Translations under genes and position numbers: made by a program
Origin: Bacillota bacterium
GTDB taxonomy: Bacteria > Bacillota > Clostridia > Monoglobales > Firm-18
Direction: 5' to 3'
Assembly (NCBI GenBank): GCA_022706765.1
Contig: JAKJBX010000008.1
Span: forward strand, 1-64,000
DNA length: 64,000 nt
In this document: positions 1 to 64,000 of the stretch, in pieces
Layout of the letters: every line of letters starts with the position of its first letter
How positions within the stretch are numbered: position 1 is the first letter of the stretch
The notes under the pieces: generated by a model
Databases searched by the model: none
What the model was told of the DNA's origin: nothing
Seen by the model: the letters and a program-made list of their open reading frames with translations, nothing else

Positions 1-887
1 ATCAAGCCGTCCGCTCCCGCCGCAACCGCCGCCTTCGCCATCGCACCCACATACCTCGCATGTCCCGTACCATGGCTGGGGTCTGCGATGATCGGCAGGT
101 GGGAGGTCGACTTCACCACCGGAATGGCGCTGATGTCCATGGTGTTGCGCGTAGCGGTTTCGTACGTCCTGATGCCCCGCTCACACAGAATGACCTTGTC
201 GTTGCCCTCGCTCATGATATATTCCGCCGCCATCAGCCATTCATTGATGGTTGCGGCAAGTCCGCGCTTTAACAGCACCGGCTTTTTGCCGCCCCCCACC
301 TCTTTTAAAAGGCGGAAGTTCTGCATATTCCTTGCGCCGATTTGCAGGATGTCGACGTATTGGTCGACGGTTTCGACATCCCTCGTATCTACGACCTCGG
401 TCACCAGTTTGAGGCCTGTTTCAGCCCGGGCGGCAGTCATGATTTTCAATCCGTCAAGCTCCAGTCCCTGGAACGCATAGGGGGACGACCTCGGCTTGTA
501 GGCGCCGCCACGCAGCAGCTTTGCGCCGCCGTCCCTGACCTTTTTGGCAACAGCGATAAACTCCGCCTCACCCTCGATGGCGCAGGGTCCTGCCATCGTG
601 ACGATCTCATTCCCGCCGATCCTGACGTCGCCGAGGTCGATGACGGTCGGCTCCTTGTAAAGCGCTTTACTTGCCAGCTTATACGGTAGCATGATCGGCA
701 CGATTTCCTCCACGCCGTCCATCGACAGGATGAGGTTTTTGTTCACGTCGCGCTTATCGCCGATCGCGCCGATGACCGTCTTGATCTCACCGTATATCGG
801 GTGGGTTTTGAAGCCCATGTCAACCAGCTTGCTCTCGACCGCTTTGATTTGCGCCTGGGTGGCGCCCTCCTTTAATATAACAATCAT
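1..887 (-). CDS. aroF: DAHP synthase, first copy (3' end outside window)
   Basis: This encodes a class I-beta DAHP synthase, which condenses phosphoenolpyruvate and erythrose 4-phosphate at the entry to the shikimate pathway. I translated it from ATG 887; it has an AGGAGG at 896-901 and runs off the window edge after about 295 codons, against a usual length near 337. Residues 1-85 resemble the ferredoxin-like regulatory domain of this subfamily. The catalytic barrel shows GPCAIEGE (100-107), [12 protein letters not shown] (131-142) and a DPSHGTG motif near the break. It is a diverged paralogue of the complete gene at 13731-14744. It has its own promoter and stands apart from the main aro operon, so it may be differently regulated. 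Function is confident; feedback specificity is unknown. Confidence 0.93.
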
Positions 888-918
888 TATAGTAGCCTCC
901 TGATTCTATGTAATTATT

Positions 919-947
919 AGTATATATTTTATGTTCAGGTGTGTCAA
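919..947 (-). promoter_or_regulatory. Sigma-A promoter for aroF copy 1
   Basis: On the minus strand TTGACA (947-942) is followed by a 17-bp spacer and TATACT (924-919), about 30 bases upstream of the AGGAGG and ATG of aroF. This is a near-consensus housekeeping promoter. Confidence 0.8.
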
Positions 948-982
948 GCGAAACCACGCCGGCTTGGATAATTTTATATTGG

Positions 983-1011
983 TTGACAAAGAATATCCAA
1001 AATAGTATAAT
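983..1011 (+). promoter_or_regulatory. Sigma-A promoter for rubrerythrin
   Basis: TTGACA (983-988), a 17-bp spacer and TATAAT (1006-1011) form a perfect consensus promoter about 50 bases upstream of the rubrerythrin start. It is divergent from the aroF promoter, with the two -35 boxes about 35 bp apart. Confidence 0.88.
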
Positions 1012-1060
1012 TATAGGAACAGGACGAGCTGTCAAAAAAACTTTGAAGGAGGTTATTGGT

Positions 1061-1603
1061 ATGCCAAATCTTAAAGGCACAAAAACGGAAAAAAACCTGA
1101 TGGACGCATTTGCGGGAGAGTCAATGGCGCGCAACAAGTACACATATTATGCTTCCAAGGCGAAGAAGGACGGTTACGAGCAGATTTCAAACATCTTTGA
1201 AGAGACCGCCAACAACGAGAAGGAGCATGCAAAGATATGGTTTAAGCTTTTGCACGGCGGCAGCGTCGCCGACACCCTGACAAATCTTGAGGACGCCGCA
1301 GGCGGCGAGCATTACGAGTGGACGGAAATGTATGCGAACTTTGCAAAGGAAGCGCGCGAGGAGGGCTTTACCGATGTCGCCGTGCTGTTTGAATCGGTCG
1401 CTAAGATCGAGAAGGAGCACGAGGAGAGATACCTCACACTCAAAGGCAATATCGAAAGCAATTCGGTGTTCAAAAAGGGCGAAAGCGTTGCCTGGATCTG
1501 TCTTAACTGCGGACACATCCACACTGGTCCTGCCGCACCCGAGAAATGTCCCGTATGCGATCATCCGAAAGCGTATTTCCAGTTGAGAGCGAAAAATTAT
1601 TGA
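1061..1603 (+). CDS. rbr: Rubrerythrin
   Basis: Rubrerythrin is a cytoplasmic non-haem iron peroxidase that reduces hydrogen peroxide in anaerobes. The 180-residue product has the four-helix ferritin-like di-iron domain (about 1-140) with [12 protein letters not shown] and a second EKEHEERY helix. A C-terminal rubredoxin domain follows with two CxxC knuckles (CLNC and CPVC). I chose ATG 1061 because AAGGAGG at 1046-1052 precedes it; the longer open frame upstream (from 941) covers the promoter. The desulfoferrodoxin gene follows after about 60 bp, so the two are probably co-transcribed as an oxygen-defence unit. Confidence 0.96.
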
Positions 1604-1665
1604 TAAAAAGCGTAGGCGAATGTACTTCGTCCAAGCGTTATATTAAATGAAAGGGAAGTGAGGTC

Positions 1666-2049
1666 ATGGCAACAAGGCAGAAATTTTTTGTTTGTAAGCA
1701 TTGCGGAAACCTTATCGGTCTTATCCTGAACCAGGGCGTTCCCCTCGTTTGCTGCGGCGAGAACATGCAGGAGCTTGTTCCCAATACCGTCGATGCCTCG
1801 CAGGAAAAGCACGTACCCGTCGTGTCCGTTTCGGACGGCATCGTGTCCGTACAGGTCGGCAGCGCCCCGCATCCTATGACGGAGGAGCACTACATTGAGT
1901 GGATCTATATTGAGACCAAGCAGGGCGGACAGCGCAAATCCCTCTCCCCGGGCGATGTGCCGGACGCCAGGTTCTCACTGATTGACGACGAGGTCGTCGC
2001 GGCGTTTGCCTGCTGCAACCTGCACGGGCTTTGGCAAACGGTTCTGTAA
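1666..2049 (+). CDS. dfx: Desulfoferrodoxin (two-centre superoxide reductase)
   Basis: This enzyme reduces superoxide to hydrogen peroxide, which the preceding rubrerythrin can then remove. The 127-residue product has an N-terminal desulforedoxin domain with CKHC and the paired CC at about residues 29-30 (centre I). The superoxide reductase domain carries EKHVPV, APHPMTEEHYIEWI and the CNLHGLW signature holding the Cys and His ligands of centre II. Length and both centres match the class I family. The start has AAGTGAGG just upstream. A strong terminator follows the stop codon. Confidence 0.96.
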   Translation: MATRQKFFVCKHCGNLIGLILNQGVPLVCCGENMQELVPNTVDASQEKHVPVVSVSDGIVSVQVGSAPHPMTEEHYIEWIYIETKQGGQRKSLSPGDVPDARFSLIDDEVVAAFACCNLHGLWQTVL

Positions 2050-2066
2050 GATTTATCAGCCAAGCA

Positions 2067-2107
2067 CAAACCCCCGTATGCAATGCATACGGGGGTGTTT
2101 ATTTTTT
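2067..2107 (+). terminator. Rho-independent terminator of rbr-dfx
   Basis: CCCCCGTATGC (2071-2081) pairs perfectly with GCATACGGGGG (2085-2095) across a three-base loop, and is followed by TGTTTATTTTTT. Confidence 0.92.
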
Positions 2108-2589
2108 ATACTTTGCGGTCTGCGTCACCGCGTTAACAGGCAAGACGAAAACTTTTAAGGCGGTTTTAATCATGGGCAACTATCGGTTCTCTGACGGCAG
2201 CAACAGGCATGAGCGACAGTTGGCGCGATAAACACTGTTATCTTTTAGTCAAAATTGGGCCAAAACGTGCCGCCAACCGCGAGCGGTTGTCAGTCGCTTT
2301 GTGACTGACGCGAGCTTAAATCCCTCCCAATATTGGGAGGGGAAGGGGAGGGTTAGGCGTTTTTGGTTACTTTTGTCGCGACAAAAGTGACACTGGGGGG
2401 AGCAGATAAAGCAGCACAAACTATCTCTTTAACGCCGGGGGGCAGGTATCGCCCCCCGACCAACTAAATTTTTAATAGAGATATATCATCATTTAAACAA
2501 AACCGGGGACGGTCAATTCATTTGACCGTCCCCTATGTTTTTTACCCGAAGTTTTGTGCAATATCACAATTATATGTCAGCCTCTTTGT
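2108..2589. repeat. Intergenic stretch packed with palindromes
   Basis: No coding gene is convincing in these 480 bases. Several short perfect inverted repeats occur in series: AACCGC/GCGGTT (2275-2288), GTCAGTC/GACTGAC (2289-2309), the 20-bp palindrome 2322-2341 (CCCTCCCAATATTGGGAGGG), the 20-bp palindrome 2369-2388 (ACTTTTGTCGCGACAAAAGT), CGGGGGGC/GCCCCCCG (2436-2458), and GGGGACGGTCAA/TTGACCGTCCCC (2505-2533) followed by a T run. The last could terminate plus-strand transcription. The rest resemble clustered REP-like intergenic palindromes. Confidence 0.6.
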
Positions 2590-2820
2590 TCATTTTTTAT
2601 GCTTTGCGGGCGGATAGGGTTCTTTGACGTCGGTCAGTCCGAGCAGATAATCAACGCTTGTGTTATAAAATTTCGCAAGCGCAACCGTAATATACAGCGG
2701 CACATCCCTTTCGCCCCGCTCATACTTTGAATACAGCGACTGGTCGCACATCAGATACTGAGCGACTGCTTTTTGCGTGAGGTTATTGTCCTCCCGCATG
2801 CTTCTTATCCGCAAATCCAT
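2590..2820 (-). CDS. Small XRE-family DNA-binding regulator
   Basis: This 76-residue protein is almost entirely a Cro/C1-type helix-turn-helix domain. The recognisable parts are an N-terminal IRSMREDNNLTQKAVAQYL helix pair, a recognition region around QSLYSKYERGERD, and the ALAKFYNTSVDYLLGLTD tail typical of this family. It has no second domain. It lies just downstream of, and in the same orientation as, a second XRE gene; the 95-bp gap between them carries candidate operators. It is probably a repressor, possibly autoregulatory. The target genes are unknown, although the small gene at 3222 is a nearby candidate. Confidence 0.82.
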   Translation of the reverse strand: MDLRIRSMREDNNLTQKAVAQYLMCDQSLYSKYERGERDVPLYITVALAKFYNTSVDYLLGLTDVKEPYPPAKHKK

Positions 2821-2837
2821 CTATCATCACCAAAGCA

Positions 2838-2892
2838 ATTATACTATAAGACAATATGTCCTATTGACTTTTTGGACTATCTGTCCTATAAT
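2838..2892. promoter_or_regulatory. Candidate operators and promoters between XRE genes
   Basis: Two inverted repeats of the form GAC-N5-GTC sit 25 bp apart centre to centre: GACAATATGTC (2850-2860) and GGACTATCTGTCC (2874-2886). A minus-strand TATAAT (2843-2838) lies next to the first. On the plus strand TTGACT (2864-2869), 17 bp and TATAAT (2887-2892) overlap the second. This suggests repressor binding over a promoter. Operator function is inferred from symmetry only. Confidence 0.5.
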
Positions 2893-2915
2893 ATAATTTG
2901 TGGCAACAAGTGTTG

Positions 2916-3134
2916 TTATTTACGCATATGTGGTTCGGCGGTGTCAGTTAGTTCCAATATATAATCTATGCTGACGTTATAGAACTTCGCAAGGGCAATG
3001 ATAATATGTGTAGCTAAACGCTGTTTGCCAGTTTCAATAAGACAATATTTTCTTTGGGTCACGCCGATGGCTTCGGCAACTTCTCTCTCGGTAAAAGAAT
3101 TTTTCTCTCTTAAATATTTAATTCGCTTATACAT
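2916..3134 (-). CDS. Second small XRE-family regulator
   Basis: This 72-residue protein is again a single helix-turn-helix domain. It begins IKYLREKNSFTEREVAEAIG, continues with the recognition segment VTQRKYCLIETGKQRL, and ends ALAKFYNVSIDYILELTDT. It is clearly related to the neighbour at 2590-2820, sharing the SVDYLL/SIDYIL tail, so a tandem duplication is likely. I place the start at ATG 3134 because GGGTGAT lies a few bases upstream; a TTG four codons earlier is possible. The divergent small gene at 3222 starts 87 bp away across a symmetrical site. Confidence 0.8.
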   Translation of the reverse strand: MYKRIKYLREKNSFTEREVAEAIGVTQRKYCLIETGKQRLATHIIIALAKFYNVSIDYILELTDTAEPHMRK

Positions 3135-3181
3135 AATATCACCCAAGGAAATTATATCACAAACAAATATAGATATTGATA

Positions 3182-3202
3182 TTTAGATAAAGTTTGTCTA
3201 AA
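3182..3202. promoter_or_regulatory. Candidate operator TTTAGA-N9-TCTAAA
   Basis: The inverted repeat TTTAGA (3182-3187)/TCTAAA (3197-3202) belongs to a near-perfect 17-bp palindrome with core TAGATAAAGTTTGTCTA. It lies between the divergent XRE gene (start 3134) and the small gene starting at 3222. It is a reasonable binding site for one of the two XRE proteins. This is inference from position and symmetry. Confidence 0.45.
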
Positions 3203-3221
3203 TCATGAGTGAGGTGACATA

Positions 3222-3449
3222 ATGGAATTGATACAGAGTCTTTTGATCAAGGCGTTACAGGAGGAGAAGATCAGGATTATGCTGGATGCGAACATTGAAA
3301 AGATTGCGAACAACACCTGCTTTATGGCGCTGCACAGGATAAAGGCTATCTTGGAAAACGACATGCTATCTGATTATGCGTGTATCGAATACATCATACA
3401 AATTTTTGATGAAATCGGCTGCGGCGTTGACGGCAGGCACTGTCTTTAA
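3222..3449 (+). CDS. Small hypothetical protein next to XRE regulators
   Basis: I do not recognise this 75-residue protein. It is predicted to be mostly helical (LIQSLLIKALQEEKI, HRIKAILEND, CIEYIIQIFDEIG) and has four cysteines, but no signal peptide, membrane segment or metal motif is evident. The start is supported by GAGGTG at 3211-3216, six bases before ATG 3222. It is divergent from the XRE gene at 2916-3134, with a candidate operator between, so it may be controlled by that regulator. It converges on rlmH with no base between the two stop codons. Confidence 0.62.
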   Translation: MELIQSLLIKALQEEKIRIMLDANIEKIANNTCFMALHRIKAILENDMLSDYACIEYIIQIFDEIGCGVDGRHCL

Positions 3450-3902
3450 TTACTTATGATAGCTTTCGTTATTCATAATCTTAAACGCCCGATAGATTTG
3501 CTCGGCAAGGATCACACGCATAAGCTGATGGGGAAAGGTCATTTTGGAAAAGGACAGCCTGAGCTTGCCCATGCTTTTGACGCTGTCGTCCAGTCCGCCC
3601 GAGCCGCCGATGACAAAGCAAATGTGGGGGCTGCCGCCTGTGGCGCAATCCGAAATAAACTGCGCGAATTCCTCGCTGGACAACTGCCTGCCCTCGACGC
3701 AAAGCGGCACGCACACGCCCTTGATTTTCGGCAAAATCAGCGCCGCCTCACGCACTGCGGCGTTTTCACCGTCGGGGAAGTCTGCGACCTCGGTGATTTT
3801 GACGTTGCAATAGCGGGAAAGGCGTTTGACATATTCGTCAACCGCCTTTTTGTGATGGTCTTCTTTGATTTTGCCGACCGCAATGATCTCTATCGTCATC
3901 AT
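3450..3902 (-). CDS. rlmH: 23S rRNA pseudouridine-1915 N3-methyltransferase
   Basis: RlmH methylates pseudouridine 1915 in helix 69 of 23S rRNA, acting on assembled 70S ribosomes with S-adenosylmethionine. The 150-residue product spans the whole SPOUT fold. It shows the cofactor-knot segments FVIGGSGGLDD (about 96-106) and a C-terminal FPHQLMRVILAEQIYRAF (123-140). Length is slightly below the usual 155-159. It overlaps the stop of the upstream metallo-hydrolase gene in an ATGATGA arrangement, so ATG 3902 or ATG 3899 could be used. It is the last gene of the murA-walJ-rlmH operon. Confidence 0.95.
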   Translation of the reverse strand: MMTIEIIAVGKIKEDHHKKAVDEYVKRLSRYCNVKITEVADFPDGENAAVREAALILPKIKGVCVPLCVEGRQLSSEEFAQFISDCATGGSPHICFVIGGSGGLDDSVKSMGKLRLSFSKMTFPHQLMRVILAEQIYRAFKIMNNESYHK

Positions 3903-4684
3903 AACGCAATCACCGCGCCGGACGTATACCTCGGTGCGACGCCCATCAAGACGTCCCTGCCTACGGCGATGCCGCAGCGTTCCAGCACCCTCGCGACGGT
4001 GGCAAACGCCACAGTTTCGGAGTTGTTTTCCTTACTAAGGTGACCGAGCATGATTTGCTTGGTGCCGCACCTCACAAGATGCGCCGCCAGCTCACCCGAA
4101 TCCTCGTTGCAAAGGTGTCCGCTTGCGCTGCCGATCCTTTTCTTTAAATAATACGGATACGGTCCGTTTTCCAACATATCCGCATCGTAGTTTGCCTCCA
4201 ACAGTACGGCGTCACAGCCCGACAACGCCGCCCGGACGCTATCGCTGATGTGACCGAGGTCTGTCGCCACCGCCACGCTGCGGGCGCCGAGGTCGAAACG
4301 GTAGCCCGTGGGCATGGCCGCGTCATGCGGGATGTCAAACGGCGTCACGCCGATGCCGCCGACGTCCATTTGGGCATAATCTTCAAACAATATTTTGTTT
4401 TTTTCACAAATTTTGCCGATGTTCATACCATCCCACGTGCCTTTGCTGGCAATCACGGGGATGTCGAATTTACGCGACAAAACGCCGACCCCTTGCGTGT
4501 GGTCGGTATGTTCGTGCGTGACGAGTATGTAGTCGATGTCCTCGCACCGTTCGCCGATGCCGGCGAGGGCTGACCTTGCCAGACTGCCGCTCACGCCGCA
4601 GTCGATCAGCAGCCTTGTCCCGCCGTGCGACAGAAAGACCGCATTGCCGCTGCTGCCACTGACGAGGGTGCAAAGCCGTGTCAT
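3899..4684 (-). CDS. walJ: MBL-fold metallo-hydrolase, WalJ/YycJ type
   Basis: This belongs to the metallo-beta-lactamase superfamily, subgroup YycJ/WalJ (VicX), cytoplasmic proteins linked to cell-wall and DNA metabolism and often encoded beside rlmH. The 261-residue product has the family start [10 protein letters not shown] (6-15) and the metal-binding HEHTDH (57-62). A later conserved ATDLGH, the segment HLCNEDSG and a final LGHLSKENN complete the pattern. The gene is translationally coupled at both ends: it overlaps murA by 4 bp upstream and rlmH by 4 bp downstream. In vivo substrate is not established for the family. Confidence 0.9.
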
Positions 4685-5976
4685 ACGACTTCACCCACCA
4701 TGTCTGCGGTGTCGTCGTTCTTACGCACGATCTGCGCGCCGAGGCGGCGGAGCTTATCCTCCAAATCCTCATAGCCCCGGTCGATGTGACGAAGGTCATA
4801 AATTTCCGTGACGCCCTGCGCCATCAGCGCCGCAATCACCATGCTCGCACCGGCGCGCAGGTCGGTGGCTCTGACGGGTGCGCCCGTGAGCTGTTCCACG
4901 CCCTCGATGACCGCGACCCTGCCGTCGACATTGATTTGTGCACCGAAGCGGCGAAGCTCCGACACATATTGAAAACGGTTGTCCCATACGCTCTCGGTAA
5001 TCACCGACGTGCCCGGCACGGCGCTGAGCAGCGCCACGATCTGCGGCTGTAAGTCGGTGGGAAAGCCCGGATAGGGCAAGGTTTTGACATTCGCTTTTTG
5101 CAGCTCGCCCTCACGGCTGACACGGATGCTGTCGTCGAATTCCTCGACCCTGGCATTCATCTCGATCAGCTTGGCGGTGATGCTCTCCATATGCTTGGGG
5201 ATGACGTTTTTGACCAGCACGTCGCCCGCCGTCGCCGCAGCGGCGATCATAAAGGTGCCCGCCTCAATCTGGTCGGGGATGATCGTATAGGTGCCGCCCG
5301 ACAGCTTGCCGACGCCTCTTATTTTGATGATGTCGGTACCTGCGCCCTTGACGTCCGCACCCATGGCATTCAAAAAGTTTGCGACGTCAACGACATGCGG
5401 CTCCTTGGCGGCGTTTTCGATGACCGTCGTGCCCTCCGCACGCACCGCCGCAAGCATAATATTAATCGTTGCGCCGACGCTGACGATGTCCATAAACACC
5501 TGCGCCGCCTGCAATTTTGTGGCGTGCGCCTCAATCACGCCCCGGTCAAAGCTGACCTTTGCGCCGAGCGCTTCAAAGCCCTTGATGTGCATATCAATCG
5601 GACGGCAGCCAAAGTTGCAGCCGCCCGGCGGTGGAACCTCCGCATGGTTAAAGCGCCCCAGCAGCGCACCGATGAGGTAGTAGGACGCACGCATACGGTC
5701 CGTAAGCTCGTACGGCGCTGAGAAACTCCGGACCCGCTCACAGTTGATTTCAAGGCTATGGCTGTCCGTATATTTGACCTTTGCGCCAAGGTATTTTAAA
5801 ATATCCACGATCACATCGACATCTTTAATAGAGGGTACGTTTTCAATCCTGCAAACGCCCTCTACGAGCAGTGCGGCAGGGATGACGGCGACTGCGGCGT
5901 TCTTCGCGCCGCTAATCGTCACTTCGCCCACAAGCCTTTTGCCACCCATTATTACAAATTTTTCCAAAAACTTCAC
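4681..5976 (-). CDS. murA: UDP-GlcNAc 1-carboxyvinyltransferase (MurA)
   Basis: MurA transfers enolpyruvate from phosphoenolpyruvate to UDP-N-acetylglucosamine, the first committed step of peptidoglycan synthesis in the cytoplasm. The 431-residue product has the GAKNA substrate loop (23-27) and the fosfomycin-target cysteine in PPPGGCNFG (Cys120). The GTG at 5976 gives MKFLEKF; a TTG three codons later (5967) gives the more family-like MEKFVI and is better spaced from GGCGGGTGA, so the start is uncertain by three codons. It begins the murA-walJ-rlmH operon and is preceded by a good promoter. Confidence 0.96.
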
Positions 5977-6011
5977 CCGCCATTTATTATCGTGCTAAAT
6001 CACTACCACAT

Positions 6012-6040
6012 ATTATACCACTATTGCTTTTGATATACAA
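6012..6040 (-). promoter_or_regulatory. Promoter of the murA operon
   Basis: On the minus strand TTGTAT (6040-6035), a 17-bp spacer and TATAAT (6017-6012) lie about 35 bases upstream of the murA start. Confidence 0.72.
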
Positions 6041-6188
6041 CAATTTCTAAAAATTTTTTCATCCGGCAGCGCCGCAAAAATTTTCCTGCACATTCGGCGG
6101 CGGCATCGTATAAATTTTGTCTGTATAACATATGTCGCCGCAAGAAATAATAATCGTGTAATCAAGAATAATCGAAGGAGTTGTTTAT

Positions 6189-6401
6189 ATGGACAGTTTT
6201 GCATTGATACTGGTCATCATCGGTGCGCTCAACTGGGGCTCGATCGGTATCTTCGGCGTTGACCTTATCGCAACGATATTCGGCGGGCAGAACGCCGCCA
6301 TCAGCAGAATCATCTACACACTGGTCGGTCTTTGCGGTTTGTGGAGCATAACGCTGTTGTTCAGAGAGCATGATAAGACAGTCGTCAGGGACAAAATGTA
6401 A
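6189..6401 (+). CDS. DUF378 family small membrane protein
   Basis: This 70-residue protein fits the DUF378 (YuzA-like) family of unknown function. It has two hydrophobic segments (about 4-28 and 37-57) with the family's ALNWGSIGIFGVDLIATIFG stretch. The second segment (IIYTLVGLCGLWSI) is followed by a short charged cytoplasmic tail. GAAGGAG at 6174-6180 precedes the ATG. It stands alone between the divergent murA promoter and gltX, with a weak hairpin after the stop. No functional inference can be made beyond membrane location. Confidence 0.85.
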   Translation: MDSFALILVIIGALNWGSIGIFGVDLIATIFGGQNAAISRIIYTLVGLCGLWSITLLFREHDKTVVRDKM

Positions 6402-6410
6402 CGCTTTTTG

Positions 6411-6432
6411 GAACGGAGTTTCCGTTCCTTTA
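6411..6432 (+). terminator. Weak terminator after the DUF378 gene
   Basis: GGAACGGA (6411-6418) pairs with TCCGTTCC (6422-6429) and is followed by a short T tract, between the DUF378 gene and gltX. Confidence 0.5.
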
Positions 6433-6500
6433 CATATTTACATATTTCGTCACATATGGTATAATTCCCTTATCGCAGAATATTTTGGAGTTGATACTTT

Positions 6501-7943
6501 TTGAAGATAAGGACAAGATTTGCCCCCAGCCCCACGGGGTATATGCACATCGGTAACCTGCGTACGGCGCTGTACGCCTATTTGATCGCAAAGTCACAGG
6601 GCGGAGATTTCATCCTGCGCATTGAGGACACCGATCAGGAGCGCTATGTCGAGGGTGCGGTGGATGTGATTTATCACACGCTCAAAGATACGGGGCTTAT
6701 GTGGGACGAGGGTCCTGACATCGGCGGAGCGTTTGGTCCGTACATCCAAAGCGAGCGGCGCGGTATATACATGGACTATGCCAGGCAGCTGGTCGGCAAG
6801 GGCGGCGCATACTACTGCTTTTGCGACAAGGCCCGCCTCGACGCCGTAAGAGCCGAGCAGGAGGCGGCAAAGCTGACCCCGAAGTATGACGGTCACTGCA
6901 CGCGCCTGTCGGCGGAGGAAGTGGAGGACAAGCTGGCGCAAAACCTGCCGTATGTTATCCGCCAAAGGATGCCGCAGGACGGAACGACCTCCTTTGACGA
7001 TGCCGTTTTCGGTACCATCACCGTGGAGAACGCATCGCTCGACGACGGGGTTTTGATGAAGTCGGACGGGCTGCCGACCTATAATTTTGCCAACGTGGTG
7101 GACGACCACCTGATGCAGATCACACACATCGTGCGGGGCAACGAATACCTTGCCTCTACCCCGAAATACAACCTGCTGTATGAGGCGTTCGGCTGGGAGA
7201 TCCCCACCTACATCCATTGCAGCCCCGTGATGCGGGACCATTCGCACAAGCTGTCAAAGCGTGACGGTGATGCGTCATATGAGGATTTTATCAAAAAGGG
7301 TTACTTAAAAGAAGCAGTGCTCAACTATATTGCGCTTTTGGGCTGGAGCCCGCAGGGCGAGCGGGAAATGTTTACGCTCGATGAGCTAACTGAGGCTTTC
7401 GACATCCGAGGCATCAGCAAGTCGCCCGCCATATTCGACGAGGCGAAGCTGGCATGGCTGAGCGGCGAGTACATCCGTACGCTGTCGGCGGAGGAATTTT
7501 ATGAAAAGGCGCTGCCGTTCATCGAAACCGCCGTCAAGGGCAACGCCGATAAGTTCAAGCTCAGCGAGCTTTTGCAAAAACGGTGCGAACGGCTGTCCGA
7601 CATCCCCGGGCAGGTGGCGTTCATCGACAGTATGCCCGAGTATGACGCCGAGCTTTACACCCATAAAAAGATGAAGACCGACCCGCAGCTTGCCAAGAAG
7701 ATGCTGGAAAAAATCCTGCCGGTCTTAGCGGGTATTGACGACTGGACGCAGGACGCCGTGCACGACGCCATGATGGCATTGGTTGAAACGCTCGGCGTCA
7801 AGAACGGCCAGCTTTTATATCCGCTGCGCATCGCACTGTCGGGCATGGCGGTCACCCCGGGCGGCGGCACAGAGCTTGCCGCCATCCTCGGCAGGGACGA
7901 GACCCTCGCCCGAATCCGGGCGGCAATCGAGAAACTTGGCTAA
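6501..7943 (+). CDS. gltX: Glutamyl-tRNA synthetase
   Basis: This class I aminoacyl-tRNA synthetase charges glutamate onto tRNA-Glu (and in many Firmicutes also tRNA-Gln) using ATP. The 480-residue product has the nucleotide-binding HIGN signature at residues 16-19 within [20 protein letters not shown]. The catalytic loop KLSKR sits near residue 250, followed by the helical anticodon-binding domain to the C terminus. The gene starts with TTG 6501, supported by GGAG at 6487-6490 and by the invariant [10 protein letters not shown] beginning at residue 4. It appears monocistronic. A palindromic repeat follows its stop codon. Confidence 0.96.
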
Positions 7944-7968
7944 GCATAGGTTTTGAATAGATTTTTTC

Positions 7969-8007
7969 GCCGGAGTGCGGAAATTGCGCCGATTTTGCGT
8001 AATTTCC
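7969..8007 (-). repeat. F-type repeat fragment after gltX
   Basis: Read on the minus strand this stretch begins GGAAATTACGCAAAA and continues into CGGCGCAATTTCCGC. The same GGAAATTACGCAA start, followed by a GGCGG/CCGCC hairpin, is seen near 20960 and 48680. It is therefore a member of a short interspersed repeat family (F). Confidence 0.5.
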
Positions 8008-8015
8008 TGTAAATT

Positions 8016-8102
8016 AAAAAGTGCCTTGCAGCACTTTGCCAAGGAATGCATTAACCCTTTTTATCTGATAGGAAATTTCTATTTCCTATCAGATAAAAAG
8101 GG
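8016..8102 (+). repeat. R-type hairpin repeat, copy 1
   Basis: A small hairpin AAAAAGTGCC/GGCACTT-like is followed by the family core TTTGCCAAGGAATGCATTAA. A perfect 22-bp stem comes next: 8055-8076 pairs with 8081-8102 across loop TTCT. It lies at the 3' end of gltX and ends exactly where the -35 box of the cold-shock promoter begins. Confidence 0.8.
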
Positions 8103-8131
8103 TTGACATTTTGGCGTTTTGATGTTATACT
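8103..8131 (+). promoter_or_regulatory. Promoter of the cold-shock gene
   Basis: TTGACA (8103-8108), a 17-bp spacer and TATACT (8126-8131) give a strong sigma-A promoter. The predicted leader before the coding region is about 120 nt. Confidence 0.85.
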
Positions 8132-8161
8132 GCTTTATGTATCTATAATGTTTCAATTGTT

Positions 8162-8220
8162 CACATATTTTTGTAAACCATGAATTCATTTGATGGCTTA
8201 CAAAAATATGTGTTTTTGTT
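8162..8220 (+). promoter_or_regulatory. Long 15-bp stem in the cold-shock mRNA leader
   Basis: CACATATTTTTGTAA (8162-8176) pairs perfectly with TTACAAAAATATGTG (8198-8212), and TTTTTGTTT follows directly. The layout, an A/U-rich stem and then a U run inside the 5' leader, could be a temperature-sensitive attenuator or an mRNA-stability element. Cold-shock genes in other bacteria have structured leaders; the specific function here is inferred. Confidence 0.55.
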
Positions 8221-8259
8221 TCGTTGTAAATATAATATTTTATGATGGAGGTACCTATT

Positions 8260-8472
8260 ATGAGTAACGGTACGGTAAAATGGTTTAACTCTGAGAAAGG
8301 CTTTGGCTTTATCTCGAACGACGAGGGCGGCGACGATGTGTTCGTGCATTTTTCAGCAATCGAATCAGACGGCTATAAGTCGCTTGACGAGGGACAAAAA
8401 GTCACCTTCAACACTGAAACAGACCCGAAAGACAGCCGCAAGCTGCGTGCCATTAACGTGCGCAAAGCGTAA
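8260..8472 (+). CDS. csp: Cold-shock protein (CspA/B family)
   Basis: This 70-residue single cold-shock domain protein is a nucleic-acid chaperone that binds single-stranded RNA and DNA through a five-strand beta barrel. RNP1 (KGFGFI, about residues 13-18) and RNP2 (VFVHF, about 28-32) are both intact, and the length is that of the family. I chose ATG 8260 because GGAGGT (8247-8252) lies eight bases upstream, and family members begin [10 protein letters not shown]; a longer in-frame ATG at 8242 lies before the ribosome-binding site. It has its own strong promoter, a structured leader and a terminator. Confidence 0.95.
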
Positions 8473-8491
8473 GCGGATACAGCATTGTTTC

Positions 8492-8531
8492 AAAAGGCTT
8501 GGCAGGATAACTTCCGCCAAGCCTTTTAAAT
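8492..8531 (+). terminator. Terminator of the cold-shock gene
   Basis: AAAAGGCTTGGC (8492-8503) pairs with GCCAAGCCTTTT (8516-8527). The T-rich 3' arm provides the termination tract. Confidence 0.85.
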
Positions 8532-8681
8532 TGTGTGTTTCCCGGCGGACAAGACCGGACAGCCCCTTAAATGTTACTTCAAAAACAGAGCATCGCTAAT
8601 CGCCCGCCGGCGCAAAAACCCTTTTCGTAATGATGATATGCCGCCTCTTCTATCATCAAGTCTTTTTCAGCACAATAAAAC

Positions 8682-8714
8682 AAGGGCACGCCAAATTCGG
8701 CGTGTCCTTTGTTT
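8682..8714. terminator. Bidirectional terminator after the aro operon
   Basis: GGGCACGCC (8684-8692) pairs with GGCGTGTCC (8699-8707) with one G-T pair. T-rich tracts occur on both strands. It lies 15 bp beyond the stop of the chorismate mutase-shikimate kinase gene. Confidence 0.7.
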
Positions 8715-8721
8715 GAAAAAT

Positions 8722-9480
8722 TTAAAACAGTTCCCCGATCATCTTATCCACGGCGTCTTCGACGGTTTTGAACTCGCCAGCGATTTCGATGTCCTGCCAT
8801 TTGCGGTACAGGGGCAGGCGGTCGTCATAGATTTCAAACAGCTTTTGGGCGCCGTCCTTCAAAAGCGGGCGGGCGTCTGTGTCGATCGTTTTGACCGTTG
8901 CGTCCACGTCCCGGTTCAAAAACACCACGGTGCCGTTTTCTTTCAGCTTTTTCATGTTCGTTTCGCTCAGCACCACGCCGCCGCCCGTCGAGATGACGCA
9001 GCGCTTTTCCCCGGAAATATCGGCAATGATTTTGTGTTCTATTTCACGAAACGCTATCTTGCCCTTATGTTCAAAAATTTCGGCGATTGTCATGCCCTGC
9101 GTCCGCTCAATTTCCTCGTCCACGTCCACAAAGCGCATACCTAAACGCTCGGCGAGCAGCTTGCCCTTGCTGGACTTGCCGCTGCCCATCAGCCCGATCA
9201 GCACGATATTTTTTTCGCTCGTCATCCGGTGCTGATAGCCCTTGCTCAGCTCCATCAGCGTCTTGAAAAGCTGCTTGACATAGGGCGAAAGCCCGGCGTC
9301 TTGCAGCATTTGCGTACGGCTTTGCAGCAGCGTTTCCTCACGCCCGACGTCATAGAGCGGCAGGTTATTTTGCTTTTTATATCCGGCAATCTCCTGCGCA
9401 ACCTGCATACGCCGCTCAAACAGCTTCACGATTTCTGCGTCGATTTGGTCGATTTGTGTGCGAAGTGCGTTAATATCCAT
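8722..9480 (-). CDS. aroK: Chorismate mutase-shikimate kinase fusion
   Basis: This is a two-domain enzyme of aromatic amino-acid synthesis. Residues 1-85 form an AroQ-type all-helical chorismate mutase (chorismate to prephenate), starting INALRTQIDQIDAEIVKLFERR. Residues about 90-252 form shikimate kinase, which phosphorylates shikimate with ATP. It has the Walker A GLMGSGKS (96-103), the DVDEEIE shikimate-binding segment, FRE (144-146), the GGG triplet (166-168) and the RPLL lid. The fusion joins the steps on either side of EPSP and chorismate synthases. It is the last gene of the speD-to-aro run, separated from aroC by a 167-bp MITE-like element that could affect read-through. Confidence 0.95.
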   Translation of the reverse strand: MDINALRTQIDQIDAEIVKLFERRMQVAQEIAGYKKQNNLPLYDVGREETLLQSRTQMLQDAGLSPYVKQLFKTLMELSKGYQHRMTSEKNIVLIGLMGSGKSSKGKLLAERLGMRFVDVDEEIERTQGMTIAEIFEHKGKIAFREIEHKIIADISGEKRCVISTGGGVVLSETNMKKLKENGTVVFLNRDVDATVKTIDTDARPLLKDGAQKLFEIYDDRLPLYRKWQDIEIAGEFKTVEDAVDKMIGELF

Positions 9481-9498
9481 GGTTCATATCCTTTACAT

Positions 9499-9665
9499 TA
9501 GACCTTTCCGCTAACCAAGGTGCAAACGGATAACCGTGGCTTTTTTCTGACAGGTGGTGCGGACAGGTTCTGCTAATACTTTGTGTGTTGGCAGGTCCTG
9601 ACCGTGCCGCCGGACCGAAAAAAAGACCGGTTTTGCCGCCGTGCATGGGTTAGCGGAAAGGGCTA
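9499..9665. mobile_element. M-type MITE-like element, copy 1
   Basis: The 167-bp element is bounded by inverted ends, TAGACCTTTCCGCTAACC on the left and GGGTTAGCGGAAAGGGCTA on the right. A central imperfect hairpin is built on CTGCTAATAC/GTGTTGGCAG. It carries no open reading frame of note. It fills the gap between aroC and the next gene of the operon and touches the aroC stop codon. Related copies are at 34807, 40676 and 46215. Confidence 0.82.
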
Positions 9666-10631
9666 TTAATATAACTCGGCAAGTCCGATAGCGACCGCGC
9701 TCTCCGCCACCACCACCGCGCGCCTTGCAATGCAGGGGTCATGCCTGCCGTGGATGGCATAGGTGACGTTTTCCATCGCCGCAATGTCCACGGTCTGCTG
9801 CGACAGCGCAATGGAGGGCGTTGGCCGGAACGCCGCCCTGACGACAACCGGCATGCCGTTGGTGATGCCGCCGTTAACGCCGCCGCTGTTGTTCGTTTTG
9901 GTGACGACCCTGCCGTCCTCGACGGCAAACGGGTCGTTTGCCTCGCTGCCCGTCATGTCGGCAAGCGCAAAGCCTGCGCCGAACTCGATCCCCTTGACCC
10001 CGGGTATCGAGAACAGCAGATGCGCCAGCACGCTCTCGACGCTGTCGAAAAACGGGTTTCCGATCCCTGCCGGCAAGCCGTTTGCGACCACCTCGACGAC
10101 GCCGCCGACGCTGTCCAGCCTTGCTTTGGCGGCAAGGATCTTTTCGTCCAAATCTTCGGTGACGACCCTGCCGTCTACCGTGACGCCCTTTTCTTTCAGG
10201 TACAGCTTGGCGAGCGCACCTGCGATTACCAGCGCCGCAGTCACCCTGCCGGAGAAATGCCCGCCGCCCCGGTAGTCGTTGAAGCCGCCGTATTTGACAT
10301 GCGCCGCAAAATCGGCGTGGGACGGGCGCACAGTATTTTTGATTTTGTCATAGTCGGTCGAGCGGGTGTTGGTGTTGGGGATGACGCAGCAAATCGGTGA
10401 GCCGGACGCTCTGCCGCCGAACACCCCGCTGACGAACCGGTATTCGTCGGCTTCGAGACGTGTGGTTGAGAACTTATCGTGCCCGCCCGCGCGGCGCAAA
10501 AGCTCGCTTTTGATAAAGCCGTCGTCAATCACAAGCCCCGCCGGCAGACCGCAGACCGTTACGCCCACAGCCTCGCCGTGGGATTCGCCGAATATGCTGA
10601 TTTGAAGCTTATTCCCCCACATGCCACTCAT
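9666..10631 (-). CDS. aroC: Chorismate synthase
   Basis: Chorismate synthase converts EPSP to chorismate and needs reduced FMN. The 321-residue product has the signature segments FGESHGEAVG (14-23), YRGGGHFSGRVTA and NNSGGVNGGITNGMP, plus the C-terminal FRPTPSI and GRHDPCIA. It is at the short end of the family (usually 350-390), but no core motif is missing; the C terminus is simply compact. The start overlaps the end of aroA by 23 bp, with AGGG just upstream; a second ATG three codons later is possible. The stop codon lies directly against an M-type element. Confidence 0.96.
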   Translation of the reverse strand: MSGMWGNKLQISIFGESHGEAVGVTVCGLPAGLVIDDGFIKSELLRRAGGHDKFSTTRLEADEYRFVSGVFGGRASGSPICCVIPNTNTRSTDYDKIKNTVRPSHADFAAHVKYGGFNDYRGGGHFSGRVTAALVIAGALAKLYLKEKGVTVDGRVVTEDLDEKILAAKARLDSVGGVVEVVANGLPAGIGNPFFDSVESVLAHLLFSIPGVKGIEFGAGFALADMTGSEANDPFAVEDGRVVTKTNNSGGVNGGITNGMPVVVRAAFRPTPSIALSQQTVDIAAMENVTYAIHGRHDPCIARRAVVVAESAVAIGLAELY

Positions 10632-11892
10632 CGACCCTGCCCCCTAACATTTCGTAATCCTGCCAAAAGTGCGGATAGGACTTTTTCACGCAGTCACTGT
10701 CACCTAAGACGACCTCCTCGTCACAGCAGGTGGCGGCGATCGCCACGCTCATAGCGATGCGGTGATCGTTGCAGCTGTCAGTCGTGCCGCCGGACAGACC
10801 GCCGATGCCCTCGATGACCAGTCCGTCCGCCTTTTCGATGACCGTTGCGCCGAGGGCGTTTAATTGCTCGGTGATGGCGGTCAGCCTGTCGCTTTCCTTT
10901 ATCCTGAGGCGGGCGGCGTTTTTGATGACCGTCTCGCCCTTTGCCAGTGCGCCCAGCACCGTCAGGATCGGCACCAGGTCGGGCGTCTGCGCCGCATCAA
11001 TGGTGCAGCCGTGCAAATTTGAAGGCAATGCGGCGATACCGTCGTCCTCCGACACGATTTTGCCGCCCATCCGCCGGATGACGTCGAGTATCTCACGGTC
11101 ACCCTGTATGCTGTTGGGATTGAGACCCTTGCACACCACAAAGCTGCCCAGCGCGCCTGCCGCAAGAAAGAACGCCGCCTGTGAAAAATCGCCCTCGACG
11201 GTATAATTCGTGTTTTTGTAGCGCTGGTTGCCCGTTACCTTGAAGGTGTGGTAGTTGTTGTTATAGACCTCGATGCCGAACGACTTCATCACGTCCATCG
11301 TCATGTCGACATAGCCCCGTGATTCGAGCGGCGAGGTGACGCGGATTTCACTGTTGAAACCATAGAGCGGCAGCGTCATCAAAAGACCGCTGACAAACTG
11401 GCTGCTGATGTTGCCCTCAATTTCGATCAGCCCGCTGATGTCGCCGCTCCCGACCGTCAGGGGCAAAATTCCCTCGGTGGTTTGGTATTTGATACCGAGT
11501 CGGTCGAAGATGCGGTAAAAAGTATCGAGGGGCCGCTGCGGCAGCCTGCCCCTGCCCGTAAAGGTGACAGGGCTTTGGCTGTGCAGCGCAAGCGGAATCA
11601 AAAACCGCAGGGTCGAGCCGCTCTCGCCGCAGTCGACGGTCAGCGGTTCCGCTGTTTTGAAGGTCTGCGCGCCGTCGATGATCAGGCTGCCGCCGCTCTT
11701 GCTGATGCGGGCGCCGAGCTGCTTCATCGCCGCAACGGTAACGTCTATGTCCTCGGACATGCCGATGTTTTTGATTTCACTGATACCCTCCGCAAGCGCC
11801 GCACAAATGACCGCCCTGTGGGACAGCGACTTTGACGGCGGCACTGTGACGCTGCCGCTGAGCTTTGCGGGGGATAGGGTTATGCTTTTCAA
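10609..11892 (-). CDS. aroA: EPSP synthase
   Basis: 5-enolpyruvylshikimate-3-phosphate synthase transfers enolpyruvate from PEP to shikimate 3-phosphate. The 427-residue product shows the two inverse alpha/beta domains. Motifs include PPSKSLSHRAVICAALAEG (17-35), the LDCGESGSTLRFLIP-like segment (VDCGESGSTLRFLIPLALH), and RIKESDRL and DHRIAMSVAIAA near the C terminus. The start overlaps the aroB stop by 4 bp and the end overlaps aroC by 23 bp, so translation is coupled. It is a relative of MurA at 4681-5976 but is clearly the shikimate enzyme by motifs and context. Confidence 0.97.
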   Translation of the reverse strand: MKSITLSPAKLSGSVTVPPSKSLSHRAVICAALAEGISEIKNIGMSEDIDVTVAAMKQLGARISKSGGSLIIDGAQTFKTAEPLTVDCGESGSTLRFLIPLALHSQSPVTFTGRGRLPQRPLDTFYRIFDRLGIKYQTTEGILPLTVGSGDISGLIEIEGNISSQFVSGLLMTLPLYGFNSEIRVTSPLESRGYVDMTMDVMKSFGIEVYNNNYHTFKVTGNQRYKNTNYTVEGDFSQAAFFLAAGALGSFVVCKGLNPNSIQGDREILDVIRRMGGKIVSEDDGIAALPSNLHGCTIDAAQTPDLVPILTVLGALAKGETVIKNAARLRIKESDRLTAITEQLNALGATVIEKADGLVIEGIGGLSGGTTDSCNDHRIAMSVAIAATCCDEEVVLGDSDCVKKSYPHFWQDYEMLGGRVDEWHVGE

Positions 11893-12908
11893 TTGAGCAC
11901 CTCATTTTTGTGCAGTTTTTTGATAACCGCATTACCGATTTTGTCCAGGAAGATGATGTTTATCTCGTCGCTCTCGGATTTTTTGTCCAGCAGCATGGCG
12001 TTCTTTAACGCAGATTTGCCGACGTCCAGTCGGTGGGGCAGACGGTATTTTTCCAACACCGCTTTTATCCGCTCGGCAACACCGGGCGGTGTGACGCCCT
12101 TTTGCTCACCGATGAGGCTGATGTGATACATGCCGATCGCCACCGCTTCGCCATGGGTGTAGTTTTTGTATTGGTAATAGTTCTCAATGGCGTGCCCCAG
12201 TGTGTGCCCGAAATTGAGGATCATCCGCTCGCCGGTATCGAATTCGTCCACCTCGACGACGCTGCGCTTGATGTCGCAGCAGCGTGCGATAACGTCCTCC
12301 ATACCGCCGTCAATGCCGCCGCGCTCTAACCGTTCGAACAGCGCCGCGTCACGGATGCAGCCGTATTTGATGACCTCCGCCATGCCGTCGGCAAAAAAGC
12401 GCGGGTCAAGGGTATTTAAACAGTCGGGGTCGATCAGCACTGCTTTGGGCTGGTAAAACGCGCCGATGAGGTTTTTGCCGTATGGTGAGTTCACGGCGAC
12501 CTTGCCGCCGACGCTGCTGTCCACCTGCGCGAGCAGCGAGGTCGGCACCTGGATATACGGCACGCCGCGCAGCACGGTCGCCGCCGCAAAGCCCGTCAGG
12601 TCGCCGATGACGCCGCCCCCGAGGGCGACGATACGATCGCTGCGGGTGATTTTAAAATCCAGCAGGAAATCATAGACCCTTTGCAGATGCGCAAAGGACT
12701 TGGTTTCCTCACCCGCCGGCAGCACCAGCTTGCGTACCTCGCCGCCGAGGGAGGACATGACCTTTTCGCCGTAGTATTTATCGACGTTCTCATCGGTGAT
12801 GACGGCGGTTTTTTTTGCGCGCACATAGTCGCCGACGCGCCCGAGGATGCCCTTTTCGATGTGGATGTCATAGCTGTTTTTGCCCAAATTCACCGCAATT
12901 TTACGCAT
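11889..12908 (-). CDS. aroB: 3-dehydroquinate synthase
   Basis: AroB is the NAD- and metal-dependent enzyme that cyclises DAHP to 3-dehydroquinate, the second shikimate step. The 339-residue product has the NAD-binding GGGVIGDLTGF (97-107), the PTSLLAQVDSSVGGKVAVN segment, and metal-ligand regions MAEVIKYG and NFGHTLGHAIE further on. The length is typical. It overlaps tyrA by 8 bp upstream and aroA by 4 bp downstream. The third and fourth steps (aroD/aroQ and aroE) are not in this window. Confidence 0.97.
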   Translation of the reverse strand: MRKIAVNLGKNSYDIHIEKGILGRVGDYVRAKKTAVITDENVDKYYGEKVMSSLGGEVRKLVLPAGEETKSFAHLQRVYDFLLDFKITRSDRIVALGGGVIGDLTGFAAATVLRGVPYIQVPTSLLAQVDSSVGGKVAVNSPYGKNLIGAFYQPKAVLIDPDCLNTLDPRFFADGMAEVIKYGCIRDAALFERLERGGIDGGMEDVIARCCDIKRSVVEVDEFDTGERMILNFGHTLGHAIENYYQYKNYTHGEAVAIGMYHISLIGEQKGVTPPGVAERIKAVLEKYRLPHRLDVGKSALKNAMLLDKKSESDEINIIFLDKIGNAVIKKLHKNEVLN

Positions 12909-13734
12909 TGTCGATCAGCTCCTTATCCTGCCGCACCCTGCGCATAATGTCCCGAAGCTGCTCGGCGTCGCCCGCCGCAACGGCGTTTTTTATCCGTTCG
13001 AGCGAAGCGGAAAAACGGTCGATCTCCTCTATTAAGTATGCCTTATTTTCGATGAATAGCTCTGTCCACAGGTCTTCATTGATTTTGGCGACCCTGGTGA
13101 CGTCCTCGAAGCTGCCGCCCGTAAAGTTTTTATGCTTTACAAGCAGCGGCGTGTCGCACATCGCCGTAGCGATGGCGTGGGGGAGCTGACTGGTATAGGC
13201 GATGATCTTATCGTGGTTCTCGGGCGTGGTGCGGATGATCGTCCGGCAGCCTATTGCCGCCGCTATGCGTTCAACTACGCGGATCTGTTCCTCCGCAGCG
13301 TCCTCCGGCGGGGTGATGATGAAGCCCGCGCCTGCGAACATGTTATCGGTCGCATTCAAAAATCCCGACACCTCACGACCCGCCATGGGGTGTCCGCCGA
13401 TGTAGGTGAAGCCGGGTTTCAGTTTATGGTATAGCTTCATCAGCGGCGTCTTGACGCCCACGGCGTCGGTCAGGATGCAGCCGCTTTTGAAGTCCTTTAA
13501 ATGCCTTTCGACAAATTCCAGCGACGCCTCGGGGTAAAGACACAGCATCACCACGTCGCTCCTTTGCAGCGCATCCTCCGGCGCAGGGTCAATGACGCCC
13601 TGCTTTTGCGCAAAGTCCAAAACGCTTTGGTCACGGTCGACGGCATACAGGCTTTGCACATGGGGCCTTAGCGCCCGTGCGATGCTGCCGCCGATCAGCC
13701 CTAAACCGACGACGGTGACGGTCAAATGCTTCAT
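12901..13734 (-). CDS. tyrA: Prephenate dehydrogenase
   Basis: TyrA oxidatively decarboxylates prephenate to 4-hydroxyphenylpyruvate on the way to tyrosine. The 277-residue product begins with the Rossmann signature VVGLGLIGGSIARAL (8-22). It contains the substrate-binding GGHPMAGREVSGF and a helical dimerisation domain to the C terminus. There is no C-terminal ACT domain, so tyrosine feedback through such a domain is unlikely. It is coupled by overlap to aroF upstream (4 bp) and aroB downstream (8 bp). Together with the mutase domain at 8722-9480 it makes the tyrosine branch. Confidence 0.94.
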   Translation of the reverse strand: MKHLTVTVVGLGLIGGSIARALRPHVQSLYAVDRDQSVLDFAQKQGVIDPAPEDALQRSDVVMLCLYPEASLEFVERHLKDFKSGCILTDAVGVKTPLMKLYHKLKPGFTYIGGHPMAGREVSGFLNATDNMFAGAGFIITPPEDAAEEQIRVVERIAAAIGCRTIIRTTPENHDKIIAYTSQLPHAIATAMCDTPLLVKHKNFTGGSFEDVTRVAKINEDLWTELFIENKAYLIEEIDRFSASLERIKNAVAAGDAEQLRDIMRRVRQDKELIDNA

Positions 13735-14744
13735 AACGTTCTACCTTCCAACTCCGCATACGCACGCAGCTGGGTCATAATGCGCTCGAACGCCTTCGGC
13801 TCTATGGACTGTGGCCCGTCGCACAGCGCGCAGGACGGATCGTTGTGCACCTCGATAATCAGACCGTCCGCCCCTGCGGCGACCGCCGCCTTGGCAAGCG
13901 GTTCGACCATCATGCTCGATCCCGTGGCGTGCGACGGGTCGACGATGATCGGCAGGTGCGACAGCCTTTTGATGGCGGGGATGGCGCTGAGGTCTAAGGT
14001 GTTGCGGGTATAGGTCTCAAAGGTCCTGATGCCCCGCTCGCACAGGATGACGTTGGTGTTGCCGCCCGCCATGATGTACTCGGCGCTCATCAGCCATTCC
14101 TCTATCGTGTTGGCAAGCCCCCGCTTTAACAGTATCGGTTTTTTGGTCTTGCCCAGCTCCTTTAATAAATCAAAGTTTTGCATATTCCTGGCCCCGATTT
14201 GGATGACGTCCACATCGGTGTCAAAGCGCTCGACGTATTTGGGCGACATGATCTCCGTCACGATGGGCAGCCCCGTCTGCGTCCTTGCGATTTTAAGCAG
14301 CTCTAAGCCCTCGGCTTCCAGCCCCTGAAAGGCATAGGGCGAGGTTCTCGGCTTGAATGCGCCACCCCGCAAAAACATGGCGCCGCTTTTTTTGACGTCC
14401 TCGGCGATGCTGCAAATCTGTTGCTCGGTTTCAACCGAACAGGGACCGGCGATGATCGCCAGCTGCTTACCGCCGATCTGCCTGCCCGCAACGCTTACGA
14501 CGGTATTTTCAGGGTGGAATTTGCGGTTACTCTTCTTAAACGGCTCCGAAACGCTCATGACCCTTTCGACAAACGGATGGGTCTGCACCTTTTCACGGTC
14601 GACGGACGAAGTATCGCCCACCAGTCCGATGACGGTGATGTCGGTGCCCTTTGACACGTCGAAAGCGACGTCGTATGCTTTAAGCGACGAGATGACCTGC
14701 TCGATCTGGTCGTCTCCCATATGGGGCTTTAATATGATGATCAT
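13731..14744 (-). CDS. aroF: DAHP synthase, second copy
   Basis: This is the complete 337-residue paralogue of the gene at the left edge and catalyses the first shikimate step. An N-terminal ferredoxin-like domain (about 1-75) with KPHMGDDQIEQVISSLKAYD is followed by the catalytic barrel. The barrel has [47 protein letters not shown] and VDPSHATGSS. It lies 19 bp after speE and overlaps tyrA, so it heads the aromatic half of a longer operon. Having two copies suggests separate control by different end products, which is inference. Confidence 0.96.
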   Translation of the reverse strand: MIIILKPHMGDDQIEQVISSLKAYDVAFDVSKGTDITVIGLVGDTSSVDREKVQTHPFVERVMSVSEPFKKSNRKFHPENTVVSVAGRQIGGKQLAIIAGPCSVETEQQICSIAEDVKKSGAMFLRGGAFKPRTSPYAFQGLEAEGLELLKIARTQTGLPIVTEIMSPKYVERFDTDVDVIQIGARNMQNFDLLKELGKTKKPILLKRGLANTIEEWLMSAEYIMAGGNTNVILCERGIRTFETYTRNTLDLSAIPAIKRLSHLPIIVDPSHATGSSMMVEPLAKAAVAAGADGLIIEVHNDPSCALCDGPQSIEPKAFERIMTQLRAYAELEGRTL

Positions 14745-14763
14745 GATGTAATTCCTCCCTTGG

Positions 14764-15609
14764 CTATGCGTTCAATTTTTCTAGAACATAGGTCGGCAGC
14801 GCAAAGCTGCCCTTGTGTATATCGGTGTTGTAGTATCGGGTTTTGAGCCCCAGGGACCGCCACCTTTCAGCGTCCAGATCCCTGACAGGGTCGTATTTTT
14901 TAGACGCAAAGCCGAAAAGCCAATGCCCCGACGGATAGGTCGGGATATGCGCCTGATACACCCGGCATATATCAAAGAAGTCCCTGATACGGTGGTGCGC
15001 CTGACACATCGCCCGGGCGTCCTCCTCGTAATAGGGGCTTTCGTGCTGGTTGACCAATATGCCGTCGCCGGTCAGCGCCTTGTAGCAATTGCCGTAAAAC
15101 TCCTTGGTGAAAAGCCCCTCGCCCGGTCCGAACGGGTCAGTGGAGTCGACGATGATCAAATCATACGCGCTGTGTCGGCTGCGGACAAACTTCAAGCCGT
15201 CCTCATAATGGATGCGCACACGCTTATCATCTAAGCTGCACGTCGTTTGGGGCAGGTACTCTCTGCACGCCGTCACGACCGCCTCGTCTATTTCGATCAT
15301 ATCGATCCGCTCAATGGACGGATAGCGCACAAGCTCACGGATCGTGCCGCCGTCGCCCGCACCGATGACCATGACGTTTTTAATGTCCGGATTGGTCGCC
15401 ATGGGCACGTGCACGATCATGTCGTGGTAAATAAACTCGTCCTTTTCGGTGAGCATCATCACCCCGTCGAGGGTCAGAAACCTGCCGAACTCGTCGGACT
15501 CGAAAATGTCGATTGCCTGGAATTTGCTCTTTGCCGAAAAAAGCTGACGCCCGACCCTTATGGAAAACCTGACGTCCGGCGTGTGCTGCTCGGTAAACCA
15601 CAGCTCCAT
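14764..15609 (-). CDS. speE: Spermidine synthase (aminopropyltransferase)
   Basis: SpeE transfers the aminopropyl group from decarboxylated S-adenosylmethionine to putrescine or a related amine. The 281-residue product starts [19 protein letters not shown] and has the N-terminal beta domain. The Rossmann core carries VMVIGAGDGGTIRELVRYP and the catalytic IVDSTDPFGPGEGLFTKEFY segment. Its start overlaps the upstream decarboxylase stop by one base (TGATG). Together with speD and the decarboxylase it makes a complete short route to a polyamine. Whether the acceptor is putrescine, agmatine or cadaverine cannot be read from sequence alone. Confidence 0.96.
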   Translation of the reverse strand: MELWFTEQHTPDVRFSIRVGRQLFSAKSKFQAIDIFESDEFGRFLTLDGVMMLTEKDEFIYHDMIVHVPMATNPDIKNVMVIGAGDGGTIRELVRYPSIERIDMIEIDEAVVTACREYLPQTTCSLDDKRVRIHYEDGLKFVRSRHSAYDLIIVDSTDPFGPGEGLFTKEFYGNCYKALTGDGILVNQHESPYYEEDARAMCQAHHRIRDFFDICRVYQAHIPTYPSGHWLFGFASKKYDPVRDLDAERWRSLGLKTRYYNTDIHKGSFALPTYVLEKLNA

Positions 15610-17075
15610 CAGTCATTCCCCCCTACAACCTTAATATGCTGCGTCGTGATATCCTCGGTGCCGGTGACAAGGCAGCCCTTGTCCTTGGCATAGCGGATAT
15701 AGTCGATGATTTCGGCGGTGATACGCTCGCCCGGGGCGAGGATCGGTATCCCCGGCGGATAGCACATCACAAACTCGCCGCAGATCATGCCGTCCGACGC
15801 TTTGGTCGGTACGGACCGTTTATCGGAATAAAACGCCTTCTTGGGCGTCAGCTCGACGATCGGGCTGATATAGTCATGGTCGAACATCCCCGCCCGGTCA
15901 CGCATATAACGGCGCTTAACCTCGGAGAGCGAGGAAATCAGACGCTCAATGTTCTGGTCGCTGTCGCCCACCGAGATGATGGCAAGCAGGTTGCCCAAAT
16001 CCCCGAACTCGGTCTGGATGCCGTATTCGTCACGCAGGATGTCATAGACCTCGATGCCCGCAAGCCCGATGTCCCTGGTAAAGACGGACAGCTTGGTGAT
16101 GTCGAAGTCAAACACGGTAGCGCCGTTGATCAGCTCCCTGCCGTAGGCGTAGAGACCGCCGATCTTGTTGACCTCCGCCCGGGCGTATTCGGCGATGTCG
16201 GTGACACGCTCAAAAATGGCGCTGCCATGGAGCGCAAGGTTGCGGCGGGAGATGTCGAGCGACGACAGCAGCAGATACGAGGCGCTGGTCGTCTGCGTGA
16301 GGCTGAGTATTTGCCGGACGTAACCGGCGTTGATGCTGCCTGAGGTCAGCAGCAGCGAGCTTTGGGTCAGCGATCCGCCCGTTTTGTGCATACTCACGGC
16401 CGCCATGTCCGCACCGCAGGATATTGCCGAGTCCGGCAATGCGCCGCCGAACGAAAAGTGCGTGCCGTGCGCCTCGTCCGCCAGCACCAGCATGTTGCGG
16501 CTGTGCGCAAGCGCGACGATGGCTTTTAAATCGGAGCAGATGCCGTAATAGGTCGGGTTGTTGACGAACACCGCCTTGGCGTCGGGGTGCTCGTCCATCG
16601 CACGGCGGATGTCGGAAACGCTCATCCCCAGCGCTATGCCAAGCCGCCTGTCGACGCCCGGGTTGACATAGACCGGAGTGGCGCCGCTCAGCACCAGCGC
16701 ATTGATGGCGCTGGTGTGGACGTTTCTGGGCATAATAATTTTTTCGCCGCTCTTGCAGGCGTAAAGGATCATTGCCTGCACTGCGGCGGTGGTTCCGTTC
16801 ACAATAAAAAATGCGTGCTCTGCGCCGAATGCGTCGGCGGCAAGCTGCTGCGCCCTTTTGATGACGCTTGTGGGATGCCCCAAATTGTCAAGCGGTTTCA
16901 TCGAGTTAACGTCCACCGCAAGGCACTCCCTGCCCAAAAAATGGGCAAGCTCGGCGTTGCCCCGCCCCTGCTTGTGCCCCGGTACGTCAAACGGCACGAT
17001 CCTGTTCCTCCGGTATTGCCCCAAGGCGTCCAAAAGCGGCGTTTCCTCCTGGGGCAGGCGGTACGTGCGCATCAA
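15609..17075 (-). CDS. Orn/Lys/Arg decarboxylase, aspartate-aminotransferase fold
   Basis: This 488-residue PLP enzyme belongs to the fold-I Orn/Lys/Arg decarboxylases (SpeA/YaaO/Cad group of Firmicutes). Visible features are [10 protein letters not shown] near the N terminus, a glycine-rich [13 protein letters not shown] loop, [11 protein letters not shown], and the Schiff-base lysine in [11 protein letters not shown] (about residue 229). The C-terminal domain has [14 protein letters not shown]. Location between speD and speE implies that it supplies a diamine or agmatine for polyamine synthesis; arginine as substrate is the commonest case in Firmicutes. It overlaps speD by 4 bp. A shorter paralogue is at 60461-61762. 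Confidence 0.9.
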
Positions 17076-17884
17076 TAGATGTTCGCCCCGCTGAAAATCT
17101 CAATCATTTCCTTGCGGAGGCTGTCGGTGATTTCAAGGCGCTGCCTCGGCGGCAGCTCGTAAGTATCGGTCTTGAACAGGTAGTTTTGCAGTTCAATCTC
17201 CTTGATGAGCATTTTGGTATGGAAAATATTCGATTGATAGACGTTCACATCAATCGCGTCGTATTTGGTCAGCGTTTCCTTGTCGATGTAGTCCTGGATT
17301 GAGGTGATCGCATGATCGACATATAGCTTCTTGCCGTCGACGTTGCGGGTAAAGCCCCTGACACGGTAGTCGATGGTGATGATATCCGAGTCAAAGCTGC
17401 CGATCAGGTAATCCAGCGTATTGAGCGGTGAAACACGTCCGCAGGTGGATACGTCTATGTCAACGCGAAAGGTAGCGATGGCGTTGTCAGGATGGTATTC
17501 GGGATAGGTGTGGACGGTCACGTGGCTTTTATCCAGATGCCCCACAACGGTTTCCCGGGTCTTTAAAATCTCACCCTGGTTGCACGACTGGTCGATCATA
17601 TGCAGCGGCAGCGTTTCTTCCGTGATCAGCAGCGTGACGCTCGCTCCCTGCGGGTCGTAGTCCTGCTTTGAAATGTTCAAAACATTTGCGCCAATCATCT
17701 CTGTGACGTCACACAAAATTTTAGTGAGCCTTTCAGAGTTATACTGCTCGTCGATATAGGCGATATAATCCTTCTGCTCCCGCTCACTCTTCGCATAGCA
17801 AACATCGTAAATGTTGAAGCTAAGTGTTTTTGTGAGGTTGTTAAAGCCGTACAAAGTCAACTTATTTTCCAACCCTGTCGTCAC
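17072..17884 (-). CDS. speD: S-adenosylmethionine decarboxylase proenzyme
   Basis: SpeD produces decarboxylated S-adenosylmethionine, the aminopropyl donor for SpeE. This is the long bacterial type related to the E. coli enzyme: about 270 residues, with [20 protein letters not shown] near the start. The self-cleavage site is GHLDKSH, where Ser120 would become the pyruvoyl group, followed by [11 protein letters not shown]. The open frame extends upstream to 18478, but that part lies antisense to the ECF gene. I place the start at GTG 17884, behind GATGGAAAGG, because the family homology begins there. It is the first gene of the polyamine-aromatic run. Confidence 0.92.
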
Positions 17885-17966
17885 AACCTTTCCATCATAT
17901 AATATGAGAATTTCATTATATATGAATTTGTCGTAAATTGCAATATTCAAATCAATAAATTTACAC

Positions 17967-17995
17967 TTGAAATTGTCCGGTTTTAATGTTATAAT
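17967..17995 (+). promoter_or_regulatory. Promoter of the ECF S-component gene
   Basis: TTGAAA (17967-17972), a 17-bp spacer and TATAAT (17990-17995) precede the ECF gene by 30 bp, in the 141-bp divergent gap with speD. The speD promoter should lie in the same gap, but I could not fix it. Confidence 0.72.
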
Positions 17996-18025
17996 TTCAT
18001 AAATAAACAAACAAGGGGTAATCTT

Positions 18026-18499
18026 ATGAAAAAAATCTCGTATATCGGCGTTTTGGCTGCGCTCACCTACGTGTGTACGGCGTTCGTCGTCATACCGCTG
18101 CCCAACAGCGGATACGCCAATGCAGGCAGTATTATCATCGTGATTACCGCTTGTTTGTTCGGTCCCGCAGCGGGCGCGCTGGTCGGCGTGATTGGATCGG
18201 CGCTTGCCGACGCCACGCTGGGCTATTTCTTTTGGATTCCTGCGACCATTGTCGTTAAGGCCTCCATCGGCTACCTGGTGGGCACGGGCAACAGGCGGCG
18301 TCCGCTTGCCCTGCCGCTGTACCTTGCGGCAGGCGTTATCGCCGTCGGCGGCTATTATGTCGCAGAATCCGTTATCTACGGCAATTGGGTCGCGCCCCTT
18401 GCCGTCAGCGTGCCTGCGCTGGCTTTTGAGTACGCCGCAAGCCTGCTCATCGGACTGATGATAGCCAAGCCTCTGCAAAGGTTTGCCACCAAGCTGTGA
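18026..18499 (+). CDS. ECF transporter S-component (substrate-binding membrane subunit)
   Basis: This 157-residue hydrophobic protein has about five to six transmembrane segments and the small S-component size. It starts [20 protein letters not shown] and contains [21 protein letters not shown], a pattern typical of vitamin-specific S-components. Such subunits capture a micronutrient and dock with a shared EcfA-EcfA'-EcfT module, which is encoded at 50636-53086 here. The vitamin cannot be assigned safely; a thiamine-precursor or pyridoxine type is possible. It is divergent from speD. Its last 53 bp overlap the convergent small gene 18447-18689. Confidence 0.82.
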
Positions 18500-18689
18500 C
18501 GCTCCCGATCAGTGTCATGCGGGTGCTGCCCGCAACGGCGCTTGTCCCTAAGTCAGCAATCAGAATACCGCACAAAACCGTATAGACAAACAGCGCTGTC
18601 ACAAGCGCTGTTTTTTTTGCAGTGCTGCCGTTTCGGGGGAATGAATCTGCCTGCGCAGCTTCCTCCGAACGCTTTTTCATTTGTGACAT
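18447..18689 (-). CDS. Small single-span membrane protein after spoIIP
   Basis: I do not recognise this 80-residue protein. It has a charged N terminus ([13 protein letters not shown]), one clear membrane segment (about residues 28-50, [22 protein letters not shown]) and a short C-terminal helix with three tryptophans. ATG 18689 is supported by GGGAG about six bases upstream, and it follows spoIIP by only 11 bp in the same orientation, so it is probably co-expressed in sporulation. Its 3' end overlaps the convergent ECF gene by 53 bp, which lowers confidence a little. Confidence 0.62.
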
Positions 18690-18700
18690 ATAAACGCTCC

Positions 18701-19873
18701 CTATTTTAAGTCGTTTAACGTTTTGGCGATGGCGTCGGCACACAGCCGCCCGCCGTTGACCGCCTCCTCCAAGGTGTTGCCGTTGCTGCCGACCTCGATC
18801 AGCAGAGAACCGTTGGTGGTATTCATATTATACCGCTCCCGCACCAGCGTCAGCGGGCGGGCAAGGGTCGGGTACAGGGCGTTCATCCGGGACTGGATGC
18901 GCAGCGCAAGCTTGAAGTTCTCCCGCCAGTTCGGGTGGTCAAGCCCGTTGGCGTCCGTGCCGCTGAGGATCATCACCTGCGCCGCCTTGACGCCGTCTAT
19001 CGTGGTGCAGACCTTTAACTTGCTGCCGTCCGAGGTGGTCATGGCGTCACGGTGGATGTCCAGCACGACCTTGATGGAGGGATATTCCTTCAAATAGCGC
19101 TGCACCGTGGCGAGGCAGTTTTTGTACGACCCGTTATAGGACGGGTAGTCGTGCAGCGTAGTGTCGTGCAGCGTTTCGATACCCGCCTTGTTCAGCACCT
19201 CCGCCATCTCTCTGCCGACACGCACGATGCTGAAATTCGGGTCCTCGGTACGGTCAGGATCGGTCGGCTCGTAATAGTTTTTATCGGTCGGAGTGAAGGC
19301 TTCCGAGGTGTGGGTGTGTACGATCAGCACCTGCGGCTTGCCCTTTTCCGTTTTGAAGGTCAGGCTTTCGTTTAAAAGCTTTTGCACGTCGATCGTATAG
19401 TCCGTATTGTTCTTGACCAATATCCCGTCCGCAGAGGCGTAGCCGTTCGCGCTTTGCGGGTTGATGGTCACCTCGCTGATGGGCTTGGCGTTCGGCGGAA
19501 GTGTTGGCGACGGCGAGGCGGAGACGGGGGCGGTCTCTATCGTCACCGCTTCATCCTCCGCAAGGCGCTCCGCCGCATGGACGACGGCAATCTGGTTGGT
19601 GATCAGCGTCAGCGGCTTTTTGATGTCAAAGCCGAAGAGCAGCTCGGACGTCGAGGTTTTCAGCCCGATTTCGGGTCTGATGTGGGTGTAGGCGACCGGC
19701 ACGCTGCGGCAAAACAGCGCTTTCAGCCACATGCCGTCGACGTCCTGCGCCAGCCTTGACGATATGCCCTGTCCGAATATGGTCGTTGACGTTATCATGG
19801 CTAAAACCCCCGCCGCAAGCCGCAGCTTCGGCAGGTTGATATACCTTACGCGGTATCTGTGCCGGCTTCTCAC
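18701..19873 (-). CDS. spoIIP: Stage II sporulation protein P (peptidoglycan hydrolase)
   Basis: SpoIIP is the membrane-anchored amidase and endopeptidase that works with SpoIID and SpoIIM to thin septal peptidoglycan during engulfment. The 390-residue product has an N-terminal transmembrane segment (LRLAAGVLAMITSTTIFGQG). The catalytic domain carries VLIVHTHTSEAF, a YNGSYKNCL segment, and VVLDIHRDAM with the metal-binding histidine. I start it at GTG 19873, not at an upstream TTG (19921), because AAAGGAGG lies nine bases before this GTG. It is downstream of gpr, the usual clostridial arrangement, and its partner SpoIID is encoded at 27487. Confidence 0.94.
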   Translation of the reverse strand: MRSRHRYRVRYINLPKLRLAAGVLAMITSTTIFGQGISSRLAQDVDGMWLKALFCRSVPVAYTHIRPEIGLKTSTSELLFGFDIKKPLTLITNQIAVVHAAERLAEDEAVTIETAPVSASPSPTLPPNAKPISEVTINPQSANGYASADGILVKNNTDYTIDVQKLLNESLTFKTEKGKPQVLIVHTHTSEAFTPTDKNYYEPTDPDRTEDPNFSIVRVGREMAEVLNKAGIETLHDTTLHDYPSYNGSYKNCLATVQRYLKEYPSIKVVLDIHRDAMTTSDGSKLKVCTTIDGVKAAQVMILSGTDANGLDHPNWRENFKLALRIQSRMNALYPTLARPLTLVRERYNMNTTNGSLLIEVGSNGNTLEEAVNGGRLCADAIAKTLNDLK

Positions 19874-19941
19874 ACGCCTTTCCTCCTTTTGTGAATCGGT
19901 CCAATAATAAAGTATATTCAAAAAGAGGAGGGTTATGAGCT

Positions 19942-20916
19942 TTAATGATATTTGTTCAGGTCGTCAATCGTGATCGAGTCATGCAGTGCGATGCTGATGG
20001 CGTTCGAGATGATTTCGGCGATATCTTCGATGATTTCATCCACCTCTTTCGGGGTGACGACCAGTCCGCCCAGCTCCTCACCCTGCGCCTCCTTGATGAT
20101 CGCATACTTGGCGTCACGGTCGAGGCTTTTTAAGGTGCTGTAAAACCTGCCGTCCTTGTCAACGCTTTTCATTAGGTGGTCGATGACCAAATCTATTGTG
20201 TCATTTGCCATGGTCGCCGCATCGACGACCGTCGGTACGCCCAGCGCAATCACCGGCACGCCCAGCACTTCCTTTGTCAGCGCCTGACGCTTGTTGCCCA
20301 CGCCCGCCCCCGGGGTGATACCCGTGTCGGCAAGCTGTATCGTCGTGCTGACCCTGCCGAGGCGCCTTGCGGCAAGCGAGTCGATCGCTATGATGACCGA
20401 CGGCTTGACCCTGTCGACTACGCCCTTGATGATTTCACTCGTTTCAATGCCCGTCAGCCCCAGCACGCCGGGCGAAAATGCACACACAGGACGCACACCC
20501 TCCTCGATTTCCTTGGGCATCAGCTCGAACATATGACGCGTCACCAGCAGCGACGAGGTCACCTTGGGTCCGAGCGAGTCGGCAGTGATCTGCCAGTTGC
20601 CCAGCCCCACCACCAGCACGCAAGCGTCCTTATCCAGCCTTAAAAGCCGTCTCAGCTCATCCGCCAGCACGGTGACGGTGTCCTCAAAGGTTTCCTGCTC
20701 CTTGTGGATGAGCGACGGGATTTCCAGCGTGATATAGCTGCCCACCGCCTTGCCGAGCGCCTTTTCGCCCTCGGTGTCCTTAATATGCACACGGGTGATG
20801 TTGATTTTTTTCATCCTTTCGGTGTCCACCACCACACCGGGCACCTGTTCGCTGCTCTTGCTCTCACGGTAAAGCTCATGCGCTTCCAGCGCCAGGTCCG
20901 TCCTTACTCCAAACAT
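19942..20916 (-). CDS. gpr: Spore germination protease GPR
   Basis: GPR is the A25 aspartic-type endopeptidase that degrades small acid-soluble spore proteins at germination. It is made as a zymogen in the forespore. The 324-residue product begins FGVRTDLALEAHEL, the N-terminal stretch preceding the propeptide cleavage site. Family segments include VLVVGLGNWQITADSLGP, FSPGVLGLTGIETSE, IAIDSLAARRLGRV and LADTGITPGAGVGNKR. The start is ATG 20916 behind AAGGGG; the longer frame to 20970 lacks a ribosome-binding site. It leads the gpr-spoIIP-small membrane protein cluster. Confidence 0.95.
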   Translation of the reverse strand: MFGVRTDLALEAHELYRESKSSEQVPGVVVDTERMKKINITRVHIKDTEGEKALGKAVGSYITLEIPSLIHKEQETFEDTVTVLADELRRLLRLDKDACVLVVGLGNWQITADSLGPKVTSSLLVTRHMFELMPKEIEEGVRPVCAFSPGVLGLTGIETSEIIKGVVDRVKPSVIIAIDSLAARRLGRVSTTIQLADTGITPGAGVGNKRQALTKEVLGVPVIALGVPTVVDAATMANDTIDLVIDHLMKSVDKDGRFYSTLKSLDRDAKYAIIKEAQGEELGGLVVTPKEVDEIIEDIAEIISNAISIALHDSITIDDLNKYH

Positions 20917-20956
20917 TTTCGCAACCCCTTCATTATGGATTTTCCTTGCATTATAT

Positions 20957-20999
20957 AAGAAATTACGCAAAACCGGCGGAAGTGAATTCCGCCTGCGCT
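20957..20999 (+). repeat. F-type hairpin repeat
   Basis: AAGAAATTACGCAAAA is followed by GGCGGAA (20975-20981) pairing with TTCCGCC (20987-20993), then TGCGCTTTG. It shares its first part with the repeats near 7990 and 48680 and its hairpin-plus-TGCGCT part with 63841. Confidence 0.55.
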
Positions 21000-21050
21000 T
21001 TGTTTATATTTATAATGTTTGTCCATTTCAAATATTTATACAAAAAAGGC

Positions 21051-21079
21051 TTGCATTTTGCGAAAAATCATGTTATACT
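21051..21079 (+). promoter_or_regulatory. Promoter of rpsT
   Basis: TTGCAT (21051-21056), a 17-bp spacer and TATACT (21074-21079) lie about 37 bases before the rpsT start codon. Confidence 0.72.
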
Positions 21080-21115
21080 GTATTTTGCCTATAAATACTG
21101 GGGGAGGTGAATCAT

Positions 21116-21379
21116 TTGCCGAACATTAAGTCAGCGAAAAAACGTGTGAAGGTTATCAAAGCAAAAACGCTGCGTAACCAAATTATCAAGTCGCAGCTGA
21201 AAACCTATATAAAGAAATTTGAGCTGCTGGTGGCTGCGGGCGATGCACAGCAGGCGCAGTCTGCGTTCCCGACCGTTATCAAAAAGCTGGATCAGGCGAC
21301 CGCAAAGGGTATTATGCACAAAAATACCGCTTCGAGGAAAAAATCGCAGCTTGCCGTTAAGCTGGGCGCAATGGCATAA
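21116..21379 (+). CDS. rpsT: 30S ribosomal protein S20
   Basis: S20 is a primary 16S rRNA-binding protein of the small subunit. The 87-residue product is very basic and helical. It starts PNIKSAKKRVKVIKAK and ends with HKNTASRKKSQLAVKLGAMA, matching the family throughout. The start codon is TTG 21116: GGGAGG (21102-21107) lies eight bases upstream, and homologues begin MPNIKSAKKR. An in-frame GTG at 21107 overlaps the ribosome-binding site. TTG starts are common in S20 genes and are linked to autoregulation in other bacteria. Confidence 0.95.
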   Translation: MPNIKSAKKRVKVIKAKTLRNQIIKSQLKTYIKKFELLVAAGDAQQAQSAFPTVIKKLDQATAKGIMHKNTASRKKSQLAVKLGAMA

Positions 21380-21392
21380 ATCACGACGTGCG

Positions 21393-21448
21393 AATAGGCA
21401 CTCGACTCCCTATCATTTTGGTGGGCTGTCGAGTGCCTATTATTTTTA
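21393..21448 (+). terminator. Terminator of rpsT
   Basis: AATAGGCACTCGAC (21393-21406) pairs perfectly with GTCGAGTGCCTATT (21428-21441), followed by ATTTTTAT. The loop is 21 nt. Confidence 0.85.
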
Positions 21449-21770
21449 TCTGACAGAAAGTTTCTGTTTCCTGTCAGATGAAAAAGCGCCTTGCGGCGCT
21501 TTTTAGTGCGCAGCCGCAAGCCTTTGCCAAGGAATGAATTAATTGTTTTCATCTGACAGGAGCTTCCTGTCAGATGAAAAAGCGCCTTGCGGCACTTTTT
21601 GGTGCGTAGCCGCAGCCCTTTGCCAAGGAATAATTAATTGTTTTCATCTGACAGGAGTTTCCTATCAGATGAAAAAGCGCCTTGCGGCACTTTTTGGTGC
21701 GTAGCCGCAGCCCTTTGCCAAGGAATAATTAATTGTTTTCATCTGATAGGAGTTTCCTATCAGATGAAAA
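21443..21770 (+). repeat. R-type hairpin repeats in tandem (three units, four long stems)
   Basis: Three roughly 95-bp units follow one another. Each has a GCGCC-TTGC-GGCGC type small hairpin (perfect at 21481-21504), a GTGCGYAGCCGCA stretch, and the core CCTTTGCCAAGGAATRAATTAATTG. Each then has a long hairpin. The long stems are 21443-21456/21471-21485, 21546-21561/21565-21580 (perfect 16 bp), 21641-21656/21660-21675 (one mismatch) and 21736-21751/21755-21770 (perfect 16 bp). The array fills the gap between rpsT and the convergent secreted-protein gene. It resembles a tandem expansion of the single copies elsewhere. Confidence 0.88.
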
Positions 21771-21797
21771 ATGCAGGAAGCCGAATCGGCTTCCTGC
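21764..21797 (-). terminator. Terminator of the 833-residue secreted protein gene
   Basis: On the minus strand GCAGGAAGCCG pairs with CGGCTTCCTGC (21773-21783 with 21787-21797), and ATTTTTC follows. It lies 30 bp past the stop codon and abuts the R-repeat array. Confidence 0.8.
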
Positions 21798-21827
21798 ACG
21801 AAAAGTCTAAAATTTTACTTAAACAGA

Positions 21828-24329
21828 TTATTTGAAAAAGACGTGGTAAACGATGAAGTCGGTCGGGTCAGACGCATTGGTGACGAATATCCGCGCTGCG
21901 CTGTTTGTGTCAGTTGCCTGAATGACTTCTATGGTATATTTGGCGTCCGCCTTTGCGGCAACAACCGGCACGGTCGCTGCGGGCACCGACAACGTCACCT
22001 GATTCGGGTCAAACCCGCTTATGGGCTTACCGTCGACAGTGATTTCAGTTGCCGCCGGCAGCGAACCTTTGCCACTAGGTCCGCTGCGCTGGGCTTTGAG
22101 CCATAATTCCTTCTGATATTCATAACCCAAACCGCTGTCAAGCCATGTTTTCATTTCGGACTGGACACCCAAATCCCTGTCCTTGGAATAGCCATGGTAA
22201 CCGCGGGCTGCCTTGAACAGGAAGTCCTCCATGCCGAGGTGCATAGCCTTTGCGGCAACCTCCGCTTCGCTGCCCGTCCAATAGCCAAGAGCCTCTATCA
22301 CCGCACGGATGGGAACAATGATACGCAACGCACCCGTAACGACATAGGCGCCGCTGCTTCTGGTGCCGCCGGCATCGGAAGTTTTGAATTCATAGAGCAT
22401 TGCAGCCTGTCCGTTTCCGTCAAAGGGCGATACGCTGCCGTCCTCAATATAGCCTGCAGGCTTGCCTGAAAGCTCCGAACCTGCTATCTCTTTGTGAAGG
22501 ACAGTACTCTCAAACGGATGGAAGAATTGACGCCTTGCGAGGGATGCAAACAGCGCCATCGGCTCGTAGGGGATCTCTTTGTCGGTGACCTTACCTGAGA
22601 TGACCTCCAAATAGGTAAACGGCATGGTGACGCCGGCAATGGCACCGCCGCCCGCATCTTTTCCACCGTTTTCAAGCAGAGACTTGCCTGCTGCCTCAAA
22701 GGTTTTCTTCATGACGGTAAAGCCGAACGCATCCATCTGAGCGATATAGTCGTCATATTTAAACTGCGCCAAGTTGGCGTTGACGGCGTCCGCGCCGCCG
22801 AAGTAGATGTAGTTGGCAATCATCACGGCAATGTAACCGTCGATCAGATTCGGGTTGTACCCTTTCCCAAAATCACGTAATTGCGGCACGTTTCTTTTAG
22901 GATTGTTCTTGGCGTTTGCGATATAGTTGCCCGCTACCGACGTCGCCTTCATAATAAAGTCGCAGCGTTTGACCTCATCCTCGGTGAGCTGGCTCCAAAG
23001 ATCGGGCATGCTTTTGAGCATAGCGACCGTCAAAATCCCGGGACCGTCTATCCAACCGGTGAGATGTGCCGCGCAGGACGGTTCGTTTCCGCCCTTGATC
23101 ATATTTTTGACATGGGCAACCAGCCTGTCGCCCGCAAGTGTGCCGCCGGTAGACTTGGTGTTACGGTTGTAATATGCCATAACCGACAGCGTAAGCGCAG
23201 CGGCTGTTGTATCCAGCCTATTGCCATAATCATACTGACTGCCGCCGATTTCCAACGCAAGGTTCATCAATGGCTCTGCGATCGCCTTATCAATAATGTC
23301 CTGGCTCCAATTCGGCTGGAAGGCGCCGGCAGTTTTGATGACGACCGTTTTGGTTTCATCAACCCACTGTACGTCGGCGTCAAGGTTTTCCGACACAAAG
23401 CGCAGCGGCACAAGGGTTCTGTTGTTAATCAACTGGGCGGGCACGTCAAGCGCGACGTCCTGTCCGTCGACCTTTGCAATTTTATTATTGATGGTCAGTT
23501 CAACGGTCTTGTCTCCCTTGACCGCTTTTGCGGTTTGGGTAGAGTCGTCCCATGTCACCACTGCGCCCAGCTTTTCGAATATCGCACGCATCGGCACCAT
23601 CGTTCTGTCGTTGATCAATTGCGGCGGGACGTCGAAGATCATCGGCGCACCGTTGAACAGCACCGTGATGGCATTGGGGTCAACGGGGGTCGGCGCGGGG
23701 GTCGGGGAGGTCGATCGCACAGGTGTAGGCGTAGGGCTCGGCGTAGCGGTAGGGCTTGGCGCCGGGGTCGACGCCGCAACCGTTCCCGTTTCCGGGTCGA
23801 ACGCACCTGCCGTCACCATGAATTTATCAACGAGCAGGTAGCCGTTTCGCGGCTGTATACTGACTTTAATATTTTCATTCCCTTGCGCAGTAAAGGTTGC
23901 GACCTTACTCCACTGATACTCATTGATAACCGAACCCGCCGAAGCCAATACAGCTTTGGCGCCGTTTATCGCAATCCAAATCGACTTTGTTGCGGTCGAA
24001 GGCTTAGAAAACATCCAAATCTCGTGCTTGCCGGCGTTTGCCGCTGTAAAGCTGAATTCGAGATCGCCCTGTGTCCCTGCCGCGGGCGCTATTGCCGGTC
24101 CCATATAGGGCATGGAAATATCCTTTTTGGACGGCTCTCCAAGTCCAGCCTTAACGACAATCTGGCTGTTGTTGACGGTCGCCAGCTCCGCCTCGATGAC
24201 CAGCTTGTCGGTGACCGTACCGAAATGGCTGACGCCGTCGACAACAGTCGCCGCAAAGCTACCGATCATCGACAGCATTGACATCATTAAGATAATACCA
24301 ATCGTGCGCATACCCTTTGTTAACATCAT
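21828..24329 (-). CDS. Large secreted protein with copper-amine-oxidase-like repeats
   Basis: This 833-residue protein is exported: a signal peptide spans about 1-26 (ending MIGSFA). Residues 30-180 look like a beta-sandwich carbohydrate-binding-like module. A Pro/Thr/Ser-rich linker follows (about 185-218). Residues 222-345 hold two copies of the copper amine oxidase N-terminal-like repeat seen in clostridial surface proteins (VPPQLINDRTMVPMRAIFEK and VPAQLINNRTLVPLRFVSEN). Residues 350-745 form a large, mostly helical domain that I cannot assign; a glycan-active helical-toroid fold is a guess. The last 85 residues look beta-rich. GGGGAG precedes ATG 24329. It stands alone between palindromic repeats, and function is unknown. 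Confidence 0.8.
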   Translation of the reverse strand: MMLTKGMRTIGIILMMSMLSMIGSFAATVVDGVSHFGTVTDKLVIEAELATVNNSQIVVKAGLGEPSKKDISMPYMGPAIAPAAGTQGDLEFSFTAANAGKHEIWMFSKPSTATKSIWIAINGAKAVLASAGSVINEYQWSKVATFTAQGNENIKVSIQPRNGYLLVDKFMVTAGAFDPETGTVAASTPAPSPTATPSPTPTPVRSTSPTPAPTPVDPNAITVLFNGAPMIFDVPPQLINDRTMVPMRAIFEKLGAVVTWDDSTQTAKAVKGDKTVELTINNKIAKVDGQDVALDVPAQLINNRTLVPLRFVSENLDADVQWVDETKTVVIKTAGAFQPNWSQDIIDKAIAEPLMNLALEIGGSQYDYGNRLDTTAAALTLSVMAYYNRNTKSTGGTLAGDRLVAHVKNMIKGGNEPSCAAHLTGWIDGPGILTVAMLKSMPDLWSQLTEDEVKRCDFIMKATSVAGNYIANAKNNPKRNVPQLRDFGKGYNPNLIDGYIAVMIANYIYFGGADAVNANLAQFKYDDYIAQMDAFGFTVMKKTFEAAGKSLLENGGKDAGGGAIAGVTMPFTYLEVISGKVTDKEIPYEPMALFASLARRQFFHPFESTVLHKEIAGSELSGKPAGYIEDGSVSPFDGNGQAAMLYEFKTSDAGGTRSSGAYVVTGALRIIVPIRAVIEALGYWTGSEAEVAAKAMHLGMEDFLFKAARGYHGYSKDRDLGVQSEMKTWLDSGLGYEYQKELWLKAQRSGPSGKGSLPAATEITVDGKPISGFDPNQVTLSVPAATVPVVAAKADAKYTIEVIQATDTNSAARIFVTNASDPTDFIVYHVFFK

Positions 24330-24349
24330 TGCACTCCCCTTTTTAATTT

Positions 24350-24395
24350 CTGCGCTCCGGCGAAGTGGCTCCGCCTGGGCTTTTGCATAATACTA
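24350..24395 (+). repeat. F-type repeat remnant and secreted-protein leader
   Basis: TGCGCTCCGGCGAAG-TGGCTCCGCCTGGGCTT has the TGCGCTCCGGCG start and CGCC-TGGGC end seen in other F repeats, but the stem is degenerate. The rest of 24330-24600 holds the upstream region of the secreted-protein gene. I see no further gene there. Confidence 0.35.
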
Positions 24396-24599
24396 AGGAT
24401 GAAACGAATGAGATTTTTAGTGATTTTCACATCATCTCACTTTTATTTTAGCACAGAAATCGTTTCAGTCCAAGCAATATATTGACGTATTTTTGTACTA
24501 TTTTGACCTTTTAGCGGATGTTTGCTACAATCCGGAAACAGAGGAAATTTTTTCAATCATGCCTGCCATGGAGGGGGAGTAATAAGCGTACCGCCGGAA

Positions 24600-24671
24600 G
24601 CCTTTGCCCCTTTGCCAAGAAATGCATTATTTTTATACTGTTGGGAATTGAAAATTCCCAACAGTATAAAA
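24600..24671 (+). repeat. R-type hairpin repeat, partial copy
   Basis: The family core TTTGCCAAGAAATGCATTA (24611-24629) is followed by a perfect 19-bp stem: 24631-24649 pairs with 24653-24671. The stem sequence (ATACTGTTGGGAATT) differs from other copies but is fully self-complementary. The small GCGCC hairpin is missing in this copy. Confidence 0.7.
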
Positions 24672-24707
24672 GCGCACCCGTATTGTCAATACGGGTGCGC
24701 TTTGTAT
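24669..24707. terminator. Terminator after secF
   Basis: AAAGCGCACCCGTATTG (24669-24685) and CAATACGGGTGCGCTTT (24687-24703) form a 17-bp palindrome with A/T tracts on both sides. It lies 13 bp beyond the secF stop codon and can act in either direction. Confidence 0.82.
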
Positions 24708-24719
24708 GCGTGATAAGAT

Positions 24720-25661
24720 TTAAGCGATTTTTGCCTTTCCCTTAGACTTGTCCTTGAAGTTCTGCCAGGTCGCCCAAAGCGGACCCACGAGGCAGACGGT
24801 CGAATAGCAGCCCGAGATGATACCGAACGCCATCGGCAGCGCAAAGCTTCGGATGGACTCGATGTCGTAAATCGCGGCGAAGATATACACCACAACAATG
24901 CTCACAAAGGTTGCCAAGCCGGTATTGATCGAGCGCGTGAGCGACTGGTTGATGCTCTTGGTGACCAGCTCGTCCGCAGACAGCTTTGCGCCGTAAATCC
25001 TTTTGTTTTCCCGGACACGGTCAAAGATGACGATGGTGTCGTTGAGCGAATAGCCGAGTATCGTCAGCGCCACGGCGATGAAGGATTCGTTGATCGGCAT
25101 CTTGAAGATGACAAATACGAAAAACGCGATCGCCACGTCGTGCAGCAGCGCGACCATCGACATCACACCCGCAGACAGACCCGAGACCTTTCGGAAGCTG
25201 TACCAAATATAGAGGATCATCAGCACGGTCGCCAGCAGCAGCGCGAACAGGCTGGTCCTTAAAAACCTTTCGCCGATTAAGGGCTTGACGTTGCGCGTGT
25301 CCGAAGCAGAAAAGTTTGCGTCGGGATATTTTGTTTTAAGCGCCGTATCCAATGCGATTTGGGCGTCCTCGCTCAGCCCCTCCTGGCCCGAAAAGGTCAG
25401 CGCAAGCTTTTGTATGACTTCGCCTGTGCCAAGCCTGCTGGTGGTGACTTGAATGACGACATCCCTGTCCAGCGTTTCCGTCACAAGCGCGTCGACGTCC
25501 CCGGTGTCGAGGGTACCCTCATAGACATATTTAATGATAGAGCCGCCCTTAAACTCAACGTCGAGCGTAACGCCTTCGACGAACATCATCACGATACCGA
25601 GTGCGATGATTGCCAGCGACAGGATATAATATTTCCATCTGTGTTTGTAAAATTGAATCAT
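24720..25661 (-). CDS. secF: Protein translocase subunit SecF
   Basis: SecF pairs with SecD in the membrane to pull exported proteins out of the SecYEG channel using the proton or sodium gradient. The 313-residue product has the N-terminal membrane span (YYILSLAIIALGIVMMFVEG), a short extracellular domain, and five clustered C-terminal spans. ALTILGYSLNDTIVIFDRVREN is the SecF signature. The start is ATG 25661 behind AAGGAGGGAAG, overlapping the secD stop in ATGA. The longer open frame to 25826 covers the end of secD and is not used. Confidence 0.96.
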   Translation of the reverse strand: MIQFYKHRWKYYILSLAIIALGIVMMFVEGVTLDVEFKGGSIIKYVYEGTLDTGDVDALVTETLDRDVVIQVTTSRLGTGEVIQKLALTFSGQEGLSEDAQIALDTALKTKYPDANFSASDTRNVKPLIGERFLRTSLFALLLATVLMILYIWYSFRKVSGLSAGVMSMVALLHDVAIAFFVFVIFKMPINESFIAVALTILGYSLNDTIVIFDRVRENKRIYGAKLSADELVTKSINQSLTRSINTGLATFVSIVVVYIFAAIYDIESIRSFALPMAFGIISGCYSTVCLVGPLWATWQNFKDKSKGKAKIA

Positions 25662-26932
25662 TTCGCTTCCCTCCTTGCTCCGAACAGCACAGGTTTTCTG
25701 AGCGGCTGAAATTGGCTGAGTGATCGGATCAGCAGCCTTGAAACCGTAACGCCGCACAGGAAGTTTAAGATAACGCCCGTCATCAGCGAGTAGCCGAAGG
25801 ACTTCATCGTGCCCGATCCGAGCCACATCAGGATCGCCGCGACAATCATCACGGTGATGTTGCCGTCAAAGACCGATGAGAACGCCTTGTGGAAGCCGGC
25901 GTCGATGGCGTTGCCGACGCTTTTGCCGCCGCGCACTTCCTCTTTGATACGCTCGGCGATGATGATATTGGCGTCGACGCCCATGCCGATCGACAGGATG
26001 ATCGCCGCAATGCCGGGCAGGGTCAGGGTATACTGCGGCACCGACAGGGCAAGCAGCTGACCGATGACCTGCAAGCTGAGCGCAAAAACCGCCACAAAGC
26101 CCGGCAGTCTGTAATACAAAAGCATGAACAGGCAGACTAAGATGAACGCTAAGAACGCCGCCCTGACCGTCACGTCAAGCGCCGACTGACCGAGCGTTGC
26201 GCTGATGGAGCTGTTGTCCTCGGATTTGAGCGAGAAAGGCAGCGAGCCCGAGCTGATTTGGTCCGCCAACGTCTTTGCCTCGCTTTCGGTAAAGCTGCCC
26301 TCAATGATTGCCTCTCCCTCCGTGATAGCCGTATTGACGGTCGGCGCGGAGATAATGTCCTCGTCCATATAAATTGCCATCGGCTGTCCGACAAGCTGCG
26401 AGGTCGCCGCCGCAAACTTCTCTTTGCCCTCGGCGTTGAATTTGAGTTCGATATACCATTTTCTTTGCTGCTGATTGTACTGCGCCCTGCTCGTCGTGAC
26501 CGTGTCGCCCGTCAGCAGAACCTGACCCTGCGGGTCACGGAAGGTGAGCTGTGCGGTCTGACCCAGCTCCTCAATCGCCTTTGAAGCGTTGAATTCGGTT
26601 TCGTCCGACGCCCACGGGAAACGCACGATAATCATGCCGCCATCCACGTCAACGGTGACTTCCCTATCGGTGATGTTTTTAAGGTCAAGACGCCTTTCGA
26701 TAACCGCGCGCGCCGCGTCAAGCTGGACTGCGGTTGGCTTGACATCTGCCTCCCTCGGCTCGTAAATCGCCTCGATGCCGCCCCTGATGTCGATGCCGTA
26801 ACGCATTTTGTTCGCGCCCTTTAATTCATGGGTCTTGCCGCCGATGGTAAACTTAAACCCGGAAGCGGCGAGATATCCCAATAGGGCGATGGCTGCTATG
26901 ACAATGAAAAATGTAACCTTTTTGCCGCGCAA
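25658..26932 (-). CDS. secD: Protein translocase subunit SecD
   Basis: SecD is the larger partner of SecF. The 424-residue product has one N-terminal membrane span (about 7-23) and the P1 extracellular domain with YGIDIRGGIEAIYEP and FPWASDE. The five-span C-terminal membrane domain contains LPGIAAIILSIGMGVDANIIIAERIKEE, the conserved fourth-transmembrane segment (motif stretch shortened in this note to its core IGMGVDANI). It is coupled to secF by a 4-bp overlap. SecD and SecF are separate here, not fused as in Bacillus. Confidence 0.96.
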   Translation of the reverse strand: MRGKKVTFFIVIAAIALLGYLAASGFKFTIGGKTHELKGANKMRYGIDIRGGIEAIYEPREADVKPTAVQLDAARAVIERRLDLKNITDREVTVDVDGGMIIVRFPWASDETEFNASKAIEELGQTAQLTFRDPQGQVLLTGDTVTTSRAQYNQQQRKWYIELKFNAEGKEKFAAATSQLVGQPMAIYMDEDIISAPTVNTAITEGEAIIEGSFTESEAKTLADQISSGSLPFSLKSEDNSSISATLGQSALDVTVRAAFLAFILVCLFMLLYYRLPGFVAVFALSLQVIGQLLALSVPQYTLTLPGIAAIILSIGMGVDANIIIAERIKEEVRGGKSVGNAIDAGFHKAFSSVFDGNITVMIVAAILMWLGSGTMKSFGYSLMTGVILNFLCGVTVSRLLIRSLSQFQPLRKPVLFGARREAK

Positions 26933-26983
26933 ATCGTATTCCTCCTTAATTAAAATTCGTTTGTAAAAGACGGGGTTTCTTCG

Positions 26984-27340
26984 TTACTTTTTCCCGTCCT
27001 GATCACACAAATGATGTACGATTGCCTGTGCGTTGTATATGTCCGCCGAGCTTACCGTTTGCGCATAGCGGCGGCGGTCGCCGCCGGGCTGTCCGGGCAC
27101 ACCGGTTATGTTTTGCAAGGAAAGGGGAAAATATGCTTTCCAAGCGCCCGAATCCAAGGTTTTTTCACTCGGCATACGGATGATCAAACCGCCTGCGCCG
27201 CCCGAAAACATCGCATCGGCGCTGCCGGCGCGCTCGACAGTATCGGCGCCCGACGCATCGGCAAACAGCGTTGCCGTCAATAACAGGCAAAGCAAGGTGA
27301 CCGATATTAAGATGCGCTTTTTTTTGCCGGGAAGCCGCAT
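26984..27340 (-). CDS. Small secreted hypothetical protein upstream of secDF
   Basis: I do not recognise this 118-residue protein. It has a convincing signal peptide (KKKRILISVTLLCLLLTATL, about residues 6-25, cleavage near ADASG). A mature region follows with glycine-rich and Trp/Tyr-containing segments (AMFSGGAGGLIIRMPSEKTL, WKAYFPLSLQN) and a basic GGDRRRYAQ stretch. AGGCGG lies about nine bases before ATG 27340. It is 51 bp upstream of secD in the same orientation and divergent from spoIID. A sporulation or envelope role is plausible from context only. Confidence 0.6.
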   Translation of the reverse strand: MRLPGKKKRILISVTLLCLLLTATLFADASGADTVERAGSADAMFSGGAGGLIIRMPSEKTLDSGAWKAYFPLSLQNITGVPGQPGGDRRRYAQTVSSADIYNAQAIVHHLCDQDGKK

Positions 27341-27486
27341 AAATTTTACCGCCTATTCAAATTTTACCCAACAACGAGTATATATGATTATACCCGGCTT
27401 GTCAAGGAAAATCGCATTTCAGCGGGGCGTTCTATTCGGGGTTTGTCCGAAATATACTATACTATTTGAAAGGTTTGATTTGACCC

Positions 27487-28488
27487 ATGAAACGACTGCT
27501 GCTGACCTATATCGGCTGCCTTGCCGCAGCGCTTGTGCTTCCCGTGCTTCTGGCAGGGCTGTCCTTTTCGCCCAAAGCGCAAAGCCCGCCGGACGATGCG
27601 CTCCCCGATGCCGGCGGGCTGCCGAAGGAGATCAGCGTATATTTCGCAAGCGAGGGCGAAACACGCATGATCGACCTTGAAACGTACGTTAAGGGGGTGC
27701 TTGCCGCCGAGATGCCCGCAGCGTTTGCGCCGGAGGCGCAAAAGGCGCAGGCGGTGGCGGCACGCACCTATCTCTATTACAAGTACCTGAAATATATGAG
27801 CGACCCGGGCAGCGCATCGCCCGACCACCCCGACGCGGTGGTTTGCACCAACCCGCAGCACTGCAACGCCTATTACTCACCCGAGCAGCTCACCGAGCTT
27901 CACGGCAAGGCATGGACGGACAAGTATTTAAAGCAGATCGCCCGATATGTCGATGAAACCCGGGGCGAAATCTTAGTGTATGAGGATGAGCCTATCCTGG
28001 CGGTCTTTCACTCGGCAAGCGGCGGCGGCTATACCGAGGCGAGCGGCGAGGTGTGGGGCAGCCAGTTGCCCTATCTTGTCAGCGTCAAAAGCGAGGGCGA
28101 CGACCAAAAGACGGGCTATGAATCGGTCGCCGCGCTCAGCCATGCGGACTTTGCCGCAAAAATTACCGAACTTGACAAAAACGCCGACCTCAGCGGCGAC
28201 CCCAAAGGATGGCTCGGGAAAACCACCCTCACCGAGGGCAACCACATCAAGACCGTCGAAATCGGCGGCGTTGCCTTTAAGGGTACCCAGATCCGCTCGG
28301 CGTTCGGTCTGAAATCCACTTGTTTTTCACTCAGCGTTGACGGGGAAAACGTGGTATTCACGGTCGAAGGCAACGGACACGGCGTGGGCATGAGCCAATA
28401 CGGCGCAAACTATATGGCGAAAAATGGCGCAAGCTACAAGGACATCCTGCTCGGTTATTACAGCGGCGCAAGCATTGCGAAGCGGTAG
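27487..28488 (+). CDS. spoIID: Stage II sporulation protein D (lytic transglycosylase)
   Basis: SpoIID cleaves the denuded glycan strands produced by SpoIIP during engulfment. The 333-residue product has an N-terminal membrane anchor (LLLTYIGCLAAALVLPVLLA). The catalytic SpoIID domain carries the glutamate motif ETYVKGVLAAEMPA (about 67-80), then AQAVAARTYLYYK. Later come HSASGGGYTEASGEVWG and the C-terminal GNGHGVGMSQYGANYMAK. These match the family in order and length. It is divergent from the small secreted protein gene and monocistronic. Confidence 0.95.
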   Translation: MKRLLLTYIGCLAAALVLPVLLAGLSFSPKAQSPPDDALPDAGGLPKEISVYFASEGETRMIDLETYVKGVLAAEMPAAFAPEAQKAQAVAARTYLYYKYLKYMSDPGSASPDHPDAVVCTNPQHCNAYYSPEQLTELHGKAWTDKYLKQIARYVDETRGEILVYEDEPILAVFHSASGGGYTEASGEVWGSQLPYLVSVKSEGDDQKTGYESVAALSHADFAAKITELDKNADLSGDPKGWLGKTTLTEGNHIKTVEIGGVAFKGTQIRSAFGLKSTCFSLSVDGENVVFTVEGNGHGVGMSQYGANYMAKNGASYKDILLGYYSGASIAKR

Positions 28489-28690
28489 GGACCCCCGCAT
28501 AGGTTTCCGGTAGCGGCTTTGTCACAAATTTCGACAAAAAACATAGTATGGTAGTGAAGCGGTGCGCTGCCGTTTTGACTGTTTTATACGATTTTTCATT
28601 TAAAACATATACAAGACGGCGGCGTATGCTATTACTATAAGTATGCGGCATCAGATCCCCCATGCTTTTAAGAAAAGGAATGAGCAAACC
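28486..28690. other. Gap after spoIID with an element-end-like stretch
   Basis: No gene is seen here. Just after the spoIID stop, CCCGCATAGGTTT (28494-28507) and a following GGTAGCGGCTTTGT resemble the left end of the E-type elements (CCCGCATAGGTTTT, GGTGGTGGATTTGT). The similarity ends after about 45 bases. It may be a decayed E element or chance. Confidence 0.35.
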
Positions 28691-28993
28691 ATGCTTGATT
28701 ACCAGGAAAACTATGCCCCCGATGGAAAATGCAAGGACTGCGACGCTGTTGTGAAACAGCATACCAATGTCGCCGTGCCCGTTGCCATCAAGCCCGAGGT
28801 CCACACAGGTCCCGTTAAGGTCTCCTGCTTCGGCAAACCCGTTATCATCCCGACCCCCTGTACGGGCGGCGGCAAAGGGTGCGACAGTTGCTGCTACGTG
28901 ATTTCTCAGCGTATCAGCATTGAGATCCCGGTGAAGTTCGATGCGGATGTCTTTATCGGCGATCCGTCCATTGATTGCAGCGTGCCGGATTAA
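28691..28993 (+). CDS. Cysteine-rich small protein, possibly spore-associated
   Basis: This 100-residue protein has no signal peptide. It contains an N-terminal CKDC pair, a middle CFGKPVIIPTPC, and GGKGCDSCCYVISQRISIEIPV. The alternation of Cys clusters with beta strands resembles clostridial proteins that I associate with spore coats or exosporia, but I cannot name a family. The start is ATG 28691 with AAAGGAAT about 10 bases upstream; the longer frame from 28643 lacks a site. It lies downstream of spoIID on the same strand and is followed by R-type repeats. Confidence 0.6.
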   Translation: MLDYQENYAPDGKCKDCDAVVKQHTNVAVPVAIKPEVHTGPVKVSCFGKPVIIPTPCTGGGKGCDSCCYVISQRISIEIPVKFDADVFIGDPSIDCSVPD

Positions 28994-29017
28994 ATCGCCG
29001 GCATAGCCCGGAGGTTG

Positions 29018-29234
29018 AAAAAAGCGCCGTTAAGGCGCTTTTTTGATGCGTTGACGAAACCCTTTGCTAAGGAATGAATTCATTGTTTTTGATATGGCAG
29101 GAAATTTTTATTTCCTGCCATATCAAAAAGCGCCTCAGCGTCGCTTTTTGGTGCGCAGCCGTAACCCTTTGCTAAGGAATGAATTCATTGTTTTTGATAT
29201 GGCAGGAAATTTTTATTTCCTGCCATATCAAAAA
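29018..29234 (+). repeat. R-type hairpin repeats, two tandem units
   Basis: Each unit has a small hairpin (AAAAAGCGCCgttaaGGCGCTTTTT type at 29019-29044, and its variant at 29125-29149), the core CCCTTTGCTAAGGAATGAATT, and a 20-bp perfect stem. The stems are 29086-29105/29110-29129 and 29191-29210/29215-29234, both with a TTTT loop. The stem sequence GATATGGCAGGAAAT is not shared with other loci. The first small hairpin is a good terminator for the cysteine-rich gene. Confidence 0.87.
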
Positions 29235-29591
29235 ACAGTTGCAAAAATTTTCTTTATATGATAGAATAGTGGCAACGGAAACACGGACAAATAAAAAAAG
29301 CGGCAGGACAATGTGCGCCAACACATTGCCCCTGCAATACGGGTGTACGCATCACCTATACGCAACCGGATGACCGGCACCAAACCCATTATAACACATT
29401 CCTCCATGATTTTCAAGAGGGGGTGTGCGGGGAATTCGGCACAAAGAATAAGCGCAAGCGTGTAGGAAAACTGCCAAGGGGCAGCGTTCTGCACGCTTTT
29501 TTATGTTTGTGTTTTCGGTAAACCGAGGTTTGGCGCCCGGGTGCGAACGGGCGCCAAGCCTTGATATTATCGGAAGCATGAGGTGGGACAA
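29235..29591. other. Gene-free stretch with one minus-strand terminator
   Basis: I find no convincing gene in this 350-base stretch; short open frames lack ribosome-binding sites. On the minus strand GCAGGGGCAATGTG and CACATTGTCCTGC (29334-29303) form a hairpin followed by TTTTTTTATT (29300-29291), a good intrinsic terminator. This suggests that some minus-strand RNA comes from the 29340-29580 region. Confidence 0.5.
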
Positions 29592-30076
29592 TTGGATAAA
29601 ATTTTAGGCGGATTCTTAAACTCCATCATCATCGGCGGGGAGGAGGAGCCTGTATGTTCAAACTGTAAGCATAGGGGAATCGAACACACACAGCCCCTGC
29701 CGTGTAATTTTTGCGTATTTTATCGTTGTCGTCCTTGCCTTGCGTCAGCAAGGCATCGTCCTTCGCCGAAAAAATTCATCTAAAATTCCAACGGCAGGGG
29801 TGCTGCGCAGTTTTGGGTGAGTGGATTTTTGTTCGGGCAAGTAAAATCATGCAGGTAATACTGACGTATTGCCAAGGGATTTTGCGCTGTACGAGCACAA
29901 ATCCACCACCCAAAACCTATGCGGGTTCGACTCCCCTATGCTTTAAGCATATAATTCACAAAAGCTCCGACTATTTGCTGTTTACAGGCGAGAGTCTGCA
30001 CCTGGATTGCCTGACGGATTATCAGCAAAAGCTGAACCTTTTGGTCTTGGTTATAAGGCGGGGCGAACACCCATAA
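29592..30076 (+). pseudogene. Small gene split by an E-type element
   Basis: A frame starts at TTG 29592 behind AGGTGGGA and reads 27 codons: DKILGGFLNSIIIGGEEEP, then VCSNCKH. It is then broken by the 271-bp element at 29673-29943. Directly after the duplicated TAAGCAT (29944-29950), the same frame resumes at 29951 with IIHKSSDYLLFTGESLHLD and ends at TAA 30074-30076. Removing the element plus one copy of the 7-bp repeat gives an uninterrupted 68-codon gene with a CxxC motif, followed by a strong terminator. I do not recognise the product. Whether the transcript is still functional, for example by excision, is unknown. Confidence 0.72.
29673..29943 (-). mobile_element. E-type structured element, copy A (271 bp)
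   Basis: This non-coding element is closed by a terminal helix: AAGCATAGGGGA at the left boundary (29667-29678) pairs with TCCCCTATGCTT at the right end (29932-29943). TAAGCAT flanks both sides (29666-29672 and 29944-29950). Internal helices include GTGGATTT (29821-29828)/AAATCCAC (29899-29906) and GCCTTGC-GTCA-GCAAGGC (29737-29754). It is the reverse-complement relative of copy B at 39283-39548, with paired changes in each helix. It interrupts a small gene. Confidence 0.82.
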
Positions 30077-30096
30077 AGCTTTAAGCGCTTACGCGA

Positions 30097-30138
30097 AAGG
30101 CGGCAGTGCAAATGCACTGCCGCCTTAATGTATGTTTT
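30097..30138 (+). terminator. Terminator of the split small gene
   Basis: AAGGCGGCAGTGCA (30097-30110) pairs perfectly with TGCACTGCCGCCTT (30113-30126), followed by AATGTATGTTTTTA. It lies 20 bp after the stop of the interrupted frame. Confidence 0.85.
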
Positions 30139-30190
30139 TATATCAACTGTTTTACGATGGGCGAACAACAGGGACGGTTTTCTACCGCCA

Positions 30191-30538
30191 CTATCGCTCC
30201 AATATATTTTTACAATACGCTTTCAGTACAGGCATATCATTGACAACCGTATCCCAAACATCCGTAATATTAATACTTCCGTAAGCGTGAGCGGCAATAT
30301 TACGCATTGCCTTAATGCTCCGCCACGGAATTTCCCGATGTGCTGTTGTAAACTCATTCGAGAGCCGTCCCGCCAATTCGCCGATTTGAAGTATGCACAT
30401 TGTGACGGCGTTGCGGTAAATCTTATCTGCCTTAAAGTTTTCCAATGTATTCCCAAATCGGGAAACGGTTTGTTCAATTTCCGTGCAATACTCAATCATA
30501 TGTGAGATTAGCCCTAAATCCTTCTTACTGATTGCCAA
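30191..30538 (-). CDS. hepT: HepT-like toxin (DUF86, putative RNase)
   Basis: HepT proteins are HEPN-domain toxins with the R-x4-H-x-Y catalytic motif. Here it is RNIAAHAY at about residues 79-86. The 115-residue helical product fits the family in length and in the motif-flanking segment IPWRSIKAMRN. It overlaps the upstream MntA-like gene by 14 bp, the usual antitoxin-toxin order and coupling. The pair would act in the cytoplasm; MntA adenylylates the Tyr of the motif to silence HepT in studied systems. Both key motifs are intact, so an active module is likely. Confidence 0.9.
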   Translation of the reverse strand: MAISKKDLGLISHMIEYCTEIEQTVSRFGNTLENFKADKIYRNAVTMCILQIGELAGRLSNEFTTAHREIPWRSIKAMRNIAAHAYGSINITDVWDTVVNDMPVLKAYCKNILER

Positions 30539-30827
30539 AAATCAGCACCTCCTCATCGGAGATTTCTTTTTTGAAATTTTCATCAAGACTGTCGGTGGTC
30601 AAAAGGTCAACCGGCACTTTAAAGGCATCTTCAAGATCGGCATACAGCCCGCCCAAAGCAAACAAACCGCGAATACGCCCTCTGTCAATACGAAAATCCA
30701 AATCACTGTCCGCTTTGGCTTCCCCGCGGGCATATGAACCAAAAAGGAACATCCGCTCTACGCCGTGACGCTGAGCAATCTCTCCCGCAATATTTTTTAT
30801 TTCGTCAACCGTGTAAATGCGCTGCAT
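30525..30827 (-). CDS. mntA: MntA-like nucleotidyltransferase antitoxin
   Basis: This 100-residue minimal nucleotidyltransferase has the GS-x10-DxD motif GSYARGEAKADSDLD (31-45), which binds metal and nucleotide. In the HepT/MntA family it adds AMP to the toxin tyrosine. AAGGAGGGGA precedes ATG 30827. The gene is first in the pair and is followed by hepT with a 14-bp overlap. Its promoter region carries a 17-bp inverted repeat at the predicted transcript start, which suggests a regulatory stem. Mobile patches of this kind are common beside repeats, as here. Confidence 0.9.
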   Translation of the reverse strand: MQRIYTVDEIKNIAGEIAQRHGVERMFLFGSYARGEAKADSDLDFRIDRGRIRGLFALGGLYADLEDAFKVPVDLLTTDSLDENFKKEISDEEVLIFGNQ

Positions 30828-30851
30828 AATGTCCCCTCCTTTTTCAAATAT

Positions 30852-30953
30852 GGGGGTGTTGAATAATTGAGGGTGCGCATTTTTGCGAGAAAATTTTTAG
30901 GATAAATTATTCAACACCCCCTATAGCATACCATATATTTTAAAGCTTTGCAA
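30852..30953 (-). promoter_or_regulatory. Promoter and 17-bp inverted repeat upstream of mntA-hepT
   Basis: On the minus strand TTGCAA (30953-30948), a 17-bp spacer and TATGCT (30930-30925) form a promoter. Transcription would begin near 30918, within the first arm of a perfect inverted repeat: GGGGGTGTTGAATAATT and its complement at 30905-30921 and 30852-30868. The mRNA would start with a 17-bp stem and a 36-nt loop, ending about 25 bases before the coding region. It could be an operator or a 5' stem. Confidence 0.6.
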
Positions 30954-30955
30954 TA

Positions 30956-31063
30956 AAAAGCGCCGCAGCGGCGCTTTTTGGCGCGCAGCCGAAACCCTTT
31001 GCCAAGGAATGAATTAATTTTTTTATCTGATAGGAAATTTCCCGAATTTCCTATCAGATAAAA
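30956..31063 (+). repeat. R-type hairpin repeat, single copy
   Basis: AAAAAGCGCCGCAGCGGCGCTTTTT (given here as two arms, AAAAAGCGCC and GGCGCTTTTT, 30956-30979) is followed by GCGCGCAGCCG, the core CCCTTTGCCAAGGAATGAATT and a perfect 19-bp stem (31021-31039/31045-31063). It lies between the mntA promoter and the ppdK terminator. Confidence 0.85.
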
Positions 31064-31095
31064 CAAACTGCGGACAGCGTTTCCCCGTCCGCAGT
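31058..31095 (-). terminator. Terminator of ppdK
   Basis: ACTGCGGAC and GTCCGCAGT (31067-31075 with 31087-31095) form a hairpin. TTTGTTTTAT follows on the minus strand and runs into the R repeat. Confidence 0.8.
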
Positions 31096-31108
31096 CTTAT
31101 TCAAGCTT

Positions 31109-33742
31109 TTACTTCCCAGCCCTATCCGCCTTTATCTTTGCCTGCGCCGCCGCAAGCCTTGCGATCGGCACACGGTAGGGCGAGCAGGACACATAATTCA
31201 GACCGAGGCTGTGGCAAAATTCCACCGACGACGGGTCTCCGCCATGCTCCCCGCAGATGCCCAGCTTGATGTCGGGGCGGGTCGTTCTGCCCATCTGCGC
31301 CGCCATCGCCATCAGCTTTCCGACGCCTGTCTGGTCGAGGCGTGCGAAGGGGTCGGACTCGAAAATCTTTTTTTGATAATAATAATCAAGGAATTTACCC
31401 GCATCGTCACGGGAGAAGCCATAGGTCATTTGGGTGAGGTCGTTCGTGCCGAACGAGAAGAACTCCGCCTCTTCGGCAATCTTGTCCGCCGTCAGCGCCG
31501 CACGGGGCACCTCAATCATCGTGCCGACCAGATAGGTCATTTCCACGCCCGCCGCCGCAATGATCCCGTCCACCGTTTTGGTAACGACATCCTTGACATA
31601 TTGCAGCTCCTTGACTTCGCCGACCAGCGGGATCATGATTTCAGGAATGATGGTAACGCCGCTTTTAGTGACGTTGATCGCCGCCTCAATAATCGCCCTT
31701 GCCTGCATTGCCGCAATCTCCGGATAGGTGACCGCCAGGCGGCAGCCGCGATGCCCGAGCATGGGGTTGAACTCGTGCAGGTCCTCAACCGTTGCTTTGA
31801 GCTCCTCAAACGAGATGCCCATTTCAATCGACAGCGCTTTGACGTCCTCGTCCGCCGTGGGCAAAAATTCGTGCAGCGGCGGGTCTAACAGCCTGATGGT
31901 GACGGGCAGTCCGTTCATCGCCGTAAACAGCCCCTCAAAGTCCTTGCGCTGTATGGGCAAGAGCTTGTCAAGCGCCTTTTGACGCTGTTCTAACGACTTT
32001 GCAACGATCATCTCACGCACGACGGGGATCCTGTCCTCCTCAAAGAACATGTGCTCCGTACGGCAAAGCCCGATGCCCTCAGCGCCGAAGTCCATCGCCG
32101 CCTGCGCATCCCTCGGCACATCCGCATTCGCCCGCACCTTTAAGGTGCGGATTTCGTCCGCCCACGCCATGAACTTACCAAAGTCACCGGTCAGCTCCGC
32201 CTTGATGGTTTCGACACAGCCCTCATAGACGTGACCCGTACTGCCGTCAATAGAGATATAGCTGCCCTCGGCAAAACACTTGTCGCCGACGGTGAAGCAT
32301 TTGTCTTCTTCGCTGACCCGAATGTCGCCGCATCCGGCAACGCAGCAGCGTCCCATGCCCCTTGCCACGACCGCCGCATGGGAGGTCATTCCCCCCCTTG
32401 CTGTCAGGATGCCGCTGGCGGCGTCCATGCCCTCGATGTCCTCGGGTGAGGTTTCAAGACGCACCAGGATGACCTTTTCACCGCCCTGCGCCGCTTTGAC
32501 GGCGTCCTCAGCCGTGAAGTACACCTTGCCGCTCCCTGCGCCAGGCGAGGCGGCAAGCCCCGTCGCCAAAACGGTCGCTTCTTTGAGCGCCTGCGCCGAG
32601 AAGGTCGGGTGCAAAAGAGCGTCAAGCTGCTTGGGATCGACGTTCAACACCGCCTGCTCCTTGCTGATCATACCCTCCCCGACCAAATCAACGGCGATTT
32701 TGATCGCTGCCTGTGCGGTGCGCTTGCCGTTTCGGGTTTGGAGCATGTAAAGCTTTTTGTTTTCTATGGTGAATTCCATGTCCTGCATGTCACGGTAATG
32801 CTGTTCGAGCTTGCCCGCAATCTCGATGAACTGGTCATAGACCTCGGGCATGACCTCTTGCAACTGCGCGATCTTTTGCGGCGTGCGGATGCCGGCAACG
32901 ACGTCCTCACCCTGTGCGTTAATCAAAAATTCGCCGTACAGCGCCTTTTCGCCCGTCGACGGGTTGCGTGTGAAGGCAACGCCCGTTCCGCTGTCGTCAC
33001 CCGTATTGCCAAACACCATCGCCTGGATATTGACCGCCGTTCCCCAGTCGGACGGAATATCGTTCATACGCCTGTATACATTCGCCCTCGGGTTGTCCCA
33101 CGAGCGGAAAACCGCTTTGACTGCCTCAATAAGCTGTTCTTTGGGCTCCTGCGGGAAGTCCGAACCCTTTTGCCCATGGTAATAGTCCTTAAACCTTGCC
33201 ACCATCGCCTTTAAGTCCTCCGCCGAAAGGTCGGTGTCGTTCGTAATGCCCTTATGCTCCTTGATTTCATCAATAATACGCTCAAAATTGCTCTTCGGCA
33301 CCTCCATCACCACGTCCGAGAACATTTGGATGAACCTGCGGTAGCTGTCATACGCAAAACGGGGGTTGCCCGTCAGCTTGGCAAGACCTTCGACCACCGT
33401 GTCATTGAGCCCCAAATTCAAAATAGTATCCATCATGCCGGGCATGGATGCACGTGCGCCCGAACGAACGGATACTAACAGCGGATTTTGCGGATCTCCG
33501 AATTTTTTGCCTACTATCCCCTCAAGCTGTGATAATTTGTCATCAATTTCTGTGATGATTTCACCGCTGATGACCTTGCCGTCGCTGTAATACCTGGTGC
33601 AAGCCTCCGTCGTTACGGTAAAGCCCTGCGGTACGGGAAAGCCCAGCTTCGTCATCTCCGCAAGGTTAGCCCCCTTGCCGCCGAGAAGATTTTTCATTGA
33701 GGCATCGCCCTCGCTGAAAAGATAAACGTATTTTTTTGACAT
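31109..33742 (-). CDS. ppdK: Pyruvate phosphate dikinase
   Basis: PPDK interconverts pyruvate, ATP and phosphate with PEP, AMP and pyrophosphate. In many Clostridia it runs in the glycolytic direction. The 877-residue product is full length. It has an N-terminal ATP-grasp domain (KNLLGGKGANLAEM near residue 17), the swivelling phosphohistidine domain with GGMTSHAAVVARGMGR, and the C-terminal TIM barrel. The barrel has FGTNDLTQMT and the catalytic CGEHGGDPSSVEFC. GGAGGTAGGAAG directly precedes ATG 33742. It is monocistronic, with palindromic repeats on both sides. Confidence 0.97.
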   Translation of the reverse strand: MSKKYVYLFSEGDASMKNLLGGKGANLAEMTKLGFPVPQGFTVTTEACTRYYSDGKVISGEIITEIDDKLSQLEGIVGKKFGDPQNPLLVSVRSGARASMPGMMDTILNLGLNDTVVEGLAKLTGNPRFAYDSYRRFIQMFSDVVMEVPKSNFERIIDEIKEHKGITNDTDLSAEDLKAMVARFKDYYHGQKGSDFPQEPKEQLIEAVKAVFRSWDNPRANVYRRMNDIPSDWGTAVNIQAMVFGNTGDDSGTGVAFTRNPSTGEKALYGEFLINAQGEDVVAGIRTPQKIAQLQEVMPEVYDQFIEIAGKLEQHYRDMQDMEFTIENKKLYMLQTRNGKRTAQAAIKIAVDLVGEGMISKEQAVLNVDPKQLDALLHPTFSAQALKEATVLATGLAASPGAGSGKVYFTAEDAVKAAQGGEKVILVRLETSPEDIEGMDAASGILTARGGMTSHAAVVARGMGRCCVAGCGDIRVSEEDKCFTVGDKCFAEGSYISIDGSTGHVYEGCVETIKAELTGDFGKFMAWADEIRTLKVRANADVPRDAQAAMDFGAEGIGLCRTEHMFFEEDRIPVVREMIVAKSLEQRQKALDKLLPIQRKDFEGLFTAMNGLPVTIRLLDPPLHEFLPTADEDVKALSIEMGISFEELKATVEDLHEFNPMLGHRGCRLAVTYPEIAAMQARAIIEAAINVTKSGVTIIPEIMIPLVGEVKELQYVKDVVTKTVDGIIAAAGVEMTYLVGTMIEVPRAALTADKIAEEAEFFSFGTNDLTQMTYGFSRDDAGKFLDYYYQKKIFESDPFARLDQTGVGKLMAMAAQMGRTTRPDIKLGICGEHGGDPSSVEFCHSLGLNYVSCSPYRVPIARLAAAQAKIKADRAGK

Positions 33743-33809
33743 CTTCCTACCTCCATAGCTTGTGTATTGAATGGCGGCAGTATTGCAGCCATATTGCCGA
33801 GCGACGCAG

Positions 33810-33964
33810 TGAATTCAAGGTATATAACCGCCTGCGGTGTTATTCCTCCGTGACTCCGCAGGAGTTCGGAGGAATTGCGCGTCGCCGTTTCCGAGCAGTT
33901 TTTGCGAGGAAAATTTCGACGGCGCATAAATTCAAAGTATAATAACCGCCTGCGGTTATTATAC
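33810..33964. repeat. Palindrome-rich gap between recO and ppdK
   Basis: Two related blocks, AATTCAAGGTATATAACCG at about 33812 and AATTCAAAGTATAATAACCG at about 33929, each continue into CCTGCGGT. The second forms a perfect 12-bp hairpin (33937-33948/33953-33964). This hairpin includes the recO stop codon TAA and may terminate recO. Between them TTCCTCCG (33842-33849) pairs with CGGAGGAA (33866-33873). No gene is present. Confidence 0.6.
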
Positions 33965-34690
33965 CATATTTTTGGTGATTGTCAAATAGTATTTGAGGGA
34001 ACGGAAGTCACGTCCGATTTGCCCCAACGTATAATTTTCGGCGACCGAGGCAAGCTCCGCCGTCACCGCCGCATCGGTCCGGAACGCAAAGACCGCGTCT
34101 TGCGGTGCGCAGGTGATGTAGCGCATGGCGGCAAGCGTCCCAGGCAGCAGCCGCTTCGCACCCGCACAGGCATCGCACAATCCCGACGCGTCACTCACCG
34201 AAAAACCTGTGACCTCCCCGCTGCCGCAACTGCCGCAGGAGGAAAGCTGGGGCATAAAGCCCGACAGGCTCAGAAGCCGCAGCTCGAACGCCGCCTTGAT
34301 CCGTGTGAGCTCGTCCTCCTTAGTGAGTATGTAAAAGGCGCCGAGCGCAAGCCGCAGCGCCTCGTCCGCACCGTGGGCGTCCGCCGTCACCTCGCACAGC
34401 AGGTCGCAAAAATACGCCGCAAGGCTCAGCTTTTCAAGGCTTTGGCGCAAAGGATAAAAGGCTTCGACCGGCTCGGCGCCGGTGACACGAAACCAATCCT
34501 TTTTCTTGCTCAGGACAAAGTCCGTATAGCAAAAAAGCTGGCACCCCGCGATAAGCCTGCTCTTGTAGCTCCTCGCTCCGTTGGCGGCAGCCTGGATTTT
34601 GCCCAGCCCGCCGGCGAGGACGGTCAAAATCTTGTCGCCCTCGCCCACGTTGGTTTCTTTAATGATCAGACCCTTCACGCTTGTCAGCAT
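33959..34690 (-). CDS. recO: DNA repair protein RecO
   Basis: RecO helps load RecA at single-stranded gaps in the RecFOR pathway. The product of about 243 residues has an N-terminal OB fold (SVKGLIIKETNVGEGDKILTV) and a helical domain. A four-cysteine zinc finger is made by CGSC and CDAC. I prefer ATG 34690; three codons upstream, a GTG at 34699 is possible. The start overlaps the yqzL gene by 32 bp. The stop codon lies within a hairpin repeat. Position downstream of era and yqzL is the standard Firmicutes order. Confidence 0.93.
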   Translation of the reverse strand: MLTSVKGLIIKETNVGEGDKILTVLAGGLGKIQAAANGARSYKSRLIAGCQLFCYTDFVLSKKKDWFRVTGAEPVEAFYPLRQSLEKLSLAAYFCDLLCEVTADAHGADEALRLALGAFYILTKEDELTRIKAAFELRLLSLSGFMPQLSSCGSCGSGEVTGFSVSDASGLCDACAGAKRLLPGTLAAMRYITCAPQDAVFAFRTDAAVTAELASVAENYTLGQIGRDFRSLKYYLTITKNMV

Positions 34691-34790
34691 CTTCTTCACC
34701 CGATAAAGCGCCTTTCATGCGATTGTATTCCAAAAATGCTTCGATACTGCCGGTTTTTTCAAAAAACGTCCATGTCAACTCTTTCAGCAT
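34659..34790 (-). CDS. yqzL: YqzL-like small protein
   Basis: This 43-codon gene lies between era and recO, where Firmicutes carry yqzL. The peptide begins MLKELTWTFFEKTGSIEAFL and continues EYNRMKGAL, which matches the YqzL pattern of a short aromatic helix, TGSI or TGDI turn and a second helix. AGAGGGGA lies about 10 bases before ATG 34790. Its end overlaps the recO start by 32 bp in another frame. Function of the family is unknown. Confidence comes from combined position, motif and ribosome-binding site. Confidence 0.82.
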   Translation of the reverse strand: MLKELTWTFFEKTGSIEAFLEYNRMKGALSGEEDADKREGSDH

Positions 34791-34806
34791 GTTTGTCGTC
34801 CCCTCT

Positions 34807-34973
34807 CAGACCTTGTCCGCTAAGCTTGTACGAGCGGGGAATCGAGGATTTTTTTCGTCCTGTGGTGCAGGCGGGTTCCGTCAATAATTTGTTTATTGGC
34901 GGGTTCCGTATGTGACGCAGGGCGGCAAAAAAACCGATTATACCGCCGTGTCAGGGTTAGCGGACAAGGTCTA
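34807..34973. mobile_element. M-type MITE-like element, copy 2
   Basis: Inverted ends CAGACCTTGTCCGCTAA (34807-34823) and TTAGCGGACAAGGTCTA (34957-34973) bound 167 bp. The centre is the stem CCGTCAATAA/TTATTGGCGG. Stem changes relative to copies 1 and 4 are paired on both arms. It sits between era and yqzL and has no coding content. Confidence 0.82.
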
Positions 34974-35009
34974 ATATTAGGGTGTTACAAACGGAAAATA
35001 AAATACCTA

Positions 35010-35894
35010 TTATTCGCTATATCCAAAATTTTTCAGTTGTGCGTCGCTGTTGCGCCAATTTTCACGCACCTTGACCCATAGCTCCAAAAACACCTTGGTG
35101 CCGGTAAAACGGGCGATGTCACGCCGCGCGTCGGTGCCGATCTTTTTCAGCATCGTGCCGCCCTTGCCGATGACGATCGCCTTGTGCCCCTCACGCTCAC
35201 AGTATATCGTCGCGGCGATGACGGTCATATCCTTTGCGTCATCATACTTCATCTTTTCAATGACCACGGCGGTACCGTAGGGGATCTCTTCACTGAGGTT
35301 CCGCATCATCTTTTCACGGATGAACTCGGCGGCGATCTGCTTTTCGGGCTGGTCGGTGAGGGTATCCTCGGGGAAGAACTGCGGACCGCTCGGCAGACGT
35401 TTTTTAACGGCGTTCATCAGCTCGCCCAGCCCTTCCTTTTTCATGGCGCTGACGGGGATGATCTCATCAAATGCCCGCAGCCTTGAAAACGCCTCGATGA
35501 GGGGAAGGAGGTCGGGCTTTTCAACCTTGTCGGTCTTGTTGATCAGCAAAAACACCGCCGGTGCGGATATGCCCTCCAAAATTTCGCCGTCCTTCTCTAA
35601 GCTGTAATCCGATGCGTCCAGCATGTACAGTACCACGTCCGCCTCGCCTGCCGACTGCTCCGCCGAGCGGACCATCAGCTTGCCCAGCTTGTTTTTGGGC
35701 TTATGGATACCGGGGGTGTCGAGGAAAACCACCTGCGCCTCGTCGTCGGTCACGACCCCCATGATTTTGGTGCGGGTGGTCTGGGGCTTCGGCGAAACTG
35801 CCGCGATCTTCTCACCCAGCAGGCTGTTCAGCAGGGTGGACTTTCCCACGTTGGGGCGTCCCACGATGGACACAAAACCTGATTTATAACTCAT
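35010..35894 (-). CDS. era: GTPase Era
   Basis: Era is an essential GTPase that binds the 3' end of 16S rRNA and assists 30S maturation. The 294-residue product has G1 GRPNVGKST (12-20), G3 DTPGIHKP, G4 NKTD, and a C-terminal KH domain with the GKGGxMLKKIG-type loop (VIGKGGTMLKKIGTDAR). The length is typical. It overlaps dgkA by 4 bp, continuing the phoH-ybeY-dgkA-era operon. An M-type element separates it from yqzL-recO downstream. Confidence 0.97.
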   Translation of the reverse strand: MSYKSGFVSIVGRPNVGKSTLLNSLLGEKIAAVSPKPQTTRTKIMGVVTDDEAQVVFLDTPGIHKPKNKLGKLMVRSAEQSAGEADVVLYMLDASDYSLEKDGEILEGISAPAVFLLINKTDKVEKPDLLPLIEAFSRLRAFDEIIPVSAMKKEGLGELMNAVKKRLPSGPQFFPEDTLTDQPEKQIAAEFIREKMMRNLSEEIPYGTAVVIEKMKYDDAKDMTVIAATIYCEREGHKAIVIGKGGTMLKKIGTDARRDIARFTGTKVFLELWVKVRENWRNSDAQLKNFGYSE

Positions 35895-36349
35895 TTTTGA
35901 TCAAATCCTCTCACAAACAGATAGCCTGCCGCCAAATAGATCAGCACGAACGCTATTTTCAGCGGCGAAGCGGCAACGTCGCGCGCGATGGCGTGCAGCA
36001 CCGCCACATCAAAAAACAGGTAGACGCCGCAAACCGCCGCCCCGAACGCCGCGACCAGCACGGCGCCCGCACTGATGTCCTTGGCAATCCCGGCAAGCAC
36101 ATGATAGTCCTTGGCGAACAGGTCGATCGCCGCCTCTAAGGCGGTGTTGAACATTTCGCAGATGACGACCACGGCGATCACCAGCGTGAGCAGCACCATC
36201 TGCGGCGCCGGAAACGCATAGTACGGCGCAAGCAGCAGCGCCGTGACCGCCGCAAGCAGGTGTATCCTGAAATTGCGCTCGTTTTTGATGCAAAAGCGCA
36301 CCCCCGCCAATGCAAACCTAAAGCTGCTCAGTATCTGCCTCGACAACAT
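35891..36349 (-). CDS. dgkA: Undecaprenol/diacylglycerol kinase (DgkA family)
   Basis: Gram-positive DgkA proteins phosphorylate undecaprenol for cell-wall lipid carrier recycling. The 152-residue product has an N-terminal amphipathic helix with FALAGVRFCIKNERNFRIH and three membrane spans. The signature ICEMFNTALEAAIDLFAKDYH sits in the second span region (core ENTALE-like MFNTALEAAID), with KDISAGAVLVAA after it. The usual length is 120-140; the C terminus has an extra hydrophobic segment (ASPLKIAFVLIYLAAGYLF). It lies between ybeY and era and overlaps era by 4 bp. Confidence 0.92.
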   Translation of the reverse strand: MLSRQILSSFRFALAGVRFCIKNERNFRIHLLAAVTALLLAPYYAFPAPQMVLLTLVIAVVVICEMFNTALEAAIDLFAKDYHVLAGIAKDISAGAVLVAAFGAAVCGVYLFFDVAVLHAIARDVAASPLKIAFVLIYLAAGYLFVRGFDQK

Positions 36350-36355
36350 GCTCCC

Positions 36356-36793
36356 TCACCTCGTCAATCCCAGACCCGCCAAAATGGCTTCCTGCCTGGC
36401 AAACATTTCGTCCTCGCCGTCCTCGTGGTCATAACCCATCAGGTGCAGCATCGAATGGGCGGTCAAAAACGCCACCTCACGCTCCAAGCTGTGCCCATAA
36501 GCCTCTGCCTGCGCCGCCGCACGTTCGAGCGAGATGACAATGTCGCCCAGCGCATCGGCGTCGAGCGTCCCGTCCTCGTCATACAGCGGAAAGGACAGCA
36601 CATCGGTCGGCGTGTCCTTGCCCCGGTACTCACGGTTGAGCGTTTGAATCGCCGCATCGTCGGTGACGACCACGCTGACCAGTCGGGGCGTAACCCCCTC
36701 GGCGGCGAACGCCGCGTCCGCCACCCGCCGGATCAGCTTGTCCAGCCCGGGCGTAAACGCCATTTTATTTTGTTCATTTTGGATGTCTGTCAC
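36356..36793 (-). CDS. ybeY: Endoribonuclease YbeY
   Basis: YbeY is a zinc-dependent RNase required for 16S rRNA 3'-end maturation and ribosome quality control. The product of about 145 residues contains REYRGKDTPTDVLSFPL and the zinc motif HSMLHLMGYDH (H-x3-H-x5-H). I choose GTG 36793 (MTDIQNEQNKMAF), with GAGGCGA upstream. ATG 36808, five codons earlier, is possible, and the frame is open to 36868. The start lies inside the 3' end of phoH, so translation is coupled. Confidence 0.92.
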   Translation of the reverse strand: MTDIQNEQNKMAFTPGLDKLIRRVADAAFAAEGVTPRLVSVVVTDDAAIQTLNREYRGKDTPTDVLSFPLYDEDGTLDADALGDIVISLERAAAQAEAYGHSLEREVAFLTAHSMLHLMGYDHEDGEDEMFARQEAILAGLGLTR

Positions 36794-37748
36794 CTTTTCT
36801 CGCCTCATCTCTGCCGTATGCCTTGACGATCTCCTGCACAAGCGGGTGCCGCACGACGTCCTTTTCACTCAGCATACAAAACGCTATGCCCTTGATGCCC
36901 TTTAATATCCGCATGACCTCTTTGAGTCCGCTCTTTTTACCCTCGGGCAGGTCGATCTGGGTGATGTCGCCCGTCACCGTCGCTTTGGAGTCAAAGCCGA
37001 TACGGGTCAAAAACATCTTCATCTGCTCGGGGGTGGTGTTTTGCGCCTCGTCGAGCACGATGTACGAATCGTCCAGCGTGCGTCCCCGCATATATGCCAG
37101 CGGCGCAACCTCGATAACGCCCCGCTCGACGTACTTCTGATAGGTTTCGATGCCCAGCATGTCATAGAGCGCGTCATGCAGCGGGCGCAGGTAGGGATCG
37201 ACCTTGTTTTGCAAATCGCCCGGCAAAAAGCCCAGCTTTTCGCCCGCCTCCACCGCCGGTCGGGTGATGATGATCCTGCTGACGTCCTTGTTTTTGAGCG
37301 CCGTCACCGCCGACGCCACCGCAAGATAGGTCTTGCCCGTGCCGGCAGGTCCTATGCCGAAGGTGACGACATTGTTCTTCATCGCGTCAATGTACAGCTT
37401 TTGCCCGATGGTCTTTGCCTTGATCGGCTTGCCCTTTACGGTGATGCAGACGCAGTCCTTGCCCATGTGGGAGAGCTTGTCCTCCTCGCCGTCGTCGACC
37501 AGGCTGACGACATAGCGCACCGCCTGTTCCGTGATTGCTTCGCCCCGCGCGGTCATGGCGATCAGCCCCGATACGGCCCGCTGCGCCCTGTCCGCCGCTT
37601 CCTCCCCGCCGGTTATTTTAAGCCGGGTGCCCCTGTGGGTCACCTGCACACCGTAATGCGCTTCAAGAATTTTAATGTTTTTGTCAAAGCTGCCGAAGAT
37701 GTCCGCAGCCTGCTGCACCGTTTCAACTTCAAGGTTCTTCTCCGCCAA
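36774..37748 (-). CDS. phoH: PhoH-like ATPase (YbeZ type)
   Basis: PhoH/YbeZ proteins are cytoplasmic P-loop NTPases that act with YbeY in RNA metabolism. The 324-residue product has a KH-like N-terminal part (YGVQVTHRGTRLKITG) and Walker A GPAGTGKTYLA (about 128-138). Walker B is YIVLDEAQNTTPEQM, followed by the TVTGDITQIDLP arginine-finger region. It overlaps yqfD by 20 bp upstream and ybeY downstream. This order is conserved across spore formers. Confidence 0.95.
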   Translation of the reverse strand: MAEKNLEVETVQQAADIFGSFDKNIKILEAHYGVQVTHRGTRLKITGGEEAADRAQRAVSGLIAMTARGEAITEQAVRYVVSLVDDGEEDKLSHMGKDCVCITVKGKPIKAKTIGQKLYIDAMKNNVVTFGIGPAGTGKTYLAVASAVTALKNKDVSRIIITRPAVEAGEKLGFLPGDLQNKVDPYLRPLHDALYDMLGIETYQKYVERGVIEVAPLAYMRGRTLDDSYIVLDEAQNTTPEQMKMFLTRIGFDSKATVTGDITQIDLPEGKKSGLKEVMRILKGIKGIAFCMLSEKDVVRHPLVQEIVKAYGRDEARKGDRHPK

Positions 37749-38922
37749 TGTGGTTTTCCTCCCTCAGCACCGTCTGCTTTTGTGTGATGTTTTCTATGCA
37801 CTCAAAGGTGATTTTCACGGTATCCTCCGTCACCTCTTTTTGCTCCGACACGATTTGGATGCCCGCAACCTGCCGCCGCGCCTCCGCCTCCGCCTCCGCG
37901 ACCGCTGTTTCGCGCTCCATCGGCTGCCGCGTGATTTCCAGCTCATAATACTTATCGTAATGGAACGAAAAGGGCAGCGGCGTGTCCTTGCCGATGTGCA
38001 GCCACTTGGCTTCGCTCACCCTGTCGTAACCCGCAAAGCCCACCCTGTCGCTGAAAAACAGCGGAATTCTCAGCGAAAAAGCTTTCAGCATATGCTTGGA
38101 CTTTGACCTGCCGGTGCGGCGTCGGACTTCCTCCTCGCTTGCGATTGGCACGCTGACCTCATGCCACGTCCTGGCGATCACCTCGCCGTCGGCATGGACA
38201 TAACGCACGCCCAAGCCCGTCTTGCTGTCGAGCACGCCGCTGATCAAAAGCTGTCCCTGTTTGACCACGTCGCCCGCCGACACCAGGCGCTGTCCGTTTT
38301 GCGCCTCGATCGACTCGACCACCCCGCTCTGACCCGCATAGATACTGCACGGCTGGTCCTTCGGGAATATCTCCGGCTTTGAGGTGCGCTCCTTGACGTC
38401 TACATGCGCCGTGGTGCCTTTGACCGTAATACCGAGCCATGCGATCTTCTCCTGACGGGTGATGACGGTGTTTTGAATATCCGATATATTTATTTTAGCA
38501 CTTAATTGACCGACTTTCAAGCCTGATTCTTCAAGCGCCTCCAAAATTTGCTGACGGGTGAGGTCATGAACGCCCGTTACCTCGATGACCCAGATAAAAC
38601 GGGTCATCACCAACAGCAAAACAGCAAACAGCGCAGCCCCAAAAACAAACGCCTTGCGTTTGCGGTGCTTATGGACATAAAAGCGCAGCCCGACACGGCG
38701 GCTGACCTTGACGCCGCACCGTGATTTTTTGGCGATCGGGCGCAGCAGGCGAAAGCCCCGCACGCTGACGTTCGCGCGCAGAGACAGCTTGCCTAAACGC
38801 TTGACGTTCCAAAGGCTGATGCCCCGCCGTGCACAGATATTTAAAAAGCGTTCGGGAAACACGCCCTCGATTATTATTGCCACATAGCCTTTAAAGTAAT
38901 TAAAAAGCCTGATGAAAAACAT
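37729..38922 (-). CDS. yqfD: Sporulation protein YqfD
   Basis: YqfD is a membrane protein made in the mother cell and needed for efficient sporulation. The 397-residue product has the N-terminal YqfD/IV-A-like domain (GVFPERFLNICARRGISLWN). A transmembrane segment lies at about 95-113 (AFVFGAALFAVLLLVMTRFI). A long extracytoplasmic part follows with beta-rich VGQLSAKINISDIQNTV-type repeats. The neighbour yqfC lies 11 bp upstream, and phoH overlaps downstream. This is the canonical yqfC-yqfD-phoH arrangement. Confidence 0.93.
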   Translation of the reverse strand: MFFIRLFNYFKGYVAIIIEGVFPERFLNICARRGISLWNVKRLGKLSLRANVSVRGFRLLRPIAKKSRCGVKVSRRVGLRFYVHKHRKRKAFVFGAALFAVLLLVMTRFIWVIEVTGVHDLTRQQILEALEESGLKVGQLSAKINISDIQNTVITRQEKIAWLGITVKGTTAHVDVKERTSKPEIFPKDQPCSIYAGQSGVVESIEAQNGQRLVSAGDVVKQGQLLISGVLDSKTGLGVRYVHADGEVIARTWHEVSVPIASEEEVRRRTGRSKSKHMLKAFSLRIPLFFSDRVGFAGYDRVSEAKWLHIGKDTPLPFSFHYDKYYELEITRQPMERETAVAEAEAEARRQVAGIQIVSEQKEVTEDTVKITFECIENITQKQTVLREENHIGGEEP

Positions 38923-38933
38923 TTTATCAATCC

Positions 38934-39200
38934 TTAAATATATTCGATGCCCAGTATCTCGCCCTCAATCAGCACGTCGACGTCGGTGATCGCACGCAGC
39001 TCCAGCCCCTTGCCGCTGACCGCAATCGCCTTGCCCGAGGTTTTCAGCCGGATATATTCGTCCGTGTATTGCAGGATGCCGCTGTAATTTTCCACCGTCA
39101 GCTGGCTGTCGCCGTACACCGTCAGCTTCGGCAAATCCAGCACGACCTCCTTCGGCATGTCAAACAGCTCCGCCATGCGCTCTTTCCTTGACTTTTTCAT
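38934..39200 (-). CDS. yqfC: Sporulation protein YqfC
   Basis: YqfC is a small (about 90-residue) YabP-superfamily protein of the mother-cell sporulation programme. The 88-residue product has the beta-sandwich pattern DLPKLTVYGDSQLTVENYSG, then YIRLKTSGKAIAVSGKGLEL and a closing VLIEGEILGIEYI. The start at ATG 39200 is preceded by AAAGGAA; an in-frame start at 39227 would add nine residues. It is transcribed before yqfD. The upstream gap towards ylbJ contains an E-type element. Confidence 0.92.
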   Translation of the reverse strand: MKKSRKERMAELFDMPKEVVLDLPKLTVYGDSQLTVENYSGILQYTDEYIRLKTSGKAIAVSGKGLELRAITDVDVLIEGEILGIEYI

Positions 39201-39282
39201 ACGAACCATTCCTTTCGGTTGATGCACGCTTCTTCTTTAAATTTATGCAAGTTTAAAGGCAATATGAATATATATAGCATTG

Positions 39283-39548
39283 GAGAGGTGAGTCCGCATA
39301 GGTTTTAAATGGCGGATTTGTGCCCATGCAGCGCAAAATCCCTTGGCAATACGCCAGTATTACCTGCGTGATTTTACTTGCCTGAACAAAAATCCGCTCG
39401 CCCAAAACTGCGAAGTACCCCGCTGCCGGAAATTTTGATGGATTTCGCGGAGGGGAAGGACGGTTGGCTGACGCCAACCAACGACGGCAACAAAGAAAGA
39501 CGCAAAATTAATGCGTCGGGGCTGTGCGTGTTCAACTCTCCAATGCTA
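39283..39548 (+). mobile_element. E-type structured element, copy B (266 bp)
   Basis: TAGCATTGGAGAG (39275-39287) pairs with CTCTCCAATGCTA (39536-39548) as a terminal helix, and TAGCATTG occurs on both sides (39275-39282 and 39549-39556). Internal helices include GCGGATTT (39312-39319)/AAATCCGC (39390-39397) and GGTTGGC-TGAC-GCCAACC (39462-39479). About 80 central bases are nearly identical to copy A (reverse strand at 29673-29943). It sits in the gap between yqfC and ylbJ and touches the ylbJ ribosome-binding region. Confidence 0.82.
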
Positions 39549-39567
39549 TAGCATTGAGGTGATTATT

Positions 39568-40674
39568 TTGCGGCTGCTTTGGGGGTTTACCGTCTTTGTG
39601 GTTTTCGGGCTGGTGTGTGCGCCCGCCGAATGTCTTTCGGCGGCGGCGGCGGGGCTTGACCTTTGCGCAAGGGTGATCGTGCCGTCGCTTTTTCCGTTCT
39701 TTGTCTGCTCCGCAATCCTGACCCAAACGGGCGCTGCCGGGGTGCTGGGCAGGTGGTGCGCTTTCATCATGCGCCCGCTGTTCAACGTCCCGGGCAGCGG
39801 CGGCGTGGCGTTCGTGCTGGGGATCATGAGCGGCTATCCTGTCGGGGCAAAGCTCGGCGCCGACCTTTATGAGACCAACCAATGCACCCGTGCGGAGGCG
39901 CAGCGCATCGTATGCTTTTGCAACAATGCAGGTCCGCTGTTCATCATTGGCAGCGTCGGCGCAGGTATGCTGGGCAGCCGCACCCTCGGGCTGATGCTGT
40001 ATGCCATCCACGTTTTGAGCGCCGTATCCGTCGGCATCGTGATGCGGTTTTATAAAAAAGACGAGCGGATGACCGTAGGCTGTGCGGCTTACCGCCTTGC
40101 GGGTGCGCAGCAAACGACCGCCGGAGGCGTGCTCTCATCCGCTGTAACAAAGTCGGTCGAGCTGATTTTCTATGTCTGCGGCTTTATCGTGTTCTTTGGG
40201 GTGCTGACCGCCATTTTGACGCATTTCAAAATCATTGCCGCTATGCAGTCCCTGCTTTGCCTGCTCGGGATGACGCCCGAGGCGGCACGGGCGGCGTGCT
40301 TCGGGTTTTTGGAGGTGACGGGCGGCGCAGTACGGGCGGCGGTGCTGTCCTCCGAGCCGCTCAGGCTGGTGTTGCTGTCGGCGCTCCTCGGCTGGTCGGG
40401 CGTCAGCGTGATTTTGCAGGTATCCGGCATTTTACAGGTCAGCGGGCTGTCGCCGGCGGTGTTCATGCTCTCTAAGCTGTTGCAGGCGGGATTTGCGGCG
40501 TTTTACGCGCTGCTGTTTTCATTGCTGCCCGTCGGCTCCGCGGCGGTCTTTGCCGGCGGTAGGACGTCGGCAGCCGAGGCGTGGGTGTTTTCGCTGCTGC
40601 TTTTGGGCATAAGCGCCGCCGTCATTTTTTCGCTGTCGCTGTGCCGTCTGGTCTACATCAACCTGCGGCGGTAA
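39568..40674 (+). CDS. ylbJ: Sporulation integral membrane protein YlbJ
   Basis: YlbJ is a sporulation membrane protein with a nucleoside-recognition (Gate) domain and is required for late spore development. The 368-residue product has about eight membrane spans. Family segments include CARVIVPSLFPFFVCSAIL, LGIMSGYPVGAKLGADLYE and RIVCFCNNAGPLFIIGSVG. The start is TTG 39568, with GAGGTGA seven bases upstream; the open frame from 39511 covers the E element. The leader ATAGCATTGAGGTGAT is repeated before the gene at 40832. The stop codon abuts an M-type element. Confidence 0.9.
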   Translation: MRLLWGFTVFVVFGLVCAPAECLSAAAAGLDLCARVIVPSLFPFFVCSAILTQTGAAGVLGRWCAFIMRPLFNVPGSGGVAFVLGIMSGYPVGAKLGADLYETNQCTRAEAQRIVCFCNNAGPLFIIGSVGAGMLGSRTLGLMLYAIHVLSAVSVGIVMRFYKKDERMTVGCAAYRLAGAQQTTAGGVLSSAVTKSVELIFYVCGFIVFFGVLTAILTHFKIIAAMQSLLCLLGMTPEAARAACFGFLEVTGGAVRAAVLSSEPLRLVLLSALLGWSGVSVILQVSGILQVSGLSPAVFMLSKLLQAGFAAFYALLFSLLPVGSAAVFAGGRTSAAEAWVFSLLLLGISAAVIFSLSLCRLVYINLRR

Positions 40675-40675
40675 T

Positions 40676-40749
40676 TAGACCTGTCCGCTAACCCAGTGTG
40701 GCAGGAAAAGACCGATTTCGCCGCCGCAGTGGATTAGCGGACAGGTCTA
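40676..40749. mobile_element. M-type element, short copy 3 (74 bp)
   Basis: TAGACCTGTCCGCTAACCC (40676-40694) and GGATTAGCGGACAGGTCTA (40731-40749) are inverted ends around a 36-bp centre that keeps the GACCGATTT-CGCCGCCG part. The left arm and central stem found in longer copies are deleted. It lies two bases after the ylbJ stop codon. This is what an internally deleted MITE would look like. Confidence 0.82.
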
Positions 40750-40831
40750 TTATTAAATGTAATTAACAAATTAGACGTTTGTCTTGTGCCATCTGCCCTG
40801 ATGCGATACAATAGCATTGGGGTGATGTCTT

Positions 40832-42826
40832 TTGAAACAGCTGATTTTATGCCTCTTTATCATACTGCTTCCCCTCGGCGTCACGGCGGACGGCGGGGAG
40901 GCTGACCTTGTGCAAAAAATCACGGCGCAGCTCCCCGAGCTTGCCGGATACAACGTCTCGACGGTCGATACTGTCGGCGGGGACAAAATAGTCGTCTTTT
41001 CATCGCCTGCGGGCGGCAGTGCCGCCGTCACGGCAAAGCCGGACGGCGTCATCGTCTATTACTCCGAAATGCAGTCGTCAAAAACAGCGTCGGGGCGCCT
41101 GCCCAATGTGTCAAAGACACAGGCGGCGCAGACGGCGCTGGACTTTTTAAACCGCACGGCAGCCGATATTTCGGCGCAGCTGAACACGTCGGTCTTTACC
41201 AATACATACAGCTTTGCGGCGGACGGCTATAACCTGCGCTTTGTCCGTACGGTCAACGGCATCGCCTATAACAGCAACGCCGTCAGCCTGTTTATTGACG
41301 GCGCAAGCGGACGCGTCACCCGCTTTCAGCGAAACTGGGACGACGCTGTCGTTTTTGTGCCGACTGACGGCATCATCACGCAGCAGCAAGCGCAGTCGGC
41401 ATTTGAAAAGAACATCGGACTCGAGCTGCGTTACAGCCGGAAAATCTCGGGAGGCGAGGCGGTCATCTACCCCGTCTATGTGCCTGCCGGCACGAGCGCC
41501 ATTGACGCGCGGACCGGCGGCGCCGTCCTGCCGGCGCAGCGCACCGCCTTGTTTGAGAACGCCGATTCGTCGGTCTTTTCAGCCGGCGGTGCCTCGCAAA
41601 ACGCCGTATCCGCCGGCGTGATCTCCGAAAAGACGCTCATCAGCGCAAGTGAGGCGCAGGAATATGCCCGCAGCATCACAGAGCTCGGCATTGATGACGA
41701 GTTTTCCGCACAGCAGGTGCGCTATTATATGTCGGGCGGCGAGTATTTGGTCGCCATCAGCTATGAAAAGGAGGCGTTCACCGCCAGCGTGACGATGAAC
41801 GCAAAAACCCTGCAAATCGTCAGCTTTGACAACAGTGAGCGGGCTGCAAAAAAATCCGCATCGATTCTTAGCGGCTATGCCGCAAGGGCGGCGACCGAAA
41901 GCTACCTGCGCAGCCGCTTGGCAACCCTGATGTATCAGCTGGACACCCCCGTCATCACCGCTTCCGAAACGGAAGGCGGCACGGTAGGGGTGCTGTATGA
42001 GCGCATCGTCAACAAGATCTCCTACAAGGGCAACGGGATCCAGTTCATGCTCAATGCCGACGGCGAGATTTTCTCACTTTCCCTCACTTGGGATAACGTG
42101 TCGTTTGACGAAAACGCTCAGCTCATCGGTTTGAAAGCGGCGTATGTACAATTTTACACACAAATCGGGTTGGAGCTTGTTTATTCCCCCGCCGAGAACG
42201 GTACCTCCGTGCCGGTCTATATTGTCAGCCCCAAAAAGCCGGCGATCATCAGCGCCGAGAGCGGCAGAGTGCTGTCGTACGACGGTACGCCGCTGAGGGA
42301 AAACCGTTCGCTGAGGTACATCGGGCTTGCCGGACACTATGCCGAGCCGGCCGCCGTGGCGCTCGCCGACTGTGACATCTTTGTGTCGCAGGGGGATGTG
42401 CTTTTGGACGGCAGCATCCGCCAGCAGGATTTTATCGCCCTGATCGCTGCCATTTTGCCCGAGGGCACGGTAGCGCCCGACAAGGCGGGCGGTCTGACGG
42501 ACGACGACATCGAGATGATCTACGGCAGCTTTGTGACCAAGGGCATCATCGACCGCGGCGAGATCAACGAAACCGGTTTTGTCACCCGTCAGGACGCTGT
42601 CAAATACCTGATCCGCGCGGCGGGCTACGGCGGCGTAGCCGAGCTGGACGGCATTTTTCAGTCACACTTTTTGGATGCGGACCAGATTCCCAAGGCGCTC
42701 TATGGCTACGTTGCGCTTGCCCGTGCCCTGAAGCTGGTTTCGGGCAGCGACGGTTATTTTCATCCGAAACAAAGTCTCACGAACGCCGATGCGCTCGTGA
42801 TGGTCTATAACTATTTGAGGAGGTAG
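40832..42826 (+). CDS. Secreted YcdB/YcdC-repeat protein with SLH-like C terminus
   Basis: This 664-residue exported protein has a signal peptide (KQLILCLFIILLPLGVTA, about 2-19). It contains two PepSY-like YcdB/YcdC repeat regions (about 95-240 and 340-500). These show the recurring pattern of a helix, then NTYSFAADGYNLRFVRTVNG and IDGASGRVTRFQ. The last 160 residues look like one or two S-layer-homology modules (FVTRQDAVKYLIRAAGYGGV and ALKLVSGSDGYFHPKQSLTN), which would attach it to cell-wall polymers. The start is TTG 40832 with GGGGTGA upstream. The next gene begins four bases after its stop. Confidence 0.85.
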   Translation: MKQLILCLFIILLPLGVTADGGEADLVQKITAQLPELAGYNVSTVDTVGGDKIVVFSSPAGGSAAVTAKPDGVIVYYSEMQSSKTASGRLPNVSKTQAAQTALDFLNRTAADISAQLNTSVFTNTYSFAADGYNLRFVRTVNGIAYNSNAVSLFIDGASGRVTRFQRNWDDAVVFVPTDGIITQQQAQSAFEKNIGLELRYSRKISGGEAVIYPVYVPAGTSAIDARTGGAVLPAQRTALFENADSSVFSAGGASQNAVSAGVISEKTLISASEAQEYARSITELGIDDEFSAQQVRYYMSGGEYLVAISYEKEAFTASVTMNAKTLQIVSFDNSERAAKKSASILSGYAARAATESYLRSRLATLMYQLDTPVITASETEGGTVGVLYERIVNKISYKGNGIQFMLNADGEIFSLSLTWDNVSFDENAQLIGLKAAYVQFYTQIGLELVYSPAENGTSVPVYIVSPKKPAIISAESGRVLSYDGTPLRENRSLRYIGLAGHYAEPAAVALADCDIFVSQGDVLLDGSIRQQDFIALIAAILPEGTVAPDKAGGLTDDDIEMIYGSFVTKGIIDRGEINETGFVTRQDAVKYLIRAAGYGGVAELDGIFQSHFLDADQIPKALYGYVALARALKLVSGSDGYFHPKQSLTNADALVMVYNYLRR

Positions 42827-42829
42827 ACG

Positions 42830-44077
42830 GTGAGGGCTTACGAGATCGTGAAAAACAGGTTCATTGCGCCGTTTGAGAAAAAAAGTCTCGGGAACGTGGG
42901 CGTCGAGCTGGAATTCCCGCTGCTGAATATGGCAAAAGCCCCTGTCGGCAAAGACGTCGCCGTGGGGCTTTTGGATTATTTCTGCGAAAACGGCTTTGCC
43001 ACCGAGGAAACCGATCTCGGCGGCGGCAACGCCTTTATCATCAACGCCGACGGCGACACGCTGTCGTTTGACAACTCCTACAACAACTTTGAGTTCGCCA
43101 TGCGATACGGCGGCGACCTTTGCGCCATTGCGCACCGGTTCTACCGCCTGCACGCCATGGCGGCGGCATACCTCGGGCGGCACAACTACCTGCTTGCAGG
43201 CATGGGGACGAACCCTTTCAAGCCGTACATCGATCAGGCGCATGTCGACTACCCCATCTATAATTTTGTCGACGGCTTTTTGCACGCCTTTCCCGCGCGG
43301 CACGCTTTTCCCGACTTTCCCGCCTATCTGTCGTCGGTGCAGACGCACCTTGACATCCCGCTGGACGATCTGCCCTTTGCGGCAAGCCTGTTCGCACGGC
43401 TCGACTTTGTGCGGGCGGCGCTCTTTTCCAACTCGCCGTCGTGGGACGGGGACGGCACGCTGTGCTACCGTGATTTCCTGTGGGAGGGCAGCGCATTCCC
43501 TAACACAGGCAAGGTCGATGCGGTCTTTGGCGGCGTTGACGACATCATCGGCAGCTTTTTGGAACGCAAGATGTTTTGCCGTATGCGGGGCGGCAAATAT
43601 GAAGCCTTTACACCCGTTTTGCTGCGGGATTATTTTGACGGCGAAAACGCCGGGGATATTGCGTACTTCCTGTCCTTCCGAAACATTGAGATCACCGCAA
43701 GGGGGACGCTTGAAGTCCGCAGCGACTGCGCGCAGCCCATTGCCGAGGCGTTTGCGCCGCCCGCTTTTTCGCTGGGGATCGCACATAATATGCGGGCGGC
43801 GCAGGCTGTTTTGGACAGCTATGCCCTAAGCGAGCCGACAAGCGTGCTGCGTGACGCTGTGGTCGGCGGGAAACTGACCCTGCCAAAGGGATTGGCGCTG
43901 TCCCTGGTCGAGACGGCGGCGCAAGGGCTTGCCAAAAGAGGCTTGGGCGAGGAGCGGCTATTAAATCCCCTTTACGGCAGGGCTGAAAAAAGCGTCTGCC
44001 CGGCAGGGCTGACGCTTATGAGACTGCAAAAAGGTGAAACACTCGACAGCATTATCAGGGATTACACGCAATGCTGA
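42830..44077 (+). CDS. Glutamate-cysteine-ligase-like enzyme
   Basis: The 415-residue cytoplasmic product resembles the glutamine-synthetase-fold carboxylate-amine ligases of the glutamate-cysteine ligase superfamily. GVELEFPLL (about 24-32) is the N-terminal acidic ATP/metal motif, and SFRNIEITARGTLEVRSDCAQ carries the conserved arginine and glutamate residues near the C-terminal part. It could make a gamma-glutamyl peptide, but the true substrate is not known, and no gshB is nearby. The start is GTG 42830, seven bases after GAGGAGG. It is probably co-transcribed with the surface protein. Its end overlaps the convergent deacetylase gene by 23 bp. Confidence 0.72.
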   Translation: MRAYEIVKNRFIAPFEKKSLGNVGVELEFPLLNMAKAPVGKDVAVGLLDYFCENGFATEETDLGGGNAFIINADGDTLSFDNSYNNFEFAMRYGGDLCAIAHRFYRLHAMAAAYLGRHNYLLAGMGTNPFKPYIDQAHVDYPIYNFVDGFLHAFPARHAFPDFPAYLSSVQTHLDIPLDDLPFAASLFARLDFVRAALFSNSPSWDGDGTLCYRDFLWEGSAFPNTGKVDAVFGGVDDIIGSFLERKMFCRMRGGKYEAFTPVLLRDYFDGENAGDIAYFLSFRNIEITARGTLEVRSDCAQPIAEAFAPPAFSLGIAHNMRAAQAVLDSYALSEPTSVLRDAVVGGKLTLPKGLALSLVETAAQGLAKRGLGEERLLNPLYGRAEKSVCPAGLTLMRLQKGETLDSIIRDYTQC

Positions 44078-44831
44078 GGATTTGGAGCAGCTTATCCGGC
44101 GGCACATTGCCCAGGACCGTGATGCGCCGCATCATTTCAGCGTTGGCGGCTTTGTCGTTCGCGCCCTCGGTCAGCTTGTTTTGGAGCTTATAGCCCGACC
44201 AGCGTACAAGGTCTGTGCTGAGCTGGTTAACGTGCCCGTACGGATAGGCGAACACGTCGCACGTCTTGTTCAAATGGGTTTCGATGAGATACTTGGAAAG
44301 GCGCGCTTCAACGGCGATTTGACCCGCGTCGAGTGTCGGCATCGAGGCGTGGGTATGCGAGTGCGATTGGATGTCGATCACGCCGCTTTGCTCCATCTCC
44401 CGCGCCTGCTCCCACGAAAAATGCGGATAGTCCGTATCCGTCATCCCCATCATGGACGTGATAACAAAGATGGTCGCCTTCATCCCCATGTTCTTTAATA
44501 TCGGGTAGGCGATCTCGTAGTTGCTGATGTAGCCGTCGTCAAAGGTGATGATGACCGGCTTTTCCGGCAGCGGCGTATCCTCCGTGACATAGGCGTAATA
44601 GTCCTGATAGGTGATGGCGGTATAGCCCGCATCCCTGAGCGCCTGCATGTGCGCACGAAAGACGTCCGTCGCAATGTGTACGCCCGGGCTAAGACTGCCG
44701 AGGCGCTCTGTGATGTTGTGGTACAAAATCACGGGGACCTTGACGCTGTTGTCCGCCGGCGCCGCATAGATGCTTGCACACAATAGCATGACCGGCAGAA
44801 TAAGCGCCGCTATTTTTTTTCGCATAAACAT
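44055..44831 (-). CDS. Secreted polysaccharide deacetylase
   Basis: The 258-residue product has a signal peptide (KKIAALILPVMLLCASIYAA, about 5-24) and a NodB-homology domain. The catalytic features are VPVILYHNI, IITFDDGYISNY with the metal-binding Asp pair (about 94-105), SHSHTHASM with the two histidines (about 156-164), and FAYPYGH. It would remove N-acetyl groups from a cell-surface polymer, either peptidoglycan or another glycan. It lies just downstream of rho in the same orientation and converges on the ligase-like gene. Confidence 0.92.
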   Translation of the reverse strand: MFMRKKIAALILPVMLLCASIYAAPADNSVKVPVILYHNITERLGSLSPGVHIATDVFRAHMQALRDAGYTAITYQDYYAYVTEDTPLPEKPVIITFDDGYISNYEIAYPILKNMGMKATIFVITSMMGMTDTDYPHFSWEQAREMEQSGVIDIQSHSHTHASMPTLDAGQIAVEARLSKYLIETHLNKTCDVFAYPYGHVNQLSTDLVRWSGYKLQNKLTEGANDKAANAEMMRRITVLGNVPPDKLLQILSIACNP

Positions 44832-44849
44832 CCTTCTCCGTTTCGCTCT

Positions 44850-46190
44850 TTATCTTCCGAAAATGTTATTTAAGGTTTCGACAAAGTCGGCGTTGGTCTT
44901 GGTGGCGACCAGGCGGCCGATCAGCGTTTCGGTGACCTCGCTGACGGGCTGGTTGCTGAGCGCCTTGCGGATGCCCCACACCGATTCCAGCTCCTTTTGC
45001 GACAGCAGCAGCTCCTCCTTGCGGGTGCCGGACTTGTTGATGTCGAGGGCGGGAAAGATGCGCTTTTCCTGCAACTTACGGTCGAGGTGCACCTCCATGT
45101 TGCCCGTACCCTTGAATTCCTCAAAGATCACATCGTCCATACGGCTGCCGGTTTCAATCAGCGCCGTGGCAAGAATGGTGAGGCTGCCGCCGTTTTCGAT
45201 GTTGCGCGCCGCACCAAAAAACTTTTTCGGCTTGTGCAGCGCACCCGGGTCGATGCCGCCCGACAGCGTCCTGCCCGTCGGCGTGATCGTCAGGTTATAC
45301 GCCCTTGCCAGCCTTGTGATACTGTCGAGCAGGATGACCACGTCCTTTTTATGCTCGACCAGCCGCATGGCACGCTCTAATACCATCTCCGCCACGCGGA
45401 TGTGGTGGAGCGGCTCCTCGTCAAAGGTCGAGTAGATGACCTCGCCCTTGATGCTGCGTTTCATATCCGTCACCTCCTCGGGACGCTCATCAATCAAAAG
45501 AACGATGAGCTCCACGTCGGGGTGGTTATTCTCGATGCTGTTCGCCACCTGTTTTAAGATGGTCGTCTTGCCCGCTTTCGGCGGCGAAACGATGATACCC
45601 CTCTGCCCCTTGCCAATCGGCGCGATCAGGTCGATCAGCCGCATGGCGTAGTTGGTCTGGCGCATTTCCAGGTGCAGGCGTTCGTTGGGGTAGATCGGGG
45701 TCAGATGCTCGAACGCCGTCCGGCGCATGGCAAAATCGGGCTTGTCGCCGTTGACCGTGGTCACAAAAAGCAGCGCCTTGAAACGCTCGTTTTCCCGCTG
45801 GAGCCTGGCAATGCCGTGGATGCCGTCGCCCGTTTTTAAGCGAAAACGCCGGATAAGCGTGGGCGACACATAGACGTCGCCTACGCCCGACAGGTAGTTT
45901 TCACACCGCAAAAAGCCAAAGCCGTCGTCGCACACGTCGAGGATGCCCGACACCTCTACGGTATCTGTGCGCACACGCTCGGCACGGACCTCTTTGTCCT
46001 CCGCCGTGTCCGTTTCGGGAGCGGCGGTCACTTCGACCGCCGCCTCTGTTTCGGGAACGTCTTCTTCCGACTCCGCCAGCACGGCGATCAAGTCTTCTTT
46101 TCTATATTTGGTAGCATTTTTAATGCCCTTTTCCTTTGCTATTATCCTAAGCTCCCAGAGTGATTTTTCTTTAAGCGCTTCGGTTGACAA
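44850..46190 (-). CDS. rho: Transcription termination factor Rho
   Basis: Rho is the hexameric RNA helicase that ends transcription of untranslated RNA. The 446-residue product has the N-terminal SAP-like helix bundle (LWELRIIAKEKGIKNATKYRKE), an acidic insert (about 44-70), and the cold-shock-like RNA-binding domain with GFGFLR. The RecA-type ATPase shows SPPKAGKTT (Walker A), VIVLLIDERPEEVTDM-type Walker B, and ALIETGSRMDDVIFEEFKGT. The start is TTG 46190 with GGGAGG seven bases upstream. An M-type element lies between it and ilvD. Confidence 0.97.
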   Translation of the reverse strand: MSTEALKEKSLWELRIIAKEKGIKNATKYRKEDLIAVLAESEEDVPETEAAVEVTAAPETDTAEDKEVRAERVRTDTVEVSGILDVCDDGFGFLRCENYLSGVGDVYVSPTLIRRFRLKTGDGIHGIARLQRENERFKALLFVTTVNGDKPDFAMRRTAFEHLTPIYPNERLHLEMRQTNYAMRLIDLIAPIGKGQRGIIVSPPKAGKTTILKQVANSIENNHPDVELIVLLIDERPEEVTDMKRSIKGEVIYSTFDEEPLHHIRVAEMVLERAMRLVEHKKDVVILLDSITRLARAYNLTITPTGRTLSGGIDPGALHKPKKFFGAARNIENGGSLTILATALIETGSRMDDVIFEEFKGTGNMEVHLDRKLQEKRIFPALDINKSGTRKEELLLSQKELESVWGIRKALSNQPVSEVTETLIGRLVATKTNADFVETLNNIFGR

Positions 46191-46214
46191 TGCATTACCT
46201 CCCCTACTGTTCTA

Positions 46215-46382
46215 TTGAAGCTGTCCACTAATCGAGGCAAGAGCGGATAACTGAGGCTTTTTTCTGTCGGGTGGTGGCGGGCAAGTTCTGCCAATACTGG
46301 GTGTATTGGCAGGTTTTGACCGTGCCGTCCGACTGGAAAATGACCGGTTTTGCCGCCGTGCATGGGTTAGCGGACAGGTCTA
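46215..46382. mobile_element. M-type MITE-like element, copy 4
   Basis: The right end GGTTAGCGGACAGGTCTA (46365-46382) is intact, while the left end is degenerate (TGAAGCTGTCCACTAATC). The centre is a clean hairpin, CTGCCAATAC-TGG-GTGTATTGGCAG. The terminal CTA supplies, on the minus strand, the TAG stop codon of ilvD. About 168 bp, non-coding, between rho and ilvD. Confidence 0.8.
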
Positions 46383-48041
46383 TTTCAAAACCGCTCCCTG
46401 CGCCGCCGACGATACCATTCTGGCGTAGCGTGACAGGTAGCCCGTTTTGATGTCAGGCTCTTTGGGCGTCCAATTTTTGCGCCGTGCTTCAAACTCCTCG
46501 TCCGTGATCCTGGCGCTGAGCCTGCCGCTCGGGATGTCGATTTCAATAACATCGCCGTCTTTGAGCAGGGCGATGTTACCGCCCACTGCCGCTTCGGGCG
46601 AGATGTGACCAATCGCCGCACCCCTCGTTGCGCCCGAAAACCTGCCGTCCGTCAGCAGCGACACCGAGGAGTCCAGCCCCATGCCGCAGATCGCTGAGGT
46701 GGGGGACAGCATTTCACGCATACCGGGACCGCCTTTGGGTCCTTCATAGCGGATGACCACACAGTCGCCGCTTTTGATCTTGCCGCCGTAGATGGCGCTG
46801 ATCGCCTCGTCCTCGCTGTCGAACACCTTTGCGGTGCAGGTGCGCACCAGCATGTCGGGATGGACGGCGCTGCGCTTGACCACGCCGCCGTCGGGGCAGA
46901 TATTGCCCCGCAATACCGCTATGCCGCCGGTCTTTGAATACGGCTCACCGACCGGACGGATGATATTGTGGTCTTTGACCTTGGCGTCCTTGATGCACTC
47001 GCCGATGGTTTCGCCCGTGACCGTCAGGCAGTCAGTGATGAGCAGGTCCTGCTTGGAAAGCTCGTTCATCACCGCATACACGCCGCCTGCGTTATAGAGG
47101 TCCTGTATGTGGTACGGTCCTGCGGGCGCAAGTTTGCACAGGTTGGGGGTTTTTGCCGAGATGTCGTTGGCGATATTGAGGTCGATCGCCACTCCCGCCT
47201 CATAGGCGATGGCGGGCAGGTGCAGCATCGAATTGGTCGAACAGCCCAGCGCCATGTCCACCGTGAGGGCGTTGATGAAAGCGTCATGGGTCATAATGTC
47301 CCGGGGGCGTATGTTCTTTTCCACCAAATTCATGACCTTTATGCCTGCCGTCTTGGCAAGGCGTATCCTTTCGGCGTATACCGCCGGAATGGTGCCGTTG
47401 CCGCCAAGCCCCATGCCGACGACCTCGGTTAAACAGTTCATCGAATTTGCCGTGAACATGCCGCTGCACGAACCGCAGGTCGGACACGCCGAGTTCTCAA
47501 TGCTTTTGACGTCCTCTGCGCTCATGCTGCCCGCCATATAGCTGCCTACTGCCTCAAAGGTGGTGTTGAGATCCAAAAATCTGCCGCTCATATCCGGCAC
47601 CGACAGCATAGCGCCGCCGCTGACCACGATCGACGGGATGTTCACCCTCGCCGCCGCCATCAGCATGGCGGGCACAATCTTGTCACAGTTGGGGATCAGC
47701 ACAAGCCCGTCAAAGGCGTGCGCTGCCGCCATCGCCTCGATGCTGTCGCAAATCAGCTCCCGGCTTGCCAGCGAATATTTCATCCCCTTATGTCCCATGG
47801 CAATACCGTCACATATCCCAATGGCGGGGAATTCAAGCGGCGTGCCGCCCGCCATGCGTACCCCTGAACATACCGCAGCCGCCACGGAATTCAAATGGAT
47901 ATGTCCGGGGACAATGTCGTTCTTGCTGTTCACCACGCCGATCAGCGGACGGCTGATCTCCTCGTCCGTCAGCCCCGACGCTTTCAAAAGCGCACGGTGC
48001 GGCGTTCTTTCAATCCCTTTTTTGACTGAATCGCTTATCAT
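46380..48041 (-). CDS. ilvD: Dihydroxy-acid dehydratase
   Basis: IlvD is the iron-sulphur dehydratase that makes the 2-keto acid precursors of valine, isoleucine and leucine. The 553-residue product has the cluster cysteines in [13 protein letters not shown] and [32 protein letters not shown] and the C-terminal [21 protein letters not shown] (shown as its core [10 protein letters not shown]) are also present. The length matches the family. Its TAG stop codon is contributed by the end of an M-type element, which suggests that insertion reset the exact C terminus (ending GAVLK). No other ilv genes are in the window. Confidence 0.96.
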
Positions 48042-48053
48042 TGGTCAGCACTC

Positions 48054-48647
48054 CTATCCGAATATTAATTTTAACAGCAGATTATTGTTATACATCATGA
48101 TCGCATATTTTGAATCGCTGATAAAGGCATACAGCTTGTCGTTCATAAACACCGCCGTCACCGCCAGTATCAGGTAGACCACAAAAATACCGTTGACAAA
48201 GCCCATAGCCAGTCCGCCCACCTTGTTGAACAGCCGGATGACCGGCAGCTTCGCCACTGTGTCGAGCATACCGACCACAAGCTTTAACCCGATGCTGACG
48301 ATAATCATGATCAGCAAAAAGCAGATGATGCCCATGACAATGTTGGTCATTGCGTCCGCAAGGCTTTGGGAGGCGGCGTTCACCCCCTGTTGCAGCGGGT
48401 CCTGCAAAACCGGCGGCAGATTGATGCCGCCCGTCTTTGCCGCAAGTCTCGGGGCGATGAATTTGTCGCGGATGACCGCCCGAAGCGCAGAGTCCGCCAG
48501 CAGCTTGGACAGATACGGATACAGCAGCATAGCGCAGCCGATGGAAATGATGTAATGCCCGAACCGGAAAACCGCTCTGACAAACCCTGTCTTGAAGCCT
48601 ATGTATGCCGCAAACACAAGAATCACCAGCACAAAGATGTCTGACAT
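48054..48647 (-). CDS. cvpA: CvpA family membrane protein
   Basis: CvpA-like proteins are four-span membrane proteins of unclear function. They were named for colicin V production and are linked in some bacteria to envelope homeostasis. The 197-residue product has the N-terminal DIFVLVILVFAAYIGFKTGF segment with the family GFKTGF motif. It has a central extracellular loop and two further spans (MGIICFLLIMIIVSIGLKLV and VNGIFVVYLILAVTAVF) joined by LFNKVGGLAMG. I start at ATG 48647 behind AGAGGTG. It lies 12 bp upstream of ilvD, so the two may be co-transcribed. Confidence 0.85.
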   Translation of the reverse strand: MSDIFVLVILVFAAYIGFKTGFVRAVFRFGHYIISIGCAMLLYPYLSKLLADSALRAVIRDKFIAPRLAAKTGGINLPPVLQDPLQQGVNAASQSLADAMTNIVMGIICFLLIMIIVSIGLKLVVGMLDTVAKLPVIRLFNKVGGLAMGFVNGIFVVYLILAVTAVFMNDKLYAFISDSKYAIMMYNNNLLLKLIFG

Positions 48648-48676
48648 GTACACGCACCTCTTTCACTGTTATTATT

Positions 48677-48794
48677 AGGAAATTACGCAAGAGCAGCATA
48701 ATTTCCACGCTGCGGCGGGAATAAATCCCGCCTGGCGCTTACACTCACGCGGTGAGCGGATGCACTCGGGCGCTTATACGCTTCCTGAGTGCTT
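48677..48794. repeat. F-type hairpin cluster between cvpA and the DUF5711-like gene
   Basis: AGGAAATTACGCAAGA is followed by GGCGGGA (48714-48720)/TCCCGCC (48726-48732), then CTCAC/GTGAG (48744-48756). A third hairpin, GCACTC/GAGTGC (48762-48767/48787-48792), leads into TTTTTTAT on the plus strand. The series resembles the repeats at 63736-63890. No gene is present. Confidence 0.65.
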
Positions 48795-48796
48795 TT

Positions 48797-49900
48797 TTAT
48801 AATTTAATAATTTTGACCGAATTGCTCAGCACCACTGCCGCCTTTTTGCCCGACAGCAGCAGGACGCTGCGGATCTCACGCTCTGTCTGCGCCGTTGCGA
48901 CAGCTCTGCCCTTATAGCTCAGCAGGGTGAGGCTGCGCTGCTCTGACACCAAAATGCCGCCGCTGCCGGCGTCGAGCGACTTGATCTCGGTTTCCGAGAC
49001 GTACTCGCCCGTCTTTTTTCCGTCGCTGCCGTACGCTTCGATCAGGCTGTTGTTCCTGCCGCCGCCAAAGCACAGGACGGCGCCCGAGTCATCGGGAACG
49101 GCATATTTTTGCAGCGTTCTGTTTTCAAAGCTGACCGCCCATTTCTGCACGCCTTTGGATGAGATGCCCAAAAGCTCGTCCTCGCCGACGGCGACAAGGT
49201 CGCCGCCCTTTTGATATTTCACGGCAAAAATCAGGCTGTCTTCCCTCAGCACTTCGCCGAGGATCTTTTCGCCGTCAATGTCCACCACCGTCACCTTGCT
49301 GGTCAGCTTAGCGGCTGCCGACGACAGGATCACCGCCGCAAGCCGCTTGCCGTCGGGCGACAGGTCGACGTCCACGACATAATTCTCGCCGAGCCGCCAG
49401 TGATAGACCGCTTCGCCCTTGTCTGTGCGCACCTCGATCCTCGCCTTGTAGCCGACCTCATAGGTCACCACAGCGGCATAGCCCTTTTCGTTGATTTTGG
49501 CGGTGATGAGGGGCTGCTCCGTCTTTGCCTCCCACACCAGTGCGCCTCCGCTGTATACCGCAACGTCCGTGCCGCCCCTGTCAAACATCAGGGTGTGGCT
49601 GCCCGCCGTCTGAAAGACGGGCTTGGTCATAGGACGGGATACCGCAAATGCCCGCCCGCCGTTTTGGTTGATGCCCAGCATCCCCTCGGCGTTCACGGCG
49701 ATCAGCCGCCCGTCCTGCGCCGCAAAACGGTACTGGCTGCCCGTGTCAAAGTCGAACACCGACGCCTGCTTGTCGGGCGGCGGGGTGAAAAGCCCCCGGT
49801 TGGCATAGACCAGTCCGCCCAAAAGGACGGCTATGATAAATAGTACGATAACCAGTCTTTTTTTATGCTTTTTTTGGCGTTTTTGTTTAGCGTCCGTCGT
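48797..49900 (-). CDS. Membrane-anchored beta-propeller-like protein (DUF5711-like)
   Basis: The product is a single-span membrane protein with a large extracytoplasmic beta-rich domain resembling DUF5711 clostridial proteins (WD/PQQ-like repeats such as AVYSGGALVWEAKTEQPLIT and DVDLSPDGKRLAAVILSS). The first usual start codon is a TTG at 49822, but this falls inside the hydrophobic anchor (LVIVLFIIAVLLGGLVYA) and has no ribosome-binding site. The frame continues upstream to an ACG at 49900, six bases after GGAGG, giving TDAKQKRQKKHKKR before the anchor. I therefore propose ACG 49900 as the start (367 residues). It overlaps truA by 14 bp. Function is unknown. Confidence 0.7.
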   Translation of the reverse strand, partial: TTDAKQKRQKKHKKRLVIVLFIIAVLLGGLVYANRGLFTPPPDKQASVFDFDTGSQYRFAAQDGRLIAVNAEGMLGINQNGGRAFAVSRPMTKPVFQTAGSHTLMFDRGGTDVAVYSGGALVWEAKTEQPLITAKINEKGYAAVVTYEVGYKARIEVRTDKGEAVYHWRLGENYVVDVDLSPDGKRLAAVILSSAAAKLTSKVTVVDIDGEKILGEVLREDSLIFAVKYQKGGDLVAVGEDELLGISSKGVQKWAVSFENRTLQKYAVPDDSGAVLCFGGGRNNSLIEAYGSDGKKTGEYVSETEIKSLDAGSGGILVSEQRSLTLLSYKGRAVATAQTEREIRSVLLLSGKKAAVVLSNSVKIIKL

Positions 49901-50639
49901 AGCTCACCTCCGCAAGATACAGCCCCATTGCCCCTGCCGTTATACCACTTTTGCGCCTGTCCCCGCTTTGTATGATGTCCGGAACATCTCCCTCGGCAAG
50001 CTTGCCTACGCCGACATACAGCAGCGTTCCGGCAATGATGCGCACCATATTATAAAGATAGGCGTCCGCCGTGACGGTAAACCGGAGGAGGTCGCCCTCC
50101 TTTTCGGCGTCCAGCCGCATGACGTTGCGCACGGTCGTCTTTTGTGACCCGCCGGTCGCCATGAATGCTGAAAAGTCGTGGCGTCCCAAAAAGTGGCGGG
50201 TGGCACGGCGCATACTGTCAAAGTCGATGTCATAGGGGAAATGGTAGGCGAAATTTTCGTAAAACGGGTTGGCGATCGGGCTATTATAGGCTTTATAGAT
50301 ATAGGTTTTGGATGATGCGCTAAACCTTGCGTGAAAGTCGTCGGCGACCGCCTTGCAGCCGACAGCCCGAATATCCCCGGGCAGGACGGTATTGAGCGCA
50401 AGCGGCAGCTTGTCGGGAGGGATGGCGGTATCGCTGTAAAAATTCGTGATGTATGAAAGGGCGTGGACGCCCGCATCCGTCCTGCTGCATCCCGTCAGCG
50501 ACGGGCGGCTGCCGGTAATCCGCTCTATCGCATCCGTCAGCGCCTCCTGGACGGTAACGGCATTTTTCTGAATCTGCCAGCCGTGATACTGCGTGCCGCA
50601 GAAAGTAATTTCAAGCGCTAAGTTTTGCATGGCCTTCAC
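49887..50639 (-). CDS. truA: tRNA pseudouridine(38-40) synthase
   Basis: TruA modifies uridines 38, 39 and 40 in the anticodon stem-loop of many tRNAs. The 250-residue product contains YHGWQIQKN, the catalytic aspartate in GCSRTDAGVHAL (Asp at about residue 52), and FSASSKTYIYKAYN. LYNMVRIIAGTLLYVGVGKL is also present. Length and motifs are typical. It overlaps ecfT by 4 bp, the standard ecfA1-ecfA2-ecfT-truA order of Firmicutes. Its last codons overlap the start of the DUF5711-like gene. Confidence 0.96.
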   Translation of the reverse strand: MKAMQNLALEITFCGTQYHGWQIQKNAVTVQEALTDAIERITGSRPSLTGCSRTDAGVHALSYITNFYSDTAIPPDKLPLALNTVLPGDIRAVGCKAVADDFHARFSASSKTYIYKAYNSPIANPFYENFAYHFPYDIDFDSMRRATRHFLGRHDFSAFMATGGSQKTTVRNVMRLDAEKEGDLLRFTVTADAYLYNMVRIIAGTLLYVGVGKLAEGDVPDIIQSGDRRKSGITAGAMGLYLAEVSYDGR

Positions 50640-51436
50640 CCTACCTTATTTGCGAATATTACAAGCGTCATTAGCCCCGCAAAGACACAGCCGGCGGCAT
50701 AGTCCGCTGCGGTGACCTTTGCTTCGCTCAGGCGGGTGCGGTGGTTGCCGCCCCGGTAGCAGCGGCAGTCCATGGCGGTGGCAAGCTCCTCCGCCCTGCG
50801 AATAGCGCTGATGAACAGCGGCACCAGCAGCGGGATCAGCGCCTTGGCTCTTTTCAGAAGGTTGCCGCTCTGAAAGTCGGCTCCCCTTGCCATCTGCGCT
50901 TTCATGATCTTATCGGTTTCTTCGAGCAGAGTCGGCACAAAGCGCAGCGCAATGCTCATCATCATGGCAAGCTCATGCGTCGGCAGACCCATTTTGCCGA
51001 AGGGTTTCAAAAGGCGCTCGATGCCGTCGGTCAGCGCAATCGGCGAGGTCGTATAGGTCAAAAGCGAGGTGCCGAGCACCAACAGGACAATACGGGCAAG
51101 CATCTGGACGGCGTAGGCGGCGCCCTCATAGGTCAGGCGCAAAAAGCCCCACTGCCAAATGACCGTGCCGCTTGTCATCAAAAGATTCAGCACCGCCGTA
51201 AAGGCGATGAACGCCACCAGCGGCTTTAAGCCCTTGACGACAAACTTAAACGGCACACCGGATATCATGATGATGACGACGGTGAACGCTGCAACCGCTG
51301 CGTATGCAAGCGCGGTCTTTGCCGTGAACACCGCCGATAAAAACACAAAGGTCAGCACGATTTTGACCATGGCATCCAGCCTGTGCAGCGGACTATTTCC
51401 CGGGAAATATTGCCCGAGGGTGATGTCTTTAAGCAC
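50636..51436 (-). CDS. ecfT: ECF transporter transmembrane subunit EcfT
   Basis: EcfT is the integral-membrane scaffold of group II energy-coupling-factor vitamin transporters. The 266-residue product starts LGQYFPGNSPLHRLDAMVK, the usual N-terminal motif. It has about five membrane spans. The coupling-helix motif is AQMARGADFQSGNLLKRAKA (the conserved Ala-Arg-Gly), followed by LFISAIRRAEELATAMDCRCY. It overlaps ecfA2 and truA. It would serve the S-component at 18026-18499 and others elsewhere. Confidence 0.95.
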   Translation of the reverse strand: MLKDITLGQYFPGNSPLHRLDAMVKIVLTFVFLSAVFTAKTALAYAAVAAFTVVIIMISGVPFKFVVKGLKPLVAFIAFTAVLNLLMTSGTVIWQWGFLRLTYEGAAYAVQMLARIVLLVLGTSLLTYTTSPIALTDGIERLLKPFGKMGLPTHELAMMMSIALRFVPTLLEETDKIMKAQMARGADFQSGNLLKRAKALIPLLVPLFISAIRRAEELATAMDCRCYRGGNHRTRLSEAKVTAADYAAGCVFAGLMTLVIFANKVG

Positions 51437-52262
51437 GGCGCAGCACCCCCAGTATATAGTCCTTTGCCTGCTCGACGGTGCAGACGTCCACGCCGTACCG
51501 CTGCTTCATCAGGCGTGTCACCTGCGGGGCGGTCAGCCCCATCTGTTCGAGCCGCTCATACCGTGAATACACCTCGGCCGGCGTGCCTTGCATGGCAATT
51601 GTGCCATGGTCCATAACATACAGGTAGTCCACGCAGTTGGCGATGTCCTCCATGCCGTGGGACACCAAAATGACCGTCATCCCCGTTTCGGCATGGAGTC
51701 TTTTGATTTGCGACAGGATGTCCTCACGCCCCCGTGGGTCAAGCCCCGCCGTCGGCTCGTCCAGCACCAGCACCTGCGGACGCATCGCCAGCACACCGGC
51801 GATCGCCGCACGGCGCTTTTGCCCGCCCGACAGCTCAAAGGGCGATTTCTCAAACAATGTCTCCGAAAGCCCGACCAGCGCCGCAGACTCCCGGACGGCG
51901 GCGTCGGTTTCGTCCGCCGAAAAACCCATATTCCCGGGCGCAAAGGCGATGTCCTTATAGACGGTTTCCGCAAAAAGCTGATGCTCGGGGTACTGGAACA
52001 CAAGCCCCACCTTTGCACGGACTGTCTTTAAATCGGCTTTTTTGTCCAAGGTGTCGGCGCCGCACACAATGACCTTGCCGCCCGTCGGTCTCAAAAGCCC
52101 GTTGAAATGCTGGACAAGCGTCGATTTGCCGCTGCCCGTATGCCCGATGATGCCGATAAACGCTCCGCTTTCGACGGTCATTGAAACGTCCTTCAACGCC
52201 CCCTTCTCAAACGGTCCGCCCTCGGAATAGATATAACTGACGTTTTGTGCCTGTATAATCAA
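51429..52262 (-). CDS. ecfA2: ECF transporter ATPase A' (EcfA2)
   Basis: This is one of two ABC ATPases that power ECF transport. The 277-residue product shows Walker [10 protein letters not shown] (about 36-44), the Q-loop [13 protein letters not shown], signature [14 protein letters not shown], and Walker [13 protein letters not shown]. The H-loop is in ILVSHGMED. The QLFAETV Q-loop region and C-terminal extension are typical of EcfA2. Its start overlaps the ecfA1 stop by 4 bp and its end overlaps ecfT by 8 bp. Confidence 0.95.
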
Positions 52263-53086
52263 TGCGATACCTCCGATAACGCTTCCATCGCTTCTTCGAC
52301 CGTAAGCACGTCGGCGGGGACGTCTATCCCCTCCCTGCGGAGCGCATACATCAGCTCCGTTACCTGGGGAACATCCAGCCCGTAGGACTTGATCCGCTCC
52401 ACGTCCGAAAACACCTGACGGGGCGGCGCATCCATGACGACCCCGCCGTCATTCATCACGATCACCCGGTCAGCGACAGTCGCCTCATCCATATTGTGGG
52501 TGATGAGGACGATCGTGATGCCCTCCTCTTTATTGAGCCGCTTTAAGGTGGCGACGACCTCCCGCCTGCCGATAGGGTCGAGCATGGCAGTCGGCTCGTC
52601 GAGCACGATGCACTTCGGCTTCATCGCCAGCACGCCCGCAATGGCGATGCGCTGCTTCTGACCGCCCGACAAAAGGTGCGGCGCATGGCGTTTATAATCG
52701 CTCATGCCCACGGTTTCGAGCGCCCAGTCCACGAGCCTGCGGATCTCGGGCGACGGCACGCCTAAGTTCTCCGGCGCAAAGGCGACATCCTCTTCCACGA
52801 TGGTCGCCACGATTTGGTTGTCGGGGTTTTGGAACACCATCCCCACCATCCGGCGGATGTCGTAAAGGCGGTGCTCGTCCCGTGTGTCGATGCCGCCCAC
52901 CGCCACGCTGCCTCCCTTTGGCAGCAGGATGGCGTTGAAGTGCTTGGCAAGAGTCGATTTACCGCTGCCGTTATGCCCCAACACCGCCACGAACTCACCG
53001 TCCGCAACACCGATGTTGATGTCCTTGAGGATGTCCTCCGTTTGCTCACTGTGGTATTTGAAAGTAAGGTTCTCTGTTTTAATCAT
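52259..53086 (-). CDS. ecfA1: ECF transporter ATPase A (EcfA1)
   Basis: This is the second ECF ATPase. The product of about 275 residues shows Walker [11 protein letters not shown]-loop [19 protein letters not shown] (typical of EcfA1), signature [14 protein letters not shown], Walker [13 protein letters not shown], and [10 protein letters not shown] start at ATG 53086 with GGTGGAG six bases upstream; the frame is open ten codons further to 53116 but lacks a site. The start overlaps the methyltransferase stop by 4 bp, so it is part of the long run from rnfC towards rho. Confidence 0.95.
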
Positions 53087-53949
53087 CGTATACTCCACCT
53101 TGAAGATGCGCCGCAAGGCAATATGAATTGGTTGGAACTCATCGGCAGTCCGATCTCTTCGGATACCGCCCTGCCGCCGAACTTTGCGCCCACGGTCATC
53201 GCCAGCACGTTTTGCATCGTGGCTCCGCTAAGCCCCGTAGTGTAGGAATTGAGCAGCACGAACAGCGGATCTTCGGATAACAGTCCGGCGCATTTTTCCA
53301 CAAAGCCGTAAAGGGTGTTTTCGATCTTCCACACCTCGCCGCCAGGTCCCCTGCCGTAGGACGGCGGGTCCATGATGATGGCGTCGTAGCGGTTGCCCCG
53401 GCGCAGCTCACGCTCGACAAACTTGACGCAGTCGTCCACGATGTAGCGGACGCTGTCTTCCGCCACGCCGGACAGCGACACATTTTCTTTGGCATGGGCG
53501 ACCATACCCTTGGCGGCATCGACGTGGCAGACAAACGCCCCCGCCTTTGCCGCAGCCACCGTCGCCCCGCCCGTATAGGCAAAGAGGTTCAGGACCCTGA
53601 CCGGTCTGTTGGCGTTTCTTATCAGCGCACCGCTCCACGTCCAGTTGACAAGCTGTTCGGGGAACAACCCCATATGCTTAAAGCCCATCGGCTTGATCTT
53701 GAAACGGCAGCCGTCCTGGGCGATCACCCAGCTTTCAGGGAGCTTTGCGTGAAATTCCCACTGCCCGCCGCCGCGGTCGCTGCGGTGATAGTATGCGTCC
53801 GGCTTTTGCCAATGGGTATTGTTGCCGCTGCGCCGCCACACCGCCTGAGGGTCGGGACGGACAAAAAACCAGTCCCCCCAACGCTCCAAGCGTTCGCCGC
53901 CGCCGGAATCTATCAGCTCGTAATCCTTCCAGTTATCCGCAATCCACAT
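53083..53949 (-). CDS. Class I SAM-dependent methyltransferase (RlmI-like)
   Basis: The 288-residue product has a Rossmann-like methyltransferase core: [20 protein letters not shown] (motif I, about 130-149), [15 protein letters not shown], and the catalytic [14 protein letters not shown]. These resemble the COG1092 rRNA cytosine methyltransferases. The N-terminal 60 residues are a small beta domain rich in Trp ([14 protein letters not shown]), and no PUA domain is seen. The NPPSYG-type motif (here DPPSYG) points to an RNA or protein substrate. Exact target is not known. It lies between a pyridoxal kinase gene and ecfA1. Confidence 0.85.
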
Positions 53950-53963
53950 GATTGATTCATCCC

Positions 53964-54770
53964 TTATATCAGCCTATTCATCACCTTTTCGATCATCACG
54001 CCCATGCGCATCTCGCCGCCGCTCTGGACAGTCGCATCAATAGCGGTCTTGACAAAGTCTGCCGCCAGCGCAATCGCCGCCGAAAAGCCGTCGCCGCGCA
54101 TCAGCGCACCTGTCAGCACGCCGGTAAAGATATCGCCTGTGCCGTGGAAGTCCACGGGGGCGTAGTCGCACTTATGGCGAATAAATTCGCCGCTTTGTTT
54201 GTCATATGCCATGACGTACATTCCGTCCGTAAGCTTACAGCCGGTGATGACCGTGCGCCCGGGTCCCATTCCGCACAGCCGCAAAAGCCATCCCTGCGCA
54301 TCCTCTCCGGTTTCACAGGCAGACGTTTCCCCCAGCAGGAACTGCGCCTCGGTGATGTTCGGGGTGATCAGGTCAGCATGGCGGACAAGCCGGCGCATAT
54401 TTTCGACCATGGCGTTGTCCATCGTAGGGTAGAGCCTGCCATTGTCGGCAAAGACGGGATCGACCACCGCATAGCAGGAAAACGCTTCAATGGCGGAGAT
54501 GATGACGTCCACCTGACCGGCGCTGCCCAAAAATCCGCTGTATATGCAGTCAAAGGTCACATCCAACGACTTCCAGTGGGCGACGGTTTGTTTCATATGG
54601 TCGGTGAGGTCGGTGATGGCATAGCCTTCAAAAACACCCGTGACGGTGGATAAAACAGCTGTCGGCAGGCTGCATACCGTGCCACCCATTGCGGAAATGA
54701 CCGGTATGACCGCCCCGAGAGAAGCCTTCCCAAGACCCGAAAGGTCATGGGCGGCGATGATTTTTTTCAA
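53964..54770 (-). CDS. pdxK: Pyridoxal/pyridoxamine kinase (PdxY/PdxK type)
   Basis: This ribokinase-fold enzyme phosphorylates B6 vitamers with ATP in the salvage pathway. The 268-residue product begins KKIIAAHDLSGLGKASLGA, the DLSG-type motif of pyridoxamine kinases. It continues with VDPVFADNGRLYPTMD, LITPNITEAQFLLGE and the anion-hole VDFHGTGDIFTGVLTGAL with the catalytic Asp. Its position among PLP-dependent enzymes and an ECF vitamin module fits B6 supply; a pyridoxine S-component would make sense of this but is not proven. It lies 33 bp after rnfB. Confidence 0.92.
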   Translation of the reverse strand: MKKIIAAHDLSGLGKASLGAVIPVISAMGGTVCSLPTAVLSTVTGVFEGYAITDLTDHMKQTVAHWKSLDVTFDCIYSGFLGSAGQVDVIISAIEAFSCYAVVDPVFADNGRLYPTMDNAMVENMRRLVRHADLITPNITEAQFLLGETSACETGEDAQGWLLRLCGMGPGRTVITGCKLTDGMYVMAYDKQSGEFIRHKCDYAPVDFHGTGDIFTGVLTGALMRGDGFSAAIALAADFVKTAIDATVQSGGEMRMGVMIEKVMNRLI

Positions 54771-54803
54771 CAGAATTCCCCCAAATCAGGATTGGTATTC
54801 CCA

Positions 54804-55607
54804 TTATACGCCTTTTCCCTGCGTTTTGCAATAGATGATTTTCTTCGGACATTTCTCGGCGCAGGCGCCGCAGTTTGTGCATTTTGCATAATCAATGACA
54901 GCGATATTGGACGACACCGCTATGGCACCGTACTCGCACGCCTTTTCACAGATACGGCAGGCGATACAGCCCACAAGGCAGATGTCCTTCATGTCCGCGC
55001 CCTTGTCATGCGACGCGCAGCGGACGCTGTATACATTCGCCTTGGGGACCATGCGGATGAGGCTTTTAGGGCAGGCGGCAAGGCATATGCCGCACGCTGT
55101 GCATTTATCGGGGTCGACCGCCGCAACCCCGTCCGTGACCGTCAGCGCGCCAAAGCGGCACACCCGCACGCAGTTGCCCAGCCCCAGACAGCCGAAGCGG
55201 CAGACCTTATCGCCGCCCGACAGACCGGCGACAACCTCGCAGTCGGACAGCCCTTCATATATGTACTTCTTTTTCGACGCATCCAAGGTGCCCCGGCACA
55301 TCACCACCGCCACGTTTTCCGCAACCGGCTGTGCAGGGACGCCCATGATTTCAGCGACCCTTTCGGCAGTAGAGGTACCGCCCACGGGACAGGCTCCGGT
55401 CACAGCGCTGCCCTCGACAATCGCACCCGCAAGCGCAGCGCAGCCCGCATAGCCGCATGCCCCGCAATTCGCCCCCGGCAGCGCTTCGGTCACCAGCGGG
55501 ATATTCGCGTCCTGCCCGACCGATAAGTACTTTGACGCCAGCGCAAGCGCCAGCCCCAGCAAAAGCCCCAGTCCCCCCATCGCCAGCACGGCAGTCAATA
55601 TCGTCAC
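54804..55607 (-). CDS. rnfB: Rnf complex subunit B (iron-sulphur protein)
   Basis: RnfB is the ferredoxin-accepting iron-sulphur subunit of the membrane Rnf complex, which couples ferredoxin oxidation to NAD reduction and ion export. The 267-residue product has an N-terminal membrane anchor (GGLGLLLGLALALASKYL). The Fx domain cluster is GANCGACGYAGC. Three further ferredoxin motifs follow: CTACGICLAACP, CIACRICEKACEYGA and CTNCGACAEKCP. It is the last gene of the rnfCDGEAB operon, 22 bp after rnfA. Confidence 0.97.
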   Translation of the reverse strand: MTILTAVLAMGGLGLLLGLALALASKYLSVGQDANIPLVTEALPGANCGACGYAGCAALAGAIVEGSAVTGACPVGGTSTAERVAEIMGVPAQPVAENVAVVMCRGTLDASKKKYIYEGLSDCEVVAGLSGGDKVCRFGCLGLGNCVRVCRFGALTVTDGVAAVDPDKCTACGICLAACPKSLIRMVPKANVYSVRCASHDKGADMKDICLVGCIACRICEKACEYGAIAVSSNIAVIDYAKCTNCGACAEKCPKKIIYCKTQGKGV

Positions 55608-55629
55608 GGAATACCCCCTCCTTATTGTC

Positions 55630-56211
55630 TCAGATTTTCAGCCCCGAAAAACCGAGAAACGCCATGGCGATCAGCCCTGCGGTGATCAGCGCAATCGGCA
55701 TGCCCTGTAAAAATTCCGGAATGTCGGCGTCCTCCAAATGCTCCCTGACCCCTGCAAACAGCACGAGCGCCAGCATAAAGCCCAGCGCCGCCGTCACGCC
55801 GTAGACCAGCGACATCAGCAGGTTGTATTCCTTTTGGATGTTCAAAAGCGCCACGCCCAGCACCGCACAGTTGGTGGTGATCAGCGGCAGGTAGATACCG
55901 AGCGCATTATAAAGCGACGGCAGCATCTTTTGCAAAAACATTTCCACCAGCTGGACCAGCGCCGCAATGACTAAAATAAACCCGATGGTTTGCAGATATT
56001 CCAGCCCGAAAGGCAGCAGCACATAGGTATTGAGCAGCCAGGTCATCACCGAGGCAAGCCCCATGACAAAGGTGACCGCCATGCCCATGCCGACGGCGGT
56101 TTCGGTTTTTTTGGAGACGCCGAGGAATGGGCAGATGCCCAAAAACTTGACCAGCACAAAATTTTCGATAAAGATTGCGCTCACCGAGAGGATAAACAGC
56201 TCTTTAAGCAC
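55630..56211 (-). CDS. rnfA: Rnf complex subunit A
   Basis: RnfA is one of the two small six-span membrane subunits (related to NqrE) that form the core of the Rnf complex and share a membrane iron-sulphur site. The 193-residue product has FLGICPFLGVSKKTETAVGMG near the N terminus, holding the conserved Cys, and TNCAVLGVALLNIQKEYN in the middle half. Both half-repeats are intact. It overlaps rnfE by 8 bp. Length is the family norm. Confidence 0.97.
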   Translation of the reverse strand: MLKELFILSVSAIFIENFVLVKFLGICPFLGVSKKTETAVGMGMAVTFVMGLASVMTWLLNTYVLLPFGLEYLQTIGFILVIAALVQLVEMFLQKMLPSLYNALGIYLPLITTNCAVLGVALLNIQKEYNLLMSLVYGVTAALGFMLALVLFAGVREHLEDADIPEFLQGMPIALITAGLIAMAFLGFSGLKI

Positions 56212-56806
56212 TGGCTTTCCTCCTCTCCTTGATGAGGTTGATGACGCCCAGCGTCAGACCCAGTATGATGAAGCCGCCCGGGGGCAGGATGGCGATCAAC
56301 GCCGGCTGATAGCCCTCTCCGAGCACCGCATAGCCCAGCAGCGTACCGTTGCCGATCAGTTCGCGCACCGCAGACAGGATGGTCAGCGCGCCCGCAAAGC
56401 CCAGACCCATGCCCAGTCCGTCGGCGGCGCTCTTGACGACGCTGTGCTTTGACGCAAACGCCTCCGCCCGTGCAAGGATGATGCAGTTAACGACGATCAG
56501 CGGGATGAATATGCCCAACGACTTAGACAGCGCCGGCGCATAGGCTTTGAGCAGCATATCCACCAGTGTGGCAAAGCCCGAGATGACCACCACATAGGAG
56601 GCTATGCGGATCTTGCCCGGGATAAAGCCGCGCAGCAGAGAAACGGCGATGTTGGCGCACACCAAAACCCCCGTCGTGGCAAGACCCATGCCGATACCGT
56701 TTGCCACCGAGGTGGTGACCGCCAGCGTCGGACACATGCCCAAAAGCTGAACGAAGGTCGGGTTTTCATTGAACAATCCGTTTTTGACGATACCTGCGCA
56801 CTTCAC
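56204..56806 (-). CDS. rnfE: Rnf complex subunit E
   Basis: RnfE is the NqrD-like partner of RnfA. The 200-residue product has VQLLGMCPTLAVTTSVANGIG with the conserved Cys near the N terminus, six membrane spans, and VVNCIILARAEAFASK in the second half. PPGGFIILGLTLGVINLIKE closes the protein. It is coupled by a 4-bp overlap to rnfG and an 8-bp overlap to rnfA. Confidence 0.97.
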   Translation of the reverse strand: MKCAGIVKNGLFNENPTFVQLLGMCPTLAVTTSVANGIGMGLATTGVLVCANIAVSLLRGFIPGKIRIASYVVVISGFATLVDMLLKAYAPALSKSLGIFIPLIVVNCIILARAEAFASKHSVVKSAADGLGMGLGFAGALTILSAVRELIGNGTLLGYAVLGEGYQPALIAILPPGGFIILGLTLGVINLIKERRKASA

Positions 56807-57372
56807 CGATCCAGCACCCCCTCTACCGCCAAGACGGCATCATTGACGCCGCTGATGACAGCCCTTGACGAGATGGTCGCACCCGTCACCACCTGAACCT
56901 GATTGCCGCCCGGCGTGCTTCTCACAGCGGCGAGGTCCCCTGTCTTGCCGGGGAACTGTCCATAAAACCGCGCTTCCCCGATTTTAGAACCGAGCCCGGG
57001 CGTTTCACCGGATTTGTCGATGATGCTGATGCCGGTGACCGTGAGGCTTTCGTCCACCCCTACCATCATTTTGATGTCGCCGCCATAACCGGCGACAGTC
57101 ACCTCAACGGCGAAGTACCGTTTACCGTCCGCCGCTTCAAAGCCCGTGATACCATTGACAAAGGTGTCATCTGACAGGATGTCATAGGTCTTTGTCGATG
57201 CGGGGTCTATGCCGTCGACGCCGTCAAAGACCGCTGTCTGTGCGGCTGACCTTGCCTGTATGTCAAGGCTTGCGATGATGTCCTTTGTGGCGGCGTTGCC
57301 GATCGCCAAAATCAGCGCCGCCGCTGCGGTGATGATAAACAGAACACCGCCGGATCTTAAAAATTCACACAT
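56803..57372 (-). CDS. rnfG: Rnf complex subunit G (covalent flavoprotein)
   Basis: RnfG is a membrane-anchored extracytoplasmic subunit carrying covalently bound FMN. The 189-residue product has an N-terminal span (SGGVLFIITAAAALILAIGNA) and the FMN-binding domain. Its attachment motif is TGATISSRAV (about 164-173), where the first Thr after GA is the predicted flavinylated residue. GLGSKIGEARFYGQFPGK is also conserved. It overlaps rnfD by 8 bp and rnfE by 4 bp. Confidence 0.96.
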   Translation of the reverse strand: MCEFLRSGGVLFIITAAAALILAIGNAATKDIIASLDIQARSAAQTAVFDGVDGIDPASTKTYDILSDDTFVNGITGFEAADGKRYFAVEVTVAGYGGDIKMMVGVDESLTVTGISIIDKSGETPGLGSKIGEARFYGQFPGKTGDLAAVRSTPGGNQVQVVTGATISSRAVISGVNDAVLAVEGVLDR

Positions 57373-58333
57373 CTTTCACCGCCGCCTTTCCGAAACGTTT
57401 GGGCGACGACGCCCGATCGATCAGCGGAGACGCCACATTCATCAGCAGTATCGCATACGACACGCCCTCCGGATAGCCGCCCACCAGTCGGATGATGACC
57501 GTGATCATGCCGCAACCGATACCGAAAACGACCGCACCCCTTTGGGTGACAGGGGTGGTAGAATAATCCGTTGCCATAAAGAACGCGCCGAGGAACACGC
57601 CGCCCGACAGGATGTGAAACAGCCAATCGCCGGTGAAAAGCGCTGCGCCGCCGAACATCCACGACAGCACCGCAACCGTGCCGACAAAGGCAACGGGGGT
57701 GCGCCATGTGACGACGTGCCGCACGAGCAGGTAGACAAATCCGATCAGCAGCGCAAGCTTGGACGTTTCGCCGATACAGCCACCAACGTTGCCTAAGATC
57801 AGGTCTATGTAGGAGGGCAGCGCCCCGCCCGTGTTTTCCTTTAAAACGCCCAGCGGCGTAGCGTGGGTCGTGACGACCGGTGATACGACCGGCAGCAGCT
57901 TTGCCATCGGCACGGTGAATGCCGTCATCAGCGCAGGCCATGACGCCATCAGAAACGCTCTTGCGCCGAGTGCGGGGTTGATAAAGTTCTGCCCCAAACC
58001 GCCGAAGCACATCTTAACGATAACGATCATAAATAGGCTCCCGACCACGGGGAGCCACAGCGGCACCGACACCGGAAGATTGAACGCCAGCAGCATACCG
58101 GACACCACCGCACTGCAATCCCCCACCGTAGCAGGCTTTTTAAGCAGCACGCTCCACAGGTGCTCAAAAGTCACCGACGAGGCGACCGACACCAGCGTGA
58201 TGAGCGCCGCACGGTAGCCGAAAAAATATGTGCCCGCCAAAAGTGCGGGTATCAGCGCAATGATGACGTCAAGCATGAGGGTCCTTGTGTCGTTTTGGGT
58301 CACGATATGTGGCGCCGCACCGACTTTGAGCAT
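57365..58333 (-). CDS. rnfD: Rnf complex subunit D
   Basis: RnfD is a multi-span membrane subunit (NqrB-like) with covalent FMN. The 322-residue product shows about ten membrane spans and the N-terminal VGAAPHIVTQNDTRTLMLDV. The loop with GLGQNFINPALGARAFLMAS is present, and the flavin region is VVTTHATPLGVLKEN, where family members more often have SGATPL. The ATPL threonine is retained, so flavinylation is still expected. It lies 21 bp after rnfC and overlaps rnfG. Confidence 0.95.
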   Translation of the reverse strand: MLKVGAAPHIVTQNDTRTLMLDVIIALIPALLAGTYFFGYRAALITLVSVASSVTFEHLWSVLLKKPATVGDCSAVVSGMLLAFNLPVSVPLWLPVVGSLFMIVIVKMCFGGLGQNFINPALGARAFLMASWPALMTAFTVPMAKLLPVVSPVVTTHATPLGVLKENTGGALPSYIDLILGNVGGCIGETSKLALLIGFVYLLVRHVVTWRTPVAFVGTVAVLSWMFGGAALFTGDWLFHILSGGVFLGAFFMATDYSTTPVTQRGAVVFGIGCGMITVIIRLVGGYPEGVSYAILLMNVASPLIDRASSPKRFGKAAVKDV

Positions 58334-58354
58334 ATCATCAGCCCTTTCCCGTTT

Positions 58355-59691
58355 TTATTTCGCCTTCCTCAGCCTTTGCTTGCCGATACGGATGCTTTGC
58401 AGCGGGTCTTTCCGTGCGGGACAGATATATGAGCAGGCGCCGCATTCGATACACTCCATGACATGCAGCTTTTCAAGCCTTGCAGCGTCAAACCTTTCAG
58501 AATAGCGGACGAGCCTTGCGGGCAGCAGCCGCATCGGACAGACCTGTACGCATTTGCCGCAGCGTATACAGTTCGTCCGTCTGAGCGCACCAATGTCCGC
58601 ACCTGTGAGGGCGAGGATCGCACCCGTCCCCTTGATGACCGGCACATCGAGCGTATGGATCGCCGCGCCCATCATCGGACCGCCCAAAATCACCTTTTCC
58701 GGCGTCTCCGCAAAGCCGCCGGCATAGGCCACCACGTCCTTGACGGGGGTTCCTATCCTGACCCTGAAATTGCCGGTCCGCGCAAACGCTCTGCCTGTAA
58801 CCGTGACAATCCTCGACAACAACGGCATACCGGTCGTGACGGCACGAGCTATGGCGGCGCAGGTATCAATGTTCACCACCACTGCGCCCACGTCCGCAGG
58901 CAGACCACCGGGGGCACCTCACGTCCCGTGACGACAGAAATCAGCTGTTTTTCGCTGCCCTGAGGGTATTTGGTCTCGACCACCGCCACCTGTATGCCGT
59001 ACTTGTGCAGCAGGATGTGCTCCGATATGACCATAGCAGCGTCCGTCTTGTTGTCCTCAACCGCTATAACACACCGCTTTGCCCCGACGATCTTGATCAG
59101 GGCGGCGCAGCCTGTCAGCAACGCTTCGGCATCTTCAAGCATCACACGGTAGTCCGAGGTCAGGTACGGCTCACACTCCGCACCGTTGACGATGACCGTG
59201 TCAACGCTTTTGCCGTCGGGGATGCCCAGCTTCACATGCGTGGGAAATGCCGCACCCCCCATGCCGACGATCCCTGCGTCGCTGATAATTTGCAGGAGCT
59301 CCCTCGGCGTCAGCTCACCGATCGGCTTATTGGGAGAGATTGTTTCAAAAACCTCATATTTTTCATCGTTTTCTATTATAATAGAAGTAACCATACTGCC
59401 GTTCGGGTGCAGACGCGGCTCGATCGCCGTGACCCTGCCCGAAACCGGCGCATGATGGTTAGCGGACACAAAGCCGCTCTGCTTGGCGATCAGCTGTCCG
59501 ACCTTGACGCCGTCGCCCACCCTGACGACCGGCTCGCTCGGTGATCCGGCGTGCTGTCTCACGGGACAGACCAGCGTTTTGGGTGCGGGCATATCTTCGA
59601 TTTTATGCTGTTTGGTGTATGCCTTGCGGTCCTCCGGGCGGACACCGCCCTTGAAGGTTCTGCGCAGCTGTGGATCCAGTGACAAAGACAT
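58355..59691 (-). pseudogene. rnfC: Rnf complex subunit C, interrupted by a frameshift
   Basis: RnfC is the peripheral NADH-binding iron-sulphur subunit. The 5' part starts at about ATG 59691 (SLSLDPQLRRTFKGGVRPED) and runs through GMGGAAFPTHVKLGIPDGK and YPQGSEKQLISVVTGREVP, then hits TGA at 58873-58875. The 3' part resumes in the frame ending at 58355, with GAVVVNIDTCAAIARAV and the two ferredoxin motifs CIRCGKCVQVCP and CIECGACSYICP. The frames join at the run of five G (58910-58914); a sixth would restore a normal protein of about 445 residues. Since rnfD-B look intact, a sequencing error or very recent mutation is likely. A programmed -1 slip on CCCCC is possible but unproven. Confidence 0.88.
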
Positions 59692-59843
59692 TCCCCCCGT
59701 CGGTTTTCCTCCGATTAAAGGATCATGAATAACGCATAATAGTAACATATATTATACTATTATTATAAAATAATTACAATATGTTTTTTCCGCTTTTCAA
59801 AACCGTTGTTTTGTTGTATAATAAAATAAAGGGAGGTGTCGCT

Positions 59844-60455
59844 ATGAAGATCGAACGCATTGCGCCCAACAAAATTAAGGTAACACTCTCTGTTGACGAT
59901 TTGAAGGACTGGGATGTCAGTTTTGAAAGCCTGACCTATAACTCCCCCGAAGCGCAGGACCTGTTTTGGAGCCTGATCCATCGGGCGGAGCTTGAAGCGG
60001 GATTTTATGCAGACGGTTCGCAGCTCGTCGTCGAAGCGATGCCCGTGAAAAATGACGGCTTTGTGATGATCATTACGAGGGTCGAGGACAGCGAGGACGC
60101 CTCGCCACAGCGCTACATCAAGCCCAGAATTAAAAAAGAAGCGAAACCCCGCAAGAGGGCACGCACCTTGTCCAGCCCCCTTGTGTTTGAGTTCTCCTCC
60201 TTCGACGACGTGGTCGAGGCGTGCAGGAGCATCGAAAACCGCTTCGCAGGAAACAGTAGCCTCTACAAATATCATAGCAAATACTACCTCGCTTTATATA
60301 TCACGAACGATTTCGTCGCTGACGATATGGACGTTATGCTGACCGAATACGCCAGAAAGGAACGCAACGCACTCGTGAAGACAGGCGAGCTTTCCGAGCA
60401 TGGGGTTTTGCTGGTCGGGTCCAATGCCATCGAAAGCCTGAATGCGCACTTTTAA
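59844..60455 (+). CDS. mecA: Adaptor protein MecA family
   Basis: MecA proteins deliver substrates to the ClpC-ClpP protease. The 203-residue product begins KIERIAPNKIKVTLSVDDL, the family N-terminal domain. A charged linker with KKEAKPRKRARTLS (about 107-120) separates it from the C-terminal ClpC-binding domain (LVFEFSSFDDVVEACRSI and YYLALYITNDF). ATG 59844 has GGGAGG eight bases upstream; the longer frame from 59781 starts before this site. It is divergent from rnfC and lies five bases before the second decarboxylase gene. Confidence 0.9.
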   Translation: MKIERIAPNKIKVTLSVDDLKDWDVSFESLTYNSPEAQDLFWSLIHRAELEAGFYADGSQLVVEAMPVKNDGFVMIITRVEDSEDASPQRYIKPRIKKEAKPRKRARTLSSPLVFEFSSFDDVVEACRSIENRFAGNSSLYKYHSKYYLALYITNDFVADDMDVMLTEYARKERNALVKTGELSEHGVLLVGSNAIESLNAHF

Positions 60456-60460
60456 ACGAT

Positions 60461-61762
60461 ATGATGATTAAACATGGCATCAATCGGGCGGTAGCGAAAA
60501 ATTCGGCGAGGTTCTTTATGCCCGGCCACAACGGCAGCGGCAGCATCCCGCTGCACTACGACGTTACCGAGCTTCCGGGCACCGACATCCTGCATGCGCC
60601 CGCCGGCATCATCAAGGACGCACAGCTAAATGCCGGCGTCGCTTTTGGTGCGCTGCATACATTCTTTTTGGTCAACGGGTCGAGCGTCGGGCTGCATGCC
60701 CTGGTCATGGCAGCCTGCCGGCGGGGCGACACGTTGATCGTCGACCGCAGCTGCCACATCAGCGTCATCAACGCTCTGGTGCTAAACGACATCAAACCCG
60801 TATACGTTTACCCCCGTTTTAATGCCGAGTTCGGTATCAATGGGGCGATCGACCCTGCCGACATATCGGACGCTTATACCCAAAACCCCCTTGCCAAGGG
60901 GGTTTTGCTCACTTCTCCAAGCTATTACGGCGTCTGTGCCGACCTTGCCGCCATCGCCGAGATCACCCACAGCTTCGGCGGCGTACTGCTGGTCGACGAG
61001 GCGCACGGCGCACACTTCGCTTTCGGCGACTGTATGCCCCGCACCGCCCTTTACTGCGGGGCGGACGGCATTGTGCAAAGCGTCCACAAGACACTGCCCT
61101 GCATCACCCAGGGGGCGGTTTTGCATCTCGGCAGCGGGCGCATCCGTGCCGAAGCCATCGGCGACGCGCTCAAAATGCTGCAAACCACCAGCCCCTCCTA
61201 CCTGATTATGATGTCAATCGACAACGCTGTCTGCGAAATGCAGCGAAACGGCAGGGCGTTGCTCGCCAAAACGGTACGGCGCTGTGAGGCGCTGCGCCGA
61301 AAGCTGAACGCTTCGGGAAAGTTCAAGTGTTTCGAAAGCGACGATCCCACCAGGCTGGTCATCTTTGCGGGCAAAAGCGCCGCCGCCGTCGAGCGCAAGC
61401 TGCGCACCCTACACCATATCGGCGTCGAAATGTGCGACGGCGCAAACCTTGTGCTGATTGCCAAGGCGGCGACCAAAGGGTCCGACTTTGACAGGCTGGA
61501 CGCCGCGCTTTCCGGCATTGCGTCCGGGCTGCCGCCGCTCGAAGCCCTGCGCTTTGACCCGCCGCCGAGGACCTCCGCCCCCATGTCCCCCGCCGAAGCG
61601 TATTACGCCGGCTTCGTCGAGGCGGCGCCCAAGGATGCTGTGGGACGCATCGCCGCCCGCGCCGTTTACCGGACGCCGCCCTGTATGGGCATCGTCGTTC
61701 CCGGGGAGCTCATCACCGGGGAAATTGCCGCCCTGGCGGACAGTAGCTTTTTTGTTTTATAG
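60461..61762 (+). CDS. Second Orn/Lys/Arg decarboxylase-like PLP enzyme (short)
   Basis: This 433-residue paralogue of the 15609-17075 enzyme keeps the fold-I core: FFMPGHNGSGSIP, FFLVNGSSVGLHAL, GVLLVDEAHGAHFAF, and the PLP lysine in SVHKTLPCITQGA. It is shorter at both ends. The N terminus lacks about 15 residues, and the C terminus stops at GELITGEIAALADSSFFVL, where the longer paralogue has some 25 more residues. Its last codons and TAG stop lie within the arm of an R-type hairpin, so the C terminus was probably replaced when the repeat arrived. It may still be active. It is likely co-transcribed with mecA. Confidence 0.85.
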   Translation: MMIKHGINRAVAKNSARFFMPGHNGSGSIPLHYDVTELPGTDILHAPAGIIKDAQLNAGVAFGALHTFFLVNGSSVGLHALVMAACRRGDTLIVDRSCHISVINALVLNDIKPVYVYPRFNAEFGINGAIDPADISDAYTQNPLAKGVLLTSPSYYGVCADLAAIAEITHSFGGVLLVDEAHGAHFAFGDCMPRTALYCGADGIVQSVHKTLPCITQGAVLHLGSGRIRAEAIGDALKMLQTTSPSYLIMMSIDNAVCEMQRNGRALLAKTVRRCEALRRKLNASGKFKCFESDDPTRLVIFAGKSAAAVERKLRTLHHIGVEMCDGANLVLIAKAATKGSDFDRLDAALSGIASGLPPLEALRFDPPPRTSAPMSPAEAYYAGFVEAAPKDAVGRIAARAVYRTPPCMGIVVPGELITGEIAALADSSFFVL

Positions 61763-61818
61763 GAAACGCTTTGCGTTTCCTATAAAACAAAAACAATGCA
61801 TTATACCTTGGCAAAGGT
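61749..61818 (-). repeat. R-type hairpin repeat in reverse orientation
   Basis: A perfect 21-bp stem, TTTTTGTTTTATAGG plus AAACGC (61749-61769) with its complement (61773-61793), is followed by AATGCATTATACC and TTGGCAAAGG. The latter is the reversed family core CCTTTGCCAA. The first arm contains the stop codon of the decarboxylase gene, and the stem may serve as its terminator. Confidence 0.75.
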
Positions 61819-62198
61819 TAACAGATGCTGCACGTTCTTGCATACCGCTTGTGCAGAATTTTGCAAAATTCCTTTTTGTATTTTCATAGAGCGATTGCAT
61901 AAATATTGCGCATCGACGTTTTTCTGCATTTTTATTGCCGCCTGCCCATGCAAAAAGCCGCAAATGACGCCGCGCTTTCCCCACAGCATTTCCGGTCTGC
62001 ATCCGCGGCGGTGTGCGTCCCCTGACACAAGACTTTCTGTGGAGTTGTTGCAGATCGGCTCACGCTTCTTTAATGGGCTTACGCCCGCATCCCCGGACGT
62101 TTTAATGCAAAGTGTATAATTTTTTTCAAAAAGCGTCCTTGTCTTATGGACTTTTTGCCTAAAATGAAAAATAGAATTGTTTTTTTTCATTTTTTCGC
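61819..62198. other. Gene-free stretch before the glnA promoter
   Basis: I see no gene in these 380 bases. The segment is A/T-rich towards its right end, with TTTTTTTCA and AAAATGAAAAATAG tracts near 62120-62190 that may act as upstream promoter elements. A small inverted pair, AAAAAGCGTCC/GGACTTTTT (62131-62155), could end leftover transcription. Short open frames in all directions lack ribosome-binding sites. Confidence 0.4.
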
Positions 62199-62227
62199 TT
62201 GACAAATCAGCAAAATGGGCGTATCAT
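62199..62227 (+). promoter_or_regulatory. Promoter of glnA
   Basis: TTGACA (62199-62204), a 17-bp spacer and TATCAT (62222-62227) form a good promoter. The predicted glnA leader is about 160 nt long. Confidence 0.78.
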
Positions 62228-62245
62228 ATAAAATAGGTTAGAACA

Positions 62246-62390
62246 AAGGTGTTCTCATGTTTTTGGAGAATACCTTCTTGTTTGCCATTATTCTCACCTG
62301 CCGCCGAAGCAATGGGGCTTGTATTGACGACATCCGCCGAATGAATCACCGGAGTCGGCAAAGGCGGGCGTGGGATTAAGATGAGAGGGG
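62246..62390 (+). promoter_or_regulatory. Structured leader of glnA, candidate regulatory RNA
   Basis: AAGGTGTTCTC (62246-62256) pairs with GAGAATACCTT (62266-62276) with one G-U pair and a nine-base loop. A second C/G-rich region follows (GCCGCCGAAGC, then CCGCCGAATG and GGCAAAGGCGGG). No U run follows, so a simple terminator is not evident. ANTAR-type regulators bind paired stem-loops in such leaders, and a probable ANTAR gene follows glnA, but I do not see the textbook six-base A/G loops. Confidence 0.4.
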
Positions 62391-62396
62391 ATTTTT

Positions 62397-63728
62397 ATGG
62401 CTAAATACACCAAGGAACAGATTATCCAACTGGTCAAGGAGAATGACGTAAAGTTTATCAGGCTCCAATTCACCGACATTTTGGGCACGCTCAAAAATGT
62501 CGCCATCACCGACAGCCAGCTCGAAAAGGCGCTTGACAACAAATGTATGTTTGACGGCTCGTCAATCGAGGGCTTTGTCAGGATCGAGGAGTCGGACATG
62601 TATCTGCGCCCCGACCTTGACAGCTTTGTGATTTTCCCGTGGAGACCGCAGCCGGGTAAGGTTGCCCGCTTGATATGCGATGTCTATATGCCGGATGGCA
62701 AGCCCTTTGCAGGCGACCCCAGAGGCGTGCTGAAAAAGGTCCTGGCGGAGGCTGCCGATTTGGGTTACAGCTTCAACGTCGGTCCTGAGTGCGAATTCTT
62801 CCTCTTCCAGACCGACGAGACAGGCGCACCCACCACCATCACACACGACAATGCAGGCTACTTCGATTTGGGTCCCGTCGACCTCGGCGAAAATGCCAGA
62901 CGTGAGATGAGCCTCACCCTTGAAGAAATGGGCTTTGAAATCGAAGCCTCGCACCATGAGGTTGCGGAGGGTCAGCACGAAATCGACTTCAAATACGCTT
63001 CGGCGCTCGAAACTGCCGATAATATTATGACCTTTAAACTGGTCGTCAAGACCACCGCTCAGCGTCACGGTCTGCACGCGACCTTTATGCCGAAGCCGAT
63101 CTTTGGCATAAACGGCTCCGGTATGCACGTCAATATGTCACTGATGAAGGACGGCAAAAACGCTTTCTGCGACGAGAGCGATGTGAACGGTCTTTCCGCG
63201 ACCGCTTACAGCTTTATCGCAGGTATCCTCCAACACATTAAGGGGATGACCGCCGTCACCAATCCGCTCGTGAATTCCTACAAGCGTTTGGTCCCCGGTT
63301 ATGAGGCGCCCTGCTACATCGCCTGGTCCGCCCGCAACAGAAGCCCGCTCATCCGTGTTCCCGCCGCACGCGGCGTAGGCACCAGGATCGAGCTGCGCTG
63401 CCCGGATCCCTCGGCGAACCCCTACCTGTCGCTCGCAGTCTGCCTGGCAGCAGGTCTTGACGGCATCAAAAAAGACTTGAAGCCCCCGGCAAGCGTTGAC
63501 GAAAATATCTTCCATATGTCAGTGGAAAGACGCGCCGCTTTGGGCGTCGACAGCCTCCCCGGCACGCTTGAAGAGGCGGTCTCAGAGCTTGAAAAGGACG
63601 AACTGATCAAGTCGGCGCTCGGTGAGCACGTATTTACCAACTATGTTTCAGCAAAGAAAAAGGAATGGGACAGCTACCGCACAAAGGTTACACAGTGGGA
63701 AATTGACAACTATTTATCACAGTATTAA
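62397..63728 (+). CDS. glnA: Glutamine synthetase, type I-alpha
   Basis: GlnA makes glutamine from glutamate, ammonia and ATP and is the centre of nitrogen assimilation. The 443-residue product is of the GSI-alpha length. Motifs include [39 protein letters not shown] (ATP site) and [12 protein letters not shown]. The adenylylation-site region of GSI-beta is absent, so control by feedback or by GlnR-like or ANTAR regulators is expected. AGAGGGGA precedes ATG 62397. A regulator gene begins 180 bp downstream. Confidence 0.97.
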
Positions 63729-63735
63729 AAATAAG

Positions 63736-63890
63736 CGGAGACGGGATTCATGCCCGCCGGAGCGCAAAAATTAAAACAAAACAAAGCGTTCGGGCGCGTA
63801 TGCGCTTTCTCGAACGCAGTCCGCTCGCCGCGCGAGCGTAAGCGCAGGCGGGATTTACTCCCGCCGGAGCGCAAAAATTTAGAAATAAAC
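63736..63890 (+). repeat. F-type hairpins, two diverged copies after glnA
   Basis: CGGGATTCATGCCCG (63742-63756) and GGCGGGATTTACTCCCGCC (63847-63865) are each followed by CCGGAGCGCAAAAATT, so the two blocks are direct repeats. CGCTCG/CGAGCG (63822-63838) lies between. They occupy the gap between glnA and the next gene and may terminate or attenuate transcription. Confidence 0.7.
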
Positions 63891-63907
63891 CGTCGGAGTT
63901 GATTTGT

Positions 63908-64000
63908 GTGAAGAGCTTGATTTTAGCATTTGCAAATGAAAGCACTTGCCACAAGATACGCACACTGCTCGAAACAAACGGTATTTCAGTCAAAAAAGCG
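63908..64000 (+). CDS. Start of a probable ANTAR-type response regulator (partial)
   Basis: Only 31 codons are inside the window: GTG 63908, then KSLILAFANESTCHKIRTLL and ETNGISVKKA. GGAG at 63895-63898 is well spaced. The beta-alpha opening with a conserved hydrophobic strand resembles the receiver domain of NasT/AmiR-like ANTAR regulators. Such genes follow glnA in Clostridium (nitR) and act by antitermination. The C-terminal ANTAR domain, which would prove this, lies outside the window. Confidence 0.55.
   Translation, partial: MKSLILAFANESTCHKIRTLLETNGISVKKA

Follow-up and report, generated by a model that had tools for sequence, protein, structure and literature searches.

Bacterial MITEs seldom extend beyond a single genus, and for most of them the mechanism of movement has yet to be worked out. 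Small mobile sequences that end in TA, possess inverted repeats and yield highly paired transcripts form an established category in bacteria (PMC2229807; PMC10969869), and for published bacterial MITEs the TA termini are accompanied by stable stem-loop transcripts (PMC2229807).

The Correia or NEMIS elements of Neisseria resemble the family described here, family E, in being small and gene-free, with inverted-repeat ends and a terminal TA, and their transcripts form long stem-loops that have been proposed as substrates of RNase III (PMC2229807). They occur in one genus, are about 107-155 bp long and form one stem-loop, whereas members of family E measure about 270 bp, form three arms whose interior fold is conserved, and occur across 46 or more genera. 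Family E has the TA target, the inverted-repeat ends and the non-autonomous character in common with RUP of Streptococcus pneumoniae, but the ends of RUP match IS630-Spn1 (PMC2229807), whereas family E has no accompanying IS630-type gene. The repeats bcr1-bcr18 of the Bacillus cereus group are also dispersed and intergenic, some of them MITE-like, and some structured and transcribed in untranslated regions (PMC3446304); in the cited work they belong to one species group, and we set them apart from family E by their description rather than by comparison of sequences. REP and BIME palindromes (RAYT/Y1) are, like family E, dispersed palindromes, and are recognised by structure, but they measure 20-40 bp, and Y1_Tnp is neither present in our source genome nor associated with family E. 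Finally, some of the palindromic candidate RNAs from human microbiomes (250 of 3,161 candidates) may be members of family E or of its sister family F, although the palindromic examples in the main text of that study come from Bacteroidetes, unlike family E (PMC8040213).

Two copies of family E in the window

The window, by which we mean the whole stretch of 64,000 nucleotides analysed, contains two related full-length elements, as the earlier note on this DNA had proposed. Copy A (276 bp) occupies 29668-29943 on the minus strand and is 88-93% identical to five further full-length copies in the same genome. It is flanked by a TA on either side, at 29666-29667 and 29944-29945, which are the two halves of a duplicated target according to the rejoining of the gene that it splits. 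Copy B (273 bp), on the plus strand, is also TA-flanked and is 79% identical to copy A; it covers 39276-39548, its left end lying about 7 bp further out than the position 39283 given before. No gene lies inside the element, and the claim that it encodes no protein therefore stands.

Read along its own strand, copy A begins with the 5' arm of the outer helix P1 (AAGCATAGGGGAGTCGAACCCGCATA, 29918-29943), followed by arm P2 at 29807-29917 (covariance model R1, E 1.7e-33), arm P3 at 29689-29810 (covariance model R2, E 3.2e-30), and the 3' arm of P1 at 29668-29688, which ends in GTGTTCGATTCCCCTATGCTT. The tip of P3, at 29728-29764 (row L021), consists of a G·A ladder around a hairpin. In copy B, P2 is found at 39301-39411 (R1, E 2.6e-31), P3 at 39408-39526 (R2, E 1.8e-23), and the P3 tip, with one mismatched step in its ladder, at 39455-39488 (row L033), all on the plus strand. 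The paired changes between the two copies are in the sequence as quoted in the earlier note, namely GTGGATTT/AAATCCAC in place of GCGGATTT/AAATCCGC, the tetraloop hairpin GCCTTGC-TGAC-GCAAGGC of copy A in place of GGTTGGC-TGAC-GCCAACC in copy B, and the change in the outer (terminal) helix, P1. Of the 27 pairs of P1, 13 carry changes on both sides.

Near copy A lies a gene pair of the toxin-antitoxin type, coding for a HepT-like ribonuclease and a nucleotidyltransferase (30191-30827, minus strand). Copy B is located between a YabP-family gene (38934-39227, minus strand) and a gene with a Gate domain, similar to YlbJ of sporulation (39511-40674, plus strand), and sits just upstream of the apparent ribosome-binding site of the latter. 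Outside one end, both window copies repeat their own terminus (TAAGCATA at 29944-29952 and TAGCATTG at 39547-39557). A preference for insertion into end-like sequences, suggestive at these two copies, was rejected over 98 elements (p = 0.08).

A BLAST search with copy A gives 35 matches in the source genome (1.63 Mb in 26 contigs, 82% complete), of which about 13 are full-length and at least 15 partial, either truncated or internally deleted; none is protein-coding. Partial copies retain one end or the other, without a consistent pattern of 5' truncation. Copies of the F type are also present. Two elements of different subfamilies, L030 (C26:10796-11166) and L035 (C1:24383-24760), have, at one and the same position within P2, an extra palindromic repeat of about 105 bp, and a repeat of the same type lies beside an F copy in L042. 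Three others (L027, L031 and L048, on contigs C10, C16 and C8) have in common an outer helix of clearly different sequence, in which GCCCGAGGTATC or GCGTGAGGTATC pairs with a matching partner; this helix shows two compensated changes and sits within a shared terminator-like flanking repeat; a repeat related to this flank occurs in the window at 29440-29560.

Mobility and the TA target

Copy A splits a small plus-strand gene, whose 5' part (ending in VCSNCK) lies at 29565-29667 and whose 3' part (beginning with HIIHKSSDYLLFTGESLHLDC) lies at 29946-30076, as judged from identity to paralogues across the join. When copy A is removed together with one TA, a frame of 77 residues is rejoined, and two intact paralogues can be aligned to it with no gap, at 53% identity over 75 aa for the one on contig C8 and 51% over 72 aa for the one on contig C10. 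Copy A thus shows a target-site duplication of TA, the length of which is ambiguous because the direct repeat at this site is TAAGCATA. More generally, a TA is mirrored at the end of the helix in 51 of 88 elements, and further out in 3 of the 88.

Copies with 88-93% identity are found in unrelated flanks, and two orthologous empty sites were identified: one locus is filled in L101 and empty in L175, and five congeneric species lack an element that genome G297 carries at the corresponding gene junction. Unrelated flanks, the split gene with its duplicated TA, and the empty sites are three lines that agree, and family E is therefore mobile, as had been claimed.

Fold and covariation

In the consensus fold, the outer helix P1 meets two arms at a three-way junction, P2 with about 110 nt and P3 with about 120 nt; the folding energy of intact members is about -100 to -160 kcal/mol. 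Among 12 full-length copies of the source genome, 30 of the 105 pairs of the fold are changed on both sides, and their covariation score of 0.263 exceeds that of shuffled alignments (0.140; 0/500) and of slid controls (at most 0.05), which bears out the paired changes noticed in two copies. For arm P2, 150 class-wide rows, fitted to the structure and including about 54 opposite-strand rows, give a score of 0.528 against 0.166 in shuffled alignments (0/500).

Nine loci (L091, L096, L099, L102, L104, L259, L271, L272 and L280) are variants in which an inverted P2-like arm stands in place of P3, and most of these show a match to R1 on the opposite strand, directly adjoining P2. A kissing loop between the tips of P2 (CGTCAG) and P3 (CTGACG) was considered and rejected, with a complementarity of 9.55 against 9.43 ± 0.31 in shuffled sequence (p = 0.35).

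Spread across Clostridia and sister family F

The clostridial search suggested in the earlier note gave full-length matches to the P2 model R1 in 72 of the 391 class genomes searched, representing 46 of 223 genera, often with at least 8 matches per genome among the nine candidates scored for each. Outside the class, a second draw over the phylum yielded one weak match in one genome. In about two thirds of the 30 loci that scored best, the P3 model R2 has its match immediately beside P2 and in the same orientation; since R2 played no part in selecting these loci, this confirms the architecture independently.

The pattern of the P3 tip occurs in at least 114 stretches of GTDB genomes, from Oscillospiraceae, Ruminococcaceae, Oscillibacter and other Clostridia; a related tip is present in the cultured Oscillibacter sp. 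1-3. Many of these stretches belong to a second family, F, which consists of single hairpins of about 150-190 nt with the same tip and without P2. In the Oscillospiraceae genome RGIG7069 (L110-L189, JAFYGM contigs), many contigs stop at most about 110 bp away from an identical F element; this is a recent high-copy expansion of F that breaks the assembly. Searches for plasmid or phage carriage gave no plasmid match and one weak phage match, and the P3-tip pattern was present in one of 2.9 million viral contigs; carriage of family E by phages or plasmids was rejected on this near-absence.

Folded strand or DNA inverted repeat

If an RNA or a specific single DNA strand is selected for its fold, G·T mismatches are expected far above A·C mismatches. 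A first count on the RNA-predicted fold (90:19) was discarded, as it is biased by the G·U pairs which that fold permits, and we used strand-neutral counts instead, in which each arm is aligned to the reverse complement of the other and G·T and A·C mismatches are scored alike. As a control, the tRNA acceptor stems of the same DNA give a G·T:A·C ratio of 9:1.

In P1 the ratio is 133:124. The outermost 9 bp of this helix, in which about 98% of the pairs are Watson-Crick and each of the four pair types occurs, give 7:4. The outer helix of P2 shows massive covariation with intermediates of both mismatch kinds nearly absent, and an apparent A·C excess in P2 was traced to a few fixed columns. Family F has 125 G·T against 16 A·C in the middle of its stem. 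At the P3 tip, Watson-Crick steps are separated by tandem G·A pairs on one strand only, and where one base of a step changes, its partner changes with it (G-C/A-T, G-C/A-T and C-G/T-A/G-C). The ladder is found on the element strand in 49 of 115 elements and on the reverse strand in 2 of 115, by a loose scan that also finds it in 14 of 115 shuffled sequences, though without a fixed step pattern.

Strand-specific wobble is thus absent in P1, hardly seen in P2, and present in the F hairpins and at the P3 tip. Because G·T and A·C are nearly equal in P1, this helix looks like a DNA-level inverted repeat rather than a strand-specific fold, and the outer P2 has the same appearance. In contrast, the strand-specific ladder with its compensated steps and the 125:16 ratio of family F look like selection on one folded strand, either RNA or single-stranded DNA. 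The earlier note took the paired changes as strong evidence of a folded RNA or single-stranded DNA form; this holds for the P3 tip and for family F, and does not hold for P1 or for the outer P2.

Identity and search for the mover

Family E has the anatomy of a bacterial MITE, a non-autonomous, TA-flanked inverted-repeat element: it is short and multi-copy, lacks a transposase gene, and has terminal inverted repeats (P1), TA duplication and empty sites. The IS630-type DDE_3 transposases are the usual TA-duplicating family; they are absent from the source genome and occur in 3 of 72 element-positive genomes against 26 of 391 overall (tallied by hand), and an IS630 transposase was rejected as mobiliser since it shows no association with the element. 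Y1_Tnp (PF01797) is also absent from the source genome, and its occurrence in 46 of 72 positive genomes against 233 of 391 overall (again tallied by hand) makes it equally common with and without the element, so that a Y1/HUH transposase was rejected as well. Judged by the transposases of the carriers, family E accordingly fits neither MITEs derived from IS630/Tc1-mariner nor the IS200/IS605 or REP/RAYT systems, for which Y1 was the marker. In five element-rich genomes, no ORF-bearing relative with the same ends was found, end pairs being only about 105-270 bp apart.

Comparison with Rfam gave no match at the gathering score and none in a low-threshold scan, consistent with the earlier statement that no named element has this architecture. 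No paper or Rfam family that we found describes E or F, with PMC8040213 covered by its main text, and either family may already have been listed as a candidate without a name. One element end, GTTCGAnTCCCCTATG, closely resembles the T-arm of a local tRNA-Glu gene (C26:11406-11424, L058). An origin from tRNA, which the likeness of the right end GTTCGATTCCCCTATG to the tRNA-Glu T-arm might suggest, was rejected given that the element has no tRNA fold.

Orientation to genes

At co-directional gene pairs, with genes called by a simple ORF rule, class-wide and own-genome copies of E are oriented in sense in 36 cases and in antisense in 17, and for family F the bias is nearly nil (21:16). Several copies lie in sense directly behind stop codons inside operons, at genes which we name from their sequence as lysS, ilvB-ilvN and a PilB-like gene. 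Given the weak bias of E and the ratio of F, orientation lends little support to a role in transcripts, and a cis-regulatory RNA in fixed orientation was rejected.

Discussion

We consider it somewhat probable (roughly 0.55) that family E is a MITE-type, TA-inserting element moved in trans, the interior fold of which acts mainly after insertion, as RNA. According to this explanation, a gene-free element of about 270 bp, bounded by the perfect inverted repeats P1, inserts at TA and duplicates it, as seen for copy A. The mover would most likely be a transposase acting in trans, which recognises the P1 ends and uses an ordinary DNA route; as the ends act as DNA terminal repeats at TA, such an enzyme is the simplest mover. 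The interior is more than filler, since the arms P2 and P3, with the tandem G·A ladder at the end of P3, keep a fixed single-strand fold throughout the class, and this fold would act mainly when read through with neighbouring genes. Read-through would place a compact, structured stretch of RNA in untranslated regions or between the genes of an operon, where a host protein such as a double-strand RNase may handle it. The sequence of P1, strongly variable even within one genome, is unusual for a transposase site and counts against this explanation, as do the failure to find an ORF-bearing relative in five element-rich genomes, the scarcity of DDE_3 and the weak sense bias.

A fold that is kept while sequence and ends change, a P3 tip that is strand-specific and conserved, and an orientation to genes that is nearly free would all suit a folded single DNA strand as the substrate, with a protein recognising the hairpin arms of one strand during replication and moving single-stranded DNA, as in IS200/IS605, REP and attC. 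We regard this as possible but rather unlikely, since TA duplication and long inverted-repeat ends are not known as features of IS200/IS605, and Y1_Tnp, absent from the source genome, shows no excess with the element. Similarly, we propose only tentatively, and with the odds against it, that the element represents a new class of mobility, in which an enzyme yet to be described, common to E and F across Clostridia, would recognise the element by the shape of one folded strand (the three-way junction and the G·A-ladder tip) and move it, its termini drifting provided that they stay palindromic.

It is improbable that the paired changes are mutational rather than selected, even if hairpin-templated repair (quasipalindrome correction) can copy one arm onto the other, so that perfect palindromes persist without function. 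This would fit P1 and the outer P2, with their four pair types and hardly any mismatched intermediates, and the lack of a G·T excess in P1, but it leaves unexplained the conserved unpaired positions, the compensated steps of a tandem G·A ladder on one strand, and the G·T excess of family F. That a structured RNA spreads by reverse transcription of an RNA copy, its fold being the template or the site where a protein binds, appears very improbable: the strong strand-specific fold and the failure to find a DNA transposase speak for it, whereas partial copies keep either end instead of showing consistent 5' truncation, and symmetrical inverted-repeat ends with TA duplication fit DNA transposition.

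The preferred reading, a MITE moved in trans, thus places family E in a known kind, and as a family it appears to be new, the class-wide conserved fold and modular arms seeming to be without precedent. What is unusual in it is the class-wide range, the modular arms, the tandem G·A ladder at the tip, and ends that vary and yet stay palindromic. Paired changes alone do not prove an RNA, and the asymmetry of mismatches is worth checking. Families E and F explain contig breaks and spurious small ORFs in the genomes that carry them. Mobile copies with one and the same fold are spread over dozens of clostridial genera from gut and rumen, and the P3 tip is common to a second hairpin family. Family E thereby offers a deep natural alignment with which to ask what selection maintains in the interior of a MITE and by which enzyme such an element is moved.
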